Below, piece by piece: positions 1-64,000 of a stretch of 64,000 nucleotides of DNA. The notes beneath the pieces were generated by a model. It was given only the letters and a program-made list of their open reading frames with translations, did not search any database and was not told the origin of the DNA. Source of the stretch: Methanomicrobiales archaeon HGW-Methanomicrobiales-3 (GTDB taxonomy: Archaea > Halobacteriota > Methanomicrobia > Methanomicrobiales > Methanospirillaceae); the NCBI GenBank assembly GCA_002839605.1, contig PGYK01000005.1, positions 62,001-126,000 on the forward strand, in the 5' to 3' direction. The position numbers were made by a program, and so were the translations under genes. How positions within the stretch are numbered: position 1 is the stretch's first letter; every line of letters starts with the position of its first letter.

Positions 1-1159
1 CCGTCATCCAGAGGGTCCGTGTCCCGGGCACGTACACAACCTGGTGGTTGCTCGAGTACGCGTTGCTTCCAAAGACCGTGTGACAGAACTTCGAGCCGCC
101 GTTCTCCATGCACACGTCACGGATCTGCATCATGCGCCCTGCATCGATGGAGCCCCTCGCCTCACCGGCCTGCCGGAGAAGGTTGTTGTAGCGCAAGAGC
201 GAGTGTTCGGGAGGTTCCGGCAGGCCCCAGGACGGGTCAACGAAATGGTTGGCGGCTGCGATGACCCCGTTGCCCGTCCGTTGCAGCGTCCGGTTGGTCA
301 TCTTCTCGTACACGTATGCCCCGTCCGGTGCGGCAACGTCAACGATCCACCCGACATCCGGGTTCGTCCCGCGGATGACTGCATCGAGCCCTTTGAGGTC
401 TGAGTAGTCGAGCATGAACCGGAAGTACTCGGTGATAAACTCGGGCCGGGTCTCCGGCGCAGCATCGCTGATCCCGGCATTATCGTTTGCAATGAAGAGC
501 CCTGCACTGTTCATCCAGGTCTCGGGCCGGACCCCCGCCGGGCTCCAGGTTGCAACAGCATTGCTGCCGTCCGTTGGCCGGTACACGGAAAGGACGTACC
601 ACCGCGTGAGCGGCAGCACGGCATCGTCGAGGTCCCAGTTCCGGGAGACGATGACGGAGCCGTCCGGGGTGTATTCTCCCCACGTGGCAAGATACGAGCA
701 GGACGGCGGCGGGACAGGGGATGCGGCCATCAACTCAAAGATCGCCCCGTACCAGAGGACTGCGACATCATCCTCCGTCAGGCCGGAGGTCTCCGCCATG
801 CCCGCGAAGATCTCCCTGACCCGCAGGGGATAGTATGCCGTTATTTCCCGGCCATATCCCCGCACCTGCTCGCGGGTATACCCCTGTTTTTCGAGGCTGT
901 CAAGGATGAACGTATACTCGTCGTTGAGCTCGGTCTTCATCAGGGCGCCGTACTGGCGGCCCATCTCGCGATATGAACCGGTGAGGACAATCACCGGGTA
1001 GTCGCCAGCCTGGAACCGCTCTCCGCCTTCAAATGAAGCAACATGCATAAGGTCGGGGTTCGTGGCCGGCGGGGTGAAGATCTCCATGTGCGGCAGGGAG
1101 AGCGCGGCAGCCGGGATGGTAAGGAGAGAGAGGGCAATAATGAACGTAATGAGTTTCAT
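1..1159 (-). CDS. Secreted C45/AAT-like Ntn-hydrolase (3' end beyond window)
   Basis: I translated this reverse-strand frame directly; it runs off the left edge, so the C-terminus is missing. The start at 1159 follows a purine-rich AGGA about 8 nt upstream. Residues 1-20 form a signal peptide ending Ala-Ala-Ala-Leu. Residues about 40-150 resemble the propeptide of the acyl-CoA:6-aminopenicillanate acyltransferase (C45) family. Cys154, in the context PPSCSYLATWGEY, is the expected autoproteolytic nucleophile, followed by the SRNWDLDD stretch typical of choloylglycine/C45 Ntn-hydrolases. By family it should be an amide-bond hydrolase or acyltransferase acting outside the membrane. The substrate is unknown. 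It is a single gene with no operon partner visible in the window. Confidence 0.85.
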   Translation of the reverse strand, partial: MKLITFIIALSLLTIPAAALSLPHMEIFTPPATNPDLMHVASFEGGERFQAGDYPVIVLTGSYREMGRQYGALMKTELNDEYTFILDSLEKQGYTREQVRGYGREITAYYPLRVREIFAGMAETSGLTEDDVAVLWYGAIFELMAASPVPPPSCSYLATWGEYTPDGSVIVSRNWDLDDAVLPLTRWYVLSVYRPTDGSNAVATWSPAGVRPETWMNSAGLFIANDNAGISDAAPETRPEFITEYFRFMLDYSDLKGLDAVIRGTNPDVGWIVDVAAPDGAYVYEKMTNRTLQRTGNGVIAAANHFVDPSWGLPEPPEHSLLRYNNLLRQAGEARGSIDAGRMMQIRDVCMENGGSKFCHTVFGSNAYSSNHQVVYVPGTRTLWMT

Positions 1160-1396
1160 GCACGTCCTGTTGTTTCTGATACGATAATGCATTCGATTGG
1201 TATGCTCCGGCAGCCGGTCGCATGGCGGGCTGATGGGAGAAAGACGATTGGCAGATCCCCGGGCATGGTATGAATATAAAAACCCTTGGCGCCCCACAAA
1301 AAACAAGGTACGGCGACCGGGCAAAGGGAGGGCCGGTTCAGCTGTTGTTTCATTTCGGTTATGACCCATATAGCGTATGAAAAAAGAAGTGCGGGC

Positions 1397-1894
1397 ATGA
1401 AACCGTTCGCATCCTGCATCTGCTTCGTCTTCCTGCTCCTGCTCGTCCCGGCCGGGGTTGCAGCGGACGATTCAGATACCTCCGATTCGGAAAAGACCGG
1501 GGGTCACATCACGTTCGAGACCACCCCCACGGATGCCACGATCTGGCTGGACGGGGAAAAGATCGGCACCAGCCCGTTTACGTATTATTCGGAAAAGACC
1601 GGGACCCTTGACGTGGTCGTGACCAAGAGACTGTATGAAGACTATACGGGAATCGTTATCGTGAACGAGGGTGAACGGGCCGTGTTTACCGCCCGGCTCC
1701 TTCCGGTTTCAAGTAAACCGCTGGTTCCGGAAACCCCGGCAGTCGTCATGACAACCGCAACGGTACCGGTAAAGGAGTCCCCCATAACGGTGCCCACGCC
1801 ATGGCCGTCACCCACGGAATCACCCCTCAATCCGGGAGTGGTTGTCGGGGCAGTTGCCCTGTGCGCAATGATTGTTTTGAGCCGGCGCGGGTAA
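1397..1894 (+). CDS. PEGA-domain surface protein with C-terminal membrane anchor
   Basis: The protein is about 165 aa. A signal peptide covers residues 1-23. A PEGA domain follows at about residues 34-100 (GHITFETTPTDATIWLDG, then a second strand pair ending FTARLL). A Pro/Thr-rich linker comes next, then a hydrophobic C-terminal helix ending in basic SRRG. PEGA domains are beta-sandwich modules common on archaeal cell surfaces and in S-layer proteins. The C-terminal helix plus basic tail resembles a PGF/PEF-type sorting anchor, though I do not see a canonical PGF. The frame also opens at an upstream TTG at 1286, but the signal peptide points to the ATG near 1397. Function beyond surface attachment is not deducible. 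Confidence 0.75.
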   Translation: MKPFASCICFVFLLLLVPAGVAADDSDTSDSEKTGGHITFETTPTDATIWLDGEKIGTSPFTYYSEKTGTLDVVVTKRLYEDYTGIVIVNEGERAVFTARLLPVSSKPLVPETPAVVMTTATVPVKESPITVPTPWPSPTESPLNPGVVVGAVALCAMIVLSRRG

Positions 1895-2009
1895 CTTTTT
1901 GGACACGGGAGAACCGGCATTGTCCGGAATTCTTTTACTTTCGTCACTCCTTTCAGGAAAATGCCCCGTGATTCCTGACAGGAAACGAACGCTGTTTTTT
2001 GCGCTCTGT

Positions 2010-2190
2010 AGAAATCCTGACCACCCTTCTGGATTCGATTGCGATGGAGCCACGGGCGCTCGGGGTCTCGTCGACCCTCGCCCCGTGGAGCATGAACGAG
2101 GAGCGAAAATTGCTAAAAAAGGGGGTCAAGGGGGAGCGCCCCCGCATGCTGCCTCCCCCTCTGGGGGAGAGAGGGGGTCACCTTCACAAA
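2010..2190. repeat. Dispersed intergenic repeat, types D and B
   Basis: This fills most of the 1895-2289 spacer; no gene is visible. Positions 2010-2037 match 22980-23007 at 26 of 28 bases (type D motif, starting agaaatcctgacc). From about 2039 the sequence ttgcgatggagccacgggcg opens a type B repeat with further copies at 14883-15049, 23629-23765 and 25394-25558. It ends in an alternating pyrimidine/purine stretch (gcctccccctctgggggagag) that can fold into a strong hairpin. Confidence 0.65.
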
Positions 2191-2289
2191 TTCCACTGAG
2201 CGTTTCTGAAAGGATTTCTACAGAGCTGTTTTTCCGCTCGCACCACCGGGCAAAAAGCTCAAATAGCATTCAGCTGCCAATACAGGGCT

Positions 2290-2721
2290 ATGAAACTCTC
2301 CCCGGATATGGAAGCAGAAGTGGCAGCGACCATGGAGCGGTATGCTGAGGCATACAAAAAGAAGGACATTGCACGGTTTTCGGAACTCTTCTCTCCAGAC
2401 ATAACCGGATTTGGCAGCGGACCCGACGAGATAATCGGGAACCACCGTGACCTGATCCGGCAGATAAAGCGTGATGTTACCCAGGCGGACATCCTTGATG
2501 TCGCCTTCACCAGTACGAAGATCTTCGGCGACGGAAGGGTTGCGTGGGCAACCTCAGAAAGCACGATGACGTTCACGGTCGACGGGTCAACGAAGGAGAA
2601 GATCTCTGGCAGATCAACGATGGTGCTGCGAAACACCGGCAACCGGTGGAGGATCGAGCAGCTCCATTTCTCGCTGCCCTATGGCGGGCAGGCTGAAGGG
2701 CAGTCATTCCCCGGCGCATAA
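2290..2721 (+). CDS. SnoaL/NTF2-fold protein
   Basis: A 143-aa cytosolic protein of the SnoaL-like (DUF4440/SnoaL_3) superfamily. It has an N-terminal helix pair (METERYAEAYKKKDIARFSELF-like, residues 9-32), a central GFGSGPDEIIGNH segment, and C-terminal strands with WRIEQLHFSLPY near 118-129. Family length is 120-150 aa, so it looks complete. Members bind small hydrophobic ligands or act as cyclases or isomerases; no catalytic residues can be assigned here. It precedes the ABC exporter on the same strand by 71 nt, but a TATA box in that gap suggests separate transcription. Confidence 0.8.
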   Translation: MKLSPDMEAEVAATMERYAEAYKKKDIARFSELFSPDITGFGSGPDEIIGNHRDLIRQIKRDVTQADILDVAFTSTKIFGDGRVAWATSESTMTFTVDGSTKEKISGRSTMVLRNTGNRWRIEQLHFSLPYGGQAEGQSFPGA

Positions 2722-2749
2722 ATTTTTCCTCATCGATCCGCGCCATCAC

Positions 2750-2757
2750 TTATATAT
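2750..2757 (+). promoter_or_regulatory. TATA box for the ABC exporter
   Basis: The sequence ttatatat is centred about 39 nt before the ATG at 2793. This fits an archaeal promoter with a leader of roughly a dozen bases. Confidence 0.55.
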
Positions 2758-2792
2758 GACAAGAATTGGCATAACGCCTACTTGTCAGAATA

Positions 2793-4577
2793 ATGACGAT
2801 ACTCTGGAAATACTTACAGCCGCAGAAATGGCTCATCGTTGCCGCTCTCGCATTAGCGGGCATCAGCCAGCTTCTGAACCTTCTCGATCCGATCATTTTT
2901 GGGAAGATCATTGATCAGTATGCCATAAATCCGGGGAACCTGGCAGAAAATGCATTGATTATTGGTGTGCTCTTCTGGCTGGGTGTGGCAGTCGCAATAG
3001 CCGTCCTCGCCCGGGTTGCAAAAACATTCCAGGATTATTTCTCCCGTCTTGCGGTCCAGATGTTCGGGATGCAGATCTACAATGACGGCCTCGCGCAGAC
3101 ACTCCGCCTGGCCTACGACGAGTTCGAGGACCAGCGGAGCGGCGAGACATTATCGATTCTGCAAAAAGTCCGGTCAGATACCCAGACGTTCTTCACGGCA
3201 TTCATCAATGTCCTCTTCTCATCGGTCGTGGGAATTGGATTTCTTGTCGTGTATTCCATCACCATGAACTGGCTGCTGGTACCGGTTTTTATTATTGGTA
3301 TCCTCGTCCTCGGGTCTCTCACCTGGCTGCTCTCAAAAAAGATCAAGGCAACGCAGAAGGAGATCAACAGCGAAACAACGGAGATCGCGGGGGTCATCAC
3401 CGAATCCCTCCGGAACGTCGAGCTGGTGAAAAGTCTTGGCCTGACCTTTCCCGAGATTAAGAGATTACGGGAACAGAACCAGAAGATCTTCAACCTGGAG
3501 ATGATAAAAATAAAACGGATCCGGTTCCTGACATTTTTTCAGGGTGCCACGCTCTCCATCTTAAAGCAGTCGATATTGTTCATCCTCCTCTGGTTGATCT
3601 TCCGGAATGTCCTTACCACCGGCGAACTGGTCGCAATGCAGTCCATCACCGCAATCATTTTTTTGCCATTGCAGGATCTTGGCACGGTTATTGTGAATTA
3701 CCGGGAGGCCGAAACGTCCCTTTGGAATTTCGACCAGCTGATGGCAAAGCCGATTGAACTCAGGCCGGAGAACCCAATCGAGATTGACGAGCTTTACGAT
3801 ATCCGGTTCGAGGAGGTCATCTTCCGTCACCGGACTGCCGGGTATAACGCCATCGACGGGATCTCGTTTCACGTGAAGACCGGCGAAACGATCGCGTTTG
3901 TCGGTCCATCCGGAGCAGGCAAGTCAACGCTCATGAAACTCCTGGTGGGGTTGTACTGGCCTGACAGTGGCGAGATCTTTTTCAACGGCCAGCCCTCTGC
4001 CCTGATCCGGTTTAACCCGTTACGACGACAGATTGGCCTCGTGACACAGGACTCCCAGTTGTTCTCGGGTACGATTAAGGAGAACCTTCTGTTCGTGATG
4101 CCGACAGCAACCGACGAGCAACTGATGGATGTGCTGCACAAGGCTTCGTGTGACGGAATCATCGCCCGTTCTGCTGCCGGTATTGACACGTTCATTGGTG
4201 AAGGCGGTATGATGTTGTCGGGCGGGGAGAAGCAGCGCATCTCCATTGCCCGGGCGTTACTGCGCCATCCCCGCCTCCTGATCTTTGACGAAGCAACTTC
4301 GGCACTTGATTCGATGACCGAGGAGGATATCACCAACACCATCAGGGATATCTCCACAAGCAGGGACCAGATCTCCATTTTAATAGCCCATCGGCTCTCT
4401 ACCATCCTGCATGCCGATGTGATCTATGTGATGGAGGCAGGAAAGATCGTTGAGACCGGATCTCACCAGAGTCTGCTTGACCAGAAGGGGCTGTATTATG
4501 CATTATGGCGCCAGCAGATCGGTGAGCGCAGGGAGATTTTGCCCGGACCGGGAGAGAATTTGCCATTGAGGTCCTAA
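2793..4577 (+). CDS. ABC exporter, fused membrane and ATPase domains
   Basis: A 594-aa half-transporter of the MsbA/multidrug exporter type. The first about 320 residues contain six predicted membrane helices (ABC_membrane fold). The nucleotide-binding domain has Walker A GPSGAGKST at 371-379, signature LSGGEKQR at 475-482, Walker B ending in Asp499-Glu500 (LLIFDEATSALD) and the H-loop His at 533 (AHRLST). All catalytic residues are intact, so it should be active as a homodimer. By family it exports lipids, peptides or drugs using ATP. No partner half-transporter is adjacent, and the substrate cannot be inferred. Confidence 0.93.
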   Translation: MTILWKYLQPQKWLIVAALALAGISQLLNLLDPIIFGKIIDQYAINPGNLAENALIIGVLFWLGVAVAIAVLARVAKTFQDYFSRLAVQMFGMQIYNDGLAQTLRLAYDEFEDQRSGETLSILQKVRSDTQTFFTAFINVLFSSVVGIGFLVVYSITMNWLLVPVFIIGILVLGSLTWLLSKKIKATQKEINSETTEIAGVITESLRNVELVKSLGLTFPEIKRLREQNQKIFNLEMIKIKRIRFLTFFQGATLSILKQSILFILLWLIFRNVLTTGELVAMQSITAIIFLPLQDLGTVIVNYREAETSLWNFDQLMAKPIELRPENPIEIDELYDIRFEEVIFRHRTAGYNAIDGISFHVKTGETIAFVGPSGAGKSTLMKLLVGLYWPDSGEIFFNGQPSALIRFNPLRRQIGLVTQDSQLFSGTIKENLLFVMPTATDEQLMDVLHKASCDGIIARSAAGIDTFIGEGGMMLSGGEKQRISIARALLRHPRLLIFDEATSALDSMTEEDITNTIRDISTSRDQISILIAHRLSTILHADVIYVMEAGKIVETGSHQSLLDQKGLYYALWRQQIGERREILPGPGENLPLRS

Positions 4578-4681
4578 AAAATTATTGCACCACTGCTGGC
4601 AGTTTTCGATTCCTCACTAAGGTTGCCCCACAAGCCGGCCGGGCCCGCGGTTCACCCAAACACCCGCGGAACGCCCCCGGA

Positions 4682-6814
4682 TCAGACCGCCCGAAGGATC
4701 ATGAGTGTGATATCGTCAAACTGCGGTGTATCGCCGGCAAAAGCGGTGATCCCGGCAAGGATCTCATCCATGATCTCCTGTGCCGGGCGGTTGCGGTTTT
4801 TCGTGATGATCGCAAACAACCGCTCTTCGCCAAACTCCTCTTCGGCTGCGTTGATAGCTTCTGTCACGCCGTCGGTATAGAGCACCAGCACATCACCCGG
4901 CTTCAGGTCCACCCTGACGGACTGGAGATCCACTTCATCGATGACCCCAAGGGCTATTCCTTTTGCCTTCAAGAGGCGGACGGTCGTTGACTCCCCCTGC
5001 AGGAGCAGCGGCGGGTTATGCCCGGCGTTGACATAGTCAAGCGTCATTGTACGGGAATCAAGGACAGCGTAGAAGAGGGTGACGAACATATTGGATTTTG
5101 AGTCCTCGTAGATCATCCGGTTGGCATGCGCAATCGAGAGCGCCGGGTCCGCGTTGACCAGCGTGCTTGCCCGGATAAGCGTTCTGGAGAGCGCCATGAA
5201 GAGGGCTGCCGGAACCCCCTTGCCGGACACGTCAGCGATAACGAGCCCCCACTGGCCGGTTGCAACCGGGATGAAATCATAGAAATCGCCGCCAACTTCG
5301 AGCGCGGGGACATTCTTTGCAACCAGTTCGATCCCGGCTATCTCCGGTGCCGAGTCGGGGAGGAAACTCTGCTGGATCCCTTGTGCGATCTCAAGCTCCT
5401 TTGCAAACCGCTCCTTTTCTGCAGTTGTGCGCTGGAGTTCATCCATATAGTTTTTGAGGTTTTCTGCCATCGTGTTGAACGAGTGCGCAAGATCCTCGAA
5501 CTCATCGCCGCTTGTCACCTGGACCCGGTGTTCCAGATCACCTGAACCGATCGCTTCGGACCCGCGCCGGAGTTCCTCGACCGGGCGGGTGATGATCCGG
5601 GCAAACAGGACTGAAATGATGGTCACGATGACAAACAGGATCACAAAGAGGGCAAAAAAGAGGGTCTTTGCCGCATTCATCTGCTGGGTTAAGTGGGTTT
5701 GGGCCTCACCGGTTGCCATGACGATCCGTGATCGGGTCTCTTCTGCCGGGGCGATGATGTCATCGACCGGCATGACGATCGCAAGGCTCCAGTTCACGCT
5801 GGATACCGGGGCATACGCGATATACTTCTCTTCACCGCCGAGGACAACCCGTGCCGTGCCGCTCCTGCCGGCGGTCATCTGTCGGGCAACCGTTTTGAGC
5901 CCTTCATTTTCTGATGCGAGCAGGTTGTCAGCGGTAAATGATTCGTCCCATTTCTCGTTACCCGTTGTGACACCGGGGCGGGAGATGACATTTCCCCGGC
6001 TGTCGATGAGCATGGCATACCCCCGCTCGCCAACCTGCGTATTGATGATCTGGGAGTTGATGGTCTCAAGTGTTACGTCTGTGCCGACAACCCAGAGGTA
6101 CCCGTCCCCACCGGTTCCCGCCAGTCGCGAACAGGTGACCATGAGCCCTTTTCCGCCGGCATCGACATAGGGGTCCGACCAGACAAGGTGACCTGCTTCC
6201 TGTGCCTGGATGTACCAGTCCCGTGTCCGCGGATCGTACGTGGACGGAACGCCATCGACCCATGGGGCAACCCAGAGGATCCCGGAGCCGGTCCCGATAT
6301 AGGCCTGGGTGAGGCGGGGGTCGGATGCCAGCATCGGATGCATCAGGTCATCGGTCCGTAAGAGCGCTGATAATTCATCTGCCACCAATTCCCGGCTTAC
6401 CCCGGGTGCAAGGATGTAGACCGAGGAATGGCCCGGGTCTTTTGGGCGTTCGCGCTGGGAATAGAGCTCGCGTGTTGCAGGAGACGCTGGTCGTTCCTGG
6501 ATTGTCCGCACAAAGCCTGCAAGGGTGTCCATCTCGGAAGACACCTGTAAAAAGACCACGTTGCTGATGTCGGCCTGGTCCCTGGCAAGCCGGAGCAGCG
6601 ATGATTCGGCATTTGCTTCCAGTGCCGAGGTGCTGTCGGATACGGCCCGGGTTCCCAGCTGGTCGCTGCTCTTCTGGGCATAGAATCCCATATCGCTCAT
6701 GGTCGAGAATGCCATAAAGCCGACAATGCCGAGGGCTGCCATCGATATCGAGAGAAAGACCAGGAGGATCTTGGCCCTGACCGTGAGACGCTGCCATGAC
6801 CGTGGACTCTTCAT
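4682..6814 (-). CDS. Membrane sensor with dCache, HAMP and SpoIIE-type PP2C phosphatase
   Basis: A 710-aa signalling protein. There is a membrane helix near residues 16-38 and a large extracellular dCache-like sensor to about 380 (YIGTGSGILWVAPW, PRTRDWYIQA and YVDAGGKGLMVT are typical). A second helix lies near 385-408, with a HAMP domain (ARIITRPVEELRRGSEAIGSGDLEHRV) and a short coiled coil to about 480. The SpoIIE/PP2C phosphatase domain runs to the end: GGDFYDF from 508, ADVSGKGVPAALF around 527, NAGHNPPLL, YTDGVTEA and FDDITLM with metal-binding Asp700 and Asp701. The likely role is ligand-controlled Ser/Thr dephosphorylation, as in RsbU-type partner switching. No anti-sigma-like kinase or STAS protein is nearby, so the target is unknown. 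Confidence 0.93.
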   Translation of the reverse strand: MKSPRSWQRLTVRAKILLVFLSISMAALGIVGFMAFSTMSDMGFYAQKSSDQLGTRAVSDSTSALEANAESSLLRLARDQADISNVVFLQVSSEMDTLAGFVRTIQERPASPATRELYSQRERPKDPGHSSVYILAPGVSRELVADELSALLRTDDLMHPMLASDPRLTQAYIGTGSGILWVAPWVDGVPSTYDPRTRDWYIQAQEAGHLVWSDPYVDAGGKGLMVTCSRLAGTGGDGYLWVVGTDVTLETINSQIINTQVGERGYAMLIDSRGNVISRPGVTTGNEKWDESFTADNLLASENEGLKTVARQMTAGRSGTARVVLGGEEKYIAYAPVSSVNWSLAIVMPVDDIIAPAEETRSRIVMATGEAQTHLTQQMNAAKTLFFALFVILFVIVTIISVLFARIITRPVEELRRGSEAIGSGDLEHRVQVTSGDEFEDLAHSFNTMAENLKNYMDELQRTTAEKERFAKELEIAQGIQQSFLPDSAPEIAGIELVAKNVPALEVGGDFYDFIPVATGQWGLVIADVSGKGVPAALFMALSRTLIRASTLVNADPALSIAHANRMIYEDSKSNMFVTLFYAVLDSRTMTLDYVNAGHNPPLLLQGESTTVRLLKAKGIALGVIDEVDLQSVRVDLKPGDVLVLYTDGVTEAINAAEEEFGEERLFAIITKNRNRPAQEIMDEILAGITAFAGDTPQFDDITLMILRAV

Positions 6815-7031
6815 TCTTCTACTATTTAGCAGGAATCTGGGAAAATGGTGTTGTTAATCCGGAAGGGTACGGTCAATGGTCTGCCAGAATGGGTCCACAT
6901 CAGAAAAGCCGGCCGGGCCCTTGTGCTGCGTATGGCATAGATCCCGTTTGGGAAAAAACCTGCAAGGGTTCCGTGATGGGGGGTGCGGTCAGGATTTTGG
7001 TACCGTACGGCCGTTCCAACCGGCCCTCAAG

Positions 7032-7050
7032 GGTTAAATCCTTATAAAAA
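7032..7050 (+). promoter_or_regulatory. TATA-like region for the NYN-domain gene
   Basis: An AT-rich run (ggttaaatccttataaaaaa) lies 14-32 nt before the ATG at 7064. The TTAAAT part is at the spacing expected for a near-leaderless transcript. Confidence 0.4.
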
Positions 7051-7063
7051 AGAATGAAAACCA

Positions 7064-7840
7064 ATGGATTACCAATCGTTCCCGGTCGAACGCCAGAAGC
7101 GCCTGGCGGTTCTCATCGATGCGGATAATGCCCAGTCAAGTATCATCAAGAATCTTCTCGACGAAGTTGCCAAGTACGGGGTTGCATCCGTGAAGAGGAT
7201 CTATGGCAACTGGACCACCCCCCAGCTCCAGGGCTGGAAAGAGGTGCTGTTATCCAATTCGATCCTCCCAATCCAGCAGTTCAGTTACACGGCAAAGAAG
7301 AATGCAACGGACAGTGCGCTCATTATCGACGCCATGGACCTGCTGCATGCAGGAAACCTTGACGGGTTCTGCCTGGTATCCAGTGACAGCGATTTCACCC
7401 GCCTTGCCTCGCGGATCCGGGAGTCCGGGCTGATGGTGTACGGGTTTGGGGAAGAGAAGACGCCCAAGGCGTTTGTCGATGCGTGTGACAAGTTCATCTA
7501 TACCGAGATCCTGCGGCCCACGGAACCGGCTGGGACCGCTGCCCCGGTATACCGGGACACTACCGTTTTCAAGGACATGAAAAAGGACCAGAAGTTCTTG
7601 AAACTTTTAAAGAACAGCGTCGAGGACTCATCTGATGAGCAGGGCTGGGCCGAACTCGGTCTTGTGGGCCAGAACATCCAGAAGAAGAGCCCGGAGTTCG
7701 ATGCCCGGAATTACGGGTTCCGAAAATTCTTCGACCTTATCCGTTCCCTTGACCTGTTCGAGATCGATGAGCGGCAGTCCCGGGACAATGTGGGGAAGAT
7801 CATCTACATCCGGGAACGCACAAAGAAGATACGGAAATAA
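7064..7840 (+). CDS. NYN-domain ribonuclease-like protein with LOTUS/OST-HTH domain
   Basis: A 258-aa protein of the LabA/MARF1-like group. The N-terminal NYN (PIN-fold) nuclease domain shows LAVLIDADNAQ (acidic residues near 19-21), NATDSALIIDAMDLL and LVSSDSDFTRLA, which supply the conserved aspartates. The C-terminal OST-HTH (LOTUS) domain begins near KFLKLLKNSVED and ends ...FEIDERQSRDNVGKIIYIRER. By family it is a predicted metal-dependent endoribonuclease with an RNA-binding winged helix. Archaeal members are uncharacterised. It stands alone. Confidence 0.9.
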   Translation: MDYQSFPVERQKRLAVLIDADNAQSSIIKNLLDEVAKYGVASVKRIYGNWTTPQLQGWKEVLLSNSILPIQQFSYTAKKNATDSALIIDAMDLLHAGNLDGFCLVSSDSDFTRLASRIRESGLMVYGFGEEKTPKAFVDACDKFIYTEILRPTEPAGTAAPVYRDTTVFKDMKKDQKFLKLLKNSVEDSSDEQGWAELGLVGQNIQKKSPEFDARNYGFRKFFDLIRSLDLFEIDERQSRDNVGKIIYIRERTKKIRK

Positions 7841-8031
7841 GGGTCTTGTGGGAGCCTTCGGAATACATACCAATGACATCGCCCGACTCCTTTCCTTTTT
7901 GTTCCGGGCGGGACGGTCCATCCCCGCTCCAACGATTTTTCTAATTCAGCCATCCCTTCCGGTAACGACAGGTTAATGGAGCACAGGAGCCATTGGTTTA
8001 TCCGGAGAAGACGATACCGGGGAGGGAGACG

Positions 8032-8694
8032 ATGGCAGACTATGTTCTGGTTCATGGCGGCAACATGACAACGGAAACGTGGAACCGGCTGACCACGGGA
8101 AGTCCGGTTAAGACCACGGATGGCACGATGGGCGGGAGGATCTGGGACCCGGTCATTCCTGCGCTTCACGCACAGGGTCACCGGGCGTTTGCACCGACAC
8201 TGGCGGATGAACATACCACCACCCTGACCGGGCACATCGGTGAGATTGAGCAGATCATCTGCGGAAATAACCTGCGGGACGTGATCCTTGCCGGGCACAG
8301 TTATGGCGGCATGGTGATCACCGGTGTTGCAGCCCGGCTGGCAGACCGGGTCCGGCACATGGTTTACGTGGACGCCGCCGTACCGGACCCCGGGCAGTCC
8401 CTCTTCGATCTGATTATTGCCAGCGGTTCCGATCCACAATCGTTTGCCGGCCTTGAACCTGCTCCGCCCTACACCGAAAAACTGCAGTTCGATGCCCGCG
8501 CGATTCAATCCCTGCAAAAAACCTATATCCGGTGCACGAAGAGCGATTTTACCGCAGTTACCGATCTCGCCCGGCTGAAGATCGCCGCTTCCGGTGCGGG
8601 ATGGAGTTACCTTGAGCTCCCCACTTCCCACGTACCGATGGCAGAGATGCCGGACCGGATTGGTAAGGTACTGCTGGACGCGGCAGAAAAATAA
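8032..8694 (+). CDS. Alpha/beta-hydrolase
   Basis: A 220-aa protein starting at an ATG preceded by a strong ggggaggga. An upstream in-frame start at 7993 lacks such a signal. The fold signature is clear: VLVHGGNMTTETW (oxyanion loop), the nucleophile elbow GHSYGG with Ser90, the acid-region strand MVYVDAAVPDPG, and a C-terminal His in LPTSHVPM. It resembles the RsbQ/salicylate-esterase-like group of small esterases. The substrate is unknown. Confidence 0.88.
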   Translation: MADYVLVHGGNMTTETWNRLTTGSPVKTTDGTMGGRIWDPVIPALHAQGHRAFAPTLADEHTTTLTGHIGEIEQIICGNNLRDVILAGHSYGGMVITGVAARLADRVRHMVYVDAAVPDPGQSLFDLIIASGSDPQSFAGLEPAPPYTEKLQFDARAIQSLQKTYIRCTKSDFTAVTDLARLKIAASGAGWSYLELPTSHVPMAEMPDRIGKVLLDAAEK

Positions 8695-8718
8695 CCTCAT
8701 CTCACGGACAACCATCCG

Positions 8719-8758
8719 GTTCACCCCAAGTTTCGGTCACCGGTCGTTTGGGGTGAAC
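8719..8758. promoter_or_regulatory. Large inverted repeat upstream of the drrAB-like operon
   Basis: Two perfect 11-base arms (gttcaccccaa at 8719-8729 and ttggggtgaac at 8748-8758) are separated by 18 nt. A gtattaac TATA-like element follows at about 8766. This may be an operator or activator site for the ABC genes starting at 8836. The alternative is a terminator for the hydrolase gene, but no T-run follows. Confidence 0.5.
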
Positions 8759-8835
8759 AACAAGCGTATTAACAGAACAGACCTGAATTTTTACCTGCAT
8801 ACCTGCTTCAGTTGGAGAGCAGAAGACGAGTACCC

Positions 8836-9822
8836 ATGACCATCGCATTGCAGATCCGGAACCTGACCCGGCGCTTCGACACCCTTGTCGCCGTGGACAA
8901 CATATCGTTTGAGATCCGGCAGGGGGAGGTTTTCGGACTTCTTGGCCCCAATGGTGCCGGAAAGACCACAACCCTCTCGATGCTCGCCACCATGCTCGTC
9001 CCGACATCCGGGTCGGCAACCGTCAACGGGATCGATATCGGGGCGGATCCCGACGGGGTCCGCAGATCCATTGGGATCGTCTTCCAGGACCAGAGCCTTG
9101 ATGAGGAACTGACCGCGGCGGAGAATATGGATTTCCATGGCCGGCTGTACCGGATACCCTCAGAGATCCGCAACCCGCGGATCACCGAACTCCTCACGCT
9201 CGTTGAACTCAATGACCGCCGCAACGATATCGTCAAGACCTTTTCTGGCGGGATGCGGCGGCGCCTTGAGATCGCCCGCGGGCTGCTCCACCACCCGTCC
9301 GTCCTCTTTCTGGACGAGCCCACGCTCGGTCTCGACCCCCAGACACGAAACCATCTCTGGCAGTACATTGCCGCGCTGGCAAAGGAGAAGGGAATCACGG
9401 TCATCTTAACCACCCATTACATGGAGGAAGCAGATCGGCTGTGTGACCGGATCGCCATCATCGATCACGGGAAGATCATCGCCATCGACACGCCCGGAAA
9501 TCTCAAGGATGGCCTTGGCGGCGACCTCGTGACCATAAGTTCGCCCGACCCGGCGGGAGTGGTCGAAGCCTTACAAGAGCCGTGGGTGACCCGGTCAGAG
9601 ACCCGGCATGACACGGTTGTCGTCAGCCTGGCCAATGCCGATGAGCACCTCAGCACCATCGTCACGCTCCTCAACACCCGGCACATCCCGATCACCGCCA
9701 TCTCGGTCCACAAGCCAACGCTTGAGGATGTCTTCCTCTCGTTCACGGGAAAGACGATCCGGGAGCAGGAAGCAGATTCAAAGGAGATCATGCGCATGCA
9801 GCAGAAGATGATGAGGCACTAA
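8836..9822 (+). CDS. DrrA-like ABC transporter ATPase
   Basis: A 328-aa ATPase. Walker A GPNGAGKTT lies at 37-45, then the signature FSGGMRRRLEIARG, Walker B VLFLDEPTLGLDP and H-loop TTHYMEEADRL. The C-terminal extension with HKPTLEDVFLSFTGKTIRE is typical of the DrrA/NodI drug-resistance subfamily. It pairs with the permease starting 2 nt after its stop. The ATG at 8836 is preferred over an in-frame TTG at 8812, since it begins exactly at the ABC domain. Confidence 0.93.
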   Translation: MTIALQIRNLTRRFDTLVAVDNISFEIRQGEVFGLLGPNGAGKTTTLSMLATMLVPTSGSATVNGIDIGADPDGVRRSIGIVFQDQSLDEELTAAENMDFHGRLYRIPSEIRNPRITELLTLVELNDRRNDIVKTFSGGMRRRLEIARGLLHHPSVLFLDEPTLGLDPQTRNHLWQYIAALAKEKGITVILTTHYMEEADRLCDRIAIIDHGKIIAIDTPGNLKDGLGGDLVTISSPDPAGVVEALQEPWVTRSETRHDTVVVSLANADEHLSTIVTLLNTRHIPITAISVHKPTLEDVFLSFTGKTIREQEADSKEIMRMQQKMMRH

Positions 9823-9824
9823 AA

Positions 9825-10574
9825 ATGGACATCATCTACACCATCTGGCTCCGGAACATGCTGCGGTACGTCCGGTCAAAGAGCCGCATCATCGGCAGCA
9901 TCAGCATGCCGCTCTTCTTTTTGCTCTTCCTCGGTTTTGGCTTGAACTCCGTGGTCCAGCTGCCGGATATCGGGGGCAATTATATCCTGTTCCTTGTTCC
10001 GGGCATGGTCGCGATGAGCGTCATGTTCACATCGGTCTTCTCCGGCATCCAGGTTATCTGGGACAAGCAGTTCGGGTTTTTGAAAGAGACCCTTGTTGCC
10101 CCGGTGTCGCGCCTGGAGATCATGCTTGGCCAGACGGCCGGCGGGGCAACTTCGGCAGTCCTGCAGGGATTCATGATCCTGGTCATCTCCCTCTTCATCG
10201 GCCTTGAGGTCTCAAGCGTGACCGGGTTTTTCATTGCGCTGCTCTTCATGATCCTTATCGGCATCGCGTTCACCGCGTTCGGGATCGCGATAGCATCGCG
10301 GATGGAGGATATGACCGGGTTCCAGCTGATCATGAACTTTGTGATCTTCCCGATCTTCGGACTCTCGGGAGCGCTCTTCCCCATCAGCTCGCTGCCCGCG
10401 TGGTTAGTGCCGGTTACGATGCTCGATCCTCTTACGTATGGAGTGGAAGGGATCCGGTACGGCCTGACCGGCGTGTCGCAGATAAACCCGCTCGTCTGCC
10501 TTGCGGTTATCGGAGGGTTCTCCGTGGCAATGACCTTTATTGGTGCATTCCTGTTCCGGAAGATCACGATCTGA
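9825..10574 (+). CDS. ABC-2 type permease (DrrB-like)
   Basis: A 249-aa integral membrane protein with about six hydrophobic segments. It carries the ABC-2 family signature near its C-terminus, FGLSGALFPISSLPAWL followed by LDPLTYGVEGIR. It is the membrane partner of the preceding ATPase and should form an exporter for drugs or lipids. It lies in an operon with a 2-nt spacer and is followed by a noncoding gap with the TATA box of the next gene. Confidence 0.92.
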   Translation: MDIIYTIWLRNMLRYVRSKSRIIGSISMPLFFLLFLGFGLNSVVQLPDIGGNYILFLVPGMVAMSVMFTSVFSGIQVIWDKQFGFLKETLVAPVSRLEIMLGQTAGGATSAVLQGFMILVISLFIGLEVSSVTGFFIALLFMILIGIAFTAFGIAIASRMEDMTGFQLIMNFVIFPIFGLSGALFPISSLPAWLVPVTMLDPLTYGVEGIRYGLTGVSQINPLVCLAVIGGFSVAMTFIGAFLFRKITI

Positions 10575-10645
10575 ACCACGGGTGCAACCCGTTATAACCG
10601 GGATTCGGCATTCTTCATCAACCAGCCGCCGGTTCCCGGCCCTCA

Positions 10646-10653
10646 TTTATATT
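10646..10653 (+). promoter_or_regulatory. TATA box for the YIP1-family gene
   Basis: The sequence tttatatt is centred 30 nt upstream of the ATG at 10679. Confidence 0.55.
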
Positions 10654-10678
10654 CCCGTTACACCAACCACTCAGCTGT

Positions 10679-11263
10679 ATGATCACAAACATCTTCGAAA
10701 AGGCCAAAGGCTGTCTCCTTGATCCGGTGGAAACATTCCGGCAGTCGAAAGACGATGAACTGTCCGCAGTATTTTCCTATTTTATCGCACTGCTCCTGTT
10801 CAATGCAATCCTTTCAGCCGCACTAGCAGCGGTCGTGATCGAGATGATGCCACCGCTTGCCATGATGACCTGGGGGATACCGGTTCCGGTTGCCATATTC
10901 CTCATGATGCTGGTCGGCGGGTTTATCGCAACGCTCGTGTTTGGCGTGTGGCTCCACCTCTGGGTGTACCTCTTTGGCGGAAGCCGGGGGATCATGCAGA
11001 CGATAAACGCGGTCATATACGGGAGCACGCCCCGGCTGATCTTCGGGTGGATCCCGTTCATCGGGTTCATCTTCACCCTCTGGTCGCTTGCGCTGGGAAT
11101 CCTCGGCGTCCGCGAGCTGCAGGAGATCGATTCCCTGAAAGCAACCCTTGCCGTTGCCCTTGCGGTCATGATCCCTGTCATCCTTCTCATCGTCCTTGCA
11201 GCATATTTCATGGTCGCGAACGTGACCACAACGGCAATGCCGGTCCTGCCGGCAAATTCCTGA
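10679..11263 (+). CDS. YIP1-family membrane protein
   Basis: A 194-aa protein. The N-terminal segment (NIFEKAKGCLLDPVETFRQ) is characteristic of prokaryotic YIP1-domain proteins. About five membrane helices follow, with the conserved motif of a glycine-rich loop and LWVYLFGGSRGIMQTINAVIYGSTPRL. Function is unknown; homologues are frequent in methanogens. It is transcribed alone and ends at a T8 run. Confidence 0.85.
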   Translation: MITNIFEKAKGCLLDPVETFRQSKDDELSAVFSYFIALLLFNAILSAALAAVVIEMMPPLAMMTWGIPVPVAIFLMMLVGGFIATLVFGVWLHLWVYLFGGSRGIMQTINAVIYGSTPRLIFGWIPFIGFIFTLWSLALGILGVRELQEIDSLKATLAVALAVMIPVILLIVLAAYFMVANVTTTAMPVLPANS

Positions 11264-11269
11264 CAATCC

Positions 11270-11277
11270 TTTTTTTT
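11270..11277 (+). terminator. Oligo-T terminator after the YIP1 gene
   Basis: A run of eight T begins 6 nt after the stop codon, as expected for archaeal intrinsic termination. Confidence 0.5.
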
Positions 11278-11441
11278 GCAATATTCGTTTTGAGGGTTTT
11301 TTAGTGCCCCGATCAATTCATTCCTGAAAGGATCCATTTCCGGGAACAGGCCGGTGAGTGGGATGCACCCGATAAGGATTGGCAGAATTTTTGTCATAAC
11401 CTGCACGCAAAAGCGATGCCAGGTACGGGGGGAGAGATAAG

Positions 11442-11505
11442 CGTCAGGTCCCGGTCATTCCCTGTTCCGGTTCATGAACCGGACCTGGTTGAGGTATACC
11501 TGACG
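11442..11505. other. Nested palindrome in a 271-nt spacer
   Basis: A perfect 18-base palindrome (tccggttcatgaaccgga, 11466-11483) sits inside an outer 8-base inverted repeat (cgtcaggt at 11442-11449 and acctgacg at 11498-11505). Imperfect direct repeats (ggagagata-agcg, ggagaggatacgc) flank it. It could be a protein-binding site or a structured transcript end between two convergent genes. Nothing else is recognised in 11278-11534. Confidence 0.55.
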
Positions 11506-11534
11506 GGAGAGGATACGCTTCCCGCACAATTTTT

Positions 11535-12017
11535 CTAGCACCGCACGGTGTATCCCGCAGCACCCAGCATTCGGATCACCCGCTCGTCCCATGCGGTATC
11601 ATCCAGCCCGGTAAGGCAATCGATCTGTTCAGAAAAGACCCGGGTCAGCCGCTCATCTTCGGATGCAAGAAACCGCTGGCACATGATCCGGCCAGCCCGT
11701 TTCCCATCCGCGGTGAGGATCAGGATACGCCAGCAGCCATAATCCCGGCAGATCTCCGGGCGGGTGCTGTGGACCGTGCAGTACCCTTTTGCCGTGGTCT
11801 GGTCGAACCGGAAGAACGGGCATGCTTCGGGTCGTTCCAGAAATATGCTCCGGTCACAAAAGAGCGCGATCTTGTCCGGGTCAACGGTTACTTCGGTCTT
11901 CTCACCGGTATACTCGTTATTGACCATGAAATGGTAATCGCCATACGCTTTTTTGATGGTATGGACAAGGCCGAGATGGCTGCAACATTCCCCGCACTGG
12001 CTGCATTCAAACGGCAT
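11535..12017 (-). CDS. YkgJ-type Fe-S/Zn cysteine-cluster protein
   Basis: A 160-aa protein starting MPFECSQCGECCSHLGLVH, the CxxCxxCC hallmark of the YkgJ (CxxCxxCC) family. Further cysteines lie in the middle (ACPFF, GYCTVHSTRPEICRDYGC). Family members probably bind an iron-sulfur cluster or zinc; their activity is unknown. A GTG 33 nt upstream (12050) is in frame, but the ATG at 12017 has a better-spaced gcaggt and begins at the domain. It is a single gene, convergent with the YIP1 gene. Confidence 0.87.
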   Translation of the reverse strand: MPFECSQCGECCSHLGLVHTIKKAYGDYHFMVNNEYTGEKTEVTVDPDKIALFCDRSIFLERPEACPFFRFDQTTAKGYCTVHSTRPEICRDYGCWRILILTADGKRAGRIMCQRFLASEDERLTRVFSEQIDCLTGLDDTAWDERVIRMLGAAGYTVRC

Positions 12018-12220
12018 GGCACGAACCTGCTCTGCTACCGGGTATTGCACTCCCTTACCATAATATCACCGGAACGAACCCGGAGGGTGCGAAAAAGGGC
12101 GTGATGAAAAAAAGCGGATTATTCCGGTTGCTAAAAATTTTCTGTTTCGCATGATACCCGGCAGCTCACCCGGTTCACCGGTATTGCTCCCCGTTTTGGA
12201 TTCCGGCCCGGAAAAAGGGG

Positions 12221-12736
12221 CTACCCGCGGCTGTCCGAAAGATCCGATTCCGCGGCCAGTCTTAACAAATCCGCTGCCTCTTCAGATCTTCCCGCATCGG
12301 TAAGTGTTGCAGCTTTCAGGCTCCGGATAGAGGGATCGCGGGGTGAGAGGGCCAGTGCCCGGTCATAACAGGAAATGGCATCGTCGTAGCGATGCAGGTT
12401 GTGCAGGGCCACCCCTTTTGCCAGCCATGCTGCCGTAAAGTTCTGGTCACGGGCGAGCGCTGCATTGAAAAAGGGCAGTGAATCGTTATACTGCCCGTAC
12501 CGGGACAGGAGATCAAGCCCCAGCCGGAACTGCTCCTCTGCTTCGGGGGACGGGGTCACAATATCCGCATCGTCAAACGCAATCGCCAGGGAAGATCCGC
12601 CGGAGGGGATCAAAAGTTCGCCATGGATTATCTGCGGGTTGTTTGTCACCGGGGCAACGATACCGGTGGGGGAGAAACAGCCCGACGAAAGCGATGCAGA
12701 CAGGATGAGGATACCAAGCAGGATCACCCGTCTCAT
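12221..12736 (-). CDS. Lipoprotein with TPR repeats
   Basis: A 171-aa protein. The signal peptide MRRVILLGILILSASLSSGC ends in a lipobox with the modified Cys at 20. Two to three TPR motifs occupy about residues 65-165 (AEEQFRLGLDLLSRYGQYNDSL; AAWLAKGVALHNLHRYDDAI; ALSPRDPSIRSLKAATL). It is probably anchored on the outer face of the membrane as a protein-protein scaffold. An in-frame ATG lies at 12763, but the MRR start gives a normal signal peptide. Confidence 0.82.
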   Translation of the reverse strand: MRRVILLGILILSASLSSGCFSPTGIVAPVTNNPQIIHGELLIPSGGSSLAIAFDDADIVTPSPEAEEQFRLGLDLLSRYGQYNDSLPFFNAALARDQNFTAAWLAKGVALHNLHRYDDAISCYDRALALSPRDPSIRSLKAATLTDAGRSEEAADLLRLAAESDLSDSRG

Positions 12737-13023
12737 AGGAAAGTATCCGGGGGGACAGGACATACCTTTTGCGGTTTGGGGTGCCGGTTCCTGACCCTAA
12801 CCAGTAAAAGGGCAAAAAGGCAGGGGATGTGCAACTGCCATTGCTCATCAGGGACAGAACGGGGAATAGGAAAAAACCGAAGAACGTGCAGCATTTTCCT
12901 GTTGAGAAAAACGGCGGTGTACTGAAAAAACTGGCCGGGGGATCACGATACTCCAGCGGCCTCTGCCTGTCAGGGATGGTGCACAGGATTTGCCAATCGG
13001 GATCGTGCACGCAAAAGATCAGA

Positions 13024-13236
13024 TCAGTATGCGCCCCGCCCGACCTGGCTGATGTAAATTTTGTGCTCCTGCAGGTCGATCCTGAAGAGTTCGGGGTTGG
13101 TGATGAGATCCGGAACCTTGATCCGCATCGTCTCAAGTTCCTGGAAGGTGAAGTGTTCGGCAATGTTCCTCTTCCCATCCATCCACTCCATTGATACCCC
13201 GGTATCGGTCTGGATACAATTGTAAATCTTTTCCAC
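13024..13236 (-). CDS. Small hypothetical protein (70 aa)
   Basis: A 70-aa acidic cytosolic protein with a GTG start preceded by aggtaggt. The sequence (NIAEHFTFQELETMRIKVPDLITNPELFRID) has regular secondary-structure spacing and ordinary codon use. No family is recognised. It is divergent from the small-protein pair that begins at 13325. The 260-nt spacer upstream of the TPR gene (12764-13023) shows nothing else. Confidence 0.5.
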   Translation of the reverse strand: MEKIYNCIQTDTGVSMEWMDGKRNIAEHFTFQELETMRIKVPDLITNPELFRIDLQEHKIYISQVGRGAY

Positions 13237-13324
13237 GGTACCTACCTGATAGAGGGGCAGGATACTTGACTCTATTCATTGCCCGAAACGGGGGTCTTCA
13301 TCTCCCGCCAAAGGAGGACCGGGA

Positions 13325-13510
13325 TTGTCTGGGAAGGATATACCGGCAGAAATGGCCGCAGGTGTTACAAATTTTGTCTATTCACGCAAGGTATATCCCC
13401 AGAAGAACCAAATGCGCACCCGTGACAGGTTTGAGAAATCGTTTGGAGAAGACCCGCATCAGGAGCCCGGTACTGAAGAGTGCCGGTTTGAATGGGAACC
13501 GGTTTTGTAG
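13325..13510 (+). CDS. Small hypothetical protein with strong ribosome binding site (61 aa)
   Basis: The TTG start is preceded by an exact aggagg at 13312-13317 with an 8-nt spacer, unusually strong for this window. The 61-aa product is charged (RKVYPQKNQMRTRDRFEKSFGEDPHQEPGTEE) with no membrane segment. It is unrecognised. It sits 33 nt before a small membrane protein and may form a two-gene unit with it. Confidence 0.5.
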   Translation: MSGKDIPAEMAAGVTNFVYSRKVYPQKNQMRTRDRFEKSFGEDPHQEPGTEECRFEWEPVL

Positions 13511-13543
13511 CACACCAAAAAAACCGTCTCCCGGGATCCTGCC

Positions 13544-13711
13544 GTGAGCCTGAGCTGGCTGGATCGGCTGCTTGAAAAGGGCGAGCGGAACTCCCGGTGT
13601 TATGATTTTATTGAACACCGGCCGTTCTGGACCATGGGATGGTTCCGGGCAATGGTTGTTCTCCTGGGAATCTGCGCTATCCTCTTCTGGTTCTTCTGCC
13701 AGCCCGTGTAG
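13544..13711 (+). CDS. Small single-span membrane protein (55 aa)
   Basis: Found by reading the sequence. A GTG start gives MSLSWLDRLLEKGERNSRCYD, then a membrane helix at about residues 33-53 ending FWFFCQPV. The N-terminal half is amphipathic. No family is recognised. It follows the 61-aa gene by 33 nt. The evidence is the hydrophobic helix plus context only; the Shine-Dalgarno signal is weak. Positions 13712-13966 show no gene. Confidence 0.42.
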   Translation: MSLSWLDRLLEKGERNSRCYDFIEHRPFWTMGWFRAMVVLLGICAILFWFFCQPV

Positions 13712-13966
13712 CGGGATCGGTATCAGTGGCAGTAGGAAGAAGGGATTCTTTCCTTCCTGTATTTTTTTATCTCCCGGCTTTTTGGCCAGGAAAGACGATG
13801 CATTCACGTGCCGTTGCATTGCCTCACCAACCGAAGGAACGTGCCAACAGGGAACAAAACAGGCGGAGCGCCATGGGCGCTGCAGGTTCATACAATTCGG
13901 GGATTCTCCAGAGCAAAATTATCTGCTGTGGCACCGGACAATCCAGAAGAGATTTTTGGCCGGTTC

Positions 13967-14212
13967 TTACAGCACCGGGGAAATTATCGGGAGCACCGAA
14001 GCAGGCGATGCTTTCTTCGCCGGCCCGTTGGGGGTGAGGATCGTGGATCGCTTCCGGCACCGGGTACAGGACGCATCACGGGTCTCCTTGAAGTGGTCCC
14101 GCGGGGTTTTGTTGACGATAAGATTCTCTGCTGTGCACACGGGGCAGGTGAACCGGATCACATAGCCGGTTCTTGTGCCCGTAACTTCGGGTTTTGTGGA
14201 ATGTCTTGTCAT
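13967..14212 (-). CDS. Small zinc-ribbon-like protein (81 aa)
   Basis: An 81-aa protein with two CxxC pairs, CPVC near residues 23-26 and CTRC near 49-52, surrounded by basic residues (FTCPVCTAENLIVNKTPRD; DASCTRCRKRSTIL). The spacing fits a zinc ribbon or rubredoxin-like knuckle. No catalytic domain is present. It could bind nucleic acid, but that is inference. The ribosome binding site is weak, so the gene call rests on the metal-binding pattern. Confidence 0.55.
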   Translation of the reverse strand: MTRHSTKPEVTGTRTGYVIRFTCPVCTAENLIVNKTPRDHFKETRDASCTRCRKRSTILTPNGPAKKASPASVLPIISPVL

Positions 14213-14604
14213 TGGCAGGAATTCGGATTTGGGGCTTTCTCATGGGTACATTCAAACGACCAAAAACACACGCGGGGGTTTTTTCTCCGGGCAAAAGGGG
14301 GTTTTGCATAGGGATGCGTGTGGGAAGCAGTCTCCCACGCAGGTCATCTTTTTTGGCCGACACCGGGGTATCGGAACCATTCGGGTATACTACTATTGGC
14401 TGGCTGAACGTATAGTATCTTGGGAAGAGGAAGAAAGGGTCATCATGGGGGGAATTTGCCAAAAAATTCCTAATAAGAATCGCCCATTGCAACGATCAGG
14501 GCAAAATGCCCCTGCATCTGTTGAAGTTTTTTAATCACGATGATGGCTGGTGTTGTGATATCACATTTCCCATCATTCAGGAGTTCAGCAGATTTTTTGT
14601 TTTT
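14213..14604. other. Spacer without recognised gene
   Basis: About 390 nt with several open frames on both strands. None has a convincing start signal, a composition like its neighbours or a recognisable domain. AT content rises toward 14520-14605. Confidence 0.4.
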
Positions 14605-14862
14605 TTGCTCTCTGGAAACGGACACGAACCATGGGTTTTCTCACCAGAATAATGAAAAACCAATGGAGTATGAATAGGTTATTTATTGAATCAGGGCACC
14701 TTGAGGGGTATGGGAAGACTTTTTTTCCGGATCGGGCAACCGGTAATTGAAGCCGCCGCGGGAGCGCCCCCGCGGGGGCGGCGGCAGCAATCGCAACCGG
14801 GGGCATGGGGGCATCAGCCCCCATAATCTATTCTTCTGGAAATTGCGTTTTTCATGGGAAAA
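14605..14862. repeat. Dispersed composite repeat, type A
   Basis: It opens with an inverted copy of hairpin motif H (14605-14660: tttgctc, gaaac, gaacc-atg-ggttttc, aatgaaaaac). A GC-rich cruciform follows at about 14750-14785 (gccgccgcgggagcgccccc, then gggggcggcgg). It closes with ccccataatctattcttc and tttttcatgggaa. The same order is found at 19927-20200. Confidence 0.7.
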
Positions 14863-14882
14863 CCCTTAATGGATTGTAGTGG

Positions 14883-15049
14883 GTTGCGAGAGGGATGTGG
14901 GCGCACGAGTTCTCATCGGCCCTTGCCTTTGTGGTGCAGGTTGAAAATGGGCTCCTGAAAATGGATGATTGAAACCGGGAGATTTGGGAGCTTGCTCCCG
15001 CAGGCTGCCTCCCCCTCAAGACGAGAGAGAGCGTCACCATTGCAAACGG
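14883..15049 (+). repeat. Dispersed intergenic repeat, type B
   Basis: About 165 bp beginning ttgcgagagggatgtgggcg and ending accattgcaaa. It aligns along its length with the reverse complement of 25394-25558, and its end matches the end of the 2039-2190 copy. Both ends carry TTGC(G/A)A-like inverted termini. Confidence 0.65.
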
Positions 15050-15129
15050 GGGTCCTGCGAGGGTATCGGGCGCATCAGACTGGACGCGGCTCCATTTTTC
15101 AAATCAGTACTCCCATAAAAAAGAAGAGA

Positions 15130-16221
15130 TCAGAAATTTGCCTCGTCAGACTGTGCCGGGTTATACCGCCCGGCCGGAACCGGAGTCTGAACCGGGACCG
15201 GAACGGCAGTCGGGGCCGGGGTCACCACAGGTTCATCCTCCTGTCCCGGGAGGTGCGAGTGGGTATCGCTGCCCGGGAGGAGAATCCGGTGTGCTTCATC
15301 TTCCGTGCAGTCAGCGCCGATCTTCTGGCAGTAGGCAAGAGATGCATTCTTTGCGGCCGGGTTGGGTGGCCAGACCGCGTCACCGCCCTGTGTTTTCTTT
15401 CCCAGGTATTCGGCATACCGGTAGGCATGGATGAAACTCAGCGAGGGGATGGTCTTCTGGAGATACCCGATGGTGATGCTCCCGGTCCGGTCTGAACCGA
15501 GAACGCAGTGGTAGTAGATGAGGCGCTTCTTCCCGGACGGGTCCTTTTCATCCATGAGCGTGATGATCTGGTCAATGCGACCGGAATAACTGCAGGTATT
15601 GCCAACATCCGCATCGATGGTATCTTTGCATTGCTGATCGAGATGAGGGCAGAATGCGAAAGCAGATGAGATGAGGTTTCCAGCCTGCCCATTGACGGAT
15701 CCTCCGGCAAGCGGGGCTGAACAGGTGCTTTTGACGCCCCCGAACTCGCGGAGCAGGACATCAAACTCCTGGGAATTGATCTCGCCGTGATCAAGAAGGC
15801 TGATATCGATGATCCGGTAATCGTCCAGATTGAAATTTTGCATATCACGGATGAGCGCGGCTTGTTTGCTGTCAGGGAAATAGGCCGGGGCTGACGATGA
15901 CTTTTTGTTCTGCATCATCGTGTTTAGTTCATCGTAGGCAAAACGCCAGTCTGACTGGTTCATGCAGTTGCCTGACTGCCCGGTACCGTTCCGGACGATG
16001 AGGGGCAATGGTCCCCGCACCAGGAGATTGCCGGTCGATTCTGCATAGTCGACCACGACAGGGCCGGCTAGCTGGGCACGGTTTGATTCCTCGAGGTTGT
16101 AGATCTTCAGGCAGCAGGTCCCGTCCGGGGCCGCAGGGGTCTCATAGCAGGAGAATGCACTGGCTGATGTGGCGAGCAGGACAAGGCCGATGAGAAAAAA
16201 GGAGATGCGGTATGAGTTCAT
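15130..16221 (-). CDS. Secreted protein with tyrosine/dual-specificity phosphatase signature
   Basis: A 363-aa protein with a signal peptide (residues 1-22, ending SASAF). The ATG at 16221 is chosen because the signal peptide begins there. The active-site loop HCVLGSDRTGSIT (Cys239, Arg245) fits the HCx5R(S/T) signature of cysteine-dependent phosphatases. A helical segment follows as in DSPs. There are about ten other cysteines, consistent with disulfides outside the cell. The C-terminus carries a Pro/Thr/Val linker and ends YNPAQSDEANF after LPGSDTHSHLP, a tail shared with the thaumatin-like protein at 27070-28308. Substrates could be phosphoproteins, inositol phosphates or lipids. It is cotranscribed with the small Cys-rich protein upstream (13-nt gap). 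Confidence 0.75.
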   Translation of the reverse strand: MNSYRISFFLIGLVLLATSASAFSCYETPAAPDGTCCLKIYNLEESNRAQLAGPVVVDYAESTGNLLVRGPLPLIVRNGTGQSGNCMNQSDWRFAYDELNTMMQNKKSSSAPAYFPDSKQAALIRDMQNFNLDDYRIIDISLLDHGEINSQEFDVLLREFGGVKSTCSAPLAGGSVNGQAGNLISSAFAFCPHLDQQCKDTIDADVGNTCSYSGRIDQIITLMDEKDPSGKKRLIYYHCVLGSDRTGSITIGYLQKTIPSLSFIHAYRYAEYLGKKTQGGDAVWPPNPAAKNASLAYCQKIGADCTEDEAHRILLPGSDTHSHLPGQEDEPVVTPAPTAVPVPVQTPVPAGRYNPAQSDEANF

Positions 16222-16234
16222 GGGACCTCGCATT

Positions 16235-16480
16235 TTAACAAGCCAGATCACAATGGCTCCGGCATTCGAACGGGTTCGGATCATAGTTGCAGTTGAAGAG
16301 GCAGTTTTTGCACATGAGATTGGCTGCATTGTCCGGCGGCTGCAACGCGGAACCCTCACGGGCCGGAAGTTCGATTACAAGATAATATCCCCCTCCAATG
16401 ATAGTTCCAAGAAGGCCTAGGCAGAACAGGAACAGTACGAGCCGGCCGAGCGGGGCTCCTGAATTTTTATTTGTTTCCAT
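16235..16480 (-). CDS. Small membrane protein with cysteine-rich outer tail (81 aa)
   Basis: The start METNKNSGAPLGRL at 16480 follows ggggggaaaatgca. A membrane helix covers residues 13-35. The C-terminal about 25 residues carry six cysteines in the pattern CxxCxxxCx8-9CxxxCxxxC (LMCKNCLFNCNYDPNPFECRSHCDLAC). The tail probably faces outward and could be disulfide-bonded or bind metal. It stops 13 nt before the secreted phosphatase-like gene and so probably works with it. No family is recognised. Confidence 0.6.
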   Translation of the reverse strand: METNKNSGAPLGRLVLFLFCLGLLGTIIGGGYYLVIELPAREGSALQPPDNAANLMCKNCLFNCNYDPNPFECRSHCDLAC

Positions 16481-16743
16481 TGCATTTTCCCCCCGGAACA
16501 CCGGGTAACAATAGTTACTTGAGACCGTGACTCTAAAAACCGCGTGAACAGGGAAAATAATCGCCGGATATTTTCCATGTCCCGGGAACAACCCCCATGC
16601 CGGGGGCAATTGAGAACAGCCCTAAAAAAATCCTGCACAGGTATCCACGGTACCGGATGAGCATCCTTATCTTTTCCGTTTTCCCAATTGATCCTGAGTG
16701 CAGGTGTAAAGACACCCCCCGAGCACTGCAACCCAAAGGCCCG

Positions 16744-18843
16744 GTGATTATAATCAAAAGAACATGGATCTGCCAGCTCATTCTCATCATCGTCATCCTT
16801 GGTGCAGCAGCAGCGGCCGGCTCAATGCTCATCCATGCCAGCCAGCCGGTCCGTATCGGGGTCCTCCTCCCGATGACCGGCGATATCGATGCAAGAGAGC
16901 CGCTCGAATGGGCACAGGAGAACATCAACCGGGCTGGAGGTATCGGGGGAAGGCCGGTTGAACTCGTGTACCGGGACACAGGCACCGGCGATACCGTCAC
17001 CATGGCACAGGAACTGCTCGCTGACGACTCCATAAGGATCGTCATCGGCCCGCCAACCAGCGATGACGTCTTCCTGCTGGCACCGGAGTTCATTAAAAAA
17101 GAGAAGATCCTCATCAGCCCGTTTGCAACGTCCGGCGACATCATCCGGGCCTTTGGCAAAAAAGGGTATTTCTGGCGTACAACACAGGGTGACGTGGCGC
17201 AGGTAAAAGTGATAATCACCAAGATGAAGGAAAAAGGGGTCAGCCGGGTTGCGCTCCTTACCGAGAACTCAACCTATGGCAAAACATTCTATGACTGGAC
17301 CGGGTTTTTTGTCACCGAGTATGGTCTGGAACTTGCGTCGATCCGGCAGTTCGAACCCGCAACCGGGGTAACGGAAGCAGATATTGCCGCAGTCTTAAAT
17401 GCCGATCCGGAATATCTCATCGTCGCCTGCGGACCGGAAGATGCTGCGACCATCAAAAAAGCCATTGACCGGTCCAAAAAACCCGTCCGGTTGTTCTTTA
17501 CCGATGCCGCAGCCTCCCCGGTTCTCGTAACCCTGCTCGGCGAAGCAGCAGAAGGTATCGAGGGGACATCGCCAACCGCAGATCCCACGACCGGCTTTAC
17601 CGTTGCCTACCGCGAGAAATTCAACGAGTCTCCTGCGGATTATGCGGCCCCGATCTATGATGCACTTCTCATTGCAGCCTATACTACCGCACGACAGGAT
17701 GCGGTGCGTTTTGAATCACCGGCCGATGCGATCCGGGCCGTGGTCTACGGTTCCGGCACGCAGAAAGGCTGGGATACACAGGAAGCGCACGAGACTATTC
17801 TCGCGCTTCGTGCGGGCCAGACACCGGCCATCAGCGGGGCAAGCGGACCGCTCGATTTCGATGCAGAATTTGGGGTGGACCCGCTGGCAACGTACTACTC
17901 CCACTGGGTAATTGAGGACGGCACATTCCGTACCATTGATGTGCTGGGTTCAGCAAAGTCCGGAACCGCCGGCGCCAGCGGGGAGTCGGTTTCAAGGACC
18001 CGTGCCTCGGGAACGCTCATGGCACTAACCGAAACAAGCGTGGTGCACTATGATCCCCCAACGGAACGAACGGATTTCCGGGCGGTCATCGTGGGTCCAT
18101 CGCAGGGCTGGAAGAATTACCGGCACCAGTCCGATGCTCTTGCCGTCTATTCGATGCTCCGGGAGAATGGCGTTCCGGACGAGCACATCATCCTGATGAT
18201 CTACGATGATGTCCCGAACTCCAGGGAGAACCCGTTGCGGGGTGACATCCACAATATGCCCAAAGGAGAAAATCTCCGGGCCACTGCTGACGTGGATTAT
18301 ACCGGAGACCAGGTGACTGCGGCCACGTTCCGGCAGGTTCTTTTAGGAGAACCGACCGCTGATATCCCGATGGTCCTTGACGGAACACCCGGAACCGATG
18401 TCTTTGTCTATATCGCAAGCCACGGCACCCCGGGCGGGATCGTCTTCTCTGGCAAATCGCCCTCCCTGACCACCCAAAACTTTACGGAGATCACGGACAC
18501 GATGTACGAAGAGGGCAGGTACCGCCAGATCGTCTTCTTCGTTGATACCTGCTTTGGGGAGAGCATTGCCACAAATGCCACGGCAAAGGGCCTCCTGTAT
18601 TTCACCGGAGCTGCTGCCAGCGAACCCTCGCATGGGGCAGTGTATGACCTCGACATCCGGCAGTGGCTTTCAGACGAGTTTACGGCAAGCATGTTAAACG
18701 CGATCCGGGCGGACCCCGATATCACGTTCAGGGAACTGTACATAACAACCTACGAGAAGGTGACCGGCTCGCATGTCCGGATGCTGAATACGGAAAATTT
18801 CGGGAGTATCGATCTTCCCGTGCGGAGGTTCCTCCAGCCATGA
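16744..18843 (+). CDS. ANF-receptor-type binding domain fused to C13 (legumain/Gpi8-like) peptidase
   Basis: About 699 aa from a GTG at 16744, chosen because a membrane anchor (residues 9-31) starts there; the frame is open back to 16597. Residues about 37-420 form a type-1 periplasmic-binding fold of the branched-chain amino acid/ANF receptor kind (VRIGVLLPMTGDIDAREPLEWAQENINRAGG; PTSDDVFLLAPEF; ENSTYGKTFYDW; FTDAAASPVL). Residues about 480-690 are a clan CD, C13-type peptidase. It has AVYSMLRENGVPDEHIILMIYDD, the catalytic His560 in YIASHGTPGG and Cys603 in FFVDTCFGES. Legumains and GPI-transamidases cleave or transfer after Asn/Asp. The likely role is an anchored, ligand-gated protease on the cell surface. 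The stop overlaps the next start by 4 nt (ATGA). Confidence 0.85.
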   Translation: MIIIKRTWICQLILIIVILGAAAAAGSMLIHASQPVRIGVLLPMTGDIDAREPLEWAQENINRAGGIGGRPVELVYRDTGTGDTVTMAQELLADDSIRIVIGPPTSDDVFLLAPEFIKKEKILISPFATSGDIIRAFGKKGYFWRTTQGDVAQVKVIITKMKEKGVSRVALLTENSTYGKTFYDWTGFFVTEYGLELASIRQFEPATGVTEADIAAVLNADPEYLIVACGPEDAATIKKAIDRSKKPVRLFFTDAAASPVLVTLLGEAAEGIEGTSPTADPTTGFTVAYREKFNESPADYAAPIYDALLIAAYTTARQDAVRFESPADAIRAVVYGSGTQKGWDTQEAHETILALRAGQTPAISGASGPLDFDAEFGVDPLATYYSHWVIEDGTFRTIDVLGSAKSGTAGASGESVSRTRASGTLMALTETSVVHYDPPTERTDFRAVIVGPSQGWKNYRHQSDALAVYSMLRENGVPDEHIILMIYDDVPNSRENPLRGDIHNMPKGENLRATADVDYTGDQVTAATFRQVLLGEPTADIPMVLDGTPGTDVFVYIASHGTPGGIVFSGKSPSLTTQNFTEITDTMYEEGRYRQIVFFVDTCFGESIATNATAKGLLYFTGAAASEPSHGAVYDLDIRQWLSDEFTASMLNAIRADPDITFRELYITTYEKVTGSHVRMLNTENFGSIDLPVRRFLQP

Positions 18844-19847
18844 ACCGAAACCGTCTTCTTGTCGCAGCCGCAGCCGGTGCCCTGCTCGTTCTCCTGCTGG
18901 CATTCATCATCACCTCCCCGTCACCGGACAAAGACCTCCCGATGATCTACATCATCTACGGGTCGGAGAAAGGGGATTTGTCGTACACGGACAGTGCGTA
19001 CCGGGGCCTGTTTGCTGCACAGGAAGCGATGCCGTTTGCCAAACGCGAGTTCGTGACCCTGAACCGTTCTGACCTGGCCGGACGATTGAAAAATCCCGGC
19101 CCGGAAAAGCCCGGGCTCATCATCACGGTTGGTTTCAATTATGCCGCAGACACGCAACAGCTTGCAAAAGAGCACACGGATATCCGGATCCTTGCCATCG
19201 ACCAGTCGGGGATCGGGTCACACAATACTCAGGCATACGAGATCACCTCGTACGGCCAGAGTTATCTTGCCGGCGCTCTTGCAGCATCGGAAACAAAGAC
19301 CGGCAGGGTGGGCATCATCCTCGGGGCGCAATCCGGGTTGCTCGATGCGTTCCGCCTGGGCTACATCGAAGGGGCACAGGCTGCGGATCCTTCCGTTGCG
19401 GTCGATGTCGCGTACGTGAGTACGAGCCCGAATGGGGGATTTTCCGACCCGGCCCGGGCTGCGGAGATCGCCCGCGGCATGTACCAGGACGGGACTGATG
19501 TGATCTTCACCGTTGCGGGATTCTCGGGTACCGGGGCGATCAGCGAAGCAAAGAAGGCGCCGGGGCGGTACATCATCGGGGTCGATTCAGACCAGACCCA
19601 TCTCGGCCCTTCGGTTATCCTGGCATCCGCAGTGAAACGGGTGGACCGGGTGGTATATACCGGGATTGGCGAATATCTGAACGGAACATTTGCCGGGGGC
19701 AACAGGGTGGCCGGGCTCAACGAAGGAGTGACGGGCATTTCCTGCAACCCGCGATTTGTTGCCTGTGCTCAAACGGTAAGTATCTGGGAAGAGCAGGCAC
19801 GAGACGCAGAGGAAAAATACCTTGCCTCCCGCAGCAATGGCGGGTGA
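18840..19847 (+). CDS. BMP-family (Med/PnrA-like) binding protein
   Basis: A 335-aa exported protein. An N-terminal membrane anchor or signal (residues 7-26) is followed by the type-1 periplasmic-binding fold of the basic membrane protein family (PMIYIIYGSEKGDLSYTDSAYRGL; KPGLIITVGFNY; RVGIILGAQSGLLDAFRLGYIEGA; DVIFTVAGFSGTGA; YIIGVDSDQTHLGPSVILASAVKRVD). BMP proteins bind nucleosides or related ligands. No lipobox Cys is seen, so the helix is probably the anchor. It is translationally coupled to the C13 fusion gene. A close paralogue lies at 51975-52991 beside a cache-domain lipoprotein. No ABC permease or ATPase accompanies either, which suggests sensing rather than uptake. Confidence 0.88.
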   Translation: MNRNRLLVAAAAGALLVLLLAFIITSPSPDKDLPMIYIIYGSEKGDLSYTDSAYRGLFAAQEAMPFAKREFVTLNRSDLAGRLKNPGPEKPGLIITVGFNYAADTQQLAKEHTDIRILAIDQSGIGSHNTQAYEITSYGQSYLAGALAASETKTGRVGIILGAQSGLLDAFRLGYIEGAQAADPSVAVDVAYVSTSPNGGFSDPARAAEIARGMYQDGTDVIFTVAGFSGTGAISEAKKAPGRYIIGVDSDQTHLGPSVILASAVKRVDRVVYTGIGEYLNGTFAGGNRVAGLNEGVTGISCNPRFVACAQTVSIWEEQARDAEEKYLASRSNGG

Positions 19848-19926
19848 CAGGGATCCTGTCCGGTCATTTTGGCACTATCGAGATCTCTGCTATCTGTTGA
19901 AACGGGCATGAACGGGAGTTCATACC

Positions 19927-20200
19927 TGAAGCATGAAAAACGGTATTTTTTTGGGGGCAAAAGTACCCCGGCTCAAAGTCTCTCCGTAGCACAGCGGGGC
20001 AGATTCCCGGGTCATGATCTAAACCCGAATTGAGGCCGCCGCGGGAGCGCCCCCGCGGGGGCGGCGGCAGTAATCCCCAAGGGGGTATGGGGGTCTCAAC
20101 CCCCATAATCTATTCTTCCGGAAAACCGTTTTTCATGGGAAGTGCACATGAATGGGTGTGAACCTTACCGGTTCATGCTTGTTTCACCAGAGCAAAATTT
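19927..20200. repeat. Dispersed composite repeat, type A (full copy)
   Basis: This fills the spacer 19848-20203. Elements in order are: a degenerate hairpin H (gaagcatgaaaaacgg), tcaaagtct, cagcggggcag, the GC cruciform at about 20033-20070, a second stem at about 20075-20107 (ccccaagggggtatgggggt and ctcaaccccc), ttcatgggaag, and hairpin H at 20155-20196 (tgaacc-ttac-cggttca). It is collinear with the reverse complement of 23957-24247. Confidence 0.72.
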
Positions 20201-20203
20201 TCT

Positions 20204-20764
20204 TCATTCTGTCGCATCCCGCTCCAGCACCAGCATGACCGTTCCCTCTTCCATCCCGGCGCCCCCGTACGCCGGGCCGGCCGGGAGAAAACCGCACTTC
20301 TCCAGCACCCGGATCGAGGCTTTGAGTTCAGGATACGTGGTGGCAGCGATACGGCGGATTGCCGGGTCAGAAAAGATGGCAGGAATCAGGTGCCGGACCG
20401 CTTCGGTTGCATACCCGTGGTTCTGGAATTCGTCAAGCACCGAGTACCCGATCATCACCGTGTCATCAGATCCTTCCATTGTGGCAATCCCGCCGCTGCC
20501 GATGAGTACGCGGTCCGTATCTCCCACCCCGCAACGAATCCAGTACCAGGAGCAGAAGAACGGATCCGATCCCCCTGATACCAGCGAAATGAAGTGCGCG
20601 AGTGCATCATCATCAAGGAGCGGTGGAGGCCAGCCTGCAGGGACCGTTGCGTTGAGGAGCCGGCCCAGCCCGGCAGCATCGTGGTGAAGATCGCAGGTAA
20701 GGATCGGGAGCGTGGCAGGAACGAGTTCCAGCCGCACGGTGGATACCGGGAGGTTGCGGAGCAT
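20204..20764 (-). CDS. GNAT acetyltransferase (RimJ/RimL type)
   Basis: A 186-aa protein of the GNAT_3 group. It has the N-terminal TVRLELVPAT, the core IGYSVLDEFQNHGYATEAVRHLI (acetyl-CoA-binding motif A, with the N-H-G-Y-A-T loop) and IAATTYPELKASIRVLEKCGFLPAG. It transfers acetyl from acetyl-CoA to an amino group, and the acceptor is unknown. It is a single gene, divergent from the thermosome region and bounded downstream by a repeat. Confidence 0.9.
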   Translation of the reverse strand: MLRNLPVSTVRLELVPATLPILTCDLHHDAAGLGRLLNATVPAGWPPPLLDDDALAHFISLVSGGSDPFFCSWYWIRCGVGDTDRVLIGSGGIATMEGSDDTVMIGYSVLDEFQNHGYATEAVRHLIPAIFSDPAIRRIAATTYPELKASIRVLEKCGFLPAGPAYGGAGMEEGTVMLVLERDATE

Positions 20765-21181
20765 GAGAACTGTCTGCTTTTTTTAGTGAAATAGTGTACT
20801 CAGCGCCCGGGTGATCCTGATGGCACGGTCGGGAATTTCGGAAAACAACGCCCGGAAAAGAAGGTTGCCGGATACCGGCACCGGTCCCGTTTATTTAATG
20901 CGATATCCCGGCAAAATACCCGCGGGAAGGAATACACATAAAACCGATGGCGATCCACCTTTCTTATCGTCTGGTAATAAGGTCCGCCACCAGCCGTCCC
21001 GACAGGGGTGATCACGTGCGGTTTGCCGGAGCCGGCATCCGCGCTGCACGCCGCATCACGGGAATGGTAATGACCGCAACGCCCGCGGAAAACCTGCACG
21101 CCGCGATCGCAGTCCGGTTATGATCGCCTGTTCAGGCTGATGGGGGACCAGCCAATAACGAAGAATCTGATGAGGTATACC
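20765..21181. other. 417-nt leader/promoter region of the thermosome gene
   Basis: No gene is recognised. AT-rich candidates are tttatttaatgcgat near 20890 and a ttcttatcg element near 20962. The word ctgcacgccgc occurs twice (about 21044 and 21097). The region is long enough to hold heat-responsive control, but no known operator is recognised. Confidence 0.35.
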
Positions 21182-22804
21182 ATGGCACAACAACTCGGGG
21201 GACAACCCATAGTAATCTTCAAGGAAGGAACAACGCAGAACCGGGGCCAGGAAGCCCAGGACAGCAATTTTGCCGCAGCAAAAGCAGTTGCCGCAGCAGT
21301 CCGGTCAACCCTTGGCCCCAAAGGGATGGACAAGATGCTCATTGACGGGATTGGCGACATCACGGTCACCAATGACGGCGTCACCATCCTAAAAGAGCTG
21401 GATATCGAACACCCGGCTGCAAAGATGATGGTCGAAGTCGCAAAGACCCAGGATGCAGAAGTCGGCGACGGCACCACCAGTGCAGTCGTGATTGGCGGCG
21501 AACTCATTGATAACGCAGGAAGACTCATCGCGCAGGGCGTCCACCCGACCGTTATTGCCGAAGGATATCGCATGGCCGCTTCAAAGGCGCTCGAACTTCT
21601 CAAGGGCTATGCCGTCACCATCAAGGCAAACGATACGGCGATGCTCAAGAAGATCGCAGAGACCGCACTGACCGGCAAGAACTCGGAGGTCTCAAAGGAC
21701 CTGCTCTGCGATATTGTCGTGAAAGCGATCGCATTTGTGATCGATGACGAGGGTAATGCCGATCTTGCGCACATCAATGTCGAGAAGAAGGTCGGCGGTT
21801 CCGTTGACGACTCTGCCCTCATCGAAGGCATGGTCATTGCAAAGGAACGTGCCCACCCCAATATGCCCAAGTCCGTTAAGAATGCAAAGATCCTGCTCCT
21901 CAATGTCCCGCTCGAATTCAAGAAGACCGAAGTGAACGCCAAGATCAACATCTCAACACCCGGGCAGGCACAGGCATTCCTTGATGGCGAAGAGCAGATG
22001 GTCAGAACGATGGTGGACAAGGTCGTTGCCAGCAAGGCAAGTGTCCTCTTCTGTGCAAAAGGCATCGACGATGTTGCACAGCACTACCTCACCAAGGCCG
22101 GTATCCTTGCCGTCCGCCGGGTCAAGAAGAGCGATATCGAGAACCTTGCCCGGGCAACGGGAGGCTCGGTTATCAATAATCTTGACGAGATCCGCGCAAA
22201 GGATTTGGGATCGGCAGGTCTTGTTGAGGAGAAGACCATTGCCAACGACGAGATGATCTATATCTCGAAGTGCAAGAACCCAAAAGCAGTCTCCATCATC
22301 ATCCGGGGCGGGACAGAGCACGTTGTCGACGAACTCGAACGGGCAGTCCACGATGCCCTCATGGTCGTGAGCGTTGTTGTCCGGAGCAAGAAGGTTGTTC
22401 CGGGCGGCGGTGCACCCGAGACCGAGCTCGCCCTCCGTCTCCGCGAATATGCGGCAACGGAAGGTGGCAGGGCACAGCTTGCCATCGAATCCTTTGCTGG
22501 CGCACTGGAAGTTATCCCCAGGACCCTTGCCGAGAACTCGGGACTTGACGCTCTCGACATGCTCGTTGCCCTCAAGGCAGCCCATGGCGCAGGAAAGAAG
22601 AACTTCGGCCTCGACATCACAGCCGGAAAACCCGCTGACATGCTCAAGGCAGGGGTTGTCGAGCCCCTCCAGGTCAAGACGCAGGCTATCTCGAGTGCTG
22701 CTGAAGCAGCGGTCATGATCCTCCGGATTGACGATATCATCGCCTCCTCAAAAGCAGCCGGGCCGGCAGGCGGGATGCCCCCCGGCGGCATGGGCGGGTA
22801 CTGA
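21182..22804 (+). CDS. Thermosome subunit (group II chaperonin)
   Basis: A 540-aa subunit of the archaeal CCT-like chaperonin, a double-ring ATP-driven protein-folding machine in the cytosol. Visible signatures are the N-terminal [16 protein letters not shown], the ATP-site [23 protein letters not shown], and the Gly/Met C-terminal tail [11 protein letters not shown]. The start ATG follows gaggtatacc. Frames that extend to 21140 add residues not seen in the family. It is monocistronic and ends at a T8 run. Confidence 0.97.
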
Positions 22805-22822
22805 AGGGTTTTTCCCTGCTTC

Positions 22823-22830
22823 TTTTTTTT
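22823..22830 (+). terminator. Oligo-T terminator after the thermosome gene
   Basis: Eight T begin 18 nt after the stop codon, with a shorter T5 before them. Confidence 0.5.
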
Positions 22831-22882
22831 AGATCGGTTTCGATCATTCCAGGTACGACAACCGGTTATTTCGTTTTCACTC

Positions 22883-23012
22883 GTGCTGGCGTGAGCCAGC
22901 GCAGCAGGGCGTCCCATCGGGTGCCGAAATGGTTGGGAAAATCTCAAGTCAGATACTTAAAAAAAATTCTCTGTTCTGGAGAAATCCTGACCGCCCTTCT
23001 CGATTCGGTTTA
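22883..23012. repeat. Repeat fragments (hairpin plus type D motif)
   Basis: In the 22805-23107 spacer, gctggc-gtga-gccagc (about 22883-22898) forms a hairpin, followed by agggcgtcccatcggg. Positions 22980-23007 match 2010-2037. No gene is present. Confidence 0.5.
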
Positions 23013-23107
23013 CCCGAGCTGCACGTGCCGGAACCACACCAGCCGGAACGCCAAAAAACAGATACGAAAAAACCCTGCTGCCTTTCGCGGACAATAAGGA
23101 AAAAAGA

Positions 23108-23506
23108 TCAGAGGATCTTTTTGCCTGCATCGGCACCGGGTTTGATAGAATAGACTTCGGTGATCTTCATGACTACGGCCGACTTTGGCGTGAGGTTTGG
23201 CCTCAGTTCTTTCATCCACGCCACATCCTGGCGGAAGATATCGTCATTTGTGTGGAGTGTTGCCGTGCCTTTCAGCTGGAAACCCCCATTTTCACCCCAC
23301 CAGGAGAGGGCAATCTCCGTATTCTCGGTCAGGTTCTGAAGCGTCTTGTTGAAGTACTGGTCCGAGATAAGCAGCGTTTCGTCATCCATCAGCTTGAATG
23401 CCCCGATTGGAACAACATTGGGCACGCTCTTTTTTGATGCGGTTGCGAGAAACACAAGCTTTGTTCCGGTCAGCGATCCTTTCATCTCATCGGTCAGTTT
23501 TACCAT
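23108..23506 (-). CDS. PNPOx-like FMN-binding split-barrel protein
   Basis: A 132-aa protein of the pyridoxamine 5'-phosphate oxidase-like superfamily. It has LVFLATASKKSVPNVVPIGAFKLMDDETLLISDQYFNKTLQNL and ALSWWGENGGFQLKGTATLHT. Small archaeal members bind FMN or F420 and act as flavoreductases or stress proteins. The specific reaction is unknown. Its ATG follows aggtggaaac. It is flanked by repeat-rich spacers on both sides. Confidence 0.88.
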   Translation of the reverse strand: MVKLTDEMKGSLTGTKLVFLATASKKSVPNVVPIGAFKLMDDETLLISDQYFNKTLQNLTENTEIALSWWGENGGFQLKGTATLHTNDDIFRQDVAWMKELRPNLTPKSAVVMKITEVYSIKPGADAGKKIL

Positions 23507-23628
23507 GCCGTTTCCACCTCATCTCCTACCTACATCAGCACAGGAACTTAAGGGTGTCGTTTTTGTTTATGGAGCAGTTTAAGACATTTTTAGGGGAAAT
23601 TTTCCATCCGGATAATTGTTATCCCCCT

Positions 23629-23765
23629 TCTTGCTATCTCTGTCCCAAAGGGGGCGGGAGCGCATCCCCCCGGTTTCAAACATCCATTTTCAGGTGCCCA
23701 TTAACGGCCTGCTCCACAAAGGCGAGAGTCGATGAGACACCGAGCGCCCGGGGTCCCATCGCAAC
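23629..23765 (-). repeat. Dispersed intergenic repeat, type B
   Basis: The run from ttgctatctctgtcccaaag to gtcccatcgcaactc matches 25394-25558 in the same orientation, with the shared core ctgctccac-gcgag-gtcgatgagac-ccgagcgcccg. The 5' half is shortened. Confidence 0.65.
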
Positions 23766-23814
23766 TCAAAACTATCCATCGCAGGGTTTCCCATGGAAAT
23801 ATTCACTGAATTCC

Positions 23815-24250
23815 TCTGTCCGAGTGTCCTGCATGCACGCCATATTGGGCACAATCGCATCCACAAGCCCTTGACCATTGCGCGACGCTTTGGGCCTCGC
23901 CGCCCCCATAAGGAGTGCAAGGATGCGGCCGAGGACGTTATTTTTTCTGCATATTTTCATGCTTCGGGTGTGAACCTGATCGTTTCATGCCTGTTTCCCA
24001 TGAAAAACGCGAAAAGATTATTGATGGGGGTTGAGACCCCCATACCCCCGTGGGGATTACTGCCGCCGCCCCGAAGGGCGCCCCGCGGCGGCTTTCATCA
24101 CCATTTTTTCGAAACCGGTCATTGCCCCGCCGTGCCCTGCAAGGGACGCCTCGGGGCAGAGTTTGCTCAAAGATATACCCCGAGCATGGGTTTTTCATCG
24201 TTCTTGTGTGAACCTGATCGATTCATGCCTGTTTCTCCAGAGCAAAAAAA
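23815..24250 (-). repeat. Composite repeat: type C followed by type A
   Basis: Read in reverse, a full type A unit (two H hairpins at 24187-24247 and 23957-24002, GC cruciform at 24062-24092, gatatctttgagca) runs into a type C unit (gtcctcggccgcatccttgc, ctccttatgggggcggc, cgcgcaatggtc). The A unit is collinear with 19927-20200, and the C unit with 30420-30540 and 48740-48845. Type C keeps an open frame here of about 60 codons. Confidence 0.72.
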
Positions 24251-24310
24251 CAGGCACCGGATAGGAAGAACCGATCCTCTTATGACCCGCAGAACACCAT
24301 ATCAAAGCAG

Positions 24311-25057
24311 ATGAAAGAGGATACCCGCTGGAAAATTCTTGCCGGACTTGCTCTGGTAACCTTATCGCTTACCCTGTACCTCGCCCATTTTCTGATCTTC
24401 CAGGATGCCCATCACCTGCTCATCTTCCTCGTGGGAGACATTGCGTTCATCCCGTTCGAGGTCTTCATCGTCACCATCATCATCGACCAGATGCTGGAGA
24501 GCCGCGAGAAGAAGCAGCGAATGGAAAAACTGAACATGGTGATCGGCACCTTCTTCTCAAACGCCGGCATCCCGCTCCTTGCCCTGCTTGCAAAAGCGGA
24601 TCCGGAGATCCACCGGATCCGGCCGGAGATTGCGCAAGGCATCAGCGGTACGGACGAGGGATTCATTGCCGTCACGAACTGCCTTGGCTCCCACCAGTGC
24701 CGGGTTCTGGCGGACTCTCTCGACCTCTTCGCCCTCCGGGAATTCTTAAAAAACGAGGAGGACTTTCTCCTCCGCATTGTCGAGAACCCGATGGTCTTCG
24801 AGCACGAATCCTTCACGGACCTGATCCTTGCCATCACCCATCTTGACGAAGAACTCAGGGCCCGGGGCAGCCTCGCATCCCTGCCTGCTTCAGATATCGC
24901 CCACCTTGAGGGTGACATCCACCGCGTGTACTCGCAGCTCGTTCCCGCATGGCTCAGGTACATGGAGTATCTCAAGACGCATTACCCGTACCTCTACAGT
25001 CTTGCCATGCGCAAGAACCCGTTTGACCCGGAAGCCTCGGCAGTTGTCGGGAGATAG
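24311..25057 (+). CDS. Two-span membrane protein, conserved hypothetical
   Basis: A 248-aa protein. Two hydrophobic helices at about residues 10-30 and 37-60 are followed by a basic, charged stretch (LESREKKQRMEKLNMV) and a soluble helical domain to the end. Several parts of the soluble domain are conserved-looking (IGTFFSNAGIPLLALLAKADPEI; HLEGDIHRVYSQLVPAWLRYMEYLKTHYPYLYSLAMRKNPFDP). I recognise it only as an uncharacterised archaeal membrane protein. The cytosolic domain may sense or bind a partner. It is a single gene. Confidence 0.75.
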   Translation: MKEDTRWKILAGLALVTLSLTLYLAHFLIFQDAHHLLIFLVGDIAFIPFEVFIVTIIIDQMLESREKKQRMEKLNMVIGTFFSNAGIPLLALLAKADPEIHRIRPEIAQGISGTDEGFIAVTNCLGSHQCRVLADSLDLFALREFLKNEEDFLLRIVENPMVFEHESFTDLILAITHLDEELRARGSLASLPASDIAHLEGDIHRVYSQLVPAWLRYMEYLKTHYPYLYSLAMRKNPFDPEASAVVGR

Positions 25058-25061
25058 GACC

Positions 25062-25068
25062 TTTTTTT
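25062..25068 (+). terminator. Oligo-T terminator
   Basis: A T7 run lies 5 nt after the stop codon of the membrane-protein gene. Confidence 0.4.
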
Positions 25069-25104
25069 CCGGACCGGGCAAAACGTTCTTCCGGACTTTT
25101 TTCT

Positions 25105-25345
25105 CCCCTGAAAACCTTTGAAGTGATAACGGGGGCAAACAGTCCCCCTACCCCCATTACGATACTTTCCGCCACCCTGTAGGGCGCCCTGCAGTAGCCT
25201 CAATTCGGGTTCAAATCATATCCGGTAATTTCCCGACCGTGCCGTATCGAGTCCCCGAACCGGAGAACCCTCCAGGAAAAAGGTCGCGTTTTTCATGCTT
25301 CGGGTGTGAACCCCTGTTCATGCCGGTTTTTACTGAACATATTTT
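25105..25345 (-). repeat. Degenerate type A repeat
   Basis: It keeps the order of the other copies but with a decayed cruciform (ccaccctgtagggcgccctgcagtagc near 25170-25197). It retains cgtttttcatgcttcgggtg and hairpin H (tgaac-cccc-gttca region) at 25290-25345. Confidence 0.6.
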
Positions 25346-25393
25346 TTAAAAAATTCTGATCTGGCGAAATCATTCCCACAGTGTCATTTTGTG

Positions 25394-25558
25394 GAATTGC
25401 GAGGAGGACACCATCTCTCCCCCCAAAGGAGGAGGCACTCCAAGGAGGCAAGCTCCCCAAAACTCCCGTTTCTAACATTTAGTTTCAGGCGCCCATTTCC
25501 GGCCTGCTCCACGGGGCGAGGGTCGATGAGACCCCGAGCGCCCGTGGCTCCATCGCAA
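25394..25558 (-). repeat. Dispersed intergenic repeat, type B (most complete copy)
   Basis: About 165 bp bounded by ttgcgagg on the left and ccatcgcaa on the right, an imperfect terminal inverted repeat. The middle holds ctccccccaaaggaggagg and ctccaaggaggcaag stems, then ctgctccacggggcgagg and gtcgatgagaccccgagcgc. Confidence 0.7.
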
Positions 25559-25611
25559 ATCAATCTATGATCTCTGACAGGTTTTGCGATGAAAAACTTG
25601 AATTGACATTA

Positions 25612-25832
25612 TCATTGGGGTACGCTGCCACTTTACCCCCAGATGCGATGAACGGCCGCCGCCCCGAAGGGCGCCCCGCGGCGGCTTCAATTATGGGTTT
25701 TCCGGACCGGATACTTCCCCCAAACGTTCCCGGTGAGGTGTCCTGAATCGGAAAGTGCTCAAAGATATCCCGCGTCTAGTGTGTTCTTTTTTTGTGTGAA
25801 CGTTCGTTCATGTGCGTTTCTACCGAGCAAAA
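25612..25832 (-). repeat. Dispersed composite repeat, type A
   Basis: The GC cruciform is at 25655-25686 (gccgccgc arm, then gcggcggc). It is followed by tcaattatgg, tgctcaaagatatcccg and hairpin H (tgaac-gttc-gttca, 25797-25812) with gagcaaaa at its end. Confidence 0.7.
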
Positions 25833-25889
25833 TCATCAGAAGATCTTTTTTCGTCCTCTGTTTCTTAAAAAAAAAGTGAATATCTGGCC

Positions 25890-26951
25890 TCACATATCGC
25901 AGCAATAGCAGGTCGTATCGGACAGGATCTTGGAGTTCTTGATCCACGAGCAGGTCCCGAACTTGTCCCACGGGTTGATGATCGTGGTCTTGTCAAGCTT
26001 CCCCATCTTCTGCATGTGCTTAAGGTCCGCGACAACCTTCCAGACATAATTGATCGGCCCGTAACTCTTTGTCCCGTCGCCGACCGGGTACACGCCCGGG
26101 TCGTCAGCTGTGACGTAGATGTCGGGCACGCTGCCAATGAACCGGGGGATTTCGGCATCCACGAACACGTAATCCTTCTTCCCGTCGGTGAAGACTTTCA
26201 GGGAGGCATCCGGTACCTCTTCGATGACACGGATGCCGGTGGACTCATACCCGAGATCCTCAAAGACCAGCAGCGCGACATCGTACCCCTCGCGGGCAAG
26301 CAGGTTCACGAGCAGCAGGCTTTTTTCGTCCGAGTCGCCTGCCTTGTCGTAGATGACCTCGACCGGGTACTTGCGTTTCGGTGACGGATTCTCGACATGG
26401 GGAATCTGCTGGACAAAGGCAACGATCAGTTCAAGGTACTCGTCATCGGAGAGGTACCCCCCGTTCCTGTACCGGGCACTCCGGAGCTGTTTGAGGACAT
26501 CGGAATAGAGTTCCTCCATTGCCGGGTCGGACTCAAAGGAATCGATATACTCCCTGACTTCAGCAGGATTCATGGAGCTTGCCGGAAGATCGATCTTCAT
26601 CTGCCGGGCCCCGTAATAGACCGACATGTTGACCGGCACCCGGAACGTGTACTCCTGCGGACCGGTGAACGGGGCATAGTGGAAGGTGAAGGTCCGGTGG
26701 CCGACCCGGCTCACGTCCCCGACCGGGACAATAAAATTTTTGTTCACTGCCGCGGGAGCAGGTTCTTTTGCCGCGGGGGTTGTCACTACCGGTTCCGGTT
26801 CTTCTTCGTCCACGGGTTCTGCCGGTGCCGTGGTTGCCACCGGTGCAACCGCACCGGGAAAGCCGGGCGGGTTGATGATAACCTGGACACAGCCGCACAG
26901 GAATACCAGGATACAGAGAATGACAAGGCAGGAGAACCCGGCGAACTTCAT
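25890..26951 (-). CDS. Lipoprotein with transglutaminase-like domain, catalytic Cys replaced
   Basis: A 353-aa protein. The signal peptide ends in the lipobox LCGC (Cys21). A Pro/Ala/Glu-rich linker follows, then a beta-rich region (GDVSRVGHRTFTFHYAPFTGPQEYTF). At about 160-270 a transglutaminase-like core appears: LELIVAFVQQIPHV and YDKAGDSDEKSLLLVNLLAREGYDVALLVF. In this family the motif is usually GDCxDKS; here the nucleophile position is Ser207. I see no convincing His partner, though VFVDAEIPR supplies the Asp strand. The C-terminus has a Cys-rich end (CSWIKN...CYCCDM). It is probably a noncatalytic binding domain on the cell surface. Confidence 0.78.
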   Translation of the reverse strand: MKFAGFSCLVILCILVFLCGCVQVIINPPGFPGAVAPVATTAPAEPVDEEEPEPVVTTPAAKEPAPAAVNKNFIVPVGDVSRVGHRTFTFHYAPFTGPQEYTFRVPVNMSVYYGARQMKIDLPASSMNPAEVREYIDSFESDPAMEELYSDVLKQLRSARYRNGGYLSDDEYLELIVAFVQQIPHVENPSPKRKYPVEVIYDKAGDSDEKSLLLVNLLAREGYDVALLVFEDLGYESTGIRVIEEVPDASLKVFTDGKKDYVFVDAEIPRFIGSVPDIYVTADDPGVYPVGDGTKSYGPINYVWKVVADLKHMQKMGKLDKTTIINPWDKFGTCSWIKNSKILSDTTCYCCDM

Positions 26952-27069
26952 AACGAACCAATATTTGTCGTTCTTTTGTATTTTATCCTTGGTTTTTGTT
27001 TCGACGGATAATTACGGCACCCTTAATACATGCCGAGAATGATGTGTTGTCCGGTACAGGTTTTTCATC

Positions 27070-28308
27070 ATGAAGAAATTGGTTTTTTTATGTCTCGTGT
27101 TCTTTGCGGTTATACTGACCATCCCTGCCAACGCTGCGGATCATACCATCCAGTGGCAGAACCATTGCCCCTATGAAGTGTCAGTTGTCATCATCGGAGG
27201 TCTGCAATACACCAACCCGTTCGATGGGAAAGTCTACGGCGCCAGCCAGTGTATGCCCCCCGACCAAACATGCCAACCGAACACTAAATGCCCCTACACG
27301 GCCTGTGGGGAAGGAAACAAGAACAAATGCGATCAGGGGGCCCCTCTCGTTGACAACGGGGGATTCATCCTTGAGGCAGACACACCCGGCGCAAAAAATA
27401 CCCATACCAGCACGGTGCCGAAGTTCTGGCAGGGTTCATTCCAGCCCCGGACGAACTGCCATTTTGACGCAGACAAAAATTATGTCTGCGATTATGAGCC
27501 GCATACCTGCCGTGCATACCAGGACGGACAGGGAAAGGTCGAATGCGGCGGACATCAGATCCAGGATGCCACCAAAGGAGAGATCAACTTCGATGAGAAT
27601 GGCGTGGATACCTATGATGTCAGTGCCGTTGATGGTTTCAACATCCCGATCACGATCGAACTCGTACCGGGTACAGGTTCTGCAGAGGGACTTGCACCGG
27701 TTGAATATGCCTGCACAAAAGCGGGGACGAATTTTGACCTGCGGGACCTGGTTGGAACGGGTGACTGGAAAAACTTAGATGCCTCGAAACTCCTCATTAA
27801 AAATGCAGCCAGCACAACAATCGCCGTGCGGAGCGCCTGTTCCTATGCATCTGCCCTGAACCACAAGAACAACGATCCCCACTTCGATGAGAAGGATTAT
27901 CTTACAAACTCCACCTGTTGCAAACTCCCCTTTGGCTCAGCCCAGGATTTCCAGAAGAACGGGAATATGAAATGCGATCCCCAGACCTGGCCATCGGACA
28001 TCAACACGGCTGCCTTCTTCAAACATTTCCTGCCTACAGCCTACAGCTATGCCTACGACGACCACACATCCACCTATACCTGCAAGAACAAGGATGAGGA
28101 TACCCTGACGGCGTATATTGTCACGTTCTGTGGTGCCAATGAAGGCCCACGCGTAGCCCTGCCGGGAAGTGACACGCATTCTCATCTTCCGGACCTGTCC
28201 CCGACACCCCTTCCGACCCCGGTTGCGACCCAAACTCCGGTACCCACCCAGACACCGGTGCCGCAAACCCCCTATAACCCGGCAAAATCCGGCGATGTAA
28301 ACTTCTAA
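27070..28308 (+). CDS. Secreted thaumatin-like protein with shared C-terminal tail
   Basis: A 412-aa protein with a signal peptide (residues 1-22, PANAAD). Thaumatin/PR-5 landmarks occur in order: NHCPYEVSVVIIGG, GGFILEADTP, FWQGSFQPRTNCHFD, CDYEPHTCRAYQDGQGKVECGG, GVDTYDVSAVDGFNIPITIELVP, CCKLPFG, FFKHFLPTAYSYAYDDHTSTYTCKN and YIVTFCG. Sixteen or more cysteines suggest the multi-disulfide fold. The C-terminus has a Pro/Thr repeat linker after LPGSDTHSHLP and ends YNPAKSGDVNF, nearly the same tail as the phosphatase-like protein at 15130-16221. Thaumatin-fold proteins bind glucans or act as antifungals in eukaryotes; the archaeal function is unknown. It is a single gene ending at a T8 run. 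Confidence 0.82.
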   Translation: MKKLVFLCLVFFAVILTIPANAADHTIQWQNHCPYEVSVVIIGGLQYTNPFDGKVYGASQCMPPDQTCQPNTKCPYTACGEGNKNKCDQGAPLVDNGGFILEADTPGAKNTHTSTVPKFWQGSFQPRTNCHFDADKNYVCDYEPHTCRAYQDGQGKVECGGHQIQDATKGEINFDENGVDTYDVSAVDGFNIPITIELVPGTGSAEGLAPVEYACTKAGTNFDLRDLVGTGDWKNLDASKLLIKNAASTTIAVRSACSYASALNHKNNDPHFDEKDYLTNSTCCKLPFGSAQDFQKNGNMKCDPQTWPSDINTAAFFKHFLPTAYSYAYDDHTSTYTCKNKDEDTLTAYIVTFCGANEGPRVALPGSDTHSHLPDLSPTPLPTPVATQTPVPTQTPVPQTPYNPAKSGDVNF

Positions 28309-28316
28309 AACAGTTC

Positions 28317-28324
28317 TTTTTTTT
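28317..28324 (+). terminator. Oligo-T terminator after the thaumatin-like gene
   Basis: A T8 run lies 9 nt downstream of the stop codon. Confidence 0.5.
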
Positions 28325-28402
28325 GTGCGGGAAAACAACTCGTCTTCCGGACGGAGGCGGAAAAATGATCCCGGGGGAGGTGAGCCGGTTCCGTTTGGGG
28401 GT

Positions 28403-28786
28403 TCACGCAATAAAGAACCGGTCGCCTTCAAGATGGGAGGGAGGGCAGATAAAAGCAGCCATCAGCGGTTCTGAACCATGATTGGCAAGCTGGTGCACCA
28501 TACCTTCTTTGATCGTGAAGCAGTCGCCCCGGCTGACCGGGAACTCTTCGCTCCAGACGGGTGTCCCGTTCTCCTGCCGGCCGGTCTTCATGGTGCCGGT
28601 GCCCTCGATTATCTGGTAGATCTCGATCCCGCTCTCATGATAATGTGGCCGGAGTTTCGTCTGCGGCGCAATCTCCGCAGCAAAGAGCGAGAAGTGTTCA
28701 TCGCCGGTAATCCGGGTTATCCGGATGCCGGTCTTCTGATCAACCGGCGCTTCCTCCACGCGCCGGAACAGGTTCTGGATATCCAT
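28403..28786 (-). CDS. Cupin-domain protein
   Basis: A 127-aa single-domain cupin. Motif 1 is HYHESGIEIYQIIEGTG, with metal-binding His/His/Glu. Motif 2 is VSRGDCFTIKEGMVHQLAN, with Gly and His. Length is typical for small mononuclear cupins, which may be isomerases, dioxygenases or ligand sensors. No substrate can be assigned. It is followed on the same strand by nothing close; the HD gene upstream is separated by about 50 nt and may be cotranscribed. Confidence 0.88.
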   Translation of the reverse strand: MDIQNLFRRVEEAPVDQKTGIRITRITGDEHFSLFAAEIAPQTKLRPHYHESGIEIYQIIEGTGTMKTGRQENGTPVWSEEFPVSRGDCFTIKEGMVHQLANHGSEPLMAAFICPPSHLEGDRFFIA

Positions 28787-28835
28787 ACACTATATGAAAA
28801 GCGATCGGGTATGAATTTCCCGCATGCCCGCGGTT

Positions 28836-29423
28836 TCAGTCGCGCCGGATCTCCCGTTCCCGTTCGAGAGCTCCAAGGAACGAGACCAGCACCGCATGCC
28901 GCTCGGCCGCAATCTGCCGGCCGGTGCCGGTGTACATGCGATCGGCAAGCTTCAGCAGTTTATCATGGAAATGGAAGACCGCATCATCGATCCCGCCCCC
29001 GTGCTCCCCCGCCCGCAGGAATGTCCGGGCAATGCCGGTGGCTCCCATGGCATCGAGCTTGTCGGCATCAGAGAGGATCTTCGCCTCCAGCCCTTCCGGT
29101 TCGTCACCGGTGCTGAACCGGTGCGAGCGGATCGCGGCTGCAATGGCCGGGATGAGCGCGGCATCGTACCCGATGGCGTTCAGGTAATCGGCTGCCATCC
29201 GGGCACCTTCGCTCTCGTGCGGAAGCCCCGTCTCCTTCTCACGCGGGCGGGCAATGTCATGCAGGACGGCAGCGGGGAGAAGGATGCGCAGGTCAGCACC
29301 TTCCTTTTCGCCGATGATCCGGCACAGCGAAACGACCCGTTCGGTATGGTCCATGCCATGCGAGCCGACCCTGCCGATGATCTCTTCCACGTGCCGGTGG
29401 ATTCGGTCCAGCGTCTCATCCAT
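28836..29423 (-). CDS. HD-domain phosphohydrolase
   Basis: A 195-aa protein starting MDETLDRIHRHVEEIIG. An earlier in-frame start at 29543 adds a low-complexity segment. HD signatures are GMDHTERVVSLCRII, the paired AAVLHDIARP and HESEGARMAADYL, and KILSDADKLDAMGATGIART. It resembles the YedJ/RelA-SpoT-type HD phosphohydrolases that cleave phosphate esters or cyclic nucleotides. The substrate is unknown. Confidence 0.88.
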   Translation of the reverse strand: MDETLDRIHRHVEEIIGRVGSHGMDHTERVVSLCRIIGEKEGADLRILLPAAVLHDIARPREKETGLPHESEGARMAADYLNAIGYDAALIPAIAAAIRSHRFSTGDEPEGLEAKILSDADKLDAMGATGIARTFLRAGEHGGGIDDAVFHFHDKLLKLADRMYTGTGRQIAAERHAVLVSFLGALEREREIRRD

Positions 29424-30344
29424 GTAATGTTCAGGAAAATTTTTCCGGGAGCGTATTAATAACCCATGGATCCCGCCGGGCGGTGCCGGTTCGGCCCGGA
29501 CGGGCGACCGATCGCAACCGGGTGCTGCGATGCCCTCCGGCAACCATTCCGGGAACGATGAGCATCAGGAAAAGGGATTATTTTTGGTGATTCCTCAATT
29601 AGAGCCACGCGAAAATCATTGTTTCAGTTTTTACTATTCTGAAAAAATCAGACGTTCTTGGGGGCTTTTGGTTCCACCTTCGCCCCCGCTACTGTGGCAT
29701 CCCCCATCTTGCGATGACGACGTATTCCTGGTTACCGACCTCGTCCAATCCTAATGCGCCCCGTCCCCCTCGGGGGACTGGTGGCGCAAGAGGGGGGTAT
29801 GGGGCATCAGTGCCCATCATTACTTCGAATGAATTCTACAGAACATAAAAACTTTTGAACCTTATAGCGGATGTACCTTTTTTGGAAAATCATGGTGCTG
29901 CACATTCGGGTTGAATACCCCCTGGTCCCTCCCGTATCCCCGCATCAGGGGAGAGAAAATCCGGGCCCGCAATGGGCCCGGTTACATGAGTTTTGCCTCA
30001 CCCCCCATTTTCGATGAGGCAATGATTCCCAAAAACACGGTAATTCTTCCGGAATATATCCTGGTTTTACGACGGGAATTGGTGAGGCAGTATGTAGCAA
30101 CGTTACAGCAGCCTCCGCCCAAAGATTCCCCCCACAGGGAAAGGTATCCGGTGCGGGGGGGGGTGATCCGGGGGCCATGATGCATGATCTGCCGGATAAT
30201 TCTCAATCAGGATCCGGTTGATCCGGATCCGTGTTTCAATCGCGATCATCATCGCATCTGAAATTATTACGCGGAGTCCGGCAAAAATTCCAATCAGGGT
30301 TTGCTGAACAATTTTTCCATCAAAGCCCGGTTGAAACACAAAAC
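29424..30344. other. Long spacer without recognised gene
   Basis: About 920 nt. It contains a partial type A block at 29745-29835 (cccctcgggggactgg, gggggtatggggcatcag). There is a hairpin at about 29968-29985 (gggcccgcaatgggcccg) and a G9 homopolymer at 30155-30163. Two direct ccgga/tccgg-rich segments lie near 30180-30230. The open frames crossing it are repeat-derived and unconvincing. Confidence 0.45.
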
Positions 30345-30725
30345 ATCTGCTCGGGAGAAACGCACATGAACCGCTCGGGTTCACACTTGAATGATGAAAA
30401 TCAGATGAATATTTGAACATATCCGTCCTCGCCCGCATCCCTGCACTCCTTATGGGGGCGGCAAGGCCCCAGAGCCTCGCCCAATGGTCGGGCTGCTGAA
30501 GCGATAATGTCCCTGATGGTCTCCATGCGGGACACTCAAAAAGGTGATTTTCCGGGAATTTTTTATGAAAACCGAATTGAGGCCGCCGCGGGAGCGCCCC
30601 CGCGGGGGCGGCGGCAGGCATCGCAATTACCTCACAAAAGTTCTGGAAATCCTTGTCGATTGTGATTTTCATGGGAAATTTTCATTTCTCATATGCGAAC
30701 TCCCGCTCATGTGCGTTTCAACAAA
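30345..30725 (+). repeat. Composite repeat: H hairpin, type C, type A cruciform, H hairpin
   Basis: In order: inverted hairpin H (30356-30408, tgaacc-gctc-gggttca), a type C unit (gtcctcgcccgcatccctgc, ctccttatgggggcggc, ccaatggtcgggctg, ccatgcgggacactc; 30424-30538), the GC cruciform (30582-30615), and a degenerate H motif (30685-30725). It is collinear with 48660-48960. Confidence 0.75.
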
Positions 30726-30804
30726 ACCCAACTAACAAGGATTGTCTGATCCGGCTCATCGGTTTCAACCGCGAACCCGATCCCGGGTTAAATGAAAAAA
30801 AGTA

Positions 30805-31308
30805 TTACGCCTCTTTCGCCGCGGCACGCTCCCGCCGGTACCAGATGAGCAGCGCGGCAAGGATGAGCGGGTAGAAGAGATCGATGTACATCACGGCACC
30901 GGCATTGTTGGGCGAGAAGTCAGCGTGAGCAACCAGTTCATACACGTGCCCGAGCCCGGCCGAGATCGAGAAGATGCCAAACCCGATGATGACCGCGGTC
31001 CAGAAATCCTCGCGGAATTTTAAGCAGAGCAATCCGCAGATACCCATTGCCCCGTCCCACATCCCCACCTCACGCTGGAACGGACTTCCGGCCGGCCAGC
31101 CAATCGACTCCGCCACCTTGTCCGCAAAGAAGAGATGGCCGGTGGCGGCATATAGGTAGGATAGCCCAAACCCGATGGCAAGCTGCCACATAAGAAACGT
31201 CCCGACAGCCTCTGCCCGCTCCATCTTCTTCCACCGGATATGCATGAGCGCGATGATTGCGCCAAGCAATGGAAAGAAGACCGGCCATACCAGTTCAACG
31301 ATGCCCAT
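30805..31308 (-). CDS. Polytopic membrane protein, conserved hypothetical (DUF6790-like)
   Basis: A 167-aa protein with about five hydrophobic segments. Conserved-looking stretches include a basic loop after helix 1 (MHIRWKKMERAE), LAIGFGLSYLYAATGHLFFAD, FQREVGMWDGAMGICGLLC and SISAGLGHVYELV. The two membrane-embedded His residues (GH pairs) recur in this group, which I associate with DUF6790 from memory. Function is unknown. It is a single gene. Confidence 0.72.
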   Translation of the reverse strand: MGIVELVWPVFFPLLGAIIALMHIRWKKMERAEAVGTFLMWQLAIGFGLSYLYAATGHLFFADKVAESIGWPAGSPFQREVGMWDGAMGICGLLCLKFREDFWTAVIIGFGIFSISAGLGHVYELVAHADFSPNNAGAVMYIDLFYPLILAALLIWYRRERAAAKEA

Positions 31309-31503
31309 ACATCTCCGTTAGCATCACAGGGATAAAAAAACGATAGCCGGGCAAGGGCTGCAGATGCGGTTCGCTCGCCCGTATCCATAAACGTGCCCTC
31401 ATTGGAGAGGACGGGGGTGTGGCGGGTTTCGTCAGACGGGATGCAGTCCTGTCAGATAACGCGGGAAACGAATGAAAAAAGCGTGACGGCCGGAGGAATC
31501 CGG

Positions 31504-31842
31504 TCAGAGATAATTATTCTTGCGCAGCCAGTCGGCCTGCGGGGGAAGATACCGGTAGATGATATCGCACTTCTCATCCTGGAAGCTCCACGGGACAACG
31601 ATGATGATATCGCCTTCGCGGATCCATGCCCGCTTCTTGATCTTGCCCTTGATCCTGCCCATCCGTTCAACGCCGTCATAACAGGTGACTTTGATGTGGT
31701 TTGCACCCATCATCAGTTTGGCCTGTGCAAACTGCTCGCCCAGTTTCTTCTTGGGCAGCCGGACGCGGACGACAGGGGTACCGTCGGGATTGAATTCTGG
31801 GGGGGTACCGGAACTTCCAGGTTTTTTTGCGTGATTGTTAAT
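31504..31842 (-). CDS. Translation initiation factor aIF1A (start codon unclear)
   Basis: About 112 aa with an OB fold (VVRVRLPKKKLGEQFAQAKLMMGANHIKVTCYDGVERMGRIKGKIKKRAWIREGDIIIVVPW). It binds the 30S A site during initiation. The frame is open from a TTG at 31857, but a strong TATA box (gttatata on the minus strand, 31861-31870) would put transcription start near 31840. No ATG, GTG or TTG lies at or after that point before the conserved region. An ATT at 31842 gives the N-terminus NNHAKKPG, similar to homologues. The start given here is an inference; 31851 or 31857 (TTG) are the alternatives. Confidence 0.88.
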   Translation of the reverse strand: MNNHAKKPGSSGTPPEFNPDGTPVVRVRLPKKKLGEQFAQAKLMMGANHIKVTCYDGVERMGRIKGKIKKRAWIREGDIIIVVPWSFQDEKCDIIYRYLPPQADWLRKNNYL

Positions 31843-31860
31843 TAAGCACAACTCCAATGG

Positions 31861-31870
31861 TATATAACAA
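31861..31870 (-). promoter_or_regulatory. TATA box for aIF1A
   Basis: Read on the minus strand as ttgttatata. It lies only 4-13 nt before the first TTG of the frame, which is why the annotated start of aIF1A is in doubt. Confidence 0.5.
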
Positions 31871-31925
31871 GGACGTAAAACCTATTGAAGGTATGTATCC
31901 GGAATAATAGTGCTGAGGTGCCGGA

Positions 31926-33548
31926 TCATCCCGCCATGGTGTGAAGTTTTTCGCCAAGCCAGGGCAAAAAATCCTTCTTGCGCGACATAACGCCATCGAG
32001 CTTCACCGGGAGATCCCGGCCAAAGAGTGCTGACAGGAGCGCCGGTTCTGCATCCCCGTACACCTCGCTTGCATTCTCCATCACGCTCGTAAAGAGTGCA
32101 AGGACCATGTCGGCTCCGCTCCCGGCTCTCATGCCGGCCAGATCCTCCCTGATTTTTTCATTCCGCTCCCGGTTCCAGGAAAGGGACGGGACCATCACCT
32201 GCGCAACGATCACCTTCTTTTTCGAGAGTTCGAACTCCTTGGTGTCGCGGGAGAGGAGGGTAGCGAGCGGAACGCCTGACAGATCCATGCCCCGTTCCAG
32301 CAGGGCAGCACCCAGTTCGTCCGGGTCCGATCCGGCAAGCGGAGCGAGGAAACTGACTGCCTTTTTGTCCTGGTGGGTTGTTGTGGACATGCGCAGGGCA
32401 AGGGTATCGGAAAGGATCCCACAGAGCAGGACACCGGCAATACCCGGGGACGGGACAAGCCCGGACTCCATGAACTTCATGGTTATAATGGTCGAGGTTG
32501 CGCCAACCGGATCGTTGTAGAACCTGACCGGTTTCAAGGTGGTTATGGGGCTTAACCGGTGATGGTCGATGATCTCCACGATCTCCGCCTCCCCGATCCC
32601 GTCAACGGCCTGCGAAGCCTCGTTGTGGTCGAGGAGGATGACATGACGCCTTACATCGTCAAGCAGCGTGGTCCGGGTCAGGACCCCGGCGAGTTTCCCG
32701 TCCGGAGTGACCACGCAGGCTGCCCGGAATTTCGAGCCGGATACGATCCGGCGGGCATGGGCGAGCGTGTCTGATTCGGCAAGAACGGGCACCCCGCGCT
32801 CCATCACTTCCCGGGCGGGAAGCGAGAGGTTGATCATCCTGCCAACCCCGAATGCATCGAGCGGGGTTGCAAGAACCGTGACGCCTTTCTTTTCGGCAGC
32901 CACGACCACCCGTTCCCCGACAGGGGCTCCTTCAGCTATGATCAGGCAGGCGATCCCTGCCGAGATGAACGCGAGCTGGGCCGGCTCATCGTCCCCGACC
33001 ACGGCGATGTCTTTTGCCGTCATCCGGGCGAGGGTTACGTGCAGGGCGTCAATGGCGATGTGGACCCGGCCCTCCAGCAGGTTGTGGGCCGATACCATCA
33101 CCTCCGCGTTTAAGATCCGTGCCAGAGTCTCCACGGCAACCGGGGTCATCGTCAGTTCGGCAAGGTGGATCTTCTGGAGGTAGGCAGCAGCAAGGGCGTG
33201 CTCGCCGATCATGCCAACGGGTTTTCCCAAACTGTCGGTGATGACCACGTTCCGGATCGCTTCTTTGACCATCAGGCCCGCAACATCAACGGTCGGGACA
33301 TCCTCATGAAGGGAGAAGACGGGCTTGTACGTGATGTCCGAGAGCCGGGGTTCAACGGATGGGATGAACGCCGGGCTCTCGATTCCGAACCGTTCCAGCA
33401 TGTACCGGGTCTCGGGGTTCAGCTCACCGCACCGGGCCGGAACGTACCTGCCCGGTTCGGACCGGTTTTTAAAATCTGCATACCCGATGACACTCGCGAT
33501 GCTGTCAGTGTCGGGCTTCTGGTGTCCGAAGAGGAAGATCTGGTTCAT
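31926..33548 (-). CDS. CBS- and DRTGG-containing family II inorganic pyrophosphatase (DHH/DHHA2)
   Basis: A 540-aa protein hydrolysing pyrophosphate with Mn2+ or Co2+. The N-terminal DHH half has GHQKPDTDSIASVIGYADF. A regulatory insert follows: CBS (about 65-125), DRTGG (about 140-245) and CBS (about 250-305). The DHH core resumes with EIIDHHRLSPI (Asp328-His-His) and AGVLLCGILSDTL. The DHHA2 domain closes the protein with the SRKK-type substrate motif (MSRKKDFLPWL). In bacterial homologues CBS inserts give inhibition by AMP/ADP and activation by diadenosine polyphosphates. It is a single gene. Confidence 0.93.
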   Translation of the reverse strand: MNQIFLFGHQKPDTDSIASVIGYADFKNRSEPGRYVPARCGELNPETRYMLERFGIESPAFIPSVEPRLSDITYKPVFSLHEDVPTVDVAGLMVKEAIRNVVITDSLGKPVGMIGEHALAAAYLQKIHLAELTMTPVAVETLARILNAEVMVSAHNLLEGRVHIAIDALHVTLARMTAKDIAVVGDDEPAQLAFISAGIACLIIAEGAPVGERVVVAAEKKGVTVLATPLDAFGVGRMINLSLPAREVMERGVPVLAESDTLAHARRIVSGSKFRAACVVTPDGKLAGVLTRTTLLDDVRRHVILLDHNEASQAVDGIGEAEIVEIIDHHRLSPITTLKPVRFYNDPVGATSTIITMKFMESGLVPSPGIAGVLLCGILSDTLALRMSTTTHQDKKAVSFLAPLAGSDPDELGAALLERGMDLSGVPLATLLSRDTKEFELSKKKVIVAQVMVPSLSWNRERNEKIREDLAGMRAGSGADMVLALFTSVMENASEVYGDAEPALLSALFGRDLPVKLDGVMSRKKDFLPWLGEKLHTMAG

Positions 33549-33729
33549 GGAGTCCTGCCTGATATCCTTTTTTGGTTGTAAGGAAAGAATTACTTTTGGA
33601 GCTCATAAAGGATGGCGGGAAAAACCGCACTGCCGGAATATCGGGCAGTCCCCGGTCCCGCTGAGCAGATTTTGATCTATTCGCAATAACCGGCATGAAC
33701 GCTCATCCGTTCACGCCCGTTTTATTTCG

Positions 33730-34365
33730 TCACTTCCTCTTCCACAACCATGCTTCATAGCAGAGGAGGACGAGAATGACGAGGATGCCGCCAAGGAAGA
33801 AGGCCAGTGCGGTATCGGGCGATGTGCTGCTGCCCATGTCGATGGCACCAGCATACGATGCCTTGGCAGTCATGATCTCCTCCGCGCCCCCGGCCACCTG
33901 CCGGTCGGCAACCGTTGGTGAAGGGGGAACCGCCAGTGCAACATTCTCCGCAGCCCCGGGCATCCCGTGCAAGCCGGAGAAGAGCGGGCCCAATGCCATG
34001 ATCCCGATGGTTGCCACAAGTACAATGGCAAACAGCGAGGCATACTTCAGGATCAGGGACCGGACCGGGGACTGGCGCGGGGCAACGATTAAGAGCTGGT
34101 TGGTCAGCGAGTACATCTTTACTTCGCGGCCTTTGACGCTGTATTTTGTATCAGCAACCGCGATGAGGCCCGCATCGAGGAGGTTCCCGACATGGTACTT
34201 GACCGTGTTCATGGGCTGGCCGAGCCGCTCGGCAATGTCGGCAAGGCTGGTCGGTCCCCCGGCCAGCTGCTGGAGAATATCGTTTGCGGTCTGGCTCGAC
34301 ATGGCCCGGGCTATCTTCTGCGCCCGTTCATCGCCCGGTTCCAGTACAAGGATCGTTTCAGCCAT
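33730..34365 (-). CDS. Membrane-anchored ArsR-type winged-helix regulator
   Basis: A 211-aa protein. Residues about 20-90 form a winged helix (ANDILQQLAGGPTSLADIAERLGQPMNTVKYHVGNLLDAGLIAV). Two membrane helices at about 110-130 and 185-207 bracket an outer loop rich in Ala/Pro/Ser. The architecture, a DNA-binding head with transmembrane tail, suggests a one-component sensor of an envelope signal. The start ATG at 34365 overlaps the alaS stop by 8 nt, so it is translationally coupled to AlaRS. Confidence 0.85.
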   Translation of the reverse strand: MAETILVLEPGDERAQKIARAMSSQTANDILQQLAGGPTSLADIAERLGQPMNTVKYHVGNLLDAGLIAVADTKYSVKGREVKMYSLTNQLLIVAPRQSPVRSLILKYASLFAIVLVATIGIMALGPLFSGLHGMPGAAENVALAVPPSPTVADRQVAGGAEEIMTAKASYAGAIDMGSSTSPDTALAFFLGGILVILVLLCYEAWLWKRK

Positions 34366-37102
34366 TGATCGAGGTGATGATCCGTTCTTTTCCAACCGAT
34401 AAGGCAAGGTCCAGCCGGGCAGCATCCGGCCCGCCACCCTGGGCGAGCGTGGGTTTGCCCCCGCCTTTGCCGCCGAGCAGCCCACAGACCTGCCCGATGA
34501 TCTCGCCGGCATTCACCCGCGGGTCACCGGAAGCAAGGACCACCCGGGCCGATTCGCCACCTCCGGCCAGCAGTGCAACCCCGCCTTTTTCGGCAACACT
34601 TGCGGCGATTGCCGAGAGATCTTTTGCCGGAAGATCGATTCTTTTGACAACGACCGCAACTCCGCCGATGGATTCGGTCTCGATGGTCTGGAGTTCCAGT
34701 TCAACGAGTTTTGCACTCATGCGCTCAATATCTTTGCGCTGGTCCTTCCATTCCGAGAAGAACCGCTCAACCGTTGCGGGCAGGTTCTCGTGCTGGACGG
34801 AGAGCGTATCGGCTGATGCCGCAACGAGTCCTTCAAGGTGCTGCATGTAGTAGATTGCCGCAATGCCCGCCGCAAACTCGATCCGCTCGATGCCGTCCTG
34901 GATATGTTCGACGCGGATGATCTTCAGGATCCCGACCTCGCCCGTGCTCCGGCAGTGGGTCCCGGCACAGGCCTCGATATCGCCTGCAACTTTTACCACG
35001 CGGATATCTTTACCGGTCGGAACACCGCCCTGGTACAGCGAGAAGCCGTATTTCTGCTCGGCCCGGCCCCGGTCCTCGACGCCGATCTCGACGGGCTGGT
35101 TGGCCATGATCATCCGGTTTGCCGCAATCTCGATCCGGTGGAGTTCGTCATCCGTGATATGCTTGAAATGCCGGATGTCGATCCGGGAGCTCTCGTGCCC
35201 CTTCTGCGCACCGGCCTGGTGGATGTGCGCCCCGAGCACCTCCTTTGCCGCATGGAGCAGGACATGGGTTGCGGTGTGGTGGCGCATGAGCGACCAGCGC
35301 CGCTGTTCGTCCACCATCCCCTTCACCCGGTCGCCCCGGCTGAGGATGCCGCCACTGACATGGTGGAAGATCACCTCGCCGACCTTGACGACATCATCGA
35401 CCCTCACCATGCTCTCCTGGGAGACCAGCGTGCCGGTATCGGCCGGCTGCCCGCCGCCTTCAGGATAGAAGACGGTCTGGTCGAGCACCGCGTAGTTGTC
35501 GAAGAAGTCGATCACGACCGCTTCGAATTCGATTGCGGACGGCTGCTCGTAATAGAGTTTCCGGGTGGGCGGGAGGCTCTGCACCCGGTCCGCATACTTC
35601 GCGGTCTTGTCCTCAGTAACTGCCTCTTTCTTGGACTCGGAGTGCTGGTCGGCAACAATCGAGTAGAAGTTATCCGGCAGCTCAACAACAGCCCCCTCCT
35701 TTGTGGCAATATCCTTCACCATCTCGGGCTGGATGCCGTGGGAATCGTAGAGGGTGATGATCTCGGCAAGCGGCACGCGCTGGCTCTTGGCCTTGTAGGT
35801 CTTTGCCAGCTTCTGGACGATCCTTGTGCCACGTTCGAGGGTTTGGGCATATTTCTCGGTCTCGCGGTCAACGATCTCCCGGACAACCGCGAGATCCTGT
35901 TCGAACTTTTCCGTGCCGATGATCCGGATCTGCGCCTCGATCAGGTCGGCGAGCGGTTCTGAAATTCTGAGTTCGTGCATCATCCGCAGGGTCCGGCGGA
36001 TGACGAGCCGTGCAAGATAGCCCTCGCGGACATTGGAGGGGACGATACAGTCGCCGAGCATGTAGGCAAGGCACCGTGTGTGGTCAACGACCGCATAGAC
36101 CTTCTCGACCGGGGTTATCATCTTGTCGAGCTTGTCCGGCGAGATCTCGATTGCGGCTGCAACTTTCTTTCGTAAGTTGAAGAGGTTGGTGCCCGAGATG
36201 TCCATGAGCCCGGCATACTTTGCGTTCAGGGCAAGGATCCGGGTATAGTCCGGGTTGTCGAGCATGTGACTGAGACCGGCAGCACTCATGACCCGGCTGA
36301 CCATCTCGGGGAATACGGCATCATAGATGGTTGGGGAGCCTTTGGATGCCCAGACCAGCCGTTCGAGCCCGTAGCCGGTATCGACAATCCGGAGCTGCAT
36401 CGGGTAGTACATCTCGCCCTTGAGATCGTAGCCCTGCCCGTCAGTCTTCTGCCTCCCGAGGCTCATGAAGACGAGCGTTGCAACCTCGAGGCCGCCGATG
36501 AGGACTTCCACGCTCGGGCCGGCGTTTCCGCCACCGATCCACGGGTTCTCCTTGTAGGTGACTTTGGTGATGTCGCCACCAATGGAGGCGATGAACTGGT
36601 CGCAGAGCTCAACGGTCCGGTCTTTCCAGTAGATCTCCTCATTCGGGGTATTGAAGGCGTGGTGCGCCATCATCTCGAACGTGGTGAGGTGCCGGCCGGA
36701 TTTTCCTACCGAGTCTAGGTCGTTCAAGCGGATGCACGGCTGGGAGATGGTGAGCGGGTTTGCCGGCGGCGGAACGACGCCGCTTGTGACAAACGGCTGG
36801 AAGTCCGCAATGGATGCGATGGTCAGGTAGATATCGTCCCGCCACCGTGCAACAACCGGGTACCGCCCGATCCGCGTGTGCCCCTGCTGCTCAAAAAAGG
36901 AGAGGTAGGCCTCGCGCATGGAATCGAGGGTATGGGGTTTAAAGATCGGGTTGCCGATGAACGTGTAGGGTTCGCAGGGTGCATCCCCGCAGGTCTCACG
37001 CGACGGGTCGCGGGTCCAGTAGGCCGAGCCGCAGGCTTTGCAGATCTTCCTCGTGAATCCCTGGGTCTTAAAATAATCGAGCTGGTATTCCTCTTCGAGC
37101 AT
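34358..37102 (-). CDS. alaS: Alanyl-tRNA synthetase (archaeal type)
   Basis: A 914-aa class II synthetase charging tRNA-Ala. It has the archaeal N-terminal extension with a zinc-like cluster (CKACGSAYWTRDPSRETCGDAPC), then the class II catalytic core. The editing domain shows HHTATHVLLHAA (HxxxH) and CAGTHCRSTGE (CxxxH), which hydrolyse mischarged Ser- or Gly-tRNA. The C-Ala domain ends with a Gly-rich GLLGGKGGGKPTLAQGGG. Length is as expected for archaeal AlaRS. It lies 63 nt after the Nif3/SWIM pair and overlaps the regulator downstream. Confidence 0.97.
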   Translation of the reverse strand: MLEEEYQLDYFKTQGFTRKICKACGSAYWTRDPSRETCGDAPCEPYTFIGNPIFKPHTLDSMREAYLSFFEQQGHTRIGRYPVVARWRDDIYLTIASIADFQPFVTSGVVPPPANPLTISQPCIRLNDLDSVGKSGRHLTTFEMMAHHAFNTPNEEIYWKDRTVELCDQFIASIGGDITKVTYKENPWIGGGNAGPSVEVLIGGLEVATLVFMSLGRQKTDGQGYDLKGEMYYPMQLRIVDTGYGLERLVWASKGSPTIYDAVFPEMVSRVMSAAGLSHMLDNPDYTRILALNAKYAGLMDISGTNLFNLRKKVAAAIEISPDKLDKMITPVEKVYAVVDHTRCLAYMLGDCIVPSNVREGYLARLVIRRTLRMMHELRISEPLADLIEAQIRIIGTEKFEQDLAVVREIVDRETEKYAQTLERGTRIVQKLAKTYKAKSQRVPLAEIITLYDSHGIQPEMVKDIATKEGAVVELPDNFYSIVADQHSESKKEAVTEDKTAKYADRVQSLPPTRKLYYEQPSAIEFEAVVIDFFDNYAVLDQTVFYPEGGGQPADTGTLVSQESMVRVDDVVKVGEVIFHHVSGGILSRGDRVKGMVDEQRRWSLMRHHTATHVLLHAAKEVLGAHIHQAGAQKGHESSRIDIRHFKHITDDELHRIEIAANRMIMANQPVEIGVEDRGRAEQKYGFSLYQGGVPTGKDIRVVKVAGDIEACAGTHCRSTGEVGILKIIRVEHIQDGIERIEFAAGIAAIYYMQHLEGLVAASADTLSVQHENLPATVERFFSEWKDQRKDIERMSAKLVELELQTIETESIGGVAVVVKRIDLPAKDLSAIAASVAEKGGVALLAGGGESARVVLASGDPRVNAGEIIGQVCGLLGGKGGGKPTLAQGGGPDAARLDLALSVGKERIITSING

Positions 37103-37165
37103 GAGCGATCACACAATCGTCTGTACAGTTGATTATGAACGGTAATTAGTGTATTGTTCTCCGGC

Positions 37166-37480
37166 TCATTCCATCTGGTCCACGTACCAGCCATCCACCC
37201 GAACAAACCGTCCGGTCGCAGCCGCAATCCGGACGGCGATGAGGTGCCAGCAGGTCCGGCCCCGGTACATGAAGTCCCGGCACGTGCAGAAGTCCTCGTC
37301 CACCACGTACTCGCCGGTCCGGCCCTCCACGACAAAAAAGTCATGATATTTTTTGATCTTTTTCATATCCAGCGCGGCAAGCGCCTTCTTCCCCCGGGGC
37401 CCGAGTGCGGTCTCGATCTCTGCCCGGAGGCTCTCGTCCAGGTCAGGGTTTGTTGTCAGGCGCTGCCAGAGATCGTTCAT
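37166..37480 (-). CDS. SWIM zinc-finger protein
   Basis: A 104-aa protein. Residues about 62-85 hold the SWIM motif CTCRDFMYRGRTCWHL (CxCxnCxH), predicted to bind zinc and mediate DNA or protein contacts. The N-terminal half is helical with basic residues. The ATG overlaps the Nif3 stop by 4 nt, so the two are cotranscribed. Stand-alone SWIM proteins of this size occur in methanogens without known function. Confidence 0.87.
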   Translation of the reverse strand: MNDLWQRLTTNPDLDESLRAEIETALGPRGKKALAALDMKKIKKYHDFFVVEGRTGEYVVDEDFCTCRDFMYRGRTCWHLIAVRIAAATGRFVRVDGWYVDQME

Positions 37481-38184
37481 GGGATGATGGAAAGTACTGG
37501 CGGATCGGCAATATATTCCCAGCCCTTCTGCCGGGCAAGACGTTCCATGCCGGGCGCTTCGAGCGCATAGTGCGTTGCCTCAATGCAGGGCACCGGGGCT
37601 GAACGGTACACGGAATGTTTCAGTTCGGCGGAGAGGAACGCACCGGCACCCAGCCCGGCGGCTTCGGCCAGGAATTCCGGATCGAACCCGCTCCCCCCGG
37701 CAACCGCGAGCCTTCCGGGCATTTTCGGATCTCCCCAGATCCGGATCGGGCAGGCAAGCCGGCCGGCGATTTCTGCGATCGTGAGCGGGCAGTCCCCCAC
37801 AAGACCAAGGGTCATGGGCCGGGTTGCGGTAAGCCCGAGCAGTTCTGCCAGCGCATCATTGATCCCGCCTTCGGCATGGTCGAAGTTGGTGTGCATCACA
37901 AAGATATTCAGGCCGCCCGCGAGGATGTCGCGCATGAGGGATGCGGTCGGGCCGGTGAGGGCAGTGACCGGGGTCCAGAGCGGGGTGTGGTGGACAACGA
38001 GCATATCGGCTCCTTTCGCGATCGCGGTTTTGATGACCGCGGGAGTTGCGTCAAGGGCAGCAGCGACCCGCCGGATCTCCGGCCTTCCTTCCACGATAAG
38101 GCCGATCCTTCCTGCATCGAAGTCCTCGGCAAGTTCCGGCGGGGCGAGCCGATCCATCTCTTCTCTGAAGGCACGCACATGCAT
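37477..38184 (-). CDS. Nif3-like dinuclear metal-centre protein
   Basis: A 235-aa NIF3/DUF34-family protein. Metal-ligand motifs are visible: ADMLVVHHTPLW, FVMHTNFDHAEGGINDALAELLG and the C-terminal CIEATHYALE. Members form hexamers with two metal ions per subunit; GTP cyclohydrolase- or metal-chaperone-like roles have been proposed. It is the first gene of the Nif3-SWIM unit and divergent from the homocysteine operon, with which it shares the 92-nt promoter region. Confidence 0.92.
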   Translation of the reverse strand: MHVRAFREEMDRLAPPELAEDFDAGRIGLIVEGRPEIRRVAAALDATPAVIKTAIAKGADMLVVHHTPLWTPVTALTGPTASLMRDILAGGLNIFVMHTNFDHAEGGINDALAELLGLTATRPMTLGLVGDCPLTIAEIAGRLACPIRIWGDPKMPGRLAVAGGSGFDPEFLAEAAGLGAGAFLSAELKHSVYRSAPVPCIEATHYALEAPGMERLARQKGWEYIADPPVLSIIP

Positions 38185-38221
38185 ACAGGATTATTGACGG
38201 TTGGGGGTTAAAATCACATTT

Positions 38222-38236
38222 ATTACCAAAGGTAAT
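38222..38236. promoter_or_regulatory. Palindromic operator candidate (attacc-aaa-ggtaat)
   Basis: A perfect 6-base inverted repeat with a 3-nt centre lies between the divergent Nif3 and COG1900 genes, about 10 nt before the latter's TATA box. The position suits a repressor or activator responding to sulfur or methionine status; the regulator is not identified. Confidence 0.6.
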
Positions 38237-38246
38237 ACCAATTACT

Positions 38247-38255
38247 TTTAATATG
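38247..38255 (+). promoter_or_regulatory. TATA box of the homocysteine operon
   Basis: The sequence tttaatatg is centred 26 nt before the ATG at 38277. This predicts a leaderless transcript and decides between the starts at 38262 and 38277. Confidence 0.55.
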
Positions 38256-38276
38256 CATTAAATGGAATATCTGGGT

Positions 38277-39785
38277 ATGCACAAGACGATTGAACAGATC
38301 CATGAACGCATCCGGGACGGGAACGCCCGCGTGGTCACGGCAGAAGAGATGCCCGCGATCGTTGCCGAGCTCGGGGAGAAAGGCGCACTCAAAGAGGTTG
38401 ACGTTGTCACGACCGGTACCTTTGGCGCCATGTGTTCATCGGGAGCATTCCTCAACTTCGGCCATGCCGAACCTCCCATCAGGATGGAGCGGATCTGGCT
38501 CAATAATGTCGAAGCCTATGGCGGACTTGCCGCAGTCGATACCTACATCGGCGCCACCCAGCAGTCCGATACGCTCGAAGCGGAGTATGGCGGTGCGCAT
38601 GTACTTGAAGATCTTGTTGCAGGAAAATCCGTAGAACTCCGCGCCAGTTCCCACGGCACGGACTGTTACCCGCGCCGGACGATCACGACCGATCTCCTGC
38701 TGGAGAACCTCAACCAGGCGATCATGTGCAACCCGAGGAACGCATACCAGCGCTACAATGCGGCAACCAATACCACCGACCGGACGCTGCATACCTACAT
38801 GGGCACCCTGCTGCCGGGAACCGGCAACATCTCCTACTCCGGCGCGGGGGTTCTCAACCCGATCTCGAACGATCCGCAGTTCCGGCTCATCGGGAGCGGT
38901 GTGCCGATCTTCCTCTGCGGTGCACCGGGAATGATCGTTGGCGAGGGGACACAGGCCTCCCCTGCCGGCGGCTTTGGGACGCTGATGGTGACCGGGGACT
39001 TAAAGCAGATGTCGCAGGACTACCTCCGGGCAGCGACCATGACCGGCTACGGTGTTACACTATACGTCGGGCTCGGCGTCCCGCTGCCGGTCCTCGACCT
39101 TGACGTGGTCCGGGCAACCGCGGTCCGGGACGAGGACATCCGCGTTGATATCCTTGACTACAGCGTGCCCGGCCGTTCCCGGCCGACTGTCAAGAACGTG
39201 ACCTACGCGGAACTCCGCAGCGGCATGGTGGACATCAATGGCGAAGAGGTAAGGACTTCCTCCCTCTCCAGTTACCGCAAGGCGCGCGAGGTGGCGCAGG
39301 AACTGAAGAGCTGGGTTGAGAAGGGATCCATCCGGCTCACCCTGCCGACCCGCCCGATCGATACAACAAAACAGGCCCACCCGATCCACCAGACAACCCC
39401 GGGCCCCCGGGTGCTGGACATCATGTGCCGGTCGGTCATCACGGTCAGCGAGAATGAGGAGATCACCACCGCGGCAAAGAAACTGCTCAAGGGAGAGGCA
39501 AACCACCTGCCGGTGGTGAACGGGAACGGGGTGCTGGTCGGCATTGTCACCACGTTCGATATCTCAAAAGCCGTGGCAAATCCCGGAAAAGCGCACCTGG
39601 TCAGGGACATCATGAAGAAAAAGGTGATTACGGCAACCGCGGATGAATCCGTTGATATCGCCGTCCAGAAACTGGAGCAGAACAATATCAGTGCATTGCC
39701 GGTCATCGATCACCAGCAGCACGTGATTGCGATCCTCACGGCAATGGATCTCGGGAAGCTGTTCGGCGGGAGGTGGTTGAAATGA
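38277..39785 (+). CDS. COG1900 homocysteine biosynthesis protein with two CBS domains
   Basis: A 502-aa protein of the DUF39/HcyBio family (MA1821-like). In Methanosarcina this family, with the NIL-ferredoxin protein, is required to make homocysteine from aspartate semialdehyde and sulfide. Two conserved cysteines are present, Cys53 in GAMCSSGAF and Cys130 in HGTDCYPRR. Also seen are ISYSGAGVLNPISNDP and GVTLYVGLGVPLPVLD. Tandem CBS domains follow at about 380-435 and 440-500, implying nucleotide or S-adenosyl ligand control. The next gene's ATG overlaps this stop. Confidence 0.93.
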   Translation: MHKTIEQIHERIRDGNARVVTAEEMPAIVAELGEKGALKEVDVVTTGTFGAMCSSGAFLNFGHAEPPIRMERIWLNNVEAYGGLAAVDTYIGATQQSDTLEAEYGGAHVLEDLVAGKSVELRASSHGTDCYPRRTITTDLLLENLNQAIMCNPRNAYQRYNAATNTTDRTLHTYMGTLLPGTGNISYSGAGVLNPISNDPQFRLIGSGVPIFLCGAPGMIVGEGTQASPAGGFGTLMVTGDLKQMSQDYLRAATMTGYGVTLYVGLGVPLPVLDLDVVRATAVRDEDIRVDILDYSVPGRSRPTVKNVTYAELRSGMVDINGEEVRTSSLSSYRKAREVAQELKSWVEKGSIRLTLPTRPIDTTKQAHPIHQTTPGPRVLDIMCRSVITVSENEEITTAAKKLLKGEANHLPVVNGNGVLVGIVTTFDISKAVANPGKAHLVRDIMKKKVITATADESVDIAVQKLEQNNISALPVIDHQQHVIAILTAMDLGKLFGGRWLK

Positions 39786-40168
39786 AACTTCTGGTGAACT
39801 TCTCGCGCGGGAAGGGGAGGAAGCCCATCATTGCGCAGGTGGTAAGGGATACCGGGGTGCTCATCAATGTCGAGCGGGCGCTCATCGATTCCTCGGAAGG
39901 CGAGGCGCTCATCGAGGTGCCGGACGAGCAGTGCAAGCTGGTGCGGGACTCGATGGCGAATCTCGGCGCCAATGTCCGCATCCTTGAACACGGGATCCAC
40001 CATGACGAGAGCGAGTGCATTGACTGCGGGGCCTGCATCAGCGTCTGCCCCCGCGAGGTCTTCACGTTCGATGAGGAGTGGAAACTCAACGTTGAGGAAG
40101 AGAAGTGCATCCTCTGCGGCAAGTGCATCGATGCTTGCCCGCACCGGGCACTCTCGCTCCCGTTATGA
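39782..40168 (+). CDS. NIL-domain ferredoxin (MA1822-like)
   Basis: A 128-aa protein. An N-terminal NIL domain (MKLLVNFSRGKGRKPIIAQVV, residues 1-75) is followed by two 4Fe-4S clusters, CIDCGACISVCP and CILCGKCIDACP. It is the redox partner of the COG1900 protein in homocysteine/persulfide chemistry. It starts at an ATG overlapping the previous stop (ATGA); the next start overlaps its own stop in the same way. Confidence 0.93.
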   Translation: MKLLVNFSRGKGRKPIIAQVVRDTGVLINVERALIDSSEGEALIEVPDEQCKLVRDSMANLGANVRILEHGIHHDESECIDCGACISVCPREVFTFDEEWKLNVEEEKCILCGKCIDACPHRALSLPL

Positions 40169-40875
40169 TCCGGGAACCGTTCCGGTTCCGGGAAACGTTC
40201 GCAACCATCCTTGCGGATGACCCGGCCCACATCGCGGCGGCAAAGGCTGGTATCCTTTCAGCCCGGCAGGTGCTGGAGGCGCATATCGCCCGCGACCCTT
40301 TTTTTGGTTCAACCTATGAGCCGTACGAGCCGGACTCGGGTGAGCTCGTTATCGTCCGCATGGCAGAAGCAGCACGCAGGGCCGGCGTCGGGCCGATGGC
40401 GGCGGTTGCCGGAACGATTGCGTGGGCGGGTGTTGAGGCGATGCAGGAGGCGGGCGCCACGTTCGGTGTGATCGACAATGGCGGCGATATTGCGCTCATC
40501 GCTGACCGGCCGGTCCGGGTCGGGGTTCATGCGGGCAGTGCGGGGCTCTCCAACCGGGTGGCGTTTGTGGTTCCCCCGCAGGAAACGATCCTGGGCATCT
40601 GTACTTCCTCGGCAACGGTCGGGCCATCGGTCTCGTTCGGGATTGCGGATGCGGTGACGGTCTTCTCGCACGATGTCTCGCTTGCCGATGCGTGGGCAAC
40701 GTCCGTGTGCAACCGGATCCGGCCCTCGGATCATTCCGTTCTTGAAGAGGTTGACCCGGAGGAGGTTTCCGGTATTTTTGCCATCATGGGTGAGACGGTT
40801 GTCCGGTGGGGGACGCTGCCGCCGCTGGTGCCGGCAGCGGTGGATGAGGGGTTGATCAGCGCCGGGGACCGGTGA
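40165..40875 (+). CDS. UPF0280 / ApbE-like protein (MA1715-like)
   Basis: A 236-aa UPF0280 (COG2122) protein. It starts MIREPFRFRETFATILADDP, with the core GPMAAVAGTIAWAGVEAMQEAGATFGVIDNGGDIAL and GICTSSATVGPSVSFGIADAVTVF. In Methanosarcina a homologue contributes to homocysteine formation together with the two upstream gene products. The gene is complete and coupled to the ferredoxin gene by ATGA. Its last about 264 nt are duplicated downstream at 42097-42363, and its last about 80 nt again at 43162-43260. Confidence 0.9.
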   Translation: MIREPFRFRETFATILADDPAHIAAAKAGILSARQVLEAHIARDPFFGSTYEPYEPDSGELVIVRMAEAARRAGVGPMAAVAGTIAWAGVEAMQEAGATFGVIDNGGDIALIADRPVRVGVHAGSAGLSNRVAFVVPPQETILGICTSSATVGPSVSFGIADAVTVFSHDVSLADAWATSVCNRIRPSDHSVLEEVDPEEVSGIFAIMGETVVRWGTLPPLVPAAVDEGLISAGDR

Positions 40876-40913
40876 GCGGTAATGAAATATTGGGCAGAAC
40901 GGATGGTTTGTCA

Positions 40914-41300
40914 ATGCAGATTCTGAAATGGATAATAATCCTCGCCACGATCGAGAAGATGCTCCAGCATTCCCTGACCGCAGTTTTTTTCATATTCAGT
41001 GTCCCGGGTATCGGCACACCGGATACCGGCACGCGTTTTGTTATCGACAATCCCACGATGGCAATGCTAAATCTCCTCATGGTTTTGCTTTTTGTCGCAG
41101 GCTTCTATGGTTTCCTGAAGAATTTTTCGTGGGGAATCTGGCTGGTTGCAGTACCGGCTGCAGCGGATATCGTTCTTGAGTTCATGTTCCACGGGTTATT
41201 CTTCGTGACAGTGTCCGTGATAGTTTCGGCAGTTCTTGTTGCAGCATGCACGGCATATGTAAAACAAGATAAGTGGATGCCGGTCACGGGTGACCGGTAG
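40914..41300 (+). CDS. Small polytopic membrane protein
   Basis: A 128-aa protein with four predicted helices (IIILATIEKMLQHSLTAVFFIF; MLNLLMVLLFVAGFYGF; GIWLVAVPAAADIVLEF; FFVTVSVIVSAVLVAACTAYV). The ATG at 40914 is preferred; a GTG at 40872 overlaps the UPF0280 stop and is in frame. No family is recognised. It lies between the intact UPF0280 gene and the toxin-antitoxin array. Confidence 0.6.
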   Translation: MQILKWIIILATIEKMLQHSLTAVFFIFSVPGIGTPDTGTRFVIDNPTMAMLNLLMVLLFVAGFYGFLKNFSWGIWLVAVPAAADIVLEFMFHGLFFVTVSVIVSAVLVAACTAYVKQDKWMPVTGDR

Positions 41301-41313
41301 CATGCTGCAAACG

Positions 41314-41338
41314 CTTATTAATGTATAATGTATACATT
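41314..41338 (+). promoter_or_regulatory. VapBC promoter and operator palindrome
   Basis: A TATA-like ttattaatg (about 41315-41323) is followed by the perfect palindrome aatgtatacatt (41327-41338), 12 nt before the antitoxin ATG. This is the typical site for autoregulation by a toxin-antitoxin complex. Confidence 0.6.
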
Positions 41339-41350
41339 GAACACATCGCC

Positions 41351-41638
41351 ATGACCAGAACAGCTCATCTCCTGAATGACCGGAAAACCCGTAAACCTGC
41401 TTCTCCCGGGATCCGTACACCAAAACCTGCAACATCCAGATCAGCGGGAAGTACCCGGGCTCCGGTCCAGATCCTCACGACAACAAAAGAATGGCTCGAT
41501 CAGATCATCGTGGAGAAAAAACTCCGGAGCTATGACGAGGCGATCATGTTCCTTGTTAAGGAGCGGCAACAGCATCTCCCCTCGGATTTTGGCGTATTTT
41601 CGGATATTGAAGAGTACCGCTGCAAAGGAGAGGATTAG
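41351..41638 (+). CDS. VapB-type antitoxin with long basic N-terminus
   Basis: A 95-aa protein. Residues 1-40 are a basic, Pro/Thr-rich extension. Residues about 41-75 look like a ribbon-helix-helix unit (APVQILTTTKEWLDQIIVEKKLRSYDEAIMFLVKERQ). The acidic C-terminus (FSDIEEYRCKGED) would bind the toxin. It neutralises the adjacent PIN toxin and represses the operon. Its stop overlaps the region where the toxin must begin. Confidence 0.75.
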   Translation: MTRTAHLLNDRKTRKPASPGIRTPKPATSRSAGSTRAPVQILTTTKEWLDQIIVEKKLRSYDEAIMFLVKERQQHLPSDFGVFSDIEEYRCKGED

Positions 41639-42008
41639 GATCAACATTGTCCCGGACACATGGGCATGGGTTGAGTACTGGAAGGGTAATGAGCAGGTCC
41701 GGCCCTTTCTTGAAGGCCCTCACGCCCGAATGACTTCCATGATCACGATTGCGGAACTCGAAAGGTTTCATGGTGCAGACAAGGATCGGATGGACCAGAT
41801 GGTTGCATCGATCCGATCACGGAGTCTTTTGGTACCGGTGGATCTTGAGATCGCACGCACGGCTGGAAGGGTAAGGAGGGCGATGAAGGAAGGCGGCATT
41901 GCGGATGCGATCATCTACGCAACGGCACGCATCTACCATGCAAAGGTCTTGACCGGAGATCCTCATTTCCTGGGGATGGATGATGTGGTGTTTGTGGGGA
42001 AGAGGTGA
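41634..42008 (+). CDS. VapC PIN-domain toxin, noncanonical start
   Basis: About 124 aa. PIN acidic residues are intact: PDTWAWVEY (first Asp), TIAELER (Glu), GIADAIIYATA (Asp) and LTGDPHF (Asp). By family it is a Mg2+-dependent endoribonuclease cutting tRNA or rRNA. No ATG, GTG or TTG exists in frame between the antitoxin stop and the first catalytic Asp. A good aaaggagagg at 41624-41633 points to ATT at 41634, ATC at 41640 or ATT at 41646. The coordinate given is the first of these. A sequencing error or a decayed start is the alternative. Confidence 0.72.
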   Translation: MRINIVPDTWAWVEYWKGNEQVRPFLEGPHARMTSMITIAELERFHGADKDRMDQMVASIRSRSLLVPVDLEIARTAGRVRRAMKEGGIADAIIYATARIYHAKVLTGDPHFLGMDDVVFVGKR

Positions 42009-42096
42009 GGGGCCCGGCAAGAATCCTTTTTTCACGCAAGCACCAGCCGGTACCTTGCCAGAGATAATGATAAATTCCATCACCTGAACATCACCG

Positions 42097-42363
42097 GCAA
42101 CGGTCGGGCCGTCGGTCTCGTTCGGGGTTGCGGATGCGGTGACGGCCTTCTCCTGCAATGTTTCGCTTGCCGATGCATGGGCAACGTCCGCGTGCAACCG
42201 GATCCGGCCCTCGGATCATTCCGTTCCTGAAGAGGTTGACCCGGAGGAGGTTTCCGGCATTTTCTCCATCATGGGTGAGACGGTTGTCCGGTGGGGGACG
42301 CTGCCGCCGCTGGTGCCGGCAGCGGGGGATGCGGGGTTGAAAAGCGCCGGGGAGACCGGTAGA
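42097..42363 (+). pseudogene. Partial copy of the UPF0280 gene 3' end (copy 2)
   Basis: It matches 40612-40875 at nearly 90 percent by eye. The frame is open for about 85 codons but there is no start. Changes include many amino-acid substitutions (for example Leu to Pro before EEVDPEEV) and a 2-nt insertion near the end that removes the original stop. It directly follows the VapBC pair (88 nt). Confidence 0.85.
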
Positions 42364-42516
42364 TCACCGGAGGATGTGGGAAATTGGGCTGATACATCCG
42401 GTCTCCCTCAGACAAACGAACAGGGTTTTTCCACTCATCATCATTGCAGAAATGCCCGTCAGCCTCAGTAATCCCTTCAACGAGACGTGATAGTTCTATC
42501 CGGGCAAAAAGGTAAA

Positions 42517-42527
42517 TATTGACAATA
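42517..42527 (+). promoter_or_regulatory. Palindrome before RelBE
   Basis: tattg-a-caata, 15 nt before the antitoxin ATG; a likely autoregulatory operator with promoter function. Confidence 0.5.
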
Positions 42528-42541
42528 CTAACAATCCGGTC

Positions 42542-42748
42542 ATGACTGCACAGGAATGCGCAACCAAGAGAATCCCCGTATGTCCCAGTACCTGGGAAAC
42601 GGTTCATCAGCTCAGGAGGCCCGGGCAGACCTATGATGATGTCATCAACGAGCTGATACGGAAAAATTCCGAGAACCTGCTGATTGAAGAGGCAGGAAGG
42701 ATCAGGAAGAGAAATAAATACGTCTCTCTTGCGGAGTTAGAGAAGTGA
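42542..42748 (+). CDS. RelB-like antitoxin (68 aa)
   Basis: A 68-aa protein with MTAQECATKRIPVCPSTWET, RPGQTYDDVINELIRKN and the acidic tail KYVSLAELEK. The same TKRIPV-x-WxxxxxxRxPGQTYDDV pattern occurs in the antitoxins at 43444 and 50387. The final TGA overlaps the toxin start GTG (GTGA). Confidence 0.82.
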   Translation: MTAQECATKRIPVCPSTWETVHQLRRPGQTYDDVINELIRKNSENLLIEEAGRIRKRNKYVSLAELEK

Positions 42749-43029
42749 GTTACACCGTGCGCATCGATACGGAGGCGCATGATTTCTATCTCTCTCTTGA
42801 TGCAAAAAGCCGAAGAGTCTTGAGGGCACACCTGGAGATCCTGAAGACGGATCCACACCCGGGAAAGACCCGGGACAAGGAGCTGCTGAACCTGCGGGAC
42901 GGGGTGAGGATCTACCGCATGCACGTCAGCCATTCCTTTACTGTGTACTATGAGATTGAGGGGGATTGTGTGTATGTCAACGAGATCCTGACGATTGAGC
43001 AGGCACATAAAAAGTACCGGCGACTCTAG
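42745..43029 (+). CDS. RelE/ParE-type toxin (94 aa)
   Basis: A 94-aa RelE-superfamily protein (YTVRIDTEAHDFYLSLDAKSRRVLRAHLEIL; DPHPGKTRDKELLNLRDGVRIYRMHVSHSFTVYYEIE; VNEILTIEQAHKKYRRL). The HKKY ending is shared with the toxin at 50584. By family it is a ribosome-dependent mRNase or gyrase inhibitor; the C-terminal Tyr and Arg residues favour RelE. The GTG start is coupled to the antitoxin stop. Confidence 0.85.
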   Translation: MSYTVRIDTEAHDFYLSLDAKSRRVLRAHLEILKTDPHPGKTRDKELLNLRDGVRIYRMHVSHSFTVYYEIEGDCVYVNEILTIEQAHKKYRRL

Positions 43030-43042
43030 CCGGATAGTCGGG

Positions 43043-43049
43043 TTTTTTT
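43043..43049 (+). terminator. Oligo-T terminator after RelE
   Basis: A T7 run lies 13 nt after the stop codon. Confidence 0.4.
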
Positions 43050-43161
43050 GTAACAAAATTATTGTTCGTGCATAGTGTGTCCCTGCCCGTTCCGGCCAAA
43101 TATCCAGAGCGTGCATGAGATGGTCAACCCCCACCGGGATTGACAGGATCTTTTGCGATCC

Positions 43162-43260
43162 GGGGAGATTCGGTTGTCCGGTGGGGGACGCTGCCGCCGC
43201 TGGTGCCGGCAGCGGTGGATGCGGGGTTGAACAGCGCCGGGGACCGGTAGCGGAGGGAAT
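43162..43260 (+). pseudogene. Partial copy of the UPF0280 gene 3' end (copy 3)
   Basis: It matches the last about 75 nt of the UPF0280 gene plus the next about 15 nt (gttgtccggtgggggacgct onward). It shares gatgcggggttgaa and ccggtag with copy 2 against the intact gene, so copies 2 and 3 are the closer pair. It lies 133 nt after RelE. Confidence 0.85.
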
Positions 43261-43443
43261 GAAAAAGCCGTAACACATTTTTTTTAGATACCATGCGGAA
43301 TTTTTCTGACACAGTGTTTCTTTTTTTCGTTGATATTTCACGATTTGTTCCCGTGAATGATGATACCTGAAGAGATGGAGTCACCAAAGAAATCAGGGGA
43401 CTATTGCAAATACGTAAATCCTTCCAGCACTCACGAAGTTTTT

Positions 43444-43638
43444 ATGTCCGCTGCTGAATGCTCAACAAAAAGAATTCCGGTTCGTCCCAGAACGTGGGAG
43501 GAACTGTATGAGCTCCGGAAGCCGGGCCAGACATTCGACCAGGTTCTCTCGGATATGGTAGCCCATGAGAAGAAGCGCCGGTTGTTCGAAGATGCTGATC
43601 GTAAAATGCGGGATGGCCATTTTACGGAGCTTGAATAG
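43444..43638 (+). CDS. Orphan RelB-like antitoxin (64 aa)
   Basis: A 64-aa paralogue of the antitoxin at 42542 (MSAAECSTKRIPVRPRTWEELYELRKPGQTFDQVLSDMV). The ATG at 43444 aligns with the paralogue starts, though the frame opens at 43357. Its toxin partner is reduced to the 11-codon remnant that follows. It may still repress its own promoter or cross-react with other RelE toxins. Confidence 0.72.
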   Translation: MSAAECSTKRIPVRPRTWEELYELRKPGQTFDQVLSDMVAHEKKRRLFEDADRKMRDGHFTELE

Positions 43639-43673
43639 TGGCATTCGTTACCAGAATTGAGGATGATCCCTGA
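43638..43673 (+). pseudogene. Truncated RelE toxin remnant
   Basis: A GTG overlapping the antitoxin stop by one base reads MAFVTRIEDDP and then stops. It resembles the first residues of the RelE proteins at 42745 (MSYTVRIDTEA). The rest of the toxin is gone. Confidence 0.55.
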
Positions 43674-43838
43674 CGACGTAAAACACCCCTCTCCGTCGAT
43701 ACCCAACGACACGGCAATACCCGCAATTCTCCGACGTGAGTGGGGGTATATTTCCACTGGAACCCTCCAAAACAGCCGCCATCACCGCCCGGACAGCCCC
43801 TTTTTCCGGACAACCTGAAATACGTTCAAAAAAAGGGG

Positions 43839-44032
43839 GCGTTTAAACGCTGCTATTTTGCAGGTTTAAAACCGCCAGAATTCACCCCGTTTTGAAAAAT
43901 ACACTCATTAAGCAGACTTTTCTACGGGCGTGGACACCATTGCCGGTGGAGAAAAAAGTGCCTTTGTCCGTTTGGCAAACGGAGCCTTATACGGGCTTTT
44001 TTGACTTCAGCCCTCCCAAGGCGCCCTTGGGA
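43839..44032. other. Cluster of perfect inverted repeats
   Basis: Three hairpins lie in the gene-free 43674-44152 stretch: gcgtttaaacgc (43839-43850), tccgttt-ggc-aaacgga (43967-43983) followed by a T6 run at about 43998, and tcccaagg-cgc-ccttggga (44014-44032). The second could terminate transcription. The 71-codon frame through here is not convincing. Confidence 0.5.
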
Positions 44033-44152
44033 AAATTTCTGCCATTCCATCAGGACGGGCAGATCTGTCCATCAATTTTCTTACATTTAAAAAAAATGTC
44101 TTACTAGTAATCCAAAAACTATAATTTCTTACAAAACAACAAGAATCTTACT

Positions 44153-44395
44153 ATGGAAGTAGTCACCCTCTCCTCCAAGGGCCAGATCGTCATCCCCGTA
44201 AAAGTCCGGAAAAAACTCTCGCTCAAAGAAGGCGACTCGCTCGTACTCGTTGAGGAGAACGATGCAATCCGGCTCCAGCCGCTTGTCCATCTTTCAGAAC
44301 TCTGGGGCGTTGACCAGGTGAAAAATTCCGGAACAGCACTCAAAGAATTACGCAAGGAGTGGGACGATGAGCTTGAGAAGAAAACTGCTCTTTGA
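44153..44395 (+). CDS. AbrB/MazE-type antitoxin
   Basis: An 80-aa swapped-hairpin AbrB protein (MEVVTLSSKGQIVIPVKVRKKLSLKEGDSLVLVEENDAIRL). The acidic/basic C-terminus (LKELRKEWDDELEKK) binds the toxin. It pairs with the PIN toxin that starts 29 nt before its stop. It represses the operon by family precedent. Confidence 0.9.
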   Translation: MEVVTLSSKGQIVIPVKVRKKLSLKEGDSLVLVEENDAIRLQPLVHLSELWGVDQVKNSGTALKELRKEWDDELEKKTAL

Positions 44396-44768
44396 CACCC
44401 ATGCGTTCCTCGCATTTTTCAACCGCGAAGCAGGATCGGAGACAATCAAAAATAATTTTGATGCAGTCTTGAGCGGCGATACGGAAGGATTTGTCGCAAC
44501 GATCACGCTCACCGAGCTCGCGTACATCTACACCCGGAATGCCGGTGCAGATGTGGCCCGGCTCCGGGTCATGCAGATCCGGGGCTCGAGCCTGAACATC
44601 ATCCCGCTGGTACCGGAGATCGCAATCGAAGCCGGCCTGCTTAAGCAGCCGGGTATATCGATTGCCGATGCGATCATTGCGGCATCGGCCAGGTCTGTGG
44701 GTGCTGCAGTAGTTACGAACGATCCGCATTTTTCTGCCATGGGTGTCGAGGTGTCAGGATATCCATGA
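44367..44768 (+). CDS. VapC PIN-domain toxin
   Basis: A 133-aa PIN nuclease. FDTHAFLAFFNRE has the first Asp, ITLTELAYI the Glu, SIADAIIAASA the third acidic residue and VTNDPHF the fourth. The start overlaps the AbrB-type antitoxin gene by 29 nt, giving a classic VapBC pair. The target RNA is unknown. Confidence 0.9.
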   Translation: MSLRRKLLFDTHAFLAFFNREAGSETIKNNFDAVLSGDTEGFVATITLTELAYIYTRNAGADVARLRVMQIRGSSLNIIPLVPEIAIEAGLLKQPGISIADAIIAASARSVGAAVVTNDPHFSAMGVEVSGYP

Positions 44769-45195
44769 CAGGTTAAAAAAAATGGTGATTCCTTACTATC
44801 ATCCACCACCCAGAGTTGCAAATCAGGTGGTGAGAGAAATGAACCTGGTTGAGTTGACACAAAGGATACACCCTATCCGAAGATTCTGCCTCGTTTGCCC
44901 GGTTCTTTTGTCGAGATTATTTTTCTGGATAATTATCAGAGTTATTCGCTATTCTCTCAGGAACGAATCGTCTGAGCCTATGGCAACATCTCCATGATCA
45001 TAATCCAGACGCGATGTCTGGTTTACCGGACGAACCGGCCACGATAATGTGTTCCGGAAAATTATTCGCAATGAGATATACGCTTTGTAGTGTGAAGGAG
45101 CGGATGAGGATTCGCGTGCTGGAGCGCTTGCACTGGTGGTGATGAAGATCGTTATGAAACGATAAGAGGGGACGGTGAACCGGACGCCATCCCGT
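44769..45195. other. Spacer without recognised gene
   Basis: About 430 nt with AT-rich patches. No convincing open frame, repeat or RNA gene is seen. Confidence 0.4.
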
Positions 45196-45612
45196 CTACG
45201 AATACCCCGGGTTCTCCAGATATTCTCTGCCATCACGGTACGCAGAACCACCCGAGAATGTGGCAACCGCCTTCTCCCCGTCATGGATAATGATCAGCGG
45301 CTTTGACTCACGGATAACGAAAAACATCTCCAGCAGGTCCACCTCATCGATCATCAGGCCGGCACGGAGGGAAGAAGCCGGCTCCAGTTCCAGCTGTTCC
45401 TGCACGAGAATGTCGGGTTCGGTCCGGAAGAAGTAGATGAAGACCTGGTACGCGTTCAGGAGATCGGAGATGAAAAGTTCGCTTCGGACCTCCGGATCGA
45501 GTTCCCCCAGCTTTTTGACAATGCAGGGGACCTTGTCCTCGCAGGTATCAAGGATGCCATCCACAATTTCAACAAGTTCGTGGAACGGGCGGGGGGATCC
45601 GGCAGTGCTCAT
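45196..45612 (-). CDS. Conserved hypothetical protein (138 aa)
   Basis: An acidic cytosolic protein starting MSTAGSPRPFHELVEIVDGI; frames extending to 45750 are poor in composition. It is mostly helical, with two Cys in LDTCEDKVPCIVKKLGELDPEV and a beta-strand end (MFFVIRESKPLIIIHDGEKAVATFSGG). No domain is recognised. It is divergent from the HTH-Trm56 operon, which makes a shared control region at 45613-45714 likely. Confidence 0.65.
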   Translation of the reverse strand: MSTAGSPRPFHELVEIVDGILDTCEDKVPCIVKKLGELDPEVRSELFISDLLNAYQVFIYFFRTEPDILVQEQLELEPASSLRAGLMIDEVDLLEMFFVIRESKPLIIIHDGEKAVATFSGGSAYRDGREYLENPGYS

Positions 45613-45714
45613 GCGAGTATATGGACTCCGTGAATTGAAATAGCCACCGGGATTTTTTAAAATTTCCGACAACCAACAACAACCCTTATTCTCCACCCCG
45701 CAAGATGAATACAG

Positions 45715-45984
45715 GTGAAAGCAGAGGACACGGACTGGCTCGTCTACCACCGGATTCCGGACAATGCCACCATCTCCGAAAAGGAACTGGCAGAATCCTG
45801 CGGGCTGGATGCCGCAGATCTCACCGGATCGCTCGCACGGCTCGAACGCTCCTGCCTCATCGAGCGCCGCGAGGACGGCATCCGGATGCTCAACTTCGGT
45901 GAAGCCCTCTTAAAAAACCAGTGTAAATATGAAAAAGACCTGCCGTATACCGTGGAGAACGGCGTCATCAAAGCGAGGAAATGA
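45715..45984 (+). CDS. Small winged-helix protein
   Basis: An 89-aa protein with one helix-turn-helix ([42 protein letters not shown]). The GTG start is preceded by acag. It is the first gene of a five-gene run (this, Trm56, ATP-grasp, TFE, HD) with tight spacing or overlaps. It may regulate the operon; that is inference. Confidence 0.72.
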
Positions 45985-45988
45985 TACC

Positions 45989-46519
45989 ATGCCCGAACAC
46001 GAAACCGCAATTCTCAGGATCGGTCACCGGCCCGAGCGGGACCAGCGCGTGACCACCCATGTCGGGCTCACGGCCCGGGCACTGGGCGCCCGTGGGATGT
46101 ACCTTGCCGCATCTGACAAAGGCGTTGTGCAGAGCATCGCCGATGTTGTCGAACGCTGGGGCGGGGAGTTCTTCTGCGAAGACAACGTGAAGTGGCGCTC
46201 CTGCATTAAGGAGTGGAAAGCAAACGGTGGCACGGTCGTCCACCTCACCATGTACGGCCTGAACCTGCCGGACGTGATCGAGGAGATCCGGCCGCAGCAG
46301 AAGATCCTCGTCATTGTCGGCGCCGAGAAAGTGCCGGGCGAGATTTATGGTCTTGCCGATTACAATGTCGCGGTCACCGGCCAGCCCCATTCCGAGATAT
46401 CGAGCCTCGCCCTCTTCCTCGATCACCTTGCCCGGGGAGAGAACCTTGCACTCGATTTCCCGGGGGCCCAGATCAAGATCATCCCCTCGAAAGCCGGCAA
46501 ACAGACGGTGGGGCTGTGA
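45989..46519 (+). CDS. trm56: tRNA (cytidine(56)-2'-O)-methyltransferase
   Basis: A 176-aa SPOUT-class enzyme (COG1303) methylating the ribose of C56 in the T-loop of archaeal tRNAs with S-adenosylmethionine. It has [32 protein letters not shown] and the knot region [41 protein letters not shown]. The ATG at 45989 matches the family start. The stop overlaps the next gene's GTG (GTGA). Confidence 0.92.
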
Positions 46520-47595
46520 AGGGGCGGGTGCTCATCGCCGGGTTTGCCACCCGGCACGTAGCACAATCTGCCGCGAATGCGGGCTACGAGGTCTGCACAG
46601 TCGATCATTTCTGCGACCAGGACCTCTCCTGGTTCACCAAAGATCGTGAGAAATTCGAAGACCTCGCAGACCTCCCGGAGGCCATCAGCCGGATCCTGCG
46701 GCGTCGGAAATTTGATTATTTCGTCCCGACCTCCGGCGCCGAGACCCTGCCCGTCACGATCCCGCTTCTCGGGACAGATCCCAAATCGATCCGCAGGTTC
46801 ATGGACAAGCTCGATACCCAGCACTTCTTTGAGGAGATCTGCGTGCCGGCCCCACGGATCGTTCCGGAAGGGCACTATCCTGCCATGGTCAAGCCCCGGA
46901 CCGGTGCCGGCGGCTGGCGGAACGCGGTTATTGCTTCTGACGCGGCAATGGCGGCATGGCAGGAACGGTACGAGAACGTCCCGCATCTCCGGCAGGAAGT
47001 TATCAACGGGGTCTCGGCAAGTGTCTGCTGTGTCGCAACCGGCTCGCAGGCAATGGCGGTTGCCACCAACGAGCAGATCCTCCGCGGTGGCAACGGCGAA
47101 TCGGCATACGGGTTCTCCGGCTCCGTCACCCCCGCCACCCATCCGGCCCGTGAAGAGATGCAGGCCCTTGCCGGCTGGATTGCTGCAAAGAGTGGCTGCG
47201 TCGGGACAATCGGCATTGATTTTGTTCTTGGCAACGAGGGGCCGGTCGCAATCGAGGTGAACCCGCGCTTCCAGGGAACAGTGGATACCGTTGAGATGGC
47301 AACCGGTGCAAATCTCTTCTCTCTCCACCTCAATGCGTGCCAGGGAATGCTGCCGCCCGAATCACCCGCCGCATCGCAGGTTGCCTGCCGCACCATTCTC
47401 TTTGCCGACAGGGACATCACGATCACTGAAGACCTGAGCCGGTTCCGCGAATTTGTTTCCGATATCCCGTGGCCGGGGACATCATTTGAAGAAGAACAGG
47501 CACTCATCAGCGTGTACGGGTGGGGCCCGGACCGCGAAGCTGCATTTTCGCTGCTGGATAAACATATTACCACAGTCCGACAATATATGCGCTGA
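46516..47595 (+). CDS. ATP-grasp ligase, COG2232-like
   Basis: A 359-aa protein. The N-terminal pre-ATP-grasp domain is [29 protein letters not shown]-grasp features are [14 protein letters not shown] (Lys), [19 protein letters not shown] and [28 protein letters not shown] (Glu/Asn metal site). It should join a carboxylate to an amine or thiol with ATP, but the substrate is unknown. Translational coupling to Trm56 and TFE may indicate a role in RNA or protein modification, or only shared regulation. Confidence 0.87.
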
Positions 47596-48116
47596 TGGAT
47601 TCAACCGAAGATACGCTCAATAATCCGGCTGTCCGCGCCTACCTCCACCGGCTCGTGGGAGACGAGGGGCTCAACCTCCTCGAACGATTCCCGGAAGGCG
47701 GGGAGTTCAGCGATGAGGAACTGGCGGCAAAGACCGGGATCAACTTAAACTCGGTGCGGCACACCCTCTACACGCTCTACGAACGCCGGCTTGCCGAGTA
47801 CCACCGGATCAAGAACAACGAGACCGGCTGGCTCACGTACCTCTGGCAGCTCAGGAACGATCACATCTACGACGCACTCCGGGAAGATATGGAGACGGTC
47901 CTCGACAAGCTCTCGCGCCGCGAGAAATATGAAGAGGAGAATGACTTCTACATCTGCAAGGACTGCCACGTCATCTTCACCTTCCCGATCGCGATGAACA
48001 GCGACTTCAAGTGTCCCGAGTGCGACCAGCCCCTTGGCCATTTCGACAACGAGATGCTGTTAAAATCCTTAAAGCAGCGCATCGAATCGATCCGGAACTC
48101 GCTGGGTCATGCCTGA
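47595..48116 (+). CDS. tfe: Transcription factor E (TFE alpha)
   Basis: A 173-aa general transcription factor, homologue of TFIIE-alpha, which aids promoter opening by RNA polymerase. It has an N-terminal winged helix (FSDEELAAKTGINLNSVRHTLYTLYERRLAEYHR) and a zinc ribbon (YICKDCHVIFTF ... FKCPECDQPL). Its ATG overlaps the previous stop by one base. Confidence 0.95.
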   Translation: MDSTEDTLNNPAVRAYLHRLVGDEGLNLLERFPEGGEFSDEELAAKTGINLNSVRHTLYTLYERRLAEYHRIKNNETGWLTYLWQLRNDHIYDALREDMETVLDKLSRREKYEEENDFYICKDCHVIFTFPIAMNSDFKCPECDQPLGHFDNEMLLKSLKQRIESIRNSLGHA

Positions 48117-48615
48117 CCACGCACCAATACCGCACGAGAAGCTGCTGCAGGATGCCGGGTGCAGCGCAAAAGTTATCGCCCATTGCAGGGCAGTCACAGA
48201 ATGTGCCCTTGAGTATGCAAAGGGCAACCCGGCAGTCAATTTTTCCCTTGTTGAGACCGGAGCCATGCTCCACGATATCGGCCGGGGCAGCACCCATGGG
48301 ATCGACCATGCCCAGGCAGGAGCGGATCTGCTCCGAAGAATGGGATTTTCTGAAGAGATCGCCCGCATTGTCGAGTGCCATACCGGTGCCGGGCTGACTG
48401 CGGACGAGTGCACGCTGCTTGGGCTTTCTCCCCGGGACTGCATCCCGACAACTATTGAAGAGAAGATCGTCTGCCACGCGGACAACCTGATTGCCGGGCA
48501 CCGCAGGACAACTATCGAAGAATCTCTTGAATCCGCATCACACCTGCCCAAGAAGGCACGGGAGCGGATGTACCGGCTCGCGCTGGAAGTGGAAATGCTG
48601 TGCGGGAGATTGTAG
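48109..48615 (+). CDS. HD-domain protein (TIGR00295-like)
   Basis: A 168-aa archaeal HDIG-type protein with VETGAMLHDIGRGSTHGIDHAQAGADLLRRMGF, IARIVECHTG and EEKIVCHADNLIAGHRR. The metal-binding His/Asp set is intact. It is the last gene of the TFE operon, overlapping TFE by 8 nt. Activity is presumably phosphohydrolytic; the substrate is unknown. Confidence 0.9.
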   Translation: MPDHAPIPHEKLLQDAGCSAKVIAHCRAVTECALEYAKGNPAVNFSLVETGAMLHDIGRGSTHGIDHAQAGADLLRRMGFSEEIARIVECHTGAGLTADECTLLGLSPRDCIPTTIEEKIVCHADNLIAGHRRTTIEESLESASHLPKKARERMYRLALEVEMLCGRL

Positions 48616-48639
48616 GGGCACGTCACGTTCCGGGCGAGG

Positions 48640-48960
48640 GGCGGGACTTGCTTTTTTCATCAGGGGAAACGCCGATGAACCAATGGGGTTCGCACCCAAA
48701 AGATGAAAATTCCCAGCGAATAAAACAGACGTCCTCGCCCGAATCCTTGCGCTCCTTATGGGGGCGGCAAGGCCCCCAATGTCGCGCAATGGTCGGGCTG
48801 CGGAAGCGATAGTATTCCTTATGGTCACCATGCGGGACTCTCAAACTGGTGATTTTTCAGAAAAATTTTTATGAAAAAAATTGAGGCCGCCGCGGTGCTC
48901 CCATCGGGGCGACGGCAGGCATCGCAATATACTTACATAAATTCTTGAGATGTTTGCCGA
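48640..48960 (+). repeat. Composite repeat: H hairpin, type C, degenerate type A cruciform
   Basis: Collinear with 30345-30660. It comprises inverted hairpin H (48664-48716, tgaacc-aatgg-ggttcg), a type C unit (gtcctcgcccgaatccttgc, ctccttatgggggcggc, cgcgcaatggtcgggctg; 48731-48845), a weakened cruciform (48886-48920) and caggcatcgcaat. It is followed by a short type D-like end (ctggagaaattcccgg). It fills the 48616-49152 spacer. Confidence 0.75.
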
Positions 48961-49152
48961 TTTTTTTCTCTGGAGAAATTCCCGGTTGCAATGTCAGGAG
49001 CTGATGCCACCCGTGCCCCGTAAAAGGGATATGAACTGCCGATCAAAAGAGGGCCTGTGGCCCTATCATCAGACAATCTGATATTTTTTGTCAGCGTTTC
49101 TCCGAAAACCGGAAAACGGTGGAAAAAAGAAAAACCTCTCAAATCTGCCGGC

Positions 49153-49653
49153 CTAGATGATGACCTGCCGGACCTGCGGCAGCGCCCGAATTGCTTCGAT
49201 GACCCCGTGGGGCAGGGGCTCTTCGACAATGATGACCAGTTTGGGTTCTTCGGAGAACTCGGGGTCGGTGACAAAGATCTGCCGGATGGAGAGCATATGT
49301 TCGGTGAGCACCTTCACCGCAGCGCCGACAATTCCCCGTTCGGCGGCATTTTTGGGCAGCACGGTTATCACCGTGAACCCGAGCGTTTCAGCAACCCGTG
49401 AGAGATCCGGCGTTGCCCGCATGTTGAGGAAGATCTCGCAAAGCATCGGGCGTTCGAGAATCCGGCGTGCTGTCGAGTCCACCACGCGGCGGTCGGAGCC
49501 GATCGCCTTTGCAACGGCCGTTGCCGGCACCTCGATACCGTTGCAGCTGATCCGGCCGTCTTCGGTCACCCCGAAACCGTTCTCGAGAAGGAACCGGACC
49601 ACGCGACTCTGGGAGGGCGAGTCGGAAAATTCGTGGATGATATCAGACCACAT
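49153..49653 (-). CDS. ACT-domain regulator of amino-acid metabolism (COG1710-like)
   Basis: About 166 aa. The N-terminal HTH-like part is MWSDIIHEFSDSPSQSRVVRFLLENGFGV, followed by VPATAVAKAIGSDRRVVDSTARRIL. The C-terminal ACT-like domain has FTVITVLPKNAAERGIVGAAVKVLTEHMLSIRQIF and KLVIIVEEPLPHGVIEAIRALPQV. It likely binds an amino acid and controls transcription. The ATG at 49653 is 26 nt from a TATA box, fitting leaderless expression; an in-frame GTG lies at 49662. Confidence 0.82.
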   Translation of the reverse strand: MWSDIIHEFSDSPSQSRVVRFLLENGFGVTEDGRISCNGIEVPATAVAKAIGSDRRVVDSTARRILERPMLCEIFLNMRATPDLSRVAETLGFTVITVLPKNAAERGIVGAAVKVLTEHMLSIRQIFVTDPEFSEEPKLVIIVEEPLPHGVIEAIRALPQVRQVII

Positions 49654-49673
49654 ACACACCACTAAGAACAGCG

Positions 49674-49685
49674 CATATAAATATA
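49674..49685 (-). promoter_or_regulatory. TATA box for the ACT regulator
   Basis: The sequence tatatttatatg on the minus strand is centred about 26 nt before the ATG at 49653. Confidence 0.55.
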
Positions 49686-49836
49686 CACCGATGCTGTTTT
49701 GGCATCACCCGTGGCGCCCGGTGTCAGGCCACGGCAATCCACCGGGCAATCCAGCCGGGCAGGGAGGGGGGCGCGATTGCGTAAAAACAAAAAATTCCCC
49801 GGTGCAGCGTGCGGTTCAGGGAAGAGTTTTACACAA

Positions 49837-49847
49837 GTTTTTATTAG
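49837..49847 (+). promoter_or_regulatory. TATA box for tRNA-Leu
   Basis: The sequence gtttttattag is centred about 35 nt upstream of the mature tRNA 5' end. Confidence 0.5.
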
Positions 49848-49876
49848 ATAGACAACCTCTTTGTTATGGCACAAGG

Positions 49877-49961
49877 GCGAGGGTAGCCAAGCCAGGTCAA
49901 AGGCGCTAGGTTGAGGGCCTAGTCTCGTAGGAGTTCTTGGGTTCGAATCCCATCCCTCGCA
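49877..49961 (+). tRNA. tRNA-Leu (anticodon GAG)
   Basis: An 85-nt class II tRNA. The acceptor gcgaggg pairs with ccctcgc (49954-49960), with discriminator A at 49961. The anticodon stem ctagg/cctag encloses the loop ttgaggg with anticodon GAG. A long variable arm (tctcgtaggagtt) and the T-arm gggttcgaatccc follow. There is no intron and CCA is not encoded. It reads CUC and CUU codons. Confidence 0.96.
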
Positions 49962-50386
49962 TCTGGATGCGAAGTTAGAATCGTTTTGTTCTTTTTTGTT
50001 AATCGCCTCAATCAGAAATTCCTGCATATCTTACCCGATAATTAATTGCTTGCGGGCAGATCGTTTCATCCTGTCAGGACCGATCTGGCAGAAAACGCGA
50101 TCAAGGCCACTCTTTTAGGACTTCCGCATCTTTCCGGTGTGGTAATCGATACGGACGAGAAAATTTTGCAGAACATCTTCAGGCAAAACCCGGGTATCCT
50201 GTGGCAGCGAATCGATGAGAGGATTGCAGTGATGTTGATGTGAAGGGTTTTTTTATCCCCCTCCTGTACCCCAACGTTAACAAAAATGGTATCTTTGGTG
50301 TTCCCGGCCGGGAACGTATCAGGGAGCGAGTGCAACACCCACAAAACGCCAAAAGTATTCATACTTACAATGCTTACAATACGATC
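49962..50386. other. Spacer with one doubtful small frame
   Basis: About 425 nt. A plus-strand frame at 50046-50243 (TTG start, 65 aa, containing ALLGLPHLSGVV-like hydrophobic spacing) has protein-like composition but no ribosome binding site or recognised family, so I do not call it. The promoter of the next operon occupies the end. Confidence 0.3.
50364..50380 (+). promoter_or_regulatory. Direct repeat before the third RelBE operon
   Basis: The octamer cttacaat occurs at 50364-50371 and 50373-50380, just upstream of the antitoxin ATG. This is a likely autoregulatory site. Confidence 0.45.
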
Positions 50387-50587
50387 ATGGCAGCGGTGAA
50401 GCGAATACCCGTGACCGAACCGGTGTGGAAGGATCTTGCGGAGATGCGATCCGCAGGCCAGACCTATACCGATCTTCTGGCAGAGATGATCGAGGACCGG
50501 AAGAGGCGGAGGCTGGAGGAAGATGTCAGGAAGTGGAGCGGACGCAAAAAAGAGGGGTACGTTTCACTCTCGGAGATTAAGGATTGA
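50387..50587 (+). CDS. RelB-like antitoxin (66 aa)
   Basis: A 66-aa protein (MAAVKRIPVTEPVWKDLAEMRSAGQTYTDLLAEMIEDRKRRRLEEDVRKW) with the same VKRIPV and GQTYTDL landmarks as the antitoxins at 42542 and 43444. The tail EGYVSLSEIKD matches that of 42542. It is coupled to the toxin by TTGA. Confidence 0.82.
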   Translation: MAAVKRIPVTEPVWKDLAEMRSAGQTYTDLLAEMIEDRKRRRLEEDVRKWSGRKKEGYVSLSEIKD

Positions 50588-50874
50588 CATTTTCCCTTGT
50601 GCTCTGGCATGAATTGTCTGATGAGATCAATCGCCTGCTGGAGAAGTCACTACGGATAATCAAAACTGCCCTGAAACGGCTTGAAGAAGATCCTTATCCA
50701 GGAAACCAGGGGGATAAAGAAAAACTGGTTTTACGCGGCGGGGTTGTTATCTACCGGCTTCACATTTCCCGCAGTTACACCGTGTTTTACGATATTGACA
50801 AAGCGGCAAAACAGGTGATTGTCCAGGAGATCCTGCCCATCGAGCAGGCTCATAAAAAATACGGGTATTATTGA
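50584..50874 (+). CDS. RelE-type toxin (96 aa)
   Basis: A 96-aa RelE-superfamily protein (RIIKTALKRLEEDPYPGNQGDKEKLVLRGGVVIYRLHISRSYTVFYDI; EILPIEQAHKKYGYY). It has the same core as the toxin at 42745. The TTG start overlaps the antitoxin stop. The C-terminal Tyr pair suits RelE-type mRNA cleavage. Confidence 0.85.
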   Translation: MTFSLVLWHELSDEINRLLEKSLRIIKTALKRLEEDPYPGNQGDKEKLVLRGGVVIYRLHISRSYTVFYDIDKAAKQVIVQEILPIEQAHKKYGYY

Positions 50875-51140
50875 TTCTTTTTCTTCGCGATAACCATCGC
50901 GGCATACTCTGAAGAAGCCTTTAAAAAGTTCTGCGCAAGGGACGGCCTTTTTTTAGGGGGGACCGCGGAAGATCTATTGACATCGTGAAGGTTGCATTCC
51001 GGCACATCATGGCACGAATTGGGGAACCTGTCTCATGTGATAACGAGCCCTTCCTTTGGTTTGTATTTTTTCCCTGATAGGGAACGGATTGCCTCCAAAA
51101 ATTTGGGGCTATCTGCCGGATTTAAGGGAAGAAAAAACCC

Positions 51141-51695
51141 ATGAGTATCATGAAAAAATCATCATTTTCATTCCTGTGCCTCATTCTTCTCGGCCTGTTT
51201 CTTTTCATCGCCGGTTGCACGCAGACCGGGCCCACACCAATCCCGTCATCGCTGCCGGTCACCACCACCTTCCCGCAGGAGAACTACACCTCCAATGAGA
51301 CCCTGGTCGCTTTTGTCACTGAGGCAGCAGCGTACGCAAAAACGCATGGCACGGAGAAAGCACTGGCAGAATTCAACAACCCGGACGGTTCGTTTATCCG
51401 GGGCGAACTCTACATCTACGCGTATGGCTTCAATGGAACAACCCTCGCCCACCCGGTCAACCAGGAAGCAGTTGGGAAAACCCGCGAGGGAGCCACCGGC
51501 GTTTTTGTCACAGAGATGGGCGCTGCCGTCCGGAACGGGAGCGGCTATTACCGGTTCACGTACATCAACCCCCTCCACAACAACACGCTGGAAGCAAAGA
51601 TGGGGTACGGGGTGCAGGTTGATGAGGACTGGTGGCTGGGATCCGGCGTCTACACGGGTCCGGTAAACCTGGAAACACCCGTCACAACGGATTGA
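51141..51695 (+). CDS. Lipoprotein with one sCache-like domain
   Basis: A 184-aa protein with the lipobox LFIAGC (Cys26). A single cache module follows at about 50-175 (ETLVAFVTEAAAYAKTHGTEKALAEFNNPDGSFIRGELYIYAYGFNGTTLAHPVNQEAVG; YYRFTYINPLHNNTLEAKMGYGVQVDEDWWLGSGVY). Cache domains bind small ligands such as organic acids or amines outside the cell. There is no signalling domain, so it may deliver a ligand to another sensor. It is the single-domain relative of the three-domain protein at 53016-54368. Confidence 0.85.
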   Translation: MSIMKKSSFSFLCLILLGLFLFIAGCTQTGPTPIPSSLPVTTTFPQENYTSNETLVAFVTEAAAYAKTHGTEKALAEFNNPDGSFIRGELYIYAYGFNGTTLAHPVNQEAVGKTREGATGVFVTEMGAAVRNGSGYYRFTYINPLHNNTLEAKMGYGVQVDEDWWLGSGVYTGPVNLETPVTTD

Positions 51696-51974
51696 TTCCC
51701 CGTTCCCCGCGTTGCCTGAATATCTCACGTGGCCCGGGGTTATTGCCGGCCAGAAGAATATCCGCATTTGCCGGTTGCGGGAAAACATGGAATCATCTTC
51801 CATCACGGTAGAGATAATAACAGATCTTACCATCCCTGATCTTTTTATTGGAGACATGTGGAAAAACAGGGATTCCAGATTTTGTGTTCTGCCGCGTATG
51901 CCGGAGGGCACATGCTCCACCAGGGGCCGTTCCCGTGGTTGCAGGTGAAAATATGAAAGTTGCCGAGCCCCCGG

Positions 51975-52991
51975 TCAGTTCGGAGCCGCCCCGGAACGGG
52001 ATGCAAGGTACCGCTCCTCCCCTTCCATTGCTCTGGCTTCCCACGCCCCCACCGTCTCGTTGTAGAAAGCAAACTTTGGATTATAGACTATCCCGTTCGC
52101 GCCTTCCTTCAGGCCGGCAGCCACATTGCCGCCGGTGAAAGACCCGTTGAGATAGTCCGCGATCCCGGTGTACACCACCCGGTCCACCCGTTTGACCGCG
52201 GATGCCAGCACAATGTCCGGGCCGAGCGGTGACTGGTCGGAATCCGTGCCGATGATGTACCGCCCGGGCCCGTTCCGTGCAGCATCGAATCCCCCCATGT
52301 TGGAGAAACCTGCGCAGAGGTAGATCACGTCCGTCCCGTTCCGGTACATCCCTTCCGCAATCCGGCCTGCCTCGATCGGGTCAGTGAATCCGTCCGTGGA
52401 ATGTTCCCGCACGTAGGCCTGGTCAATCCGGATCGAGGAATTGACTGCACGGGCGCCGTCCGAGTATCCCAATAGGAAGAGATCGAGCACTTCCGACCGG
52501 GCCCCCATGAGAATCCCCACCCTTCCGGTCGCGGTCGCCGAGGCTGCAAGAGCGCCGGCAAGGTAACTGTCACCATAAGATACGATCTCGTAGGCCCGGA
52601 TGGATTCCGACCCGGCTTGTGGCTGGTCGATGGCAAGGAACCTGATATCCTCATGCTGCGCGGCGAGCTCGCGGTTGAGTTCCGCATACTGGTAGCCGAC
52701 CGTTATGATGAGGCCGGGTCTCTCTTCGGGAGACGAACGGTTCAGGATGCCCGGCAGGGTCTCACGATCGGCCGGTGTGAACTCCCGTGCCGTAAACGAA
52801 AAATCATCCTGTGCTGCGGCAAGCCCCTGGTACGCAGAATCGGTGTACGAGAGATCTCCTTTCTCCGACCCGTACACAATATACACCACCGGGACCGGGG
52901 ACTCCTGCGGTATCTGCGGCAGGACGAAAATCGCCGCGAGCAGGACTAGACCTGCAACAATCACGCCAAGGAGGAGGTATTTCGAGTCCAT
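51975..52991 (-). CDS. BMP-family binding protein, paralogue of 18840-19847
   Basis: A 338-aa exported protein. N-terminal helix 5-26; then VVYIVYGSEKGDLSYTDSAYQGLAAAQDDF, RPGLIITVGYQYAELN, RVGILMGARSEVLDLFLLGYSDGARA, DVIYLCAGFSNMGGFD and YIIGTDSDQSPLGPDIVLASAVKRVD. It is colinear with the BMP protein at 18840, the two sharing GSEKGDLSYTDSAY. It follows the three-cache lipoprotein by 24 nt in one operon. No transporter genes are nearby. Confidence 0.9.
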   Translation of the reverse strand: MDSKYLLLGVIVAGLVLLAAIFVLPQIPQESPVPVVYIVYGSEKGDLSYTDSAYQGLAAAQDDFSFTAREFTPADRETLPGILNRSSPEERPGLIITVGYQYAELNRELAAQHEDIRFLAIDQPQAGSESIRAYEIVSYGDSYLAGALAASATATGRVGILMGARSEVLDLFLLGYSDGARAVNSSIRIDQAYVREHSTDGFTDPIEAGRIAEGMYRNGTDVIYLCAGFSNMGGFDAARNGPGRYIIGTDSDQSPLGPDIVLASAVKRVDRVVYTGIADYLNGSFTGGNVAAGLKEGANGIVYNPKFAFYNETVGAWEARAMEGEERYLASRSGAAPN

Positions 52992-53015
52992 GATCTCGTA
53001 ACCCGGGTTGACGGG

Positions 53016-54368
53016 TCATCCCCGCAGCAGGACCGGGCCCGGCTCCAGGTACCGGCCGGCTCCGAGCAGCCATGTTCCGTCAACATCCGTGACGTAACTG
53101 ATCTTGAGCTGCGTTGTGTTGGTTGCAGGATTTACCGAGTAATACTCAACCATCCCTTCCCCGTTGCGGGCAGTGTCGATCATGGCCCGGATATGGTGCG
53201 AGCCCAGGGGATCGGTTGCATTGAGACGGTTCACGCCGATCTGGTCGGGACAGTACGGCCACGCGAGGGTGTTTCCCGCGTAATCGTTGGCGAAGATGTA
53301 GAGATCATCTTTGATAAACGAGCCATTCAGGTCATTGAATTCAGCAAGCGCCCGCTCTTTTGTGTTTGCAGTCGCAAACGATTTCGCGTCCGCGACAAAC
53401 TTCCGGAGATCCGGGTCGATGAGCCGGTCCTCGCTCGTGTAGATACCTGCCCCGATCCAGTACGTGTCGTCAACCGGGCGCACGTAACTCACCTTGTACC
53501 GCACGGTGAAATTTTCTGCCGGGTCCGGGTACTGGTACAGGAGATATCCCCCGCCCTCGCGGGCAAGCTGGATCTCGGTCCTGGTATAATACCTGCCGGA
53601 GCGGTCCTGCGTATTATAGAACGAAGTGCCGACCAGCTGCGGCTGGAAGGGCAGCGCGAGCGCGTTGCCATCATAGTCCAGCGCATAGATGTAGACATCT
53701 CCCCGGGTAAACCCGCCGGACGGGGTACCAAACGCTGCAAGTGCAGCATTCTTCCCGTTCATCTGTGCATAGGCTGCTGCAGAATCAACAAAATCTTTGA
53801 TCTCCTGCGTGGTTGCGGGCGCACCCTGCACCGGTGCAACCGCCGGTTCAGCAGGGCCATAATAGACACCGGAGCCGAGCCACCAGTCATCGTCAACTTT
53901 TGCCACGTACCCGAGTTTCTTCTCAACAGCATTGTTGTGTACCGGGTTCCTGTAATAGAACCAGACAAATCCGTCACCATCATTCACGGCATCAACGATT
54001 CCCTGCGCATACCGGTTGCCAAACGCGTCCAGCTCATCAATCCGGCTTGTGCCAATCTTCTCGGGGCTGAACGGGTGAGCAAGCGTAGTGCTGGCGAAAT
54101 CATACGCATAGATGTAGAGTTCGCCCCGGACAAAGGATCCTTTTGGATTGGAAAATTCGGCCAGCGCTGCGTCTTTCCCGTGGATTTTTGCATAGGCAAC
54201 CGCTTCATGGACAAACGCAACCAGGGTCTCGTTGGTGGTGCTATTGGTAAAAACCGGCTTTTCCGGTTGTACCGGCAGGGATGTGGACGCCGGTTCGGTA
54301 CACCCGGAAGAGAAGAGGAGTAACGCCAGGACGAGCAGGGCAAAGAGGGGGATGCGTGCCGGTTTCAT
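53016..54368 (-). CDS. Lipoprotein with three tandem sCache-like domains
   Basis: A 450-aa protein with a signal peptide and lipobox FSSGC (Cys near 23). There are three repeats of about 130 aa: FVHEAVAYAKIHGKDAALAEFSNPKG..., FVDSAAAYAQMNGKNAALAAFGTPSG... and FVADAKSFATANTKERALAEFNDLNG.... Each ends in a W(W/Y/L)LG(S/A)G(V/I/R)Y-like motif. Triplication of a ligand-binding module is unusual. It is followed by the BMP protein and probably forms a surface ligand-capture unit. The ATG at 54368 fits a TATA box 27 nt upstream; an in-frame ATG at 54386 is the alternative. Confidence 0.88.
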   Translation of the reverse strand: MKPARIPLFALLVLALLLFSSGCTEPASTSLPVQPEKPVFTNSTTNETLVAFVHEAVAYAKIHGKDAALAEFSNPKGSFVRGELYIYAYDFASTTLAHPFSPEKIGTSRIDELDAFGNRYAQGIVDAVNDGDGFVWFYYRNPVHNNAVEKKLGYVAKVDDDWWLGSGVYYGPAEPAVAPVQGAPATTQEIKDFVDSAAAYAQMNGKNAALAAFGTPSGGFTRGDVYIYALDYDGNALALPFQPQLVGTSFYNTQDRSGRYYTRTEIQLAREGGGYLLYQYPDPAENFTVRYKVSYVRPVDDTYWIGAGIYTSEDRLIDPDLRKFVADAKSFATANTKERALAEFNDLNGSFIKDDLYIFANDYAGNTLAWPYCPDQIGVNRLNATDPLGSHHIRAMIDTARNGEGMVEYYSVNPATNTTQLKISYVTDVDGTWLLGAGRYLEPGPVLLRG

Positions 54369-54390
54369 GACTACAGGATTGTCCATGATT

Positions 54391-54400
54391 GTTATTTAAC
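54391..54400 (-). promoter_or_regulatory. TATA box for the cache-BMP operon
   Basis: The sequence gttaaataac on the minus strand is centred 27 nt before the ATG at 54368. Confidence 0.55.
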
Positions 54401-54576
54401 CCGGATGTTTTTTGTATCCAATGGGGGACGGGGATCAGGAGCGGGAGTGCCGTACATTTCAGGTTTGGGGATCCAACCCCCGCACCAGCAATCTGCCAGG
54501 TATTATCGTCTGCGGTTTTTCCCCCACGGATTTTAGAAAAAAACCTTTATTACCCACCGGCCGGTAATCCTCCCGC

Positions 54577-54873
54577 ATGGAAAAGCCGGCAAAACGCAGG
54601 GCTGCAAAGAGAAAAACCCTCATCGATATGATCCCAAAATTGCTGGAATCAGCCTTAGCCGACAGCAGGGATTTTGTCCTCACTTTCGAGACGGATGAGG
54701 AGACGGGGAAACAGACCGTTCATGCCATGACCGGCACATTTGTCTCCCCCTGCATGCTCCGGAAACTGATAGGACAGGCTGAGTCGCAGAGGGATGAGGG
54801 CGCAACACTCATCAGCCGTAAGTGGGTGCCGGCAAGAACGGCAAAAACGTTTGACAGCACCAGTATCCGGTAG
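54577..54873 (+). CDS. Small basic hypothetical protein (98 aa)
   Basis: The basic N-terminus (MEKPAKRRAAKRKTLIDMIPKLLE) is followed by an alpha/beta segment (DFVLTFETDEETGKQTVHAMTGTFVSPCMLRKLIGQAESQRDEG). A TATA-like ctttatta lies about 30 nt upstream of the ATG. It is unrecognised; the composition could suit nucleic-acid binding. Confidence 0.55.
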   Translation: MEKPAKRRAAKRKTLIDMIPKLLESALADSRDFVLTFETDEETGKQTVHAMTGTFVSPCMLRKLIGQAESQRDEGATLISRKWVPARTAKTFDSTSIR

Positions 54874-54910
54874 CAGCATATCCCCACACTTTCACCCCAC
54901 CCCTCCCGCT

Positions 54911-54920
54911 TCTTAATACA
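54911..54920 (+). promoter_or_regulatory. TATA box for the 55-aa zinc-ribbon gene
   Basis: The sequence tcttaataca is centred 27 nt before the ATG at 54943. Confidence 0.45.
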
Positions 54921-54942
54921 GGGCCCTGTCACTCTTTTGATC

Positions 54943-55110
54943 ATGGAATGCCAGTACACCAGCTGCCGCATGACCTGCCACCGGTGCAGTCATGCATGGA
55001 CCTACATGGGAACCCGCCTTTATTCGCTCACGCGATCCCGCCGCCCGGTCAAAGTGCCGTGCCCCCGCTGTCACGCAAAAGTCATAATGGACACAAAAGA
55101 GGCTGTCTGA
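54943..55110 (+). CDS. Small zinc-ribbon protein (55 aa)
   Basis: Found by direct reading. It starts MECQYTSCRMTCHRCSHAWTY and contains, 27 residues after CHRC, the second knuckle CPRCHAKV. Two CxxC pairs with basic residues between them (SLTRSRRPVK) make a zinc ribbon very likely. A TATA box gives leaderless expression. It is probably an RNA- or DNA-binding accessory protein; the family is not recognised. Confidence 0.68.
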   Translation: MECQYTSCRMTCHRCSHAWTYMGTRLYSLTRSRRPVKVPCPRCHAKVIMDTKEAV

Positions 55111-55122
55111 TCCCGGGGGCAG

Positions 55123-56856
55123 TTACGCACGGGTTCCGGCAACAATGTGGTACTGCCTTTCAGGAACCCGGATCTCGAACCGGACACCGATGCCCGGAAC
55201 CCCCGTTTCCCTGATGGAGAGCCCGGTGATCTCGAGGATCTCGCGGGCAAGGAAGAGACCAAGACCCGTGTGTGTCCCAAAACCCCGGTCAAAGATCTTC
55301 TGTTTGGTCCCGGGCGGCACCCCCACGCCATTATCTTCGTACAGGATCGTAATCCCGTCTGCCGTCTTCTCGTACCGGATGCTGATCGTGGTCACATGGC
55401 CACCGTGCTGGATCGAGTTGTCAACAAGGTTGTAAAAGACGCGCTCGAGCAGCGGGTCGCCAAACACCTCGATGTCTTCTTTTAACGGGATGAAGGTTAT
55501 CGCATACGTTCCCATGACCGGGAGCAGGTGGTTGAAGATCTCTGAAATGCTCATCCACTGCGGGGCTTTTGCCCCGAGGGTTTCGTAATCCCGTGCAAAC
55601 TCGATCTGGTGCCGGATGTTCTCGACCGCATTCTCCTGCACCCGGATAAGTTCCCGGGTCGCGGGATCCTGTACCGTATCTTTGAAGGTATCGATATTGA
55701 GGAGGAGCACCGTCACCTGGTTGAGGATATCGTGCCGGGTGATGCTGGAGAGGAGGTTGATCTTCTTCCGGGCGAGATCGAGGGCGTTCTCGGCCAGCTT
55801 CTGGCTCGTGATGTCCCGGATCATGATGATGCGCCCCTTCACCTCGTTCTCCCGCGAGAGGATGGGGCTGCACCGCAACTCGAAATGGCAGGGTCTGCCA
55901 TCGATTTTTCGTTCCATCTCGTGGATCTGTTCTGCCCGCAGGTCTGCGGTAACGGGAAAGACCGCCTCATTGCCGGGGCAGGGGAACAGGGTTTCAACCG
56001 GAACACCCACCGCCTGTCTGAAGGAGATCCCAAGAATCCTCTCGGCCGGGGCATTGAGGCTGGTGATGCGGTTCTGGACATCGAGGACGATCATGCCATC
56101 ACTCAGGTTGGCAAGGACCTGGTCCTGCGCCATGGGGGTGATATCGAGGAGCTGGTACCGCACCATCCCGATAAGGACCGCAAAACCCGAGATCAGGAAG
56201 GCAAGGGGCGTTGGATCGATGACGATGACGTGAACCTGCCTGACCGCATAGGCGATGTTGACAAAGAACGGGATGAGAACGGCAACCAGGATCGCCATCA
56301 TCTGGCCCCGGTACAGGCCGGACGCGAACACGAACCGCTGGAGGATTATCATGATGGCGATGTAGATGATCAGGTACGCGTACACGACATTGAACCAGAA
56401 GAACGGACCATACGAGATGTCCGCGTACACGAGGCTGCCGACAGCCTGTTCGGTAACCGAAGAGTAAAAGAGGTGATGGAAGGGGTTGGTTGCAACGAGC
56501 ACGACGCTGGTTACCGGAACCACAAAGAGGAGGAGGAGGTTGTGGGGGGTGATCCAGTGCTCCCGGCCGGAGTATTCAAAGGAGAAGAGGAGCCAGGCTA
56601 CCGGGACGGTAACGATTCCCGGGTACTGGAGCATGACTGCCAGCATCTGGGTGGCGAGATCGGCGCTGGCAACTTCAAATGCAGCCCCGAATGACCAGAT
56701 GGCAACCGCCAGCATCAGGAGGGCAAACGATTTTGCGCCAACATACGAGCGGTTCCGCCACCCGGTGGCTGCAAGGATGAGCGTGATACACCCGCAGGTT
56801 AAAAAGGGGATGAAATACGGAGAATACTGCCAGATCATCAGGATGCTCCCGGGCAT
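55123..56856 (-). CDS. Sensor histidine kinase with 7TM N-terminus and PAS domain
   Basis: A 577-aa protein. The first about 235 residues hold seven membrane helices of the histidine-kinase 7TM type (HisKA_7TM). A PAS domain (LANLSDGMIVLDVQNRITSLNAPAERILG) runs to about 355. The phospho-acceptor His375 lies in SSITRHDILNQVTVLLLNIDTFKD, the methanogen-type H box. The HATPase has YNLVDNSIQHGG (N box), EDNGVGVPPGTKQKIFDRGFGTHTGLGLFL (G1/F/G2). The protein is complete. No response regulator is adjacent, so it is an orphan kinase. Confidence 0.93.
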   Translation of the reverse strand: MPGSILMIWQYSPYFIPFLTCGCITLILAATGWRNRSYVGAKSFALLMLAVAIWSFGAAFEVASADLATQMLAVMLQYPGIVTVPVAWLLFSFEYSGREHWITPHNLLLLFVVPVTSVVLVATNPFHHLFYSSVTEQAVGSLVYADISYGPFFWFNVVYAYLIIYIAIMIILQRFVFASGLYRGQMMAILVAVLIPFFVNIAYAVRQVHVIVIDPTPLAFLISGFAVLIGMVRYQLLDITPMAQDQVLANLSDGMIVLDVQNRITSLNAPAERILGISFRQAVGVPVETLFPCPGNEAVFPVTADLRAEQIHEMERKIDGRPCHFELRCSPILSRENEVKGRIIMIRDITSQKLAENALDLARKKINLLSSITRHDILNQVTVLLLNIDTFKDTVQDPATRELIRVQENAVENIRHQIEFARDYETLGAKAPQWMSISEIFNHLLPVMGTYAITFIPLKEDIEVFGDPLLERVFYNLVDNSIQHGGHVTTISIRYEKTADGITILYEDNGVGVPPGTKQKIFDRGFGTHTGLGLFLAREILEITGLSIRETGVPGIGVRFEIRVPERQYHIVAGTRA

Positions 56857-57034
56857 CCGGTATCAGTCCCTGCCTGCATACCGCACCTGCAGGAAGACCG
56901 GAAGACCGGAAGAACGCTCATTACGCTTCTGTTTGTGTCCTGCTTATGAATAAACGCTTTCTCTGCAACCGGTTTCGCATACTCGCGTAAAAAAACGCAG
57001 AAGGAAAAGGGCCAGGCTGGAATTGCCGGCCTGC

Positions 57035-57487
57035 TCACCGCTCGATCTGCCGGATATGCTCATCGGTCTTTTTGGCGAGTTCGCTCTTGCCCTGGAGGCG
57101 CGAGACATCGGAGATAGCTTCGAGGACATGGACTGACTCTTCCAGAAACGAGAGAACATCCATGGGGAAGAGCTCGATCCCGTATTCATCGAGCAGGGCT
57201 GCCGAGATCTGCCGATGGTCGAGCCCGTTCTCGCGGAGCTCTAAAACTTTTTTGGCAAACTTCTTCTCCGGGCAGCCACAGAGCGGGGAGTCGCGGCACT
57301 CGCAGCGGAGGAAATCATTGAAAAATGCAAGGATCTGTTCCCGCACATGATAATCAAGGACATCGTAATTGATGCGCGAGCAGAGGGTCTCGAGCATGTT
57401 TCCGCTAAAGGCCAGCTCGGGAAGGCGATAGCCGGCGAGACGTTCAATTTTTTTTGCGTGTCGGAAACGTGCCCGGTCAGCGATCAA
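57035..57487 (-). CDS. DUF5814-like cysteine-cluster protein
   Basis: A 150-aa protein resembling the C-terminal DUF5814 region of some methanogen helicases. It has DYHVREQILAFFNDFLRCECRDSPLCGCPEKKFAKKVLELRENGLDHRQISAALLDEYGIELF. The CxCx5CxC cluster may bind metal. Here it is stand-alone. The TTG start overlaps the DUF2150 stop by 4 nt. Function is unknown. Confidence 0.72.
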   Translation of the reverse strand: MIADRARFRHAKKIERLAGYRLPELAFSGNMLETLCSRINYDVLDYHVREQILAFFNDFLRCECRDSPLCGCPEKKFAKKVLELRENGLDHRQISAALLDEYGIELFPMDVLSFLEESVHVLEAISDVSRLQGKSELAKKTDEHIRQIER

Positions 57488-58116
57488 TCGTCGTCCCCGG
57501 TGCTCTCGTCAAAGTTCTTGAGCGAGGTCATTGCCTCGTTCATCCGCTCGCACTCGATGAGCCATTCATCAAAGAGGGTGGGGTTCTCGAGATCGTCTTT
57601 GACATATTTCCCGCAGCAGGCGGCACCGTCAATGACCGCAGCAGCGATATTGGATGCGGTCTCAAGGGCAAGTTCCATGTCCTTCTCGATCTGGGCCTTG
57701 CCGGTCTTGACCAGCGTCTTGATGTCCTTATCGAACTCGCCGCTTAAGTATTTCCGGCAACCGCCGAAGAGCACAAGTTTGGGCAGCTGGAGGATCTGGA
57801 CAATCTCTTCAAGGTCGCCCTTGGGGGTGGAGGTCATGACGATTGCTTCCACGGCGGCCATCTTGTCGAGGGCTTCATTGGCCGAGAACCGTTTGTTCTG
57901 GTAGAGCTTGATGATCTTTAAGACCTCGATGGTGATATCAACGGAGAATCCGTCAAGGATCCGGAATCCTTCGGGAAGTTCCTCGCTTGTTGGTTCAACC
58001 TCAAAACTCGCTTCAGACAGGGTCTTTAACCAGTTGTCCCAGCGTTCCTGGTTGTAAAAGATATAGAATAACTTGAGCGGTTCTTCTGCAGCTTTCTTTG
58101 TCGCCTTCTTCGCCAT
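57484..58116 (-). CDS. DUF2150-family protein
   Basis: A 210-aa protein. The N-terminus MAKKATKKAAEEPLKLFYIFYNQERWDNWLKTL and the core ALDKMAAVEAIVMTSTPKGDLEEIVQILQLPKLVLFGGCRKYLSGEFD match DUF2150, a family confined to archaea and mostly to methanogens. It is cytosolic and acidic, with a CC pair (DGAACCGKYV). It is coupled to the DUF5814-like gene and divergent from thiI. Function is unknown. Confidence 0.85.
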   Translation of the reverse strand: MAKKATKKAAEEPLKLFYIFYNQERWDNWLKTLSEASFEVEPTSEELPEGFRILDGFSVDITIEVLKIIKLYQNKRFSANEALDKMAAVEAIVMTSTPKGDLEEIVQILQLPKLVLFGGCRKYLSGEFDKDIKTLVKTGKAQIEKDMELALETASNIAAAVIDGAACCGKYVKDDLENPTLFDEWLIECERMNEAMTSLKNFDESTGDDD

Positions 58117-58313
58117 TTCAGTACAGTATTCCCTCCCGTGATTAAATGATTTCGTTAGAACGGAGAAATGATGGTCGTGGATAAAAAAAGGTATTGCCCG
58201 AAGTTTTTTAAAAAACGGCCGGCATCGCATCCGGTTTTTAAAAATAATGCGTGGGACAAACACCTGCACCCACGAACGGTTATCACCCATGAATGGCAAT
58301 ATCTGAACGAACT

Positions 58314-59540
58314 ATGGCAGATCCAGAAGTCGATCCCGTGCAGGAAACGCTCGTGATGGCACGGTACGGGGAGCTCTTCTTAAAGAGCGAGCCGGTGAAG
58401 CGCCATTTTATCGGGTTGCTCCTGCGAAATATCCGAAAAGCGCTCGCAGCATCCGGCCGGGAATGCCGGTTCGAGACGCCACGCGGGAGGATCCTCATCT
58501 ACGGGAGCGAGCCTGCGCACGTTGCCAAGATCGTATCGCGGATCTTCGGCATTGTGGATGTCAGTATCTGCCACCGCACGACAACAGAGATCGCGGATCT
58601 CTGTGCTGTCGCCCTTCCGCTGGCACAGGTGCGGCTCCATGCCGGGATGAGCTTTGCAGTCCGGGGAAAACGCCAGCACAAGACCGGCATGAACAGCCAG
58701 GAGCTGGGTATGGAAGTCGGATCGCATATCTACGACAACATCCCGGGCCTCACCGTGGATCTCGACACGCCGGACTACGAGATCTTCATCGAGGTCCGGG
58801 ACTTCGGGGGGCTGGTCTATGACCGGCGTATCCCAGGGCCGGGGGGCCTCCCGTGGGGCACGCAGGGACGGGCACTCGTCCTCCTCTCTGCGGGTATCGA
58901 CTCACCGGTCGCCTCGTGGCTTGCCATGAAACGGGGCTGCGAGATCACGCACCTGTTCCTTGATGCCGGGAGGTGGGCAGGAGCCGATGTTACCGCTGCC
59001 GCGATTGACAACCACCGGAAACTCTCGGTCTGGTGTGCCGGAAACCCGCTCTCCCTGGTCATTGCCAGAAACGAAGCATTGTTTGACCGGATGAGCCACA
59101 AAAAAGTCCCCCCGCGGTACCGGTGCGTTCTCTGCAAACGGTTCATGCTGAGGATGGCGGCCCGGATGATGAAGCACGAAGGGGCGCTTGCAGTGATGAC
59201 GGGTGAGAACCTCGGGCAGGTGGCTTCCCAGACTCTTGCAAACCTCGGCGTTATTGCAAACGGCATTAACGTCCCCATCCTCCACCCGCTCATTACCTAT
59301 GACAAGGAAGAGACGATCACCATTGCCCGGCGGATCGGCACGTTTGATGCAACCCCGGGCGATCTCGCCTGCCGGGCAGTCCCGAAGATGCCGGCAACCG
59401 CTGCGGTGCTTGAGGAGATCTGCGCACTGGAGGAGCAGATCGGCGTTGAAGAACTTGCCGCGGCGGCCTGCACAAACCTGAGGTTCGTGACCGCACTGGA
59501 TGGCCGGATCACGGCTGACAGTGCAGAGTTACCGCAGTAG
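58314..59540 (+). CDS. thiI: tRNA 4-thiouridine synthase ThiI
   Basis: A 408-aa protein that adenylates and thiolates U8 of tRNA. A NFLD-THUMP region (residues about 15-165; MARYGELFLKSEPVKRHF, GMSFAVRGKRQHKTGMNSQELGMEVGSHIYD) precedes the PP-loop (LSAGIDSPVASWLAMKRGCEI) and RYRCVLCKRFMLRMA. There is no rhodanese domain, as usual in methanogens where sulfide may be the donor. Starts at 58293, 58314 and 58356 are in frame; 58314 is a middle choice. Confidence 0.92.
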   Translation: MADPEVDPVQETLVMARYGELFLKSEPVKRHFIGLLLRNIRKALAASGRECRFETPRGRILIYGSEPAHVAKIVSRIFGIVDVSICHRTTTEIADLCAVALPLAQVRLHAGMSFAVRGKRQHKTGMNSQELGMEVGSHIYDNIPGLTVDLDTPDYEIFIEVRDFGGLVYDRRIPGPGGLPWGTQGRALVLLSAGIDSPVASWLAMKRGCEITHLFLDAGRWAGADVTAAAIDNHRKLSVWCAGNPLSLVIARNEALFDRMSHKKVPPRYRCVLCKRFMLRMAARMMKHEGALAVMTGENLGQVASQTLANLGVIANGINVPILHPLITYDKEETITIARRIGTFDATPGDLACRAVPKMPATAAVLEEICALEEQIGVEELAAAACTNLRFVTALDGRITADSAELPQ

Positions 59541-59565
59541 ATCGGGCAGGAGGGGCTGGTTCTGA

Positions 59566-59779
59566 TGAGACCATCGGATTTGCTCCCGTTATATCCGCCT
59601 CCACGAGACCGGAGAACGAAAAAGATCGCATTGACCTTGCTTTCGATCTCCCCGGGTGCTGCACGGTCTGTCCCCATAAGTGCAGAGTTGACCGGCAAAA
59701 GGATGAGCGGGGGTTCTGTAAGACCGGTATTTTGCCGGTGATTGCAGGTTTCGTCCCGCACTTTGGCGAGGAGCCGCCG
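59566..59779 (+). pseudogene. N-terminal remnant of a PflX-like radical SAM protein
   Basis: The plus-strand frame reads ...RIDLAFDLPGCCTVCPHKC, then RVDRQKDERGFCKTGILPVI and AGFVPHFGEEPP, ending at 59779. This matches the N-terminus of COG1313 (PflX-like) proteins, CxLCPRxCxVxR...GxCG...HFGEEPP. The radical-SAM CxxxCxxC core that should follow is absent. The sequence passes directly into a dispersed repeat at about 59795. There is no clear start codon. Confidence 0.72.
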
Positions 59780-59794
59780 ACAAAAAAGGGCGCC

Positions 59795-59950
59795 TGTCCG
59801 GCTGCTTCAATTACTGGTTTCACGAACCAGAAATTGCCCCGCCGTACTCCGCGAGGGGGCCAGAATCAGTTATGCTAAAAAGAAATCCCCCGTGTAGCGT
59901 TTTTCATACTTTGGGTGTGAACTCCCGTTCATGCTCGGTTTACAGAACAT
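59795..59950 (-). repeat. Shortened type A dispersed repeat
   Basis: It holds gcttcaattactgg, attgccccgccgt, ccgcgaggggg and gcgtttttcatactttgggtg, then hairpin H (tgaac-tccc-gttca, 59918-59931). The GC cruciform is lost. It abuts the broken PflX-like frame. Confidence 0.65.
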
Positions 59951-60002
59951 TTTTTGAGGCACCTGGTTCCATTTTTTGCTGCATGGGCCTGGTGCAGCAA
60001 TT

Positions 60003-60014
60003 CTATTATATACC
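60003..60014 (+). promoter_or_regulatory. TATA box for the RHH-like gene
   Basis: The sequence ctattatatacc is centred 27 nt before the ATG at 60036. Confidence 0.55.
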
Positions 60015-60035
60015 ATTGGAAAGTAACCCGATGGT

Positions 60036-60311
60036 ATGACCCGGGACGAAACCGACATCTCTCTCAAAATGCCATCCGGCCTTGTTGAGAAGATGGATGC
60101 GATTGCAAAACTCAAGTACCTGAAACGCGAGGATGTGATCATCGATGCGTGCGCCTATTATGCCCAGTTCCACGATATGAACAACGAACAGCGCCCCGAG
60201 ACGATGAGAAACGTTCTGTTCGACCTCGCCCGCCATGATGGCGAATTCCGAAAAACGTTGCGGGATGTGCTCACTGATAACCCGAACAGCGATACCGGTT
60301 CATCGGAATAA
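60036..60311 (+). CDS. Ribbon-helix-helix-like protein (91 aa)
   Basis: A 91-aa protein. The N-terminus TDISLKMPSGLVEKMDAIAKLKYLKREDVIIDACAYYAQ fits the beta-alpha-alpha of CopG/RHH regulators. An acidic C-terminal half follows (RNVLFDLARHDGEFRKTLRDVL). It is probably a DNA-binding dimer. No toxin partner is adjacent. It is leaderless by TATA spacing. Confidence 0.7.
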   Translation: MTRDETDISLKMPSGLVEKMDAIAKLKYLKREDVIIDACAYYAQFHDMNNEQRPETMRNVLFDLARHDGEFRKTLRDVLTDNPNSDTGSSE

Positions 60312-60382
60312 TCCGTCGGACTTCCCGACAAATCACAATTTTACTGCCGCAGAGCCCTTTTTCTGGATGCAGACGACAGGAA

Positions 60383-61861
60383 TCAGAGCAGATTCTGGGC
60401 TGCCGCGATGATCGTTTTTAAGGCTTTGACCCGGGCAAACCACTTGTCATTGGACTCGACTACGGTCCAGGGGGCAATGCCCGTGCTCGTTCGTGCCAGC
60501 ATCTCATCAACCGCTTCGTCATAGAGATCCCATTTCTCCCGGTTCCACCAGTCATCTTCGGTTATTTTGTAGATCTTCAGGGGATCACCGGCACGCTGCT
60601 GGAAGCGTTTGAGCTGCTCATCCTTGCTGATCTCGAGCCAGAACTTGACGATCCCGCCCCCGGACGAGGTGAGGAATTCCTCCTCCATCTCGTTTATCTC
60701 CCCGTATGCCCGCTGCCAGTCATATTCTGAACAGAATCCTTCCACCCGTTCGACCAGCACACGCCCGTACCAGCTCCGGTCGAAGATGGCAATGTCCCCG
60801 CCGGTCGGGAAGTGTTTGATGAACCGCCGGAGATAATGGTACTGCATCTCGTGTTCGGTTGGAGCAGCGATTGGGACCACATAATACCCGAGCGGGTTCA
60901 TGTACCGCGTAACGCGGGTGATGTTGCCACCTTTGCCGGCAGCGTCCCAGCCCTCGTACGCGATGATAAGCGGGATCCGGCGTTTGAAGAGGAGGTAGTG
61001 CAGTTCGAGCATCTCGATCTGGAGCGTTCCGAGGGTTTCCTGCAATTCATCCTTGGTGTATACCTTCTCCGGTTCAGCGTGGCGTTTGACCGGGTTCTTC
61101 TTTGGTTTATTGACTTCCTTTGGCTTCGATTTTTTTCCTTTACCCTCAGTTGCCGCGGCAGTCTTCTTCTCAAGGGTCTTGACAAGGGAGGAATAGATTT
61201 TTAAAATTGCATATTTCCGGTCGGTTGCCTCGACTACCGTCCAGGGAGCATAGTCCGTGTCGGTCTTCTGGATGAAATCGTAAATGAGCGGGAGGGAGTC
61301 ATCATAATGCCGGTGGATATTCCAGATGGCGGGGGTGACCAGCCATGCGGTGAGCGGGTTCCTCTCCCGCTCCTCAAGCCGCAGCTTCTGTTCCTCTTTT
61401 GAGATGTGGAGGAAAAATTTTACCATCACCGTGCCGTCATCGTGGAGCTGCCGCTCGAAGGTATTGATCTGGTCTATCCGGGATTTGAGCGATTTCTCCC
61501 AGGTGTGCTTCTGCATCTCCTCGGATATGGCCCGGCTGTACCAGCTCCGTGCAAAGAGGGCGATCCTGCCCCTGGCAGGGATACGGAGCCAGAAGCGCCA
61601 GAGGAAGGGTCGTGCACGCTCTTCCTGCGCGGGTTTCTCGATTGCATGGAGCGCGTAGCCCCGGGGGTCGAGGGCATGAACAATCTCGTGGACCGCCATC
61701 GTGATGCCTGCAGTGTTCCAGCCTTCGAAGACGATGATGACGGGGACTTTCTGGTCATGGAGGGTGCGCTGGAGAATCCCCAGTCGTTCCTTGTACGATT
61801 CAAGGGTCTTCTCATATGACTTTTCGTCAGCCGTCTTTTTGAGATCCAGCTTGTCAAGCAT
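60383..61861 (-). CDS. Tandem polyphosphate kinase 2 (class II, Pap-like)
   Basis: A 492-aa protein with two PPK2 domains. The C-terminal domain is intact: Walker A YEGWDAAGKGGN with Lys310, and FDRSWYGRVLVERVEGF with DWQRAYGEINEME. The N-terminal domain has a degenerate P-loop, FEGWNTAGITMA, where the Lys position is Ile53, and FARSWYSRAISE in place of FDRSWY. A Lys-rich linker lies at about 230-265. Two-domain PPK2 enzymes phosphorylate AMP to ADP with polyphosphate. The ATG at 61861 (MLDKLDLKK) excludes a low-complexity extension. Confidence 0.93.
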   Translation of the reverse strand: MLDKLDLKKTADEKSYEKTLESYKERLGILQRTLHDQKVPVIIVFEGWNTAGITMAVHEIVHALDPRGYALHAIEKPAQEERARPFLWRFWLRIPARGRIALFARSWYSRAISEEMQKHTWEKSLKSRIDQINTFERQLHDDGTVMVKFFLHISKEEQKLRLEERERNPLTAWLVTPAIWNIHRHYDDSLPLIYDFIQKTDTDYAPWTVVEATDRKYAILKIYSSLVKTLEKKTAAATEGKGKKSKPKEVNKPKKNPVKRHAEPEKVYTKDELQETLGTLQIEMLELHYLLFKRRIPLIIAYEGWDAAGKGGNITRVTRYMNPLGYYVVPIAAPTEHEMQYHYLRRFIKHFPTGGDIAIFDRSWYGRVLVERVEGFCSEYDWQRAYGEINEMEEEFLTSSGGGIVKFWLEISKDEQLKRFQQRAGDPLKIYKITEDDWWNREKWDLYDEAVDEMLARTSTGIAPWTVVESNDKWFARVKALKTIIAAAQNLL

Positions 61862-61946
61862 CCTGAAAAACACCCCCGGGGAGTTATCCGATCGATTCGT
61901 AGGGCATGACGGATGATAACGTTTCCGGCCGGAAAAAGAGCGGGGG

Positions 61947-63128
61947 TTATTCCCGTACCGTAAGCCCGTTCTCGCGGGCAATTTCTACAAACGCACCCGC
62001 AAGATGTTCAGCCTGCTTCTTTGTTGTGCCGTACGTATTGAACTTCCAGATTTTTGTCGCGCCGGGGATGATCCCCGTGATACCCCGCTCCTCGAGCGCG
62101 CTCTGGAGATAGTATCCGCGTTTCTTGTGCGTCTCTGCTACCGTGTCGAACGATTCGATGGTGTTGATCCGGGTCATTGTATGCTTCCGCGGGTATTCCG
62201 ACATGCAGGTTGTGCCCTCAATGGAGAGGAGCGCGTCCATGACAACATGGTGGTTTGCAAGCTCGCGGTCGAAATGTAATGTCCGCTCCTTTACGTGCGG
62301 GAACGAAGCCATCATACCGACGAGGGTTACCCCCATGAGCGTGCAGCCCATCATCTCCGGTTCCTTGATCCCGAACCTGCGTTTCGTCACGTCGCCTTCG
62401 ATGGCCGTTGTCCGGAAGACCTCATTCTCCCGTTCAGCCGTTGCTGCGAGGATCCCGGACGGTGCCGGGGCGGCCATGCTCTTGTGGCCGGAGCCGACCA
62501 CGAAGTCAACGCCGAGAGCCTTGCCGTCAACCGGCATGACCCCGACCGTGTATGCGCCATTATAGACCACGGGGATGTCGTACTGGTGGGCCACCTTTGC
62601 GATCGCCGCAACATCATGGATATTCCCGTACTGGTAATCGACATGATCGATGAAGGCAAGGACGGGCGCCCTGCCGAATTCGCGTTTGACCTCCTCGATC
62701 TTTGCCGCAGCCGCATCGGGCGTGACCCGCTTGTCATCCCCGACCGGGATCTCGCGGGCAATTCCTCCGGCCCCTTCCACGGCCATGAATTCCGTGTAGT
62801 GTGAGAGGGACGTGAGGAGTACCGGGTCACCCTTCTTCACGTAGGTCTGGGCAACCGCCTGGAACCCCCGCCGGGCACCGGGCACGGTCCGGACCGCATC
62901 CATATTCAGCCACTTTGCCACGTCTTTGTGGAACTCCGCTATCGGGGGTTTTGCAATATAATCGAGCCGGTTGGGTTTGCGGCAGTTGTCGCAGACCGAG
63001 TACCCGTCCCCGTACGCGATCACGGCTTTCATCGCGTCGCCTGTAAGCCGGCCGGCGGCCTGGATCGGGTCGATGTTGATGAAGAGCTCGTCAACCTGCC
63101 GGGCTTCGATGCCCTGCCCGCACCTCAT
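61947..63128 (-). CDS. pscS: Sep-tRNA:Cys-tRNA synthase (SepCysS)
   Basis: A 393-aa PLP enzyme converting O-phosphoseryl-tRNA-Cys to cysteinyl-tRNA-Cys with a sulfur donor, in the indirect cysteine pathway of methanogens. It has conserved cysteines near the N-terminus (GYSVCDNCRKPNRLDYI), ARRGFQAVAQ, and the PLP-binding Lys216 in VVGSGHKSMAAPAPSG. A second TM-free core ends FVEIARENGLTVRE. The ATG is preceded by ggagatgctga and overlaps the small upstream gene by 4 nt. Confidence 0.95.
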   Translation of the reverse strand: MRCGQGIEARQVDELFINIDPIQAAGRLTGDAMKAVIAYGDGYSVCDNCRKPNRLDYIAKPPIAEFHKDVAKWLNMDAVRTVPGARRGFQAVAQTYVKKGDPVLLTSLSHYTEFMAVEGAGGIAREIPVGDDKRVTPDAAAAKIEEVKREFGRAPVLAFIDHVDYQYGNIHDVAAIAKVAHQYDIPVVYNGAYTVGVMPVDGKALGVDFVVGSGHKSMAAPAPSGILAATAERENEVFRTTAIEGDVTKRRFGIKEPEMMGCTLMGVTLVGMMASFPHVKERTLHFDRELANHHVVMDALLSIEGTTCMSEYPRKHTMTRINTIESFDTVAETHKKRGYYLQSALEERGITGIIPGATKIWKFNTYGTTKKQAEHLAGAFVEIARENGLTVRE

Positions 63129-63307
63129 TTCAGCATCTCCTGTTTTAACGATCCGACCTGCCGCTCAAGGTTCTCCAGAAGGCGCACTGCCTGCGCTTTC
63201 TGGTTCGCATCGAAATCGTGGGATGGTGCGGTCTCCCGGAGGAGGACGCGGAGGTCCGTAAGCGTATAGATAGCCTGGAAGGTCATGTCGACTGCCCGTT
63301 TTGACAC
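63125..63307 (-). CDS. Small protein coupled to SepCysS (60 aa)
   Basis: A GTG at 63307, with aggtgaacac before it, starts MSKRAVDMTFQAIYTLTDLR. It continues as a helical protein with a coiled-coil-like end (AVRLLENLERQVGSLKQEMLK). Frames extending to 63496 lack a signal and are compositionally odd. The stop overlaps the SepCysS start (ATGA), suggesting a partner role. SepCysE is a known small partner of SepCysS, but this protein is shorter and I cannot claim homology. Confidence 0.6.
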   Translation of the reverse strand: MSKRAVDMTFQAIYTLTDLRVLLRETAPSHDFDANQKAQAVRLLENLERQVGSLKQEMLK

Positions 63308-63451
63308 GTGTTCACCTGCTGGTAGTATAGGTGCCGGAAGAAAAAAAGTACCAGTGTCCGTTTCTATGGGCAGGGCAGGATGAGGAGTACGTACATTTGT
63401 TTCATGCCCTTTATTTGCCGAACGGTAGAATACTGGATAACCGGTGAAAAA

Positions 63452-64000
63452 ATGAACGAACAGGTACATCTCCGGTTCAGGACCGAGGTCCGGCACTTCT
63501 CGCTTGTAGCAATTCTCAATTTCATCTTTGCCGCCATTGTCATGGCGATGAGCGTCGCGTATATTGTCGATGCCGTCTTTGGGATCATCTCCCCGGGGAG
63601 CCCCCTGTTGCCCCGTGCATTCAGCGGAGCCGTTGCGCTGGCATGTTTTGGTCTTGCCATCAGCTGGATCATTTCGACAATCCAGGTATTTGAAGGGGTT
63701 GAGGAGATCAGCGGCGAACTCGAAGAATCCGATGATCCGGTTTCAGAAGACCGCATCACCTGCCTGATGGTGAAGATGCTCGCGCACTACCGGAACAACC
63801 AGGCAACGATCCGGCGCATGATCCTTGTCAGCACGCTGGGCGGGTACTGCTTCTTTGCCCTTGGTATCCTGACCAGCCTTGAAGCATTCGTCATTACATC
63901 AGACGGGATCTCCTTCACGCTCGACAGCCTGCTGGTCATCCCGGCAATGATTCTGACTATCGGCATTGCGCTGGTCAGCCTCCTCTCCTCGCACACCTTT
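63452..64000 (+). CDS. Polytopic membrane protein (3' end beyond window)
   Basis: Read directly: MNEQVHLRFRTEVRHFSLVA, then four hydrophobic segments in the 183 codons available (about 18-45, 55-80, 125-145, 155-180). A charged loop separates the pairs (VEEISGELEESDDPVSEDRITCLMVKMLAHYRNNQATIRRM). It is still open at the edge. No family is recognised. It is divergent from the SepCysS pair. Confidence 0.7.
   Translation, partial: MNEQVHLRFRTEVRHFSLVAILNFIFAAIVMAMSVAYIVDAVFGIISPGSPLLPRAFSGAVALACFGLAISWIISTIQVFEGVEEISGELEESDDPVSEDRITCLMVKMLAHYRNNQATIRRMILVSTLGGYCFFALGILTSLEAFVITSDGISFTLDSLLVIPAMILTIGIALVSLLSSHTF

Follow-up and report, generated by a model that had tools for sequence, protein, structure and literature searches.

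C13 proteases are known chiefly from eukaryotic vacuoles and from GPI anchoring, and the locus described here raises the question of what such an enzyme, joined to a solute-binding receptor, would do at the surface of a methanogen. The window, i.e., the whole analysed stretch of 64,000 nucleotides from a Methanomicrobiales archaeon, encodes a protein that a sequence-only reading had described as a membrane-anchored fusion of an ANF/branched-chain-binding domain with a C13 peptidase domain retaining His560 and Cys603, possibly a ligand-gated surface protease or transpeptidase. The architecture held in every part: a single unbroken ORF carries a Peripla_BP_6/ANF and a Peptidase_C13 domain, both above Pfam cut-offs, behind an N-terminal transmembrane (TM) segment, the C13 identity is borne out by Pfam and by legumain itself (Table 1), and the host is Methanoregula-like. 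In the open-access literature we found no report of a prokaryotic C13 substrate and no description of the present system under archaeal C13, Methanospirillum legumain, archaeal GPI8 or Methanoregula Cys-rich peptidase systems; one archaeal MAG paper lists legumain (C13) genes among extracellular peptidases (PMC6461988).

Table 1. Features at the fusion locus (positions in the window).
Feature	Position	Strand	Evidence or remark
Secreted PTP/DSP-like phosphatase (HCVLGSDRTG), ordinary signal peptide	15130..16221	-	13 bp after leader gene
Predicted substrate, 81 aa: TM leader ending P-P-D-N and Cys-rich tail	16235..16480	-	leader family; divergent neighbour of fusion
P-D-N codons, predicted C13 cut after Asn51	16328..16336	-	best-conserved columns of leader family
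SBP-C13 fusion gene	16744..18843	+	single ORF, 699 aa; TM anchor ~9-30; conserved GTG start; order-wide homologues
Type I solute-binding (Peripla_BP_6/ANF) domain, residues 35-357	16846..17814	+	Pfam Peripla_BP_6 E 1.1e-28
Peptidase_C13 domain, residues 447-685	18082..18798	+	Pfam E 1.3e-51; legumain E 3e-36; Foldseek legumain E 3.6e-12
Asn458-Tyr459-Arg460 = legumain N42-Y43-R44 (catalytic Asn, S1 Arg)	18115..18123	+	33/33 homologues
Catalytic His560 (aligns with legumain His148)	18421..18423	+	33/33 homologues
Catalytic Cys603 (aligns with legumain Cys189)	18550..18552	+	33/33 homologues
Asp644 = legumain D231 (S1)	18673..18675	+	D 30, N 3 of 33 homologues
Second membrane-anchored SBP, Bmp/PnrA-like	18840..19847	+	Pfam Bmp E 6.4e-43; start overlaps fusion stop (ATGA)

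The fusion gene reads without interruption from a GTG at 16744 to the stop codon at 18841-18843; an alternative in-frame ATG lies upstream at 16597, and the V-I-x-I-(N/E/K)-(R/K) N-terminus recurs in many homologues. The TM anchor sits within the first 34 residues, and the solute-binding (SBP) half that follows is matched also by the Pfam ANF_receptor model (E 8e-11), its solved relatives in the PDB being branched-chain amino-acid binding proteins. The C-terminal half scores 176 bits with Peptidase_C13, against a gathering cut-off of 22.8, and among solved structures it is related to legumain and to GPI transamidase (E ~1e-25), a profile search giving 6e-42. The protein ends 14 residues past the C13 match, and the C-terminal activation peptide/LSAM prodomain of legumain is absent. 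Among the neighbouring ORFs and conserved neighbour clusters of the loci, no branched-chain type permease or ATPase was recognised.

Two separate genes joined or split by a frameshift are ruled out for the window, where the ORF is intact, and relatives show the same fusion order. A search for this architecture found it in ~30 genomes of the order, with 33-73% identity over both domains, and five public records, their hosts named Methanoregula or Methanomicrobiales, carry it as well; hence, the fusion is neither chance nor an assembly artefact. Matches to PF01650 occur in 35 of the 232 genomes of the order, the strong ones mostly in open frames of ~670-750 aa with the same SBP-C13 order, and the fusions fall into two sets, one of Methanoregula type (20 genomes) and one of divergent members (g13, g4, g24 and g15, the tree position of G213 in g15 being unsure). 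Other C13 matches in a phylum sample of 393 genomes were only weak and partial, and no relatives were found in plasmids (tblastn) or viral contigs (scan). These weak matches, together with L073 (G159:C1:554171-554608), are half C13-like domains (the His-Cys part) in other Halobacteriota proteins, which may represent other caspase-like peptidases. In three loci (L049, L051 and L052) the C13 domain is intact and the SBP domain is truncated (G159) or frameshifted (G191). The first of these stands in a closed genome (L049, G159:C1) and has lost most of the receptor; hence, gating may not be essential, and the receptor domain may be dispensable.

In legumain, N42, H148 and C189 are the catalytic residues, and R44, E187 and D231 form the Asn-selecting S1 pocket. 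Among 33 archaeal homologues, no variation was seen at Asn458, Tyr459, Arg460, His461, His560, Gly561 and Cys603, which bears out the intact dyad claimed earlier; the acidic S1 residue is Asp601, two codons before Cys603 (D in 23, E in 10). As judged from these alignments, the catalytic triad and the Asn-selective pocket are conserved, and cleavage at Asn is predicted. An AF2 model of the full protein, built with 6 sequences, reached a pLDDT of 47 and was set aside, and that of the C13 domain alone (pLDDT 57) served only for the fold search, in which Foldseek ranked legumain first. Because both models are poor, the geometry of the dyad is taken solely from homology.

A candidate for what the enzyme cuts lies beside it. 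On the upstream side, across a gap of 264 bp, the divergent gene encodes an 81-aa product (METNKNSGAPLGRLVLFLFCLGLLGTIIGGGYYLVIELPAREGSALQPPDN-AANLMCKNC...DLAC), whose N-terminal TM leader is present in 8 copies in this genome and in up to 17 in other genomes and is covered by no Pfam or NCBIfam model. We collected 98 distinct members from the fetched loci. Their leader reads roughly (S)PLARLVLFMICLAIAGSxVAGxHYYAVDLPQQKxxxAPxN and then diverges completely; the paralogues are alike solely in this TM-plus-motif signal, and conservation stops at the Asn. No other column of the leader, TM positions included, is as well conserved as the Pro (96/98; 4.18 bits) and the Asn (93/96; 4.09 bits) of P-x-N, and the columns directly behind the Asn fall to 0.4-0.7 bits; after thinning to <60% identity, 29/30 members retain the Pro and 27/30 the Asn. 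Codon choice is varied, with AAC 50 times and AAT 43 times for Asn and each of the four codons for Pro, which indicates that selection acts on the protein; in the stretch preceding the motif, only 2.7% of the residues are Asn. An N-glycosylation sequon was rejected as the reason for the Asn (N-x-S/T in 4/93). Likewise, a Cys/DPNP motif in the tail of the 81-aa protein was dropped as a substrate mark, the motif being unique in the genome and the family sharing the leader, not the tail. It could be argued that signal peptidase cuts the leader, which would then be a common signal peptide followed by a linker, with P-x-N acting as a structural turn or a non-proteolytic recognition site, as the TM stretch resembles an h-region and is followed by small residues. 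We regard this as highly improbable, since Pro and Asn are the best conserved residues though they lie 15-20 residues past the TM, a plain linker needs no Asn, and Pro is avoided at P1' (1/93 members). Since the leader ends in Pro-x-Asn, the type of bond cut by legumain, the locus looks like part of a new archaeal protein-processing system.

The leader is also distributed with the enzyme. Using the leader-only profile A3 (E <1e-8), we found 23 leader-positive genomes among the 232, namely 19 of the 20 with a Methanoregula-type C13 versus 4 of the 212 without it (19/1/4/208; Fisher 5e-23, a value that ignores relatedness and is overstated because the genomes are related). The corresponding counts are 5/0/1/187 outside the genus and 14/1/2/118 for high-quality genomes only. 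The profiles that yielded the hits contained the P-x-N motif. Moreover, a leader gene adjoins the fusion in 6 of the 20 genomes (G000, G126, G127, G129, G133 and G178) where 0.32 would be expected (simulated P ~5e-7, its significance again overstated by relatedness), and among 295 genomes sampled from the phylum the leader was not seen outside the order. G110, which belongs to another taxonomic family, has a C13 of the Methanoregula-type clade, and its only leader protein terminates in PPTN-MK. There are counter-cases: C13 was not found in G172 (85% complete) and G176 (70%), which have many P-x-N leaders, nor in G227 (98%), with one leader protein carrying VPAN, and G158 has C13, its sole leader protein lacking P-x-N. 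The one leader protein of G180 (90% complete) is also without P-x-N. Genomes of g24, with a divergent C13, encode one or two small Cys-tailed proteins each, with a different leader and with Asn at the same junction in 5/5 sequences; these genes adjoin C13 in two of three genomes (G017 and G019). Conserved secreted-protein genes (c9 and c5) lie upstream of the fusion on the opposite strand in 3/3 g24 genomes (L063, L065 and L066). Near the divergent g13/g4 fusions (L050, L054, L058, L060, L061 and L062) we observed family c4, secreted proteins of ~197 aa with a Cys-rich tail, in which an Asn closely precedes the first Cys, a possible substrate family of that lineage.

A protease-substrate relation best accounts for an Asn-pocket C13 enzyme and a co-distributed family with a conserved boundary Asn. 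On the sequence comparisons, we postulate, with a probability of roughly 0.75, a dedicated many-to-one system in which a membrane-anchored C13 asparaginyl endopeptidase processes exported proteins that carry P-x-N leaders. This would give the surface protease proposed earlier a sharper role, processing of a paralogous family that the sequence-only reading had overlooked. Alternatively, the fusion could be a nutritional or housekeeping surface protease that cleaves peptides from the environment on the C-terminal side of Asn and collects amino acids, the leader being processed otherwise. Its SBP relatives bind branched-chain amino acids, SBPs often scavenge, and C13 enzymes figure in a list of extracellular peptidases from other archaeal MAGs (PMC6461988). 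However, such a role leaves the co-distribution, the adjacency and the match of P-x-N to C13 specificity unexplained, and we find it rather unlikely. Archaeosortase was rejected as the partner of the leader, since its presence in 37 of the 39 genomes of the genus does not discriminate.

What follows the leader resembles a product in most members. The tails are mostly 20-90 aa long with 14% Cys, and the Cys count is even in 52 of the 57 tails with at least four Cys, as expected for disulfide-bonded extracellular miniproteins; other cargo includes PEGA-type domains and a PTP-like phosphatase. The phosphatase of the window is 44% identical to one fused to a P-x-N leader elsewhere in the same genome (L174, G000:C16:64500-67000), the same domain thus carrying a signal peptide in one gene and the leader in the other. 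HCxxGSDRTG phosphatases of the PTP/DSP-like type with a P-x-N leader were seen in L174 and in L037 1293 (-). The least explained members, odd for a release system, are at least 21 whose tails comprise only 1-12 residues after P-x-N. Tandem arrays of such 50-60 aa proteins occur in L039 (G178:C61) 295-1690 and L171 (G166:C3:388000-391500), with tails such as D, C, FD, VT and TGFGT, and these proteins are possibly acyl donors or signalling peptides. Short tails would be sensible leaving groups if C13 were a transpeptidase that passes the leader from a leader-Asn acyl-enzyme to an amine, joining it to other surface proteins, and GPI8 and peptide ligases do belong to the same family. As the leader forms the acyl part of the acyl-enzyme, transpeptidation, if any, would move the leader and not the tail. 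In its fullest form, this would be a receptor-controlled archaeal asparaginyl transpeptidase, the prokaryotic equivalent of GPI transamidase but with the signal at the N-terminus, for which P-x-N leaders are anchor donors joined to or exchanged between surface proteins while hypervariable disulfide-rich peptides are released. Nevertheless, in the majority of members the tail is a Cys-rich miniprotein or an enzyme and has the look of a product, and no acceptor motif was identified; we consider transpeptidation unlikely.

Returning to leader processing by a C13 endopeptidase, the following course may be envisaged. The shared TM leader would insert each substrate with its N-terminus inside and its C-terminus outside, and the anchored, outward-facing enzyme would meet it outside the cell at the membrane. 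The juxtamembrane D/E-L-P-x-Q ... P-x-N segment would offer Asn at P1 and Pro at P3, and a cut after the Asn would free the variable domain, mostly a disulfide-rich miniprotein and sometimes an enzyme such as the phosphatase, from its anchor. A regulatory or positioning role towards the protease is probable for the receptor domain, often alongside another SBP whose gene follows directly; that second SBP belongs to the Bmp type here and at 11 other loci, and to the Leu type in the g13/g4 lineage. The receptor domain might serve as an amino-acid sensor or grip the substrate, and the protease may be under ligand control.

The archaeal enzyme shares with legumain (MEROPS C13; human legumain, PDB 4aw9) the catalytic Asn/His/Cys, the S1 Arg/acid/Asp, ~28-36% domain identity and probably the caspase-like fold, but differs from it in lacking the activation peptide/LSAM prodomain, in being archaeal, membrane-anchored and SBP-fused, and in its co-distributed substrate-like family. 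GPI8/PIG-K, which works in a complex of the GAA1/PIG-T type, has a C13 fold, membrane association and a substrate family with a common signal, as predicted here; however, it uses a C-terminal signal and lipid transfer, whereas the archaeal candidates have an N-terminal signal and no known acceptor. Bacteriocin double-glycine leaders also combine a conserved leader and hypervariable small cargo with a dedicated cysteine protease (C39 peptidase); unlike them, the archaeal leader is a TM anchor with a predicted P-x-N cut by an extracellular C13 and has no transporter link. In GlyGly-CTERM/rhombosortase systems, many substrates share one enzyme, adjacency is seen in some genomes, and cargo is shared with other export signals (PMC3237569). 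The archaeal paralogues are similarly alike only in a TM-plus-motif signal, are co-distributed with, and sometimes adjoin, one protease, and have cargo families that switch between signal types, but their signal is N-terminal rather than the C-terminal signal with basic tail of sorting pairs, and the enzyme is a receptor-fused C13 and not a rhomboid, sortase or exosortase. By this analogy, the pairing would follow the known many-to-one logic of sorting, with C13 as a new enzyme class in that role.

The locus provides a C13 enzyme for which a substrate motif has been computed and can be tested, together with a substrate-like family that lies outside Pfam and NCBIfam models. If the cleavage is true, it would constitute a new export and processing pathway in methanogens, account for a large number of orphan miniproteins rich in Cys, and offer a reference with which the origin of legumain and GPI8 could be compared.

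Follow-up and report, generated by a model that had tools for sequence, protein, structure and literature searches.

The window analysed here is a 64,000-nucleotide stretch of a Methanomicrobiales assembly (contig PGYK01000005.1, positions 62,001 to 126,000). It carries a gene for a thaumatin-like protein, encoded divergently from a lipoprotein gene across a short intergenic region. A second gene in the window encodes an exported phosphatase-like protein that ends in the same C-terminal tail (Table 1). The first-pass annotation, made from the letters of the sequence, recognised the thaumatin-like protein but overlooked three features that we consider here: a cysteine-rich insertion, the tail and the lipoprotein neighbour.

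Table 1. Features of the thaumatin-like locus and of the second tail-bearing gene, in window coordinates
Feature	Position	Strand	Description and basis
Second tail-bearing exported protein	15130..16221	-	CX5R phosphatase signature HCVLGSDRTG; sequence, family alignment
C-terminal tail of the phosphatase-like protein, shared with the thaumatin	15133..15297	-	Alignment, profile
Partner lipoprotein	25890..26951	-	353 aa; lipobox LCGC (by eye), GDSDEKS, Cys-rich end
Divergent intergenic region	26952..27069	.	118 bp; conserved block TATTTnAnnnTTGGnnTTT at 26979-26997
Thaumatin-like protein gene	27070..28308	+	412 aa, stop included in the coordinates; ORF, Pfam, PDB and fold searches
N-terminal export signal	27070..27135	+	MKK, then a hydrophobic stretch; cleavage near A22, by visual judgement
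Cysteine-rich insertion	27205..27357	+	C61, C68, C74, C79, C87; columns conserved in relatives
PF00314 thaumatin domain	27394..28131	+	R127, E171, D183, D188, D330/D331; Pfam, alignments
Conserved C-terminal tail	28141..28305	+	ExxRxxLPGxxxHxH, Pro/Thr linker, terminal (R)YNPxxSGxxNF; alignment, profile

The product of 27070-28308 is confirmed as an exported member of the thaumatin family, truly related to the plant defence protein of that name. It matches the Pfam thaumatin profile PF00314 with an E-value of 1.6e-22 (80.7 bits, where the cut-off is 27.4). This is the search that the first-pass annotation had proposed as a check on its assignment, and the match spans residues 109-354, beyond the short motifs from which the family had been named. 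Those motifs were all found in the order claimed, with the VTFC end at residues 351-354, and the cysteines described as numerous came to 18 in the 412-aa protein. The match is the only one to PF00314 in a profile search of the 2.59-Mb genome. By sequence, the best relatives in the PDB are plant thaumatin-like proteins (3zs3, 4e-15; 2ahn, 3.7e-13), and the 3zs3 match rises to 4.4e-38 when 16 archaeal relatives are combined into a profile. A fold search with an AlphaFold model (pLDDT 70.8, pTM 0.72) returned Mal d 2 and Pru av 2 (Z 21.7, 218 residues aligned, rmsd 2.9-3.0), thaumatin (Z about 20) and the bacterial thaumatin-like protein 7p22 from Amycolatopsis (Z 18.8), which has the same fold. 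TLXI (Z 13.1) and GH64 beta-1,3-glucanases (Z 10.9-12.7) scored lower. Family membership is thus backed by the profile, by the fold and by conserved cleft residues.

Plant PR-5 proteins (Mal d 2, Pru av 2, osmotin, zeamatin) share with the archaeal protein the profile, the fold (Z 19-22), the order of motifs and five cleft residues. The archaeal counterparts, R127, E171, D183, D188 and D330/D331, align with residues of 3zs3, and we take them to be the REDDD set of the plant acidic cleft. All 16 archaeal relatives have the first four unchanged; D331 is kept in 15 and D330 in 11 of the 15 relatives that reach those positions. The archaeal protein differs from the plant proteins in having 18 rather than 16 cysteines, the cysteine-rich insertion, and a 55-residue tail past the end of the plant chain. 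The 18 cysteines fall in columns that are mostly conserved among the relatives; for thaumatins, PMC13148976 gives 16 cysteines in 8 disulfides. The insertion follows the first strands and precedes the GGF strand, at a point where plant thaumatins pass almost directly to their GGF/GGR strand. It lies outside the PF00314 match and is skipped in the 3zs3 and 2ahn alignments, and each of its five cysteines is kept in 15-16 of the 16 archaeal relatives. In the export signal region, residues 2-16 form a helix in the AlphaFold model. The protein is a real, unusual member of the thaumatin family.

The Streptomyces protein WP_331728241.1 is 29.8% identical over 60% of the query and has the domain without insertion or tail; on the tree it sits on a very long branch, which demonstrates no close kinship. 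The NCBIfam model LegT (NF045527) matches locally (residues 65-235, 7e-12), but its 44.6 bits lie far under the cut-off of 1200, and the archaeal protein is not a member.

Close relatives occur in Methanoregula and other Methanomicrobiales assemblies. The claim that thaumatin domains are rare in archaea holds within the order, where PF00314 exceeds its cut-off in 19 of 232 genomes, all of one family, and in a phylum-wide draw, where it is present in 6 of 392 genomes, all of that same family. A twentieth genome of the order (G117) has a sub-threshold match with an internal stop. Contamination or eukaryotic DNA was rejected because the gene lies on a 252,865-bp contig among ordinary archaeal genes such as that of the thermosome, recurs in many related genomes, and keeps its divergent neighbour in 8 of the 9 genomes where this can be tested. 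No link of this genome to a eukaryotic host was found, and a paper on Pelomyxa symbionts (PMC10579272) contains none of the five terms looked for in it. Viral or plasmid carriage was also rejected: there was no phage match and no confirmed viral relative of the thaumatin-like protein, and a single related plasmid protein, the Streptomyces one.

We built a tree of the thaumatin domain, which includes one non-archaeal sequence on a very long branch. Eight tail-bearing thaumatins form a supported group (98/98). The thaumatins of G140 and G188 pair at 100/100, with no supported order relative to the eight-member group, and the tail as a label requires two changes on the tree (one change in 38% of bootstrap trees). 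G140 and G188 belong to different genera, and their lipoproteins pair with moderate support (81/86). The pairing of both products between G188 and G140 (loci L033 and L034) may reflect joint transfer of the two genes from one genus to another.

Thaumatin genes at other loci vary in architecture. Large thaumatins of another genus (L019, L020, L021 and L023) have ELPATGA as their very last residues, which resembles an LPxTG end but has no membrane helix after it; L020, the one of them that was scanned, bears PKD domains. At L007 (1117-2646, -) the thaumatin is fused to an SdrD_B domain (PF17210, 1.9e-25). The thaumatin genes at L017 (868-2496, -) and L023 each have one interrupting TGA, from either pseudogene formation or assembly error.

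The tail begins after VTFC. Fourteen tails align readily, nine from thaumatins and five from phosphatase-like proteins, with E, R, LPG, two H and the terminal P and F invariant and a Pro/Thr-rich linker within. A profile search of the order found strong matches (above 50 bits) at 17 places in 12 of 232 genomes, namely 10 thaumatins and 7 phosphatase-like proteins. When the profile was built from the nine thaumatin tails only, the five phosphatase tails scored 61.5-80.8 bits, compared with maxima of 14.8 bits in 2000 shuffles and 36.6 bits in 2000 shuffles that kept the linker. In the reverse test, with a phosphatase-tail profile and 3600 shuffles of each kind, the thaumatin tails scored 33.1-75.8 bits against maxima of 12.0 and 34.7 bits, so that two of the nine (33.1 and 34.1 bits) are not separated from linker-preserving shuffles in this direction. 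Against 1142 neighbourhood ORFs, the thaumatin-tail profile returned the nine tail thaumatins, the phosphatase-like protein of the window and one weak further phosphatase, and then noise.

Weaker tail matches include membrane-anchored phosphatase paralogs that keep a terminal motif. Four of 18 weak rows were read and are such phosphatases; the other 14 have E-values of 2.5e-4 or worse. No further protein family with the tail was found among the places read for two terminal-motif patterns in 39 genomes of the genus. The first pattern occurred at 29 places, where the long open frames were thaumatins and phosphatase-like proteins only. The second occurred at 46 places; eight loci read by script gave four in-frame matches, all in frames of 32 codons or fewer, while several of the remaining places are known tail genes and the rest were judged from the DNA alone. 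Thaumatins of sister lineages lack the tail and have other ends instead, such as a lipobox of their own (G192) or, elsewhere, SdrD_B or PKD domains, which shows that the domain can do without the tail.

A tail common to unrelated exported proteins suggests a shared way of placing proteins at the cell surface. Archaeosortase (PGF-CTERM type) substrates likewise carry a C-terminal element on otherwise unrelated exported proteins. The archaeosortase-type signal is a terminal hydrophobic helix followed by basic residues, whereas the tail is soluble, Pro/Thr-rich and ends in NF. This identity was rejected, as the 14 aligned tails have no hydrophobic segment in their last 55 residues. Alternatively, the tail could be a mere flexible stalk from an old gene fusion, with no part in sorting or docking, and its co-occurrence with the lipoprotein could stem from shared ancestry. 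This explanation seems to us somewhat unlikely. It fits a tail that is mostly Pro/Thr-rich and carriers confined to two genera of one family, but outside the linker E, R, LPG, HxH and the terminal P and F are near-invariant and the profile scores need them. Nor is there homogenisation of thaumatin and phosphatase tails within genomes, where their identity (44, 56 and 59%) compares with a between-genome mean of 50%.

In the phosphatase-like proteins the HCX5R loop is present, with H240, C241, G244, D246, R247, T248 and G249 invariant in nine of nine aligned family members. Pfam scores stay below the cut-offs in those of four members that match: 14.2-28.6 bits for DSPc (cut-off 33.5) and 13.7-18.2 bits for Y_phosphatase3 (cut-off 22.2). 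The best solved match of the family profile is DUSP10 (E 0.0019). Directly upstream of the phosphatase gene, 16235-16480 (-) encodes an 81-aa membrane protein with a cysteine-rich end. An N-terminus resembling this protein opens the membrane-anchored phosphatases, and at L120 small ORFs resembling it (4693-4935 and 5300-5551) precede a lipoprotein-phosphatase pair. Divergent from the phosphatase gene, 16597-18843 (+) encodes a periplasmic-binding domain (PF13458) fused to a legumain/GPI8-like Peptidase_C13 domain (PF01650, 1.5e-51). Across the order, PF01650 is found in 35 of 232 genomes. Its place beside the tail-bearing phosphatase gene made the C13 peptidase an attractive candidate for processing the tail. 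As a general partner it was rejected: only 5 of the 12 tail genomes have C13, compared with 30 of the other 220 (p 0.02), and it is absent from G140, whose genome is a single contig and encodes both tail proteins. Elsewhere in the window, overlapping AbrB-like and PIN-like ORFs at 44153-44765 (+) resemble a toxin-antitoxin pair, as judged from sequence.

Of the 232 genomes of the order, 11 have an ortholog of the divergent lipoprotein, defined by a score above 500 bits, and the seven orthologs that were aligned are 61-83% identical to the 25890-26951 product. An ortholog is present in 10 of 12 tail genomes and in 1 of 220 others (Fisher p 7e-15), and within the genus in 9 of 11 tail genomes and 1 of 28 others (Fisher p 2.4e-6), both p-values being too small because shared ancestry is ignored. 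It is the divergent neighbour of the tail thaumatin in eight of the nine testable genomes (G000, G140, G166, G172, G180, G181, G188 and G190; the exception is G175), with a start-to-start spacing of 106-124 bp in the seven genomes measured. G176, which is 70% complete and in which no thaumatin was found, has the ortholog directly before a tail-bearing phosphatase gene. G187 has a tail protein without the ortholog, and G192 has the ortholog without the tail. No ortholog was found in G165, where the contig begins inside the thaumatin gene and adjacency is untestable. The conserved intergenic block probably belongs to the leader of the lipoprotein gene; it is also upstream of that gene in G175, where the gene is on another contig. 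As a common promoter box or regulon signal of tail genes the block was rejected, since it is not upstream of the nine phosphatase genes examined.

More distant paralogs of the lipoprotein give some match in 200 of 232 genomes of the order. The six that we read have a cysteine followed by a histidine about 28 residues on (GDCDEKS, H), a motif that we presume to be transglutaminase-like. All 11 orthologs have S or T in place of this cysteine and Y or L in place of the histidine; the product of 25890-26951 has GDSDEKS and Y. The orthologs therefore lack the residue pair expected of a transglutaminase-like Cys/His enzyme. Library matches to that superfamily were weak (Transglut_core, E 0.084, in one of seven members; Acetyltransf_2, E 0.017, in one), comparison with the PDB gave no meaningful match, and the structure model (pLDDT 36) is too poor for use.

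The reading that we prefer, and hold with about even confidence, is that of an exported Methanoregula protein whose glycan-binding thaumatin domain is displayed on the envelope and held there by the tail. The signal peptide would send the protein outside the cell, where the disulfide-rich domain, with its acidic cleft intact, would bind glycan. The Pro/Thr stalk and conserved tail would retain the protein in or on the envelope, possibly through contact with the divergently encoded lipoprotein, and the domain would thus face outward for adhesion or ligand capture. Counting against this reading are the weaker reverse test of the tail profiles, the tail-less thaumatins of sister lineages and the genomes in which tail and lipoprotein do not go together. 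The first-pass suggestion that the protein may bind polysaccharide is plausible. Many members of the thaumatin family, though not all, bind beta-1,3-glucan. A review places this binding in the cleft (PMC13148976). A second paper names the REDDD motif of thaumatins and describes yeast SUN proteins, whose thaumatin-like folds serve glucan binding without that motif (PMC13251364). The motif itself is thus no proof of glucan binding.

The acidic cleft might instead act catalytically, as in a beta-1,3-glucanase or other glycoside hydrolase. The cleft residues are conserved and GH64 enzymes also have a thaumatin-like fold, but these are larger catalytic proteins with just 13-16% identity in the fold alignment, and we know of no use that a hydrogenotrophic methanogen would have for glucan sugars. 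Glucanase activity of fungal thaumatin-like proteins is mentioned in PMC13148976; for the archaeal protein we regard it as distinctly improbable. An enzyme inhibitor, to which the TLXI fold match would point, is very unlikely, TLXI being much smaller (148 aligned residues) and ranked under other thaumatin-like relatives.

The suggestion of an anti-competitor protein found no evidence in its favour; the conserved tail and lipoprotein partner suggest envelope retention rather than release. Like osmotin-type plant proteins, a released antimicrobial would permeabilise or starve fungi or protists that compete with the archaeon, and it would agree with the export-type N-terminus and with the presence of osmotin, zeamatin and PR-5 proteins among the closest solved relatives. 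We nevertheless consider it quite unlikely: the tail shared with the phosphatase-like protein suggests an envelope location, as does the neighbouring lipoprotein, the N-terminus of the G192 relative marks that protein too as a lipoprotein, and no toxin or immunity gene was recognised by eye beside the thaumatin gene. Envelope display could also take a more specific form, which we think unlikely. The tail would be a new archaeal docking tag, and the lipoprotein without Cys and His a membrane-held receptor that displays both the thaumatin lectin and the phosphatase non-covalently, as opposed to the covalent archaeosortase route.

Thaumatins are described from plants, fungi and animals in PMC13148976, in whose main text the word 'archaea' has no occurrences. 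Among the papers listed in searches of the open-access literature, none was seen to describe an archaeal thaumatin or the shared tail. The range of the thaumatin family is widened by an archaeal branch at family level that has a cysteine-rich insertion of its own, and archaeal thaumatins offer an anaerobic, non-eukaryotic system for asking which ligand the cleft takes. The tail and its degenerate lipoprotein partner are potentially the more interesting part. Together they are a directly testable candidate for non-covalent protein display in methanogens.
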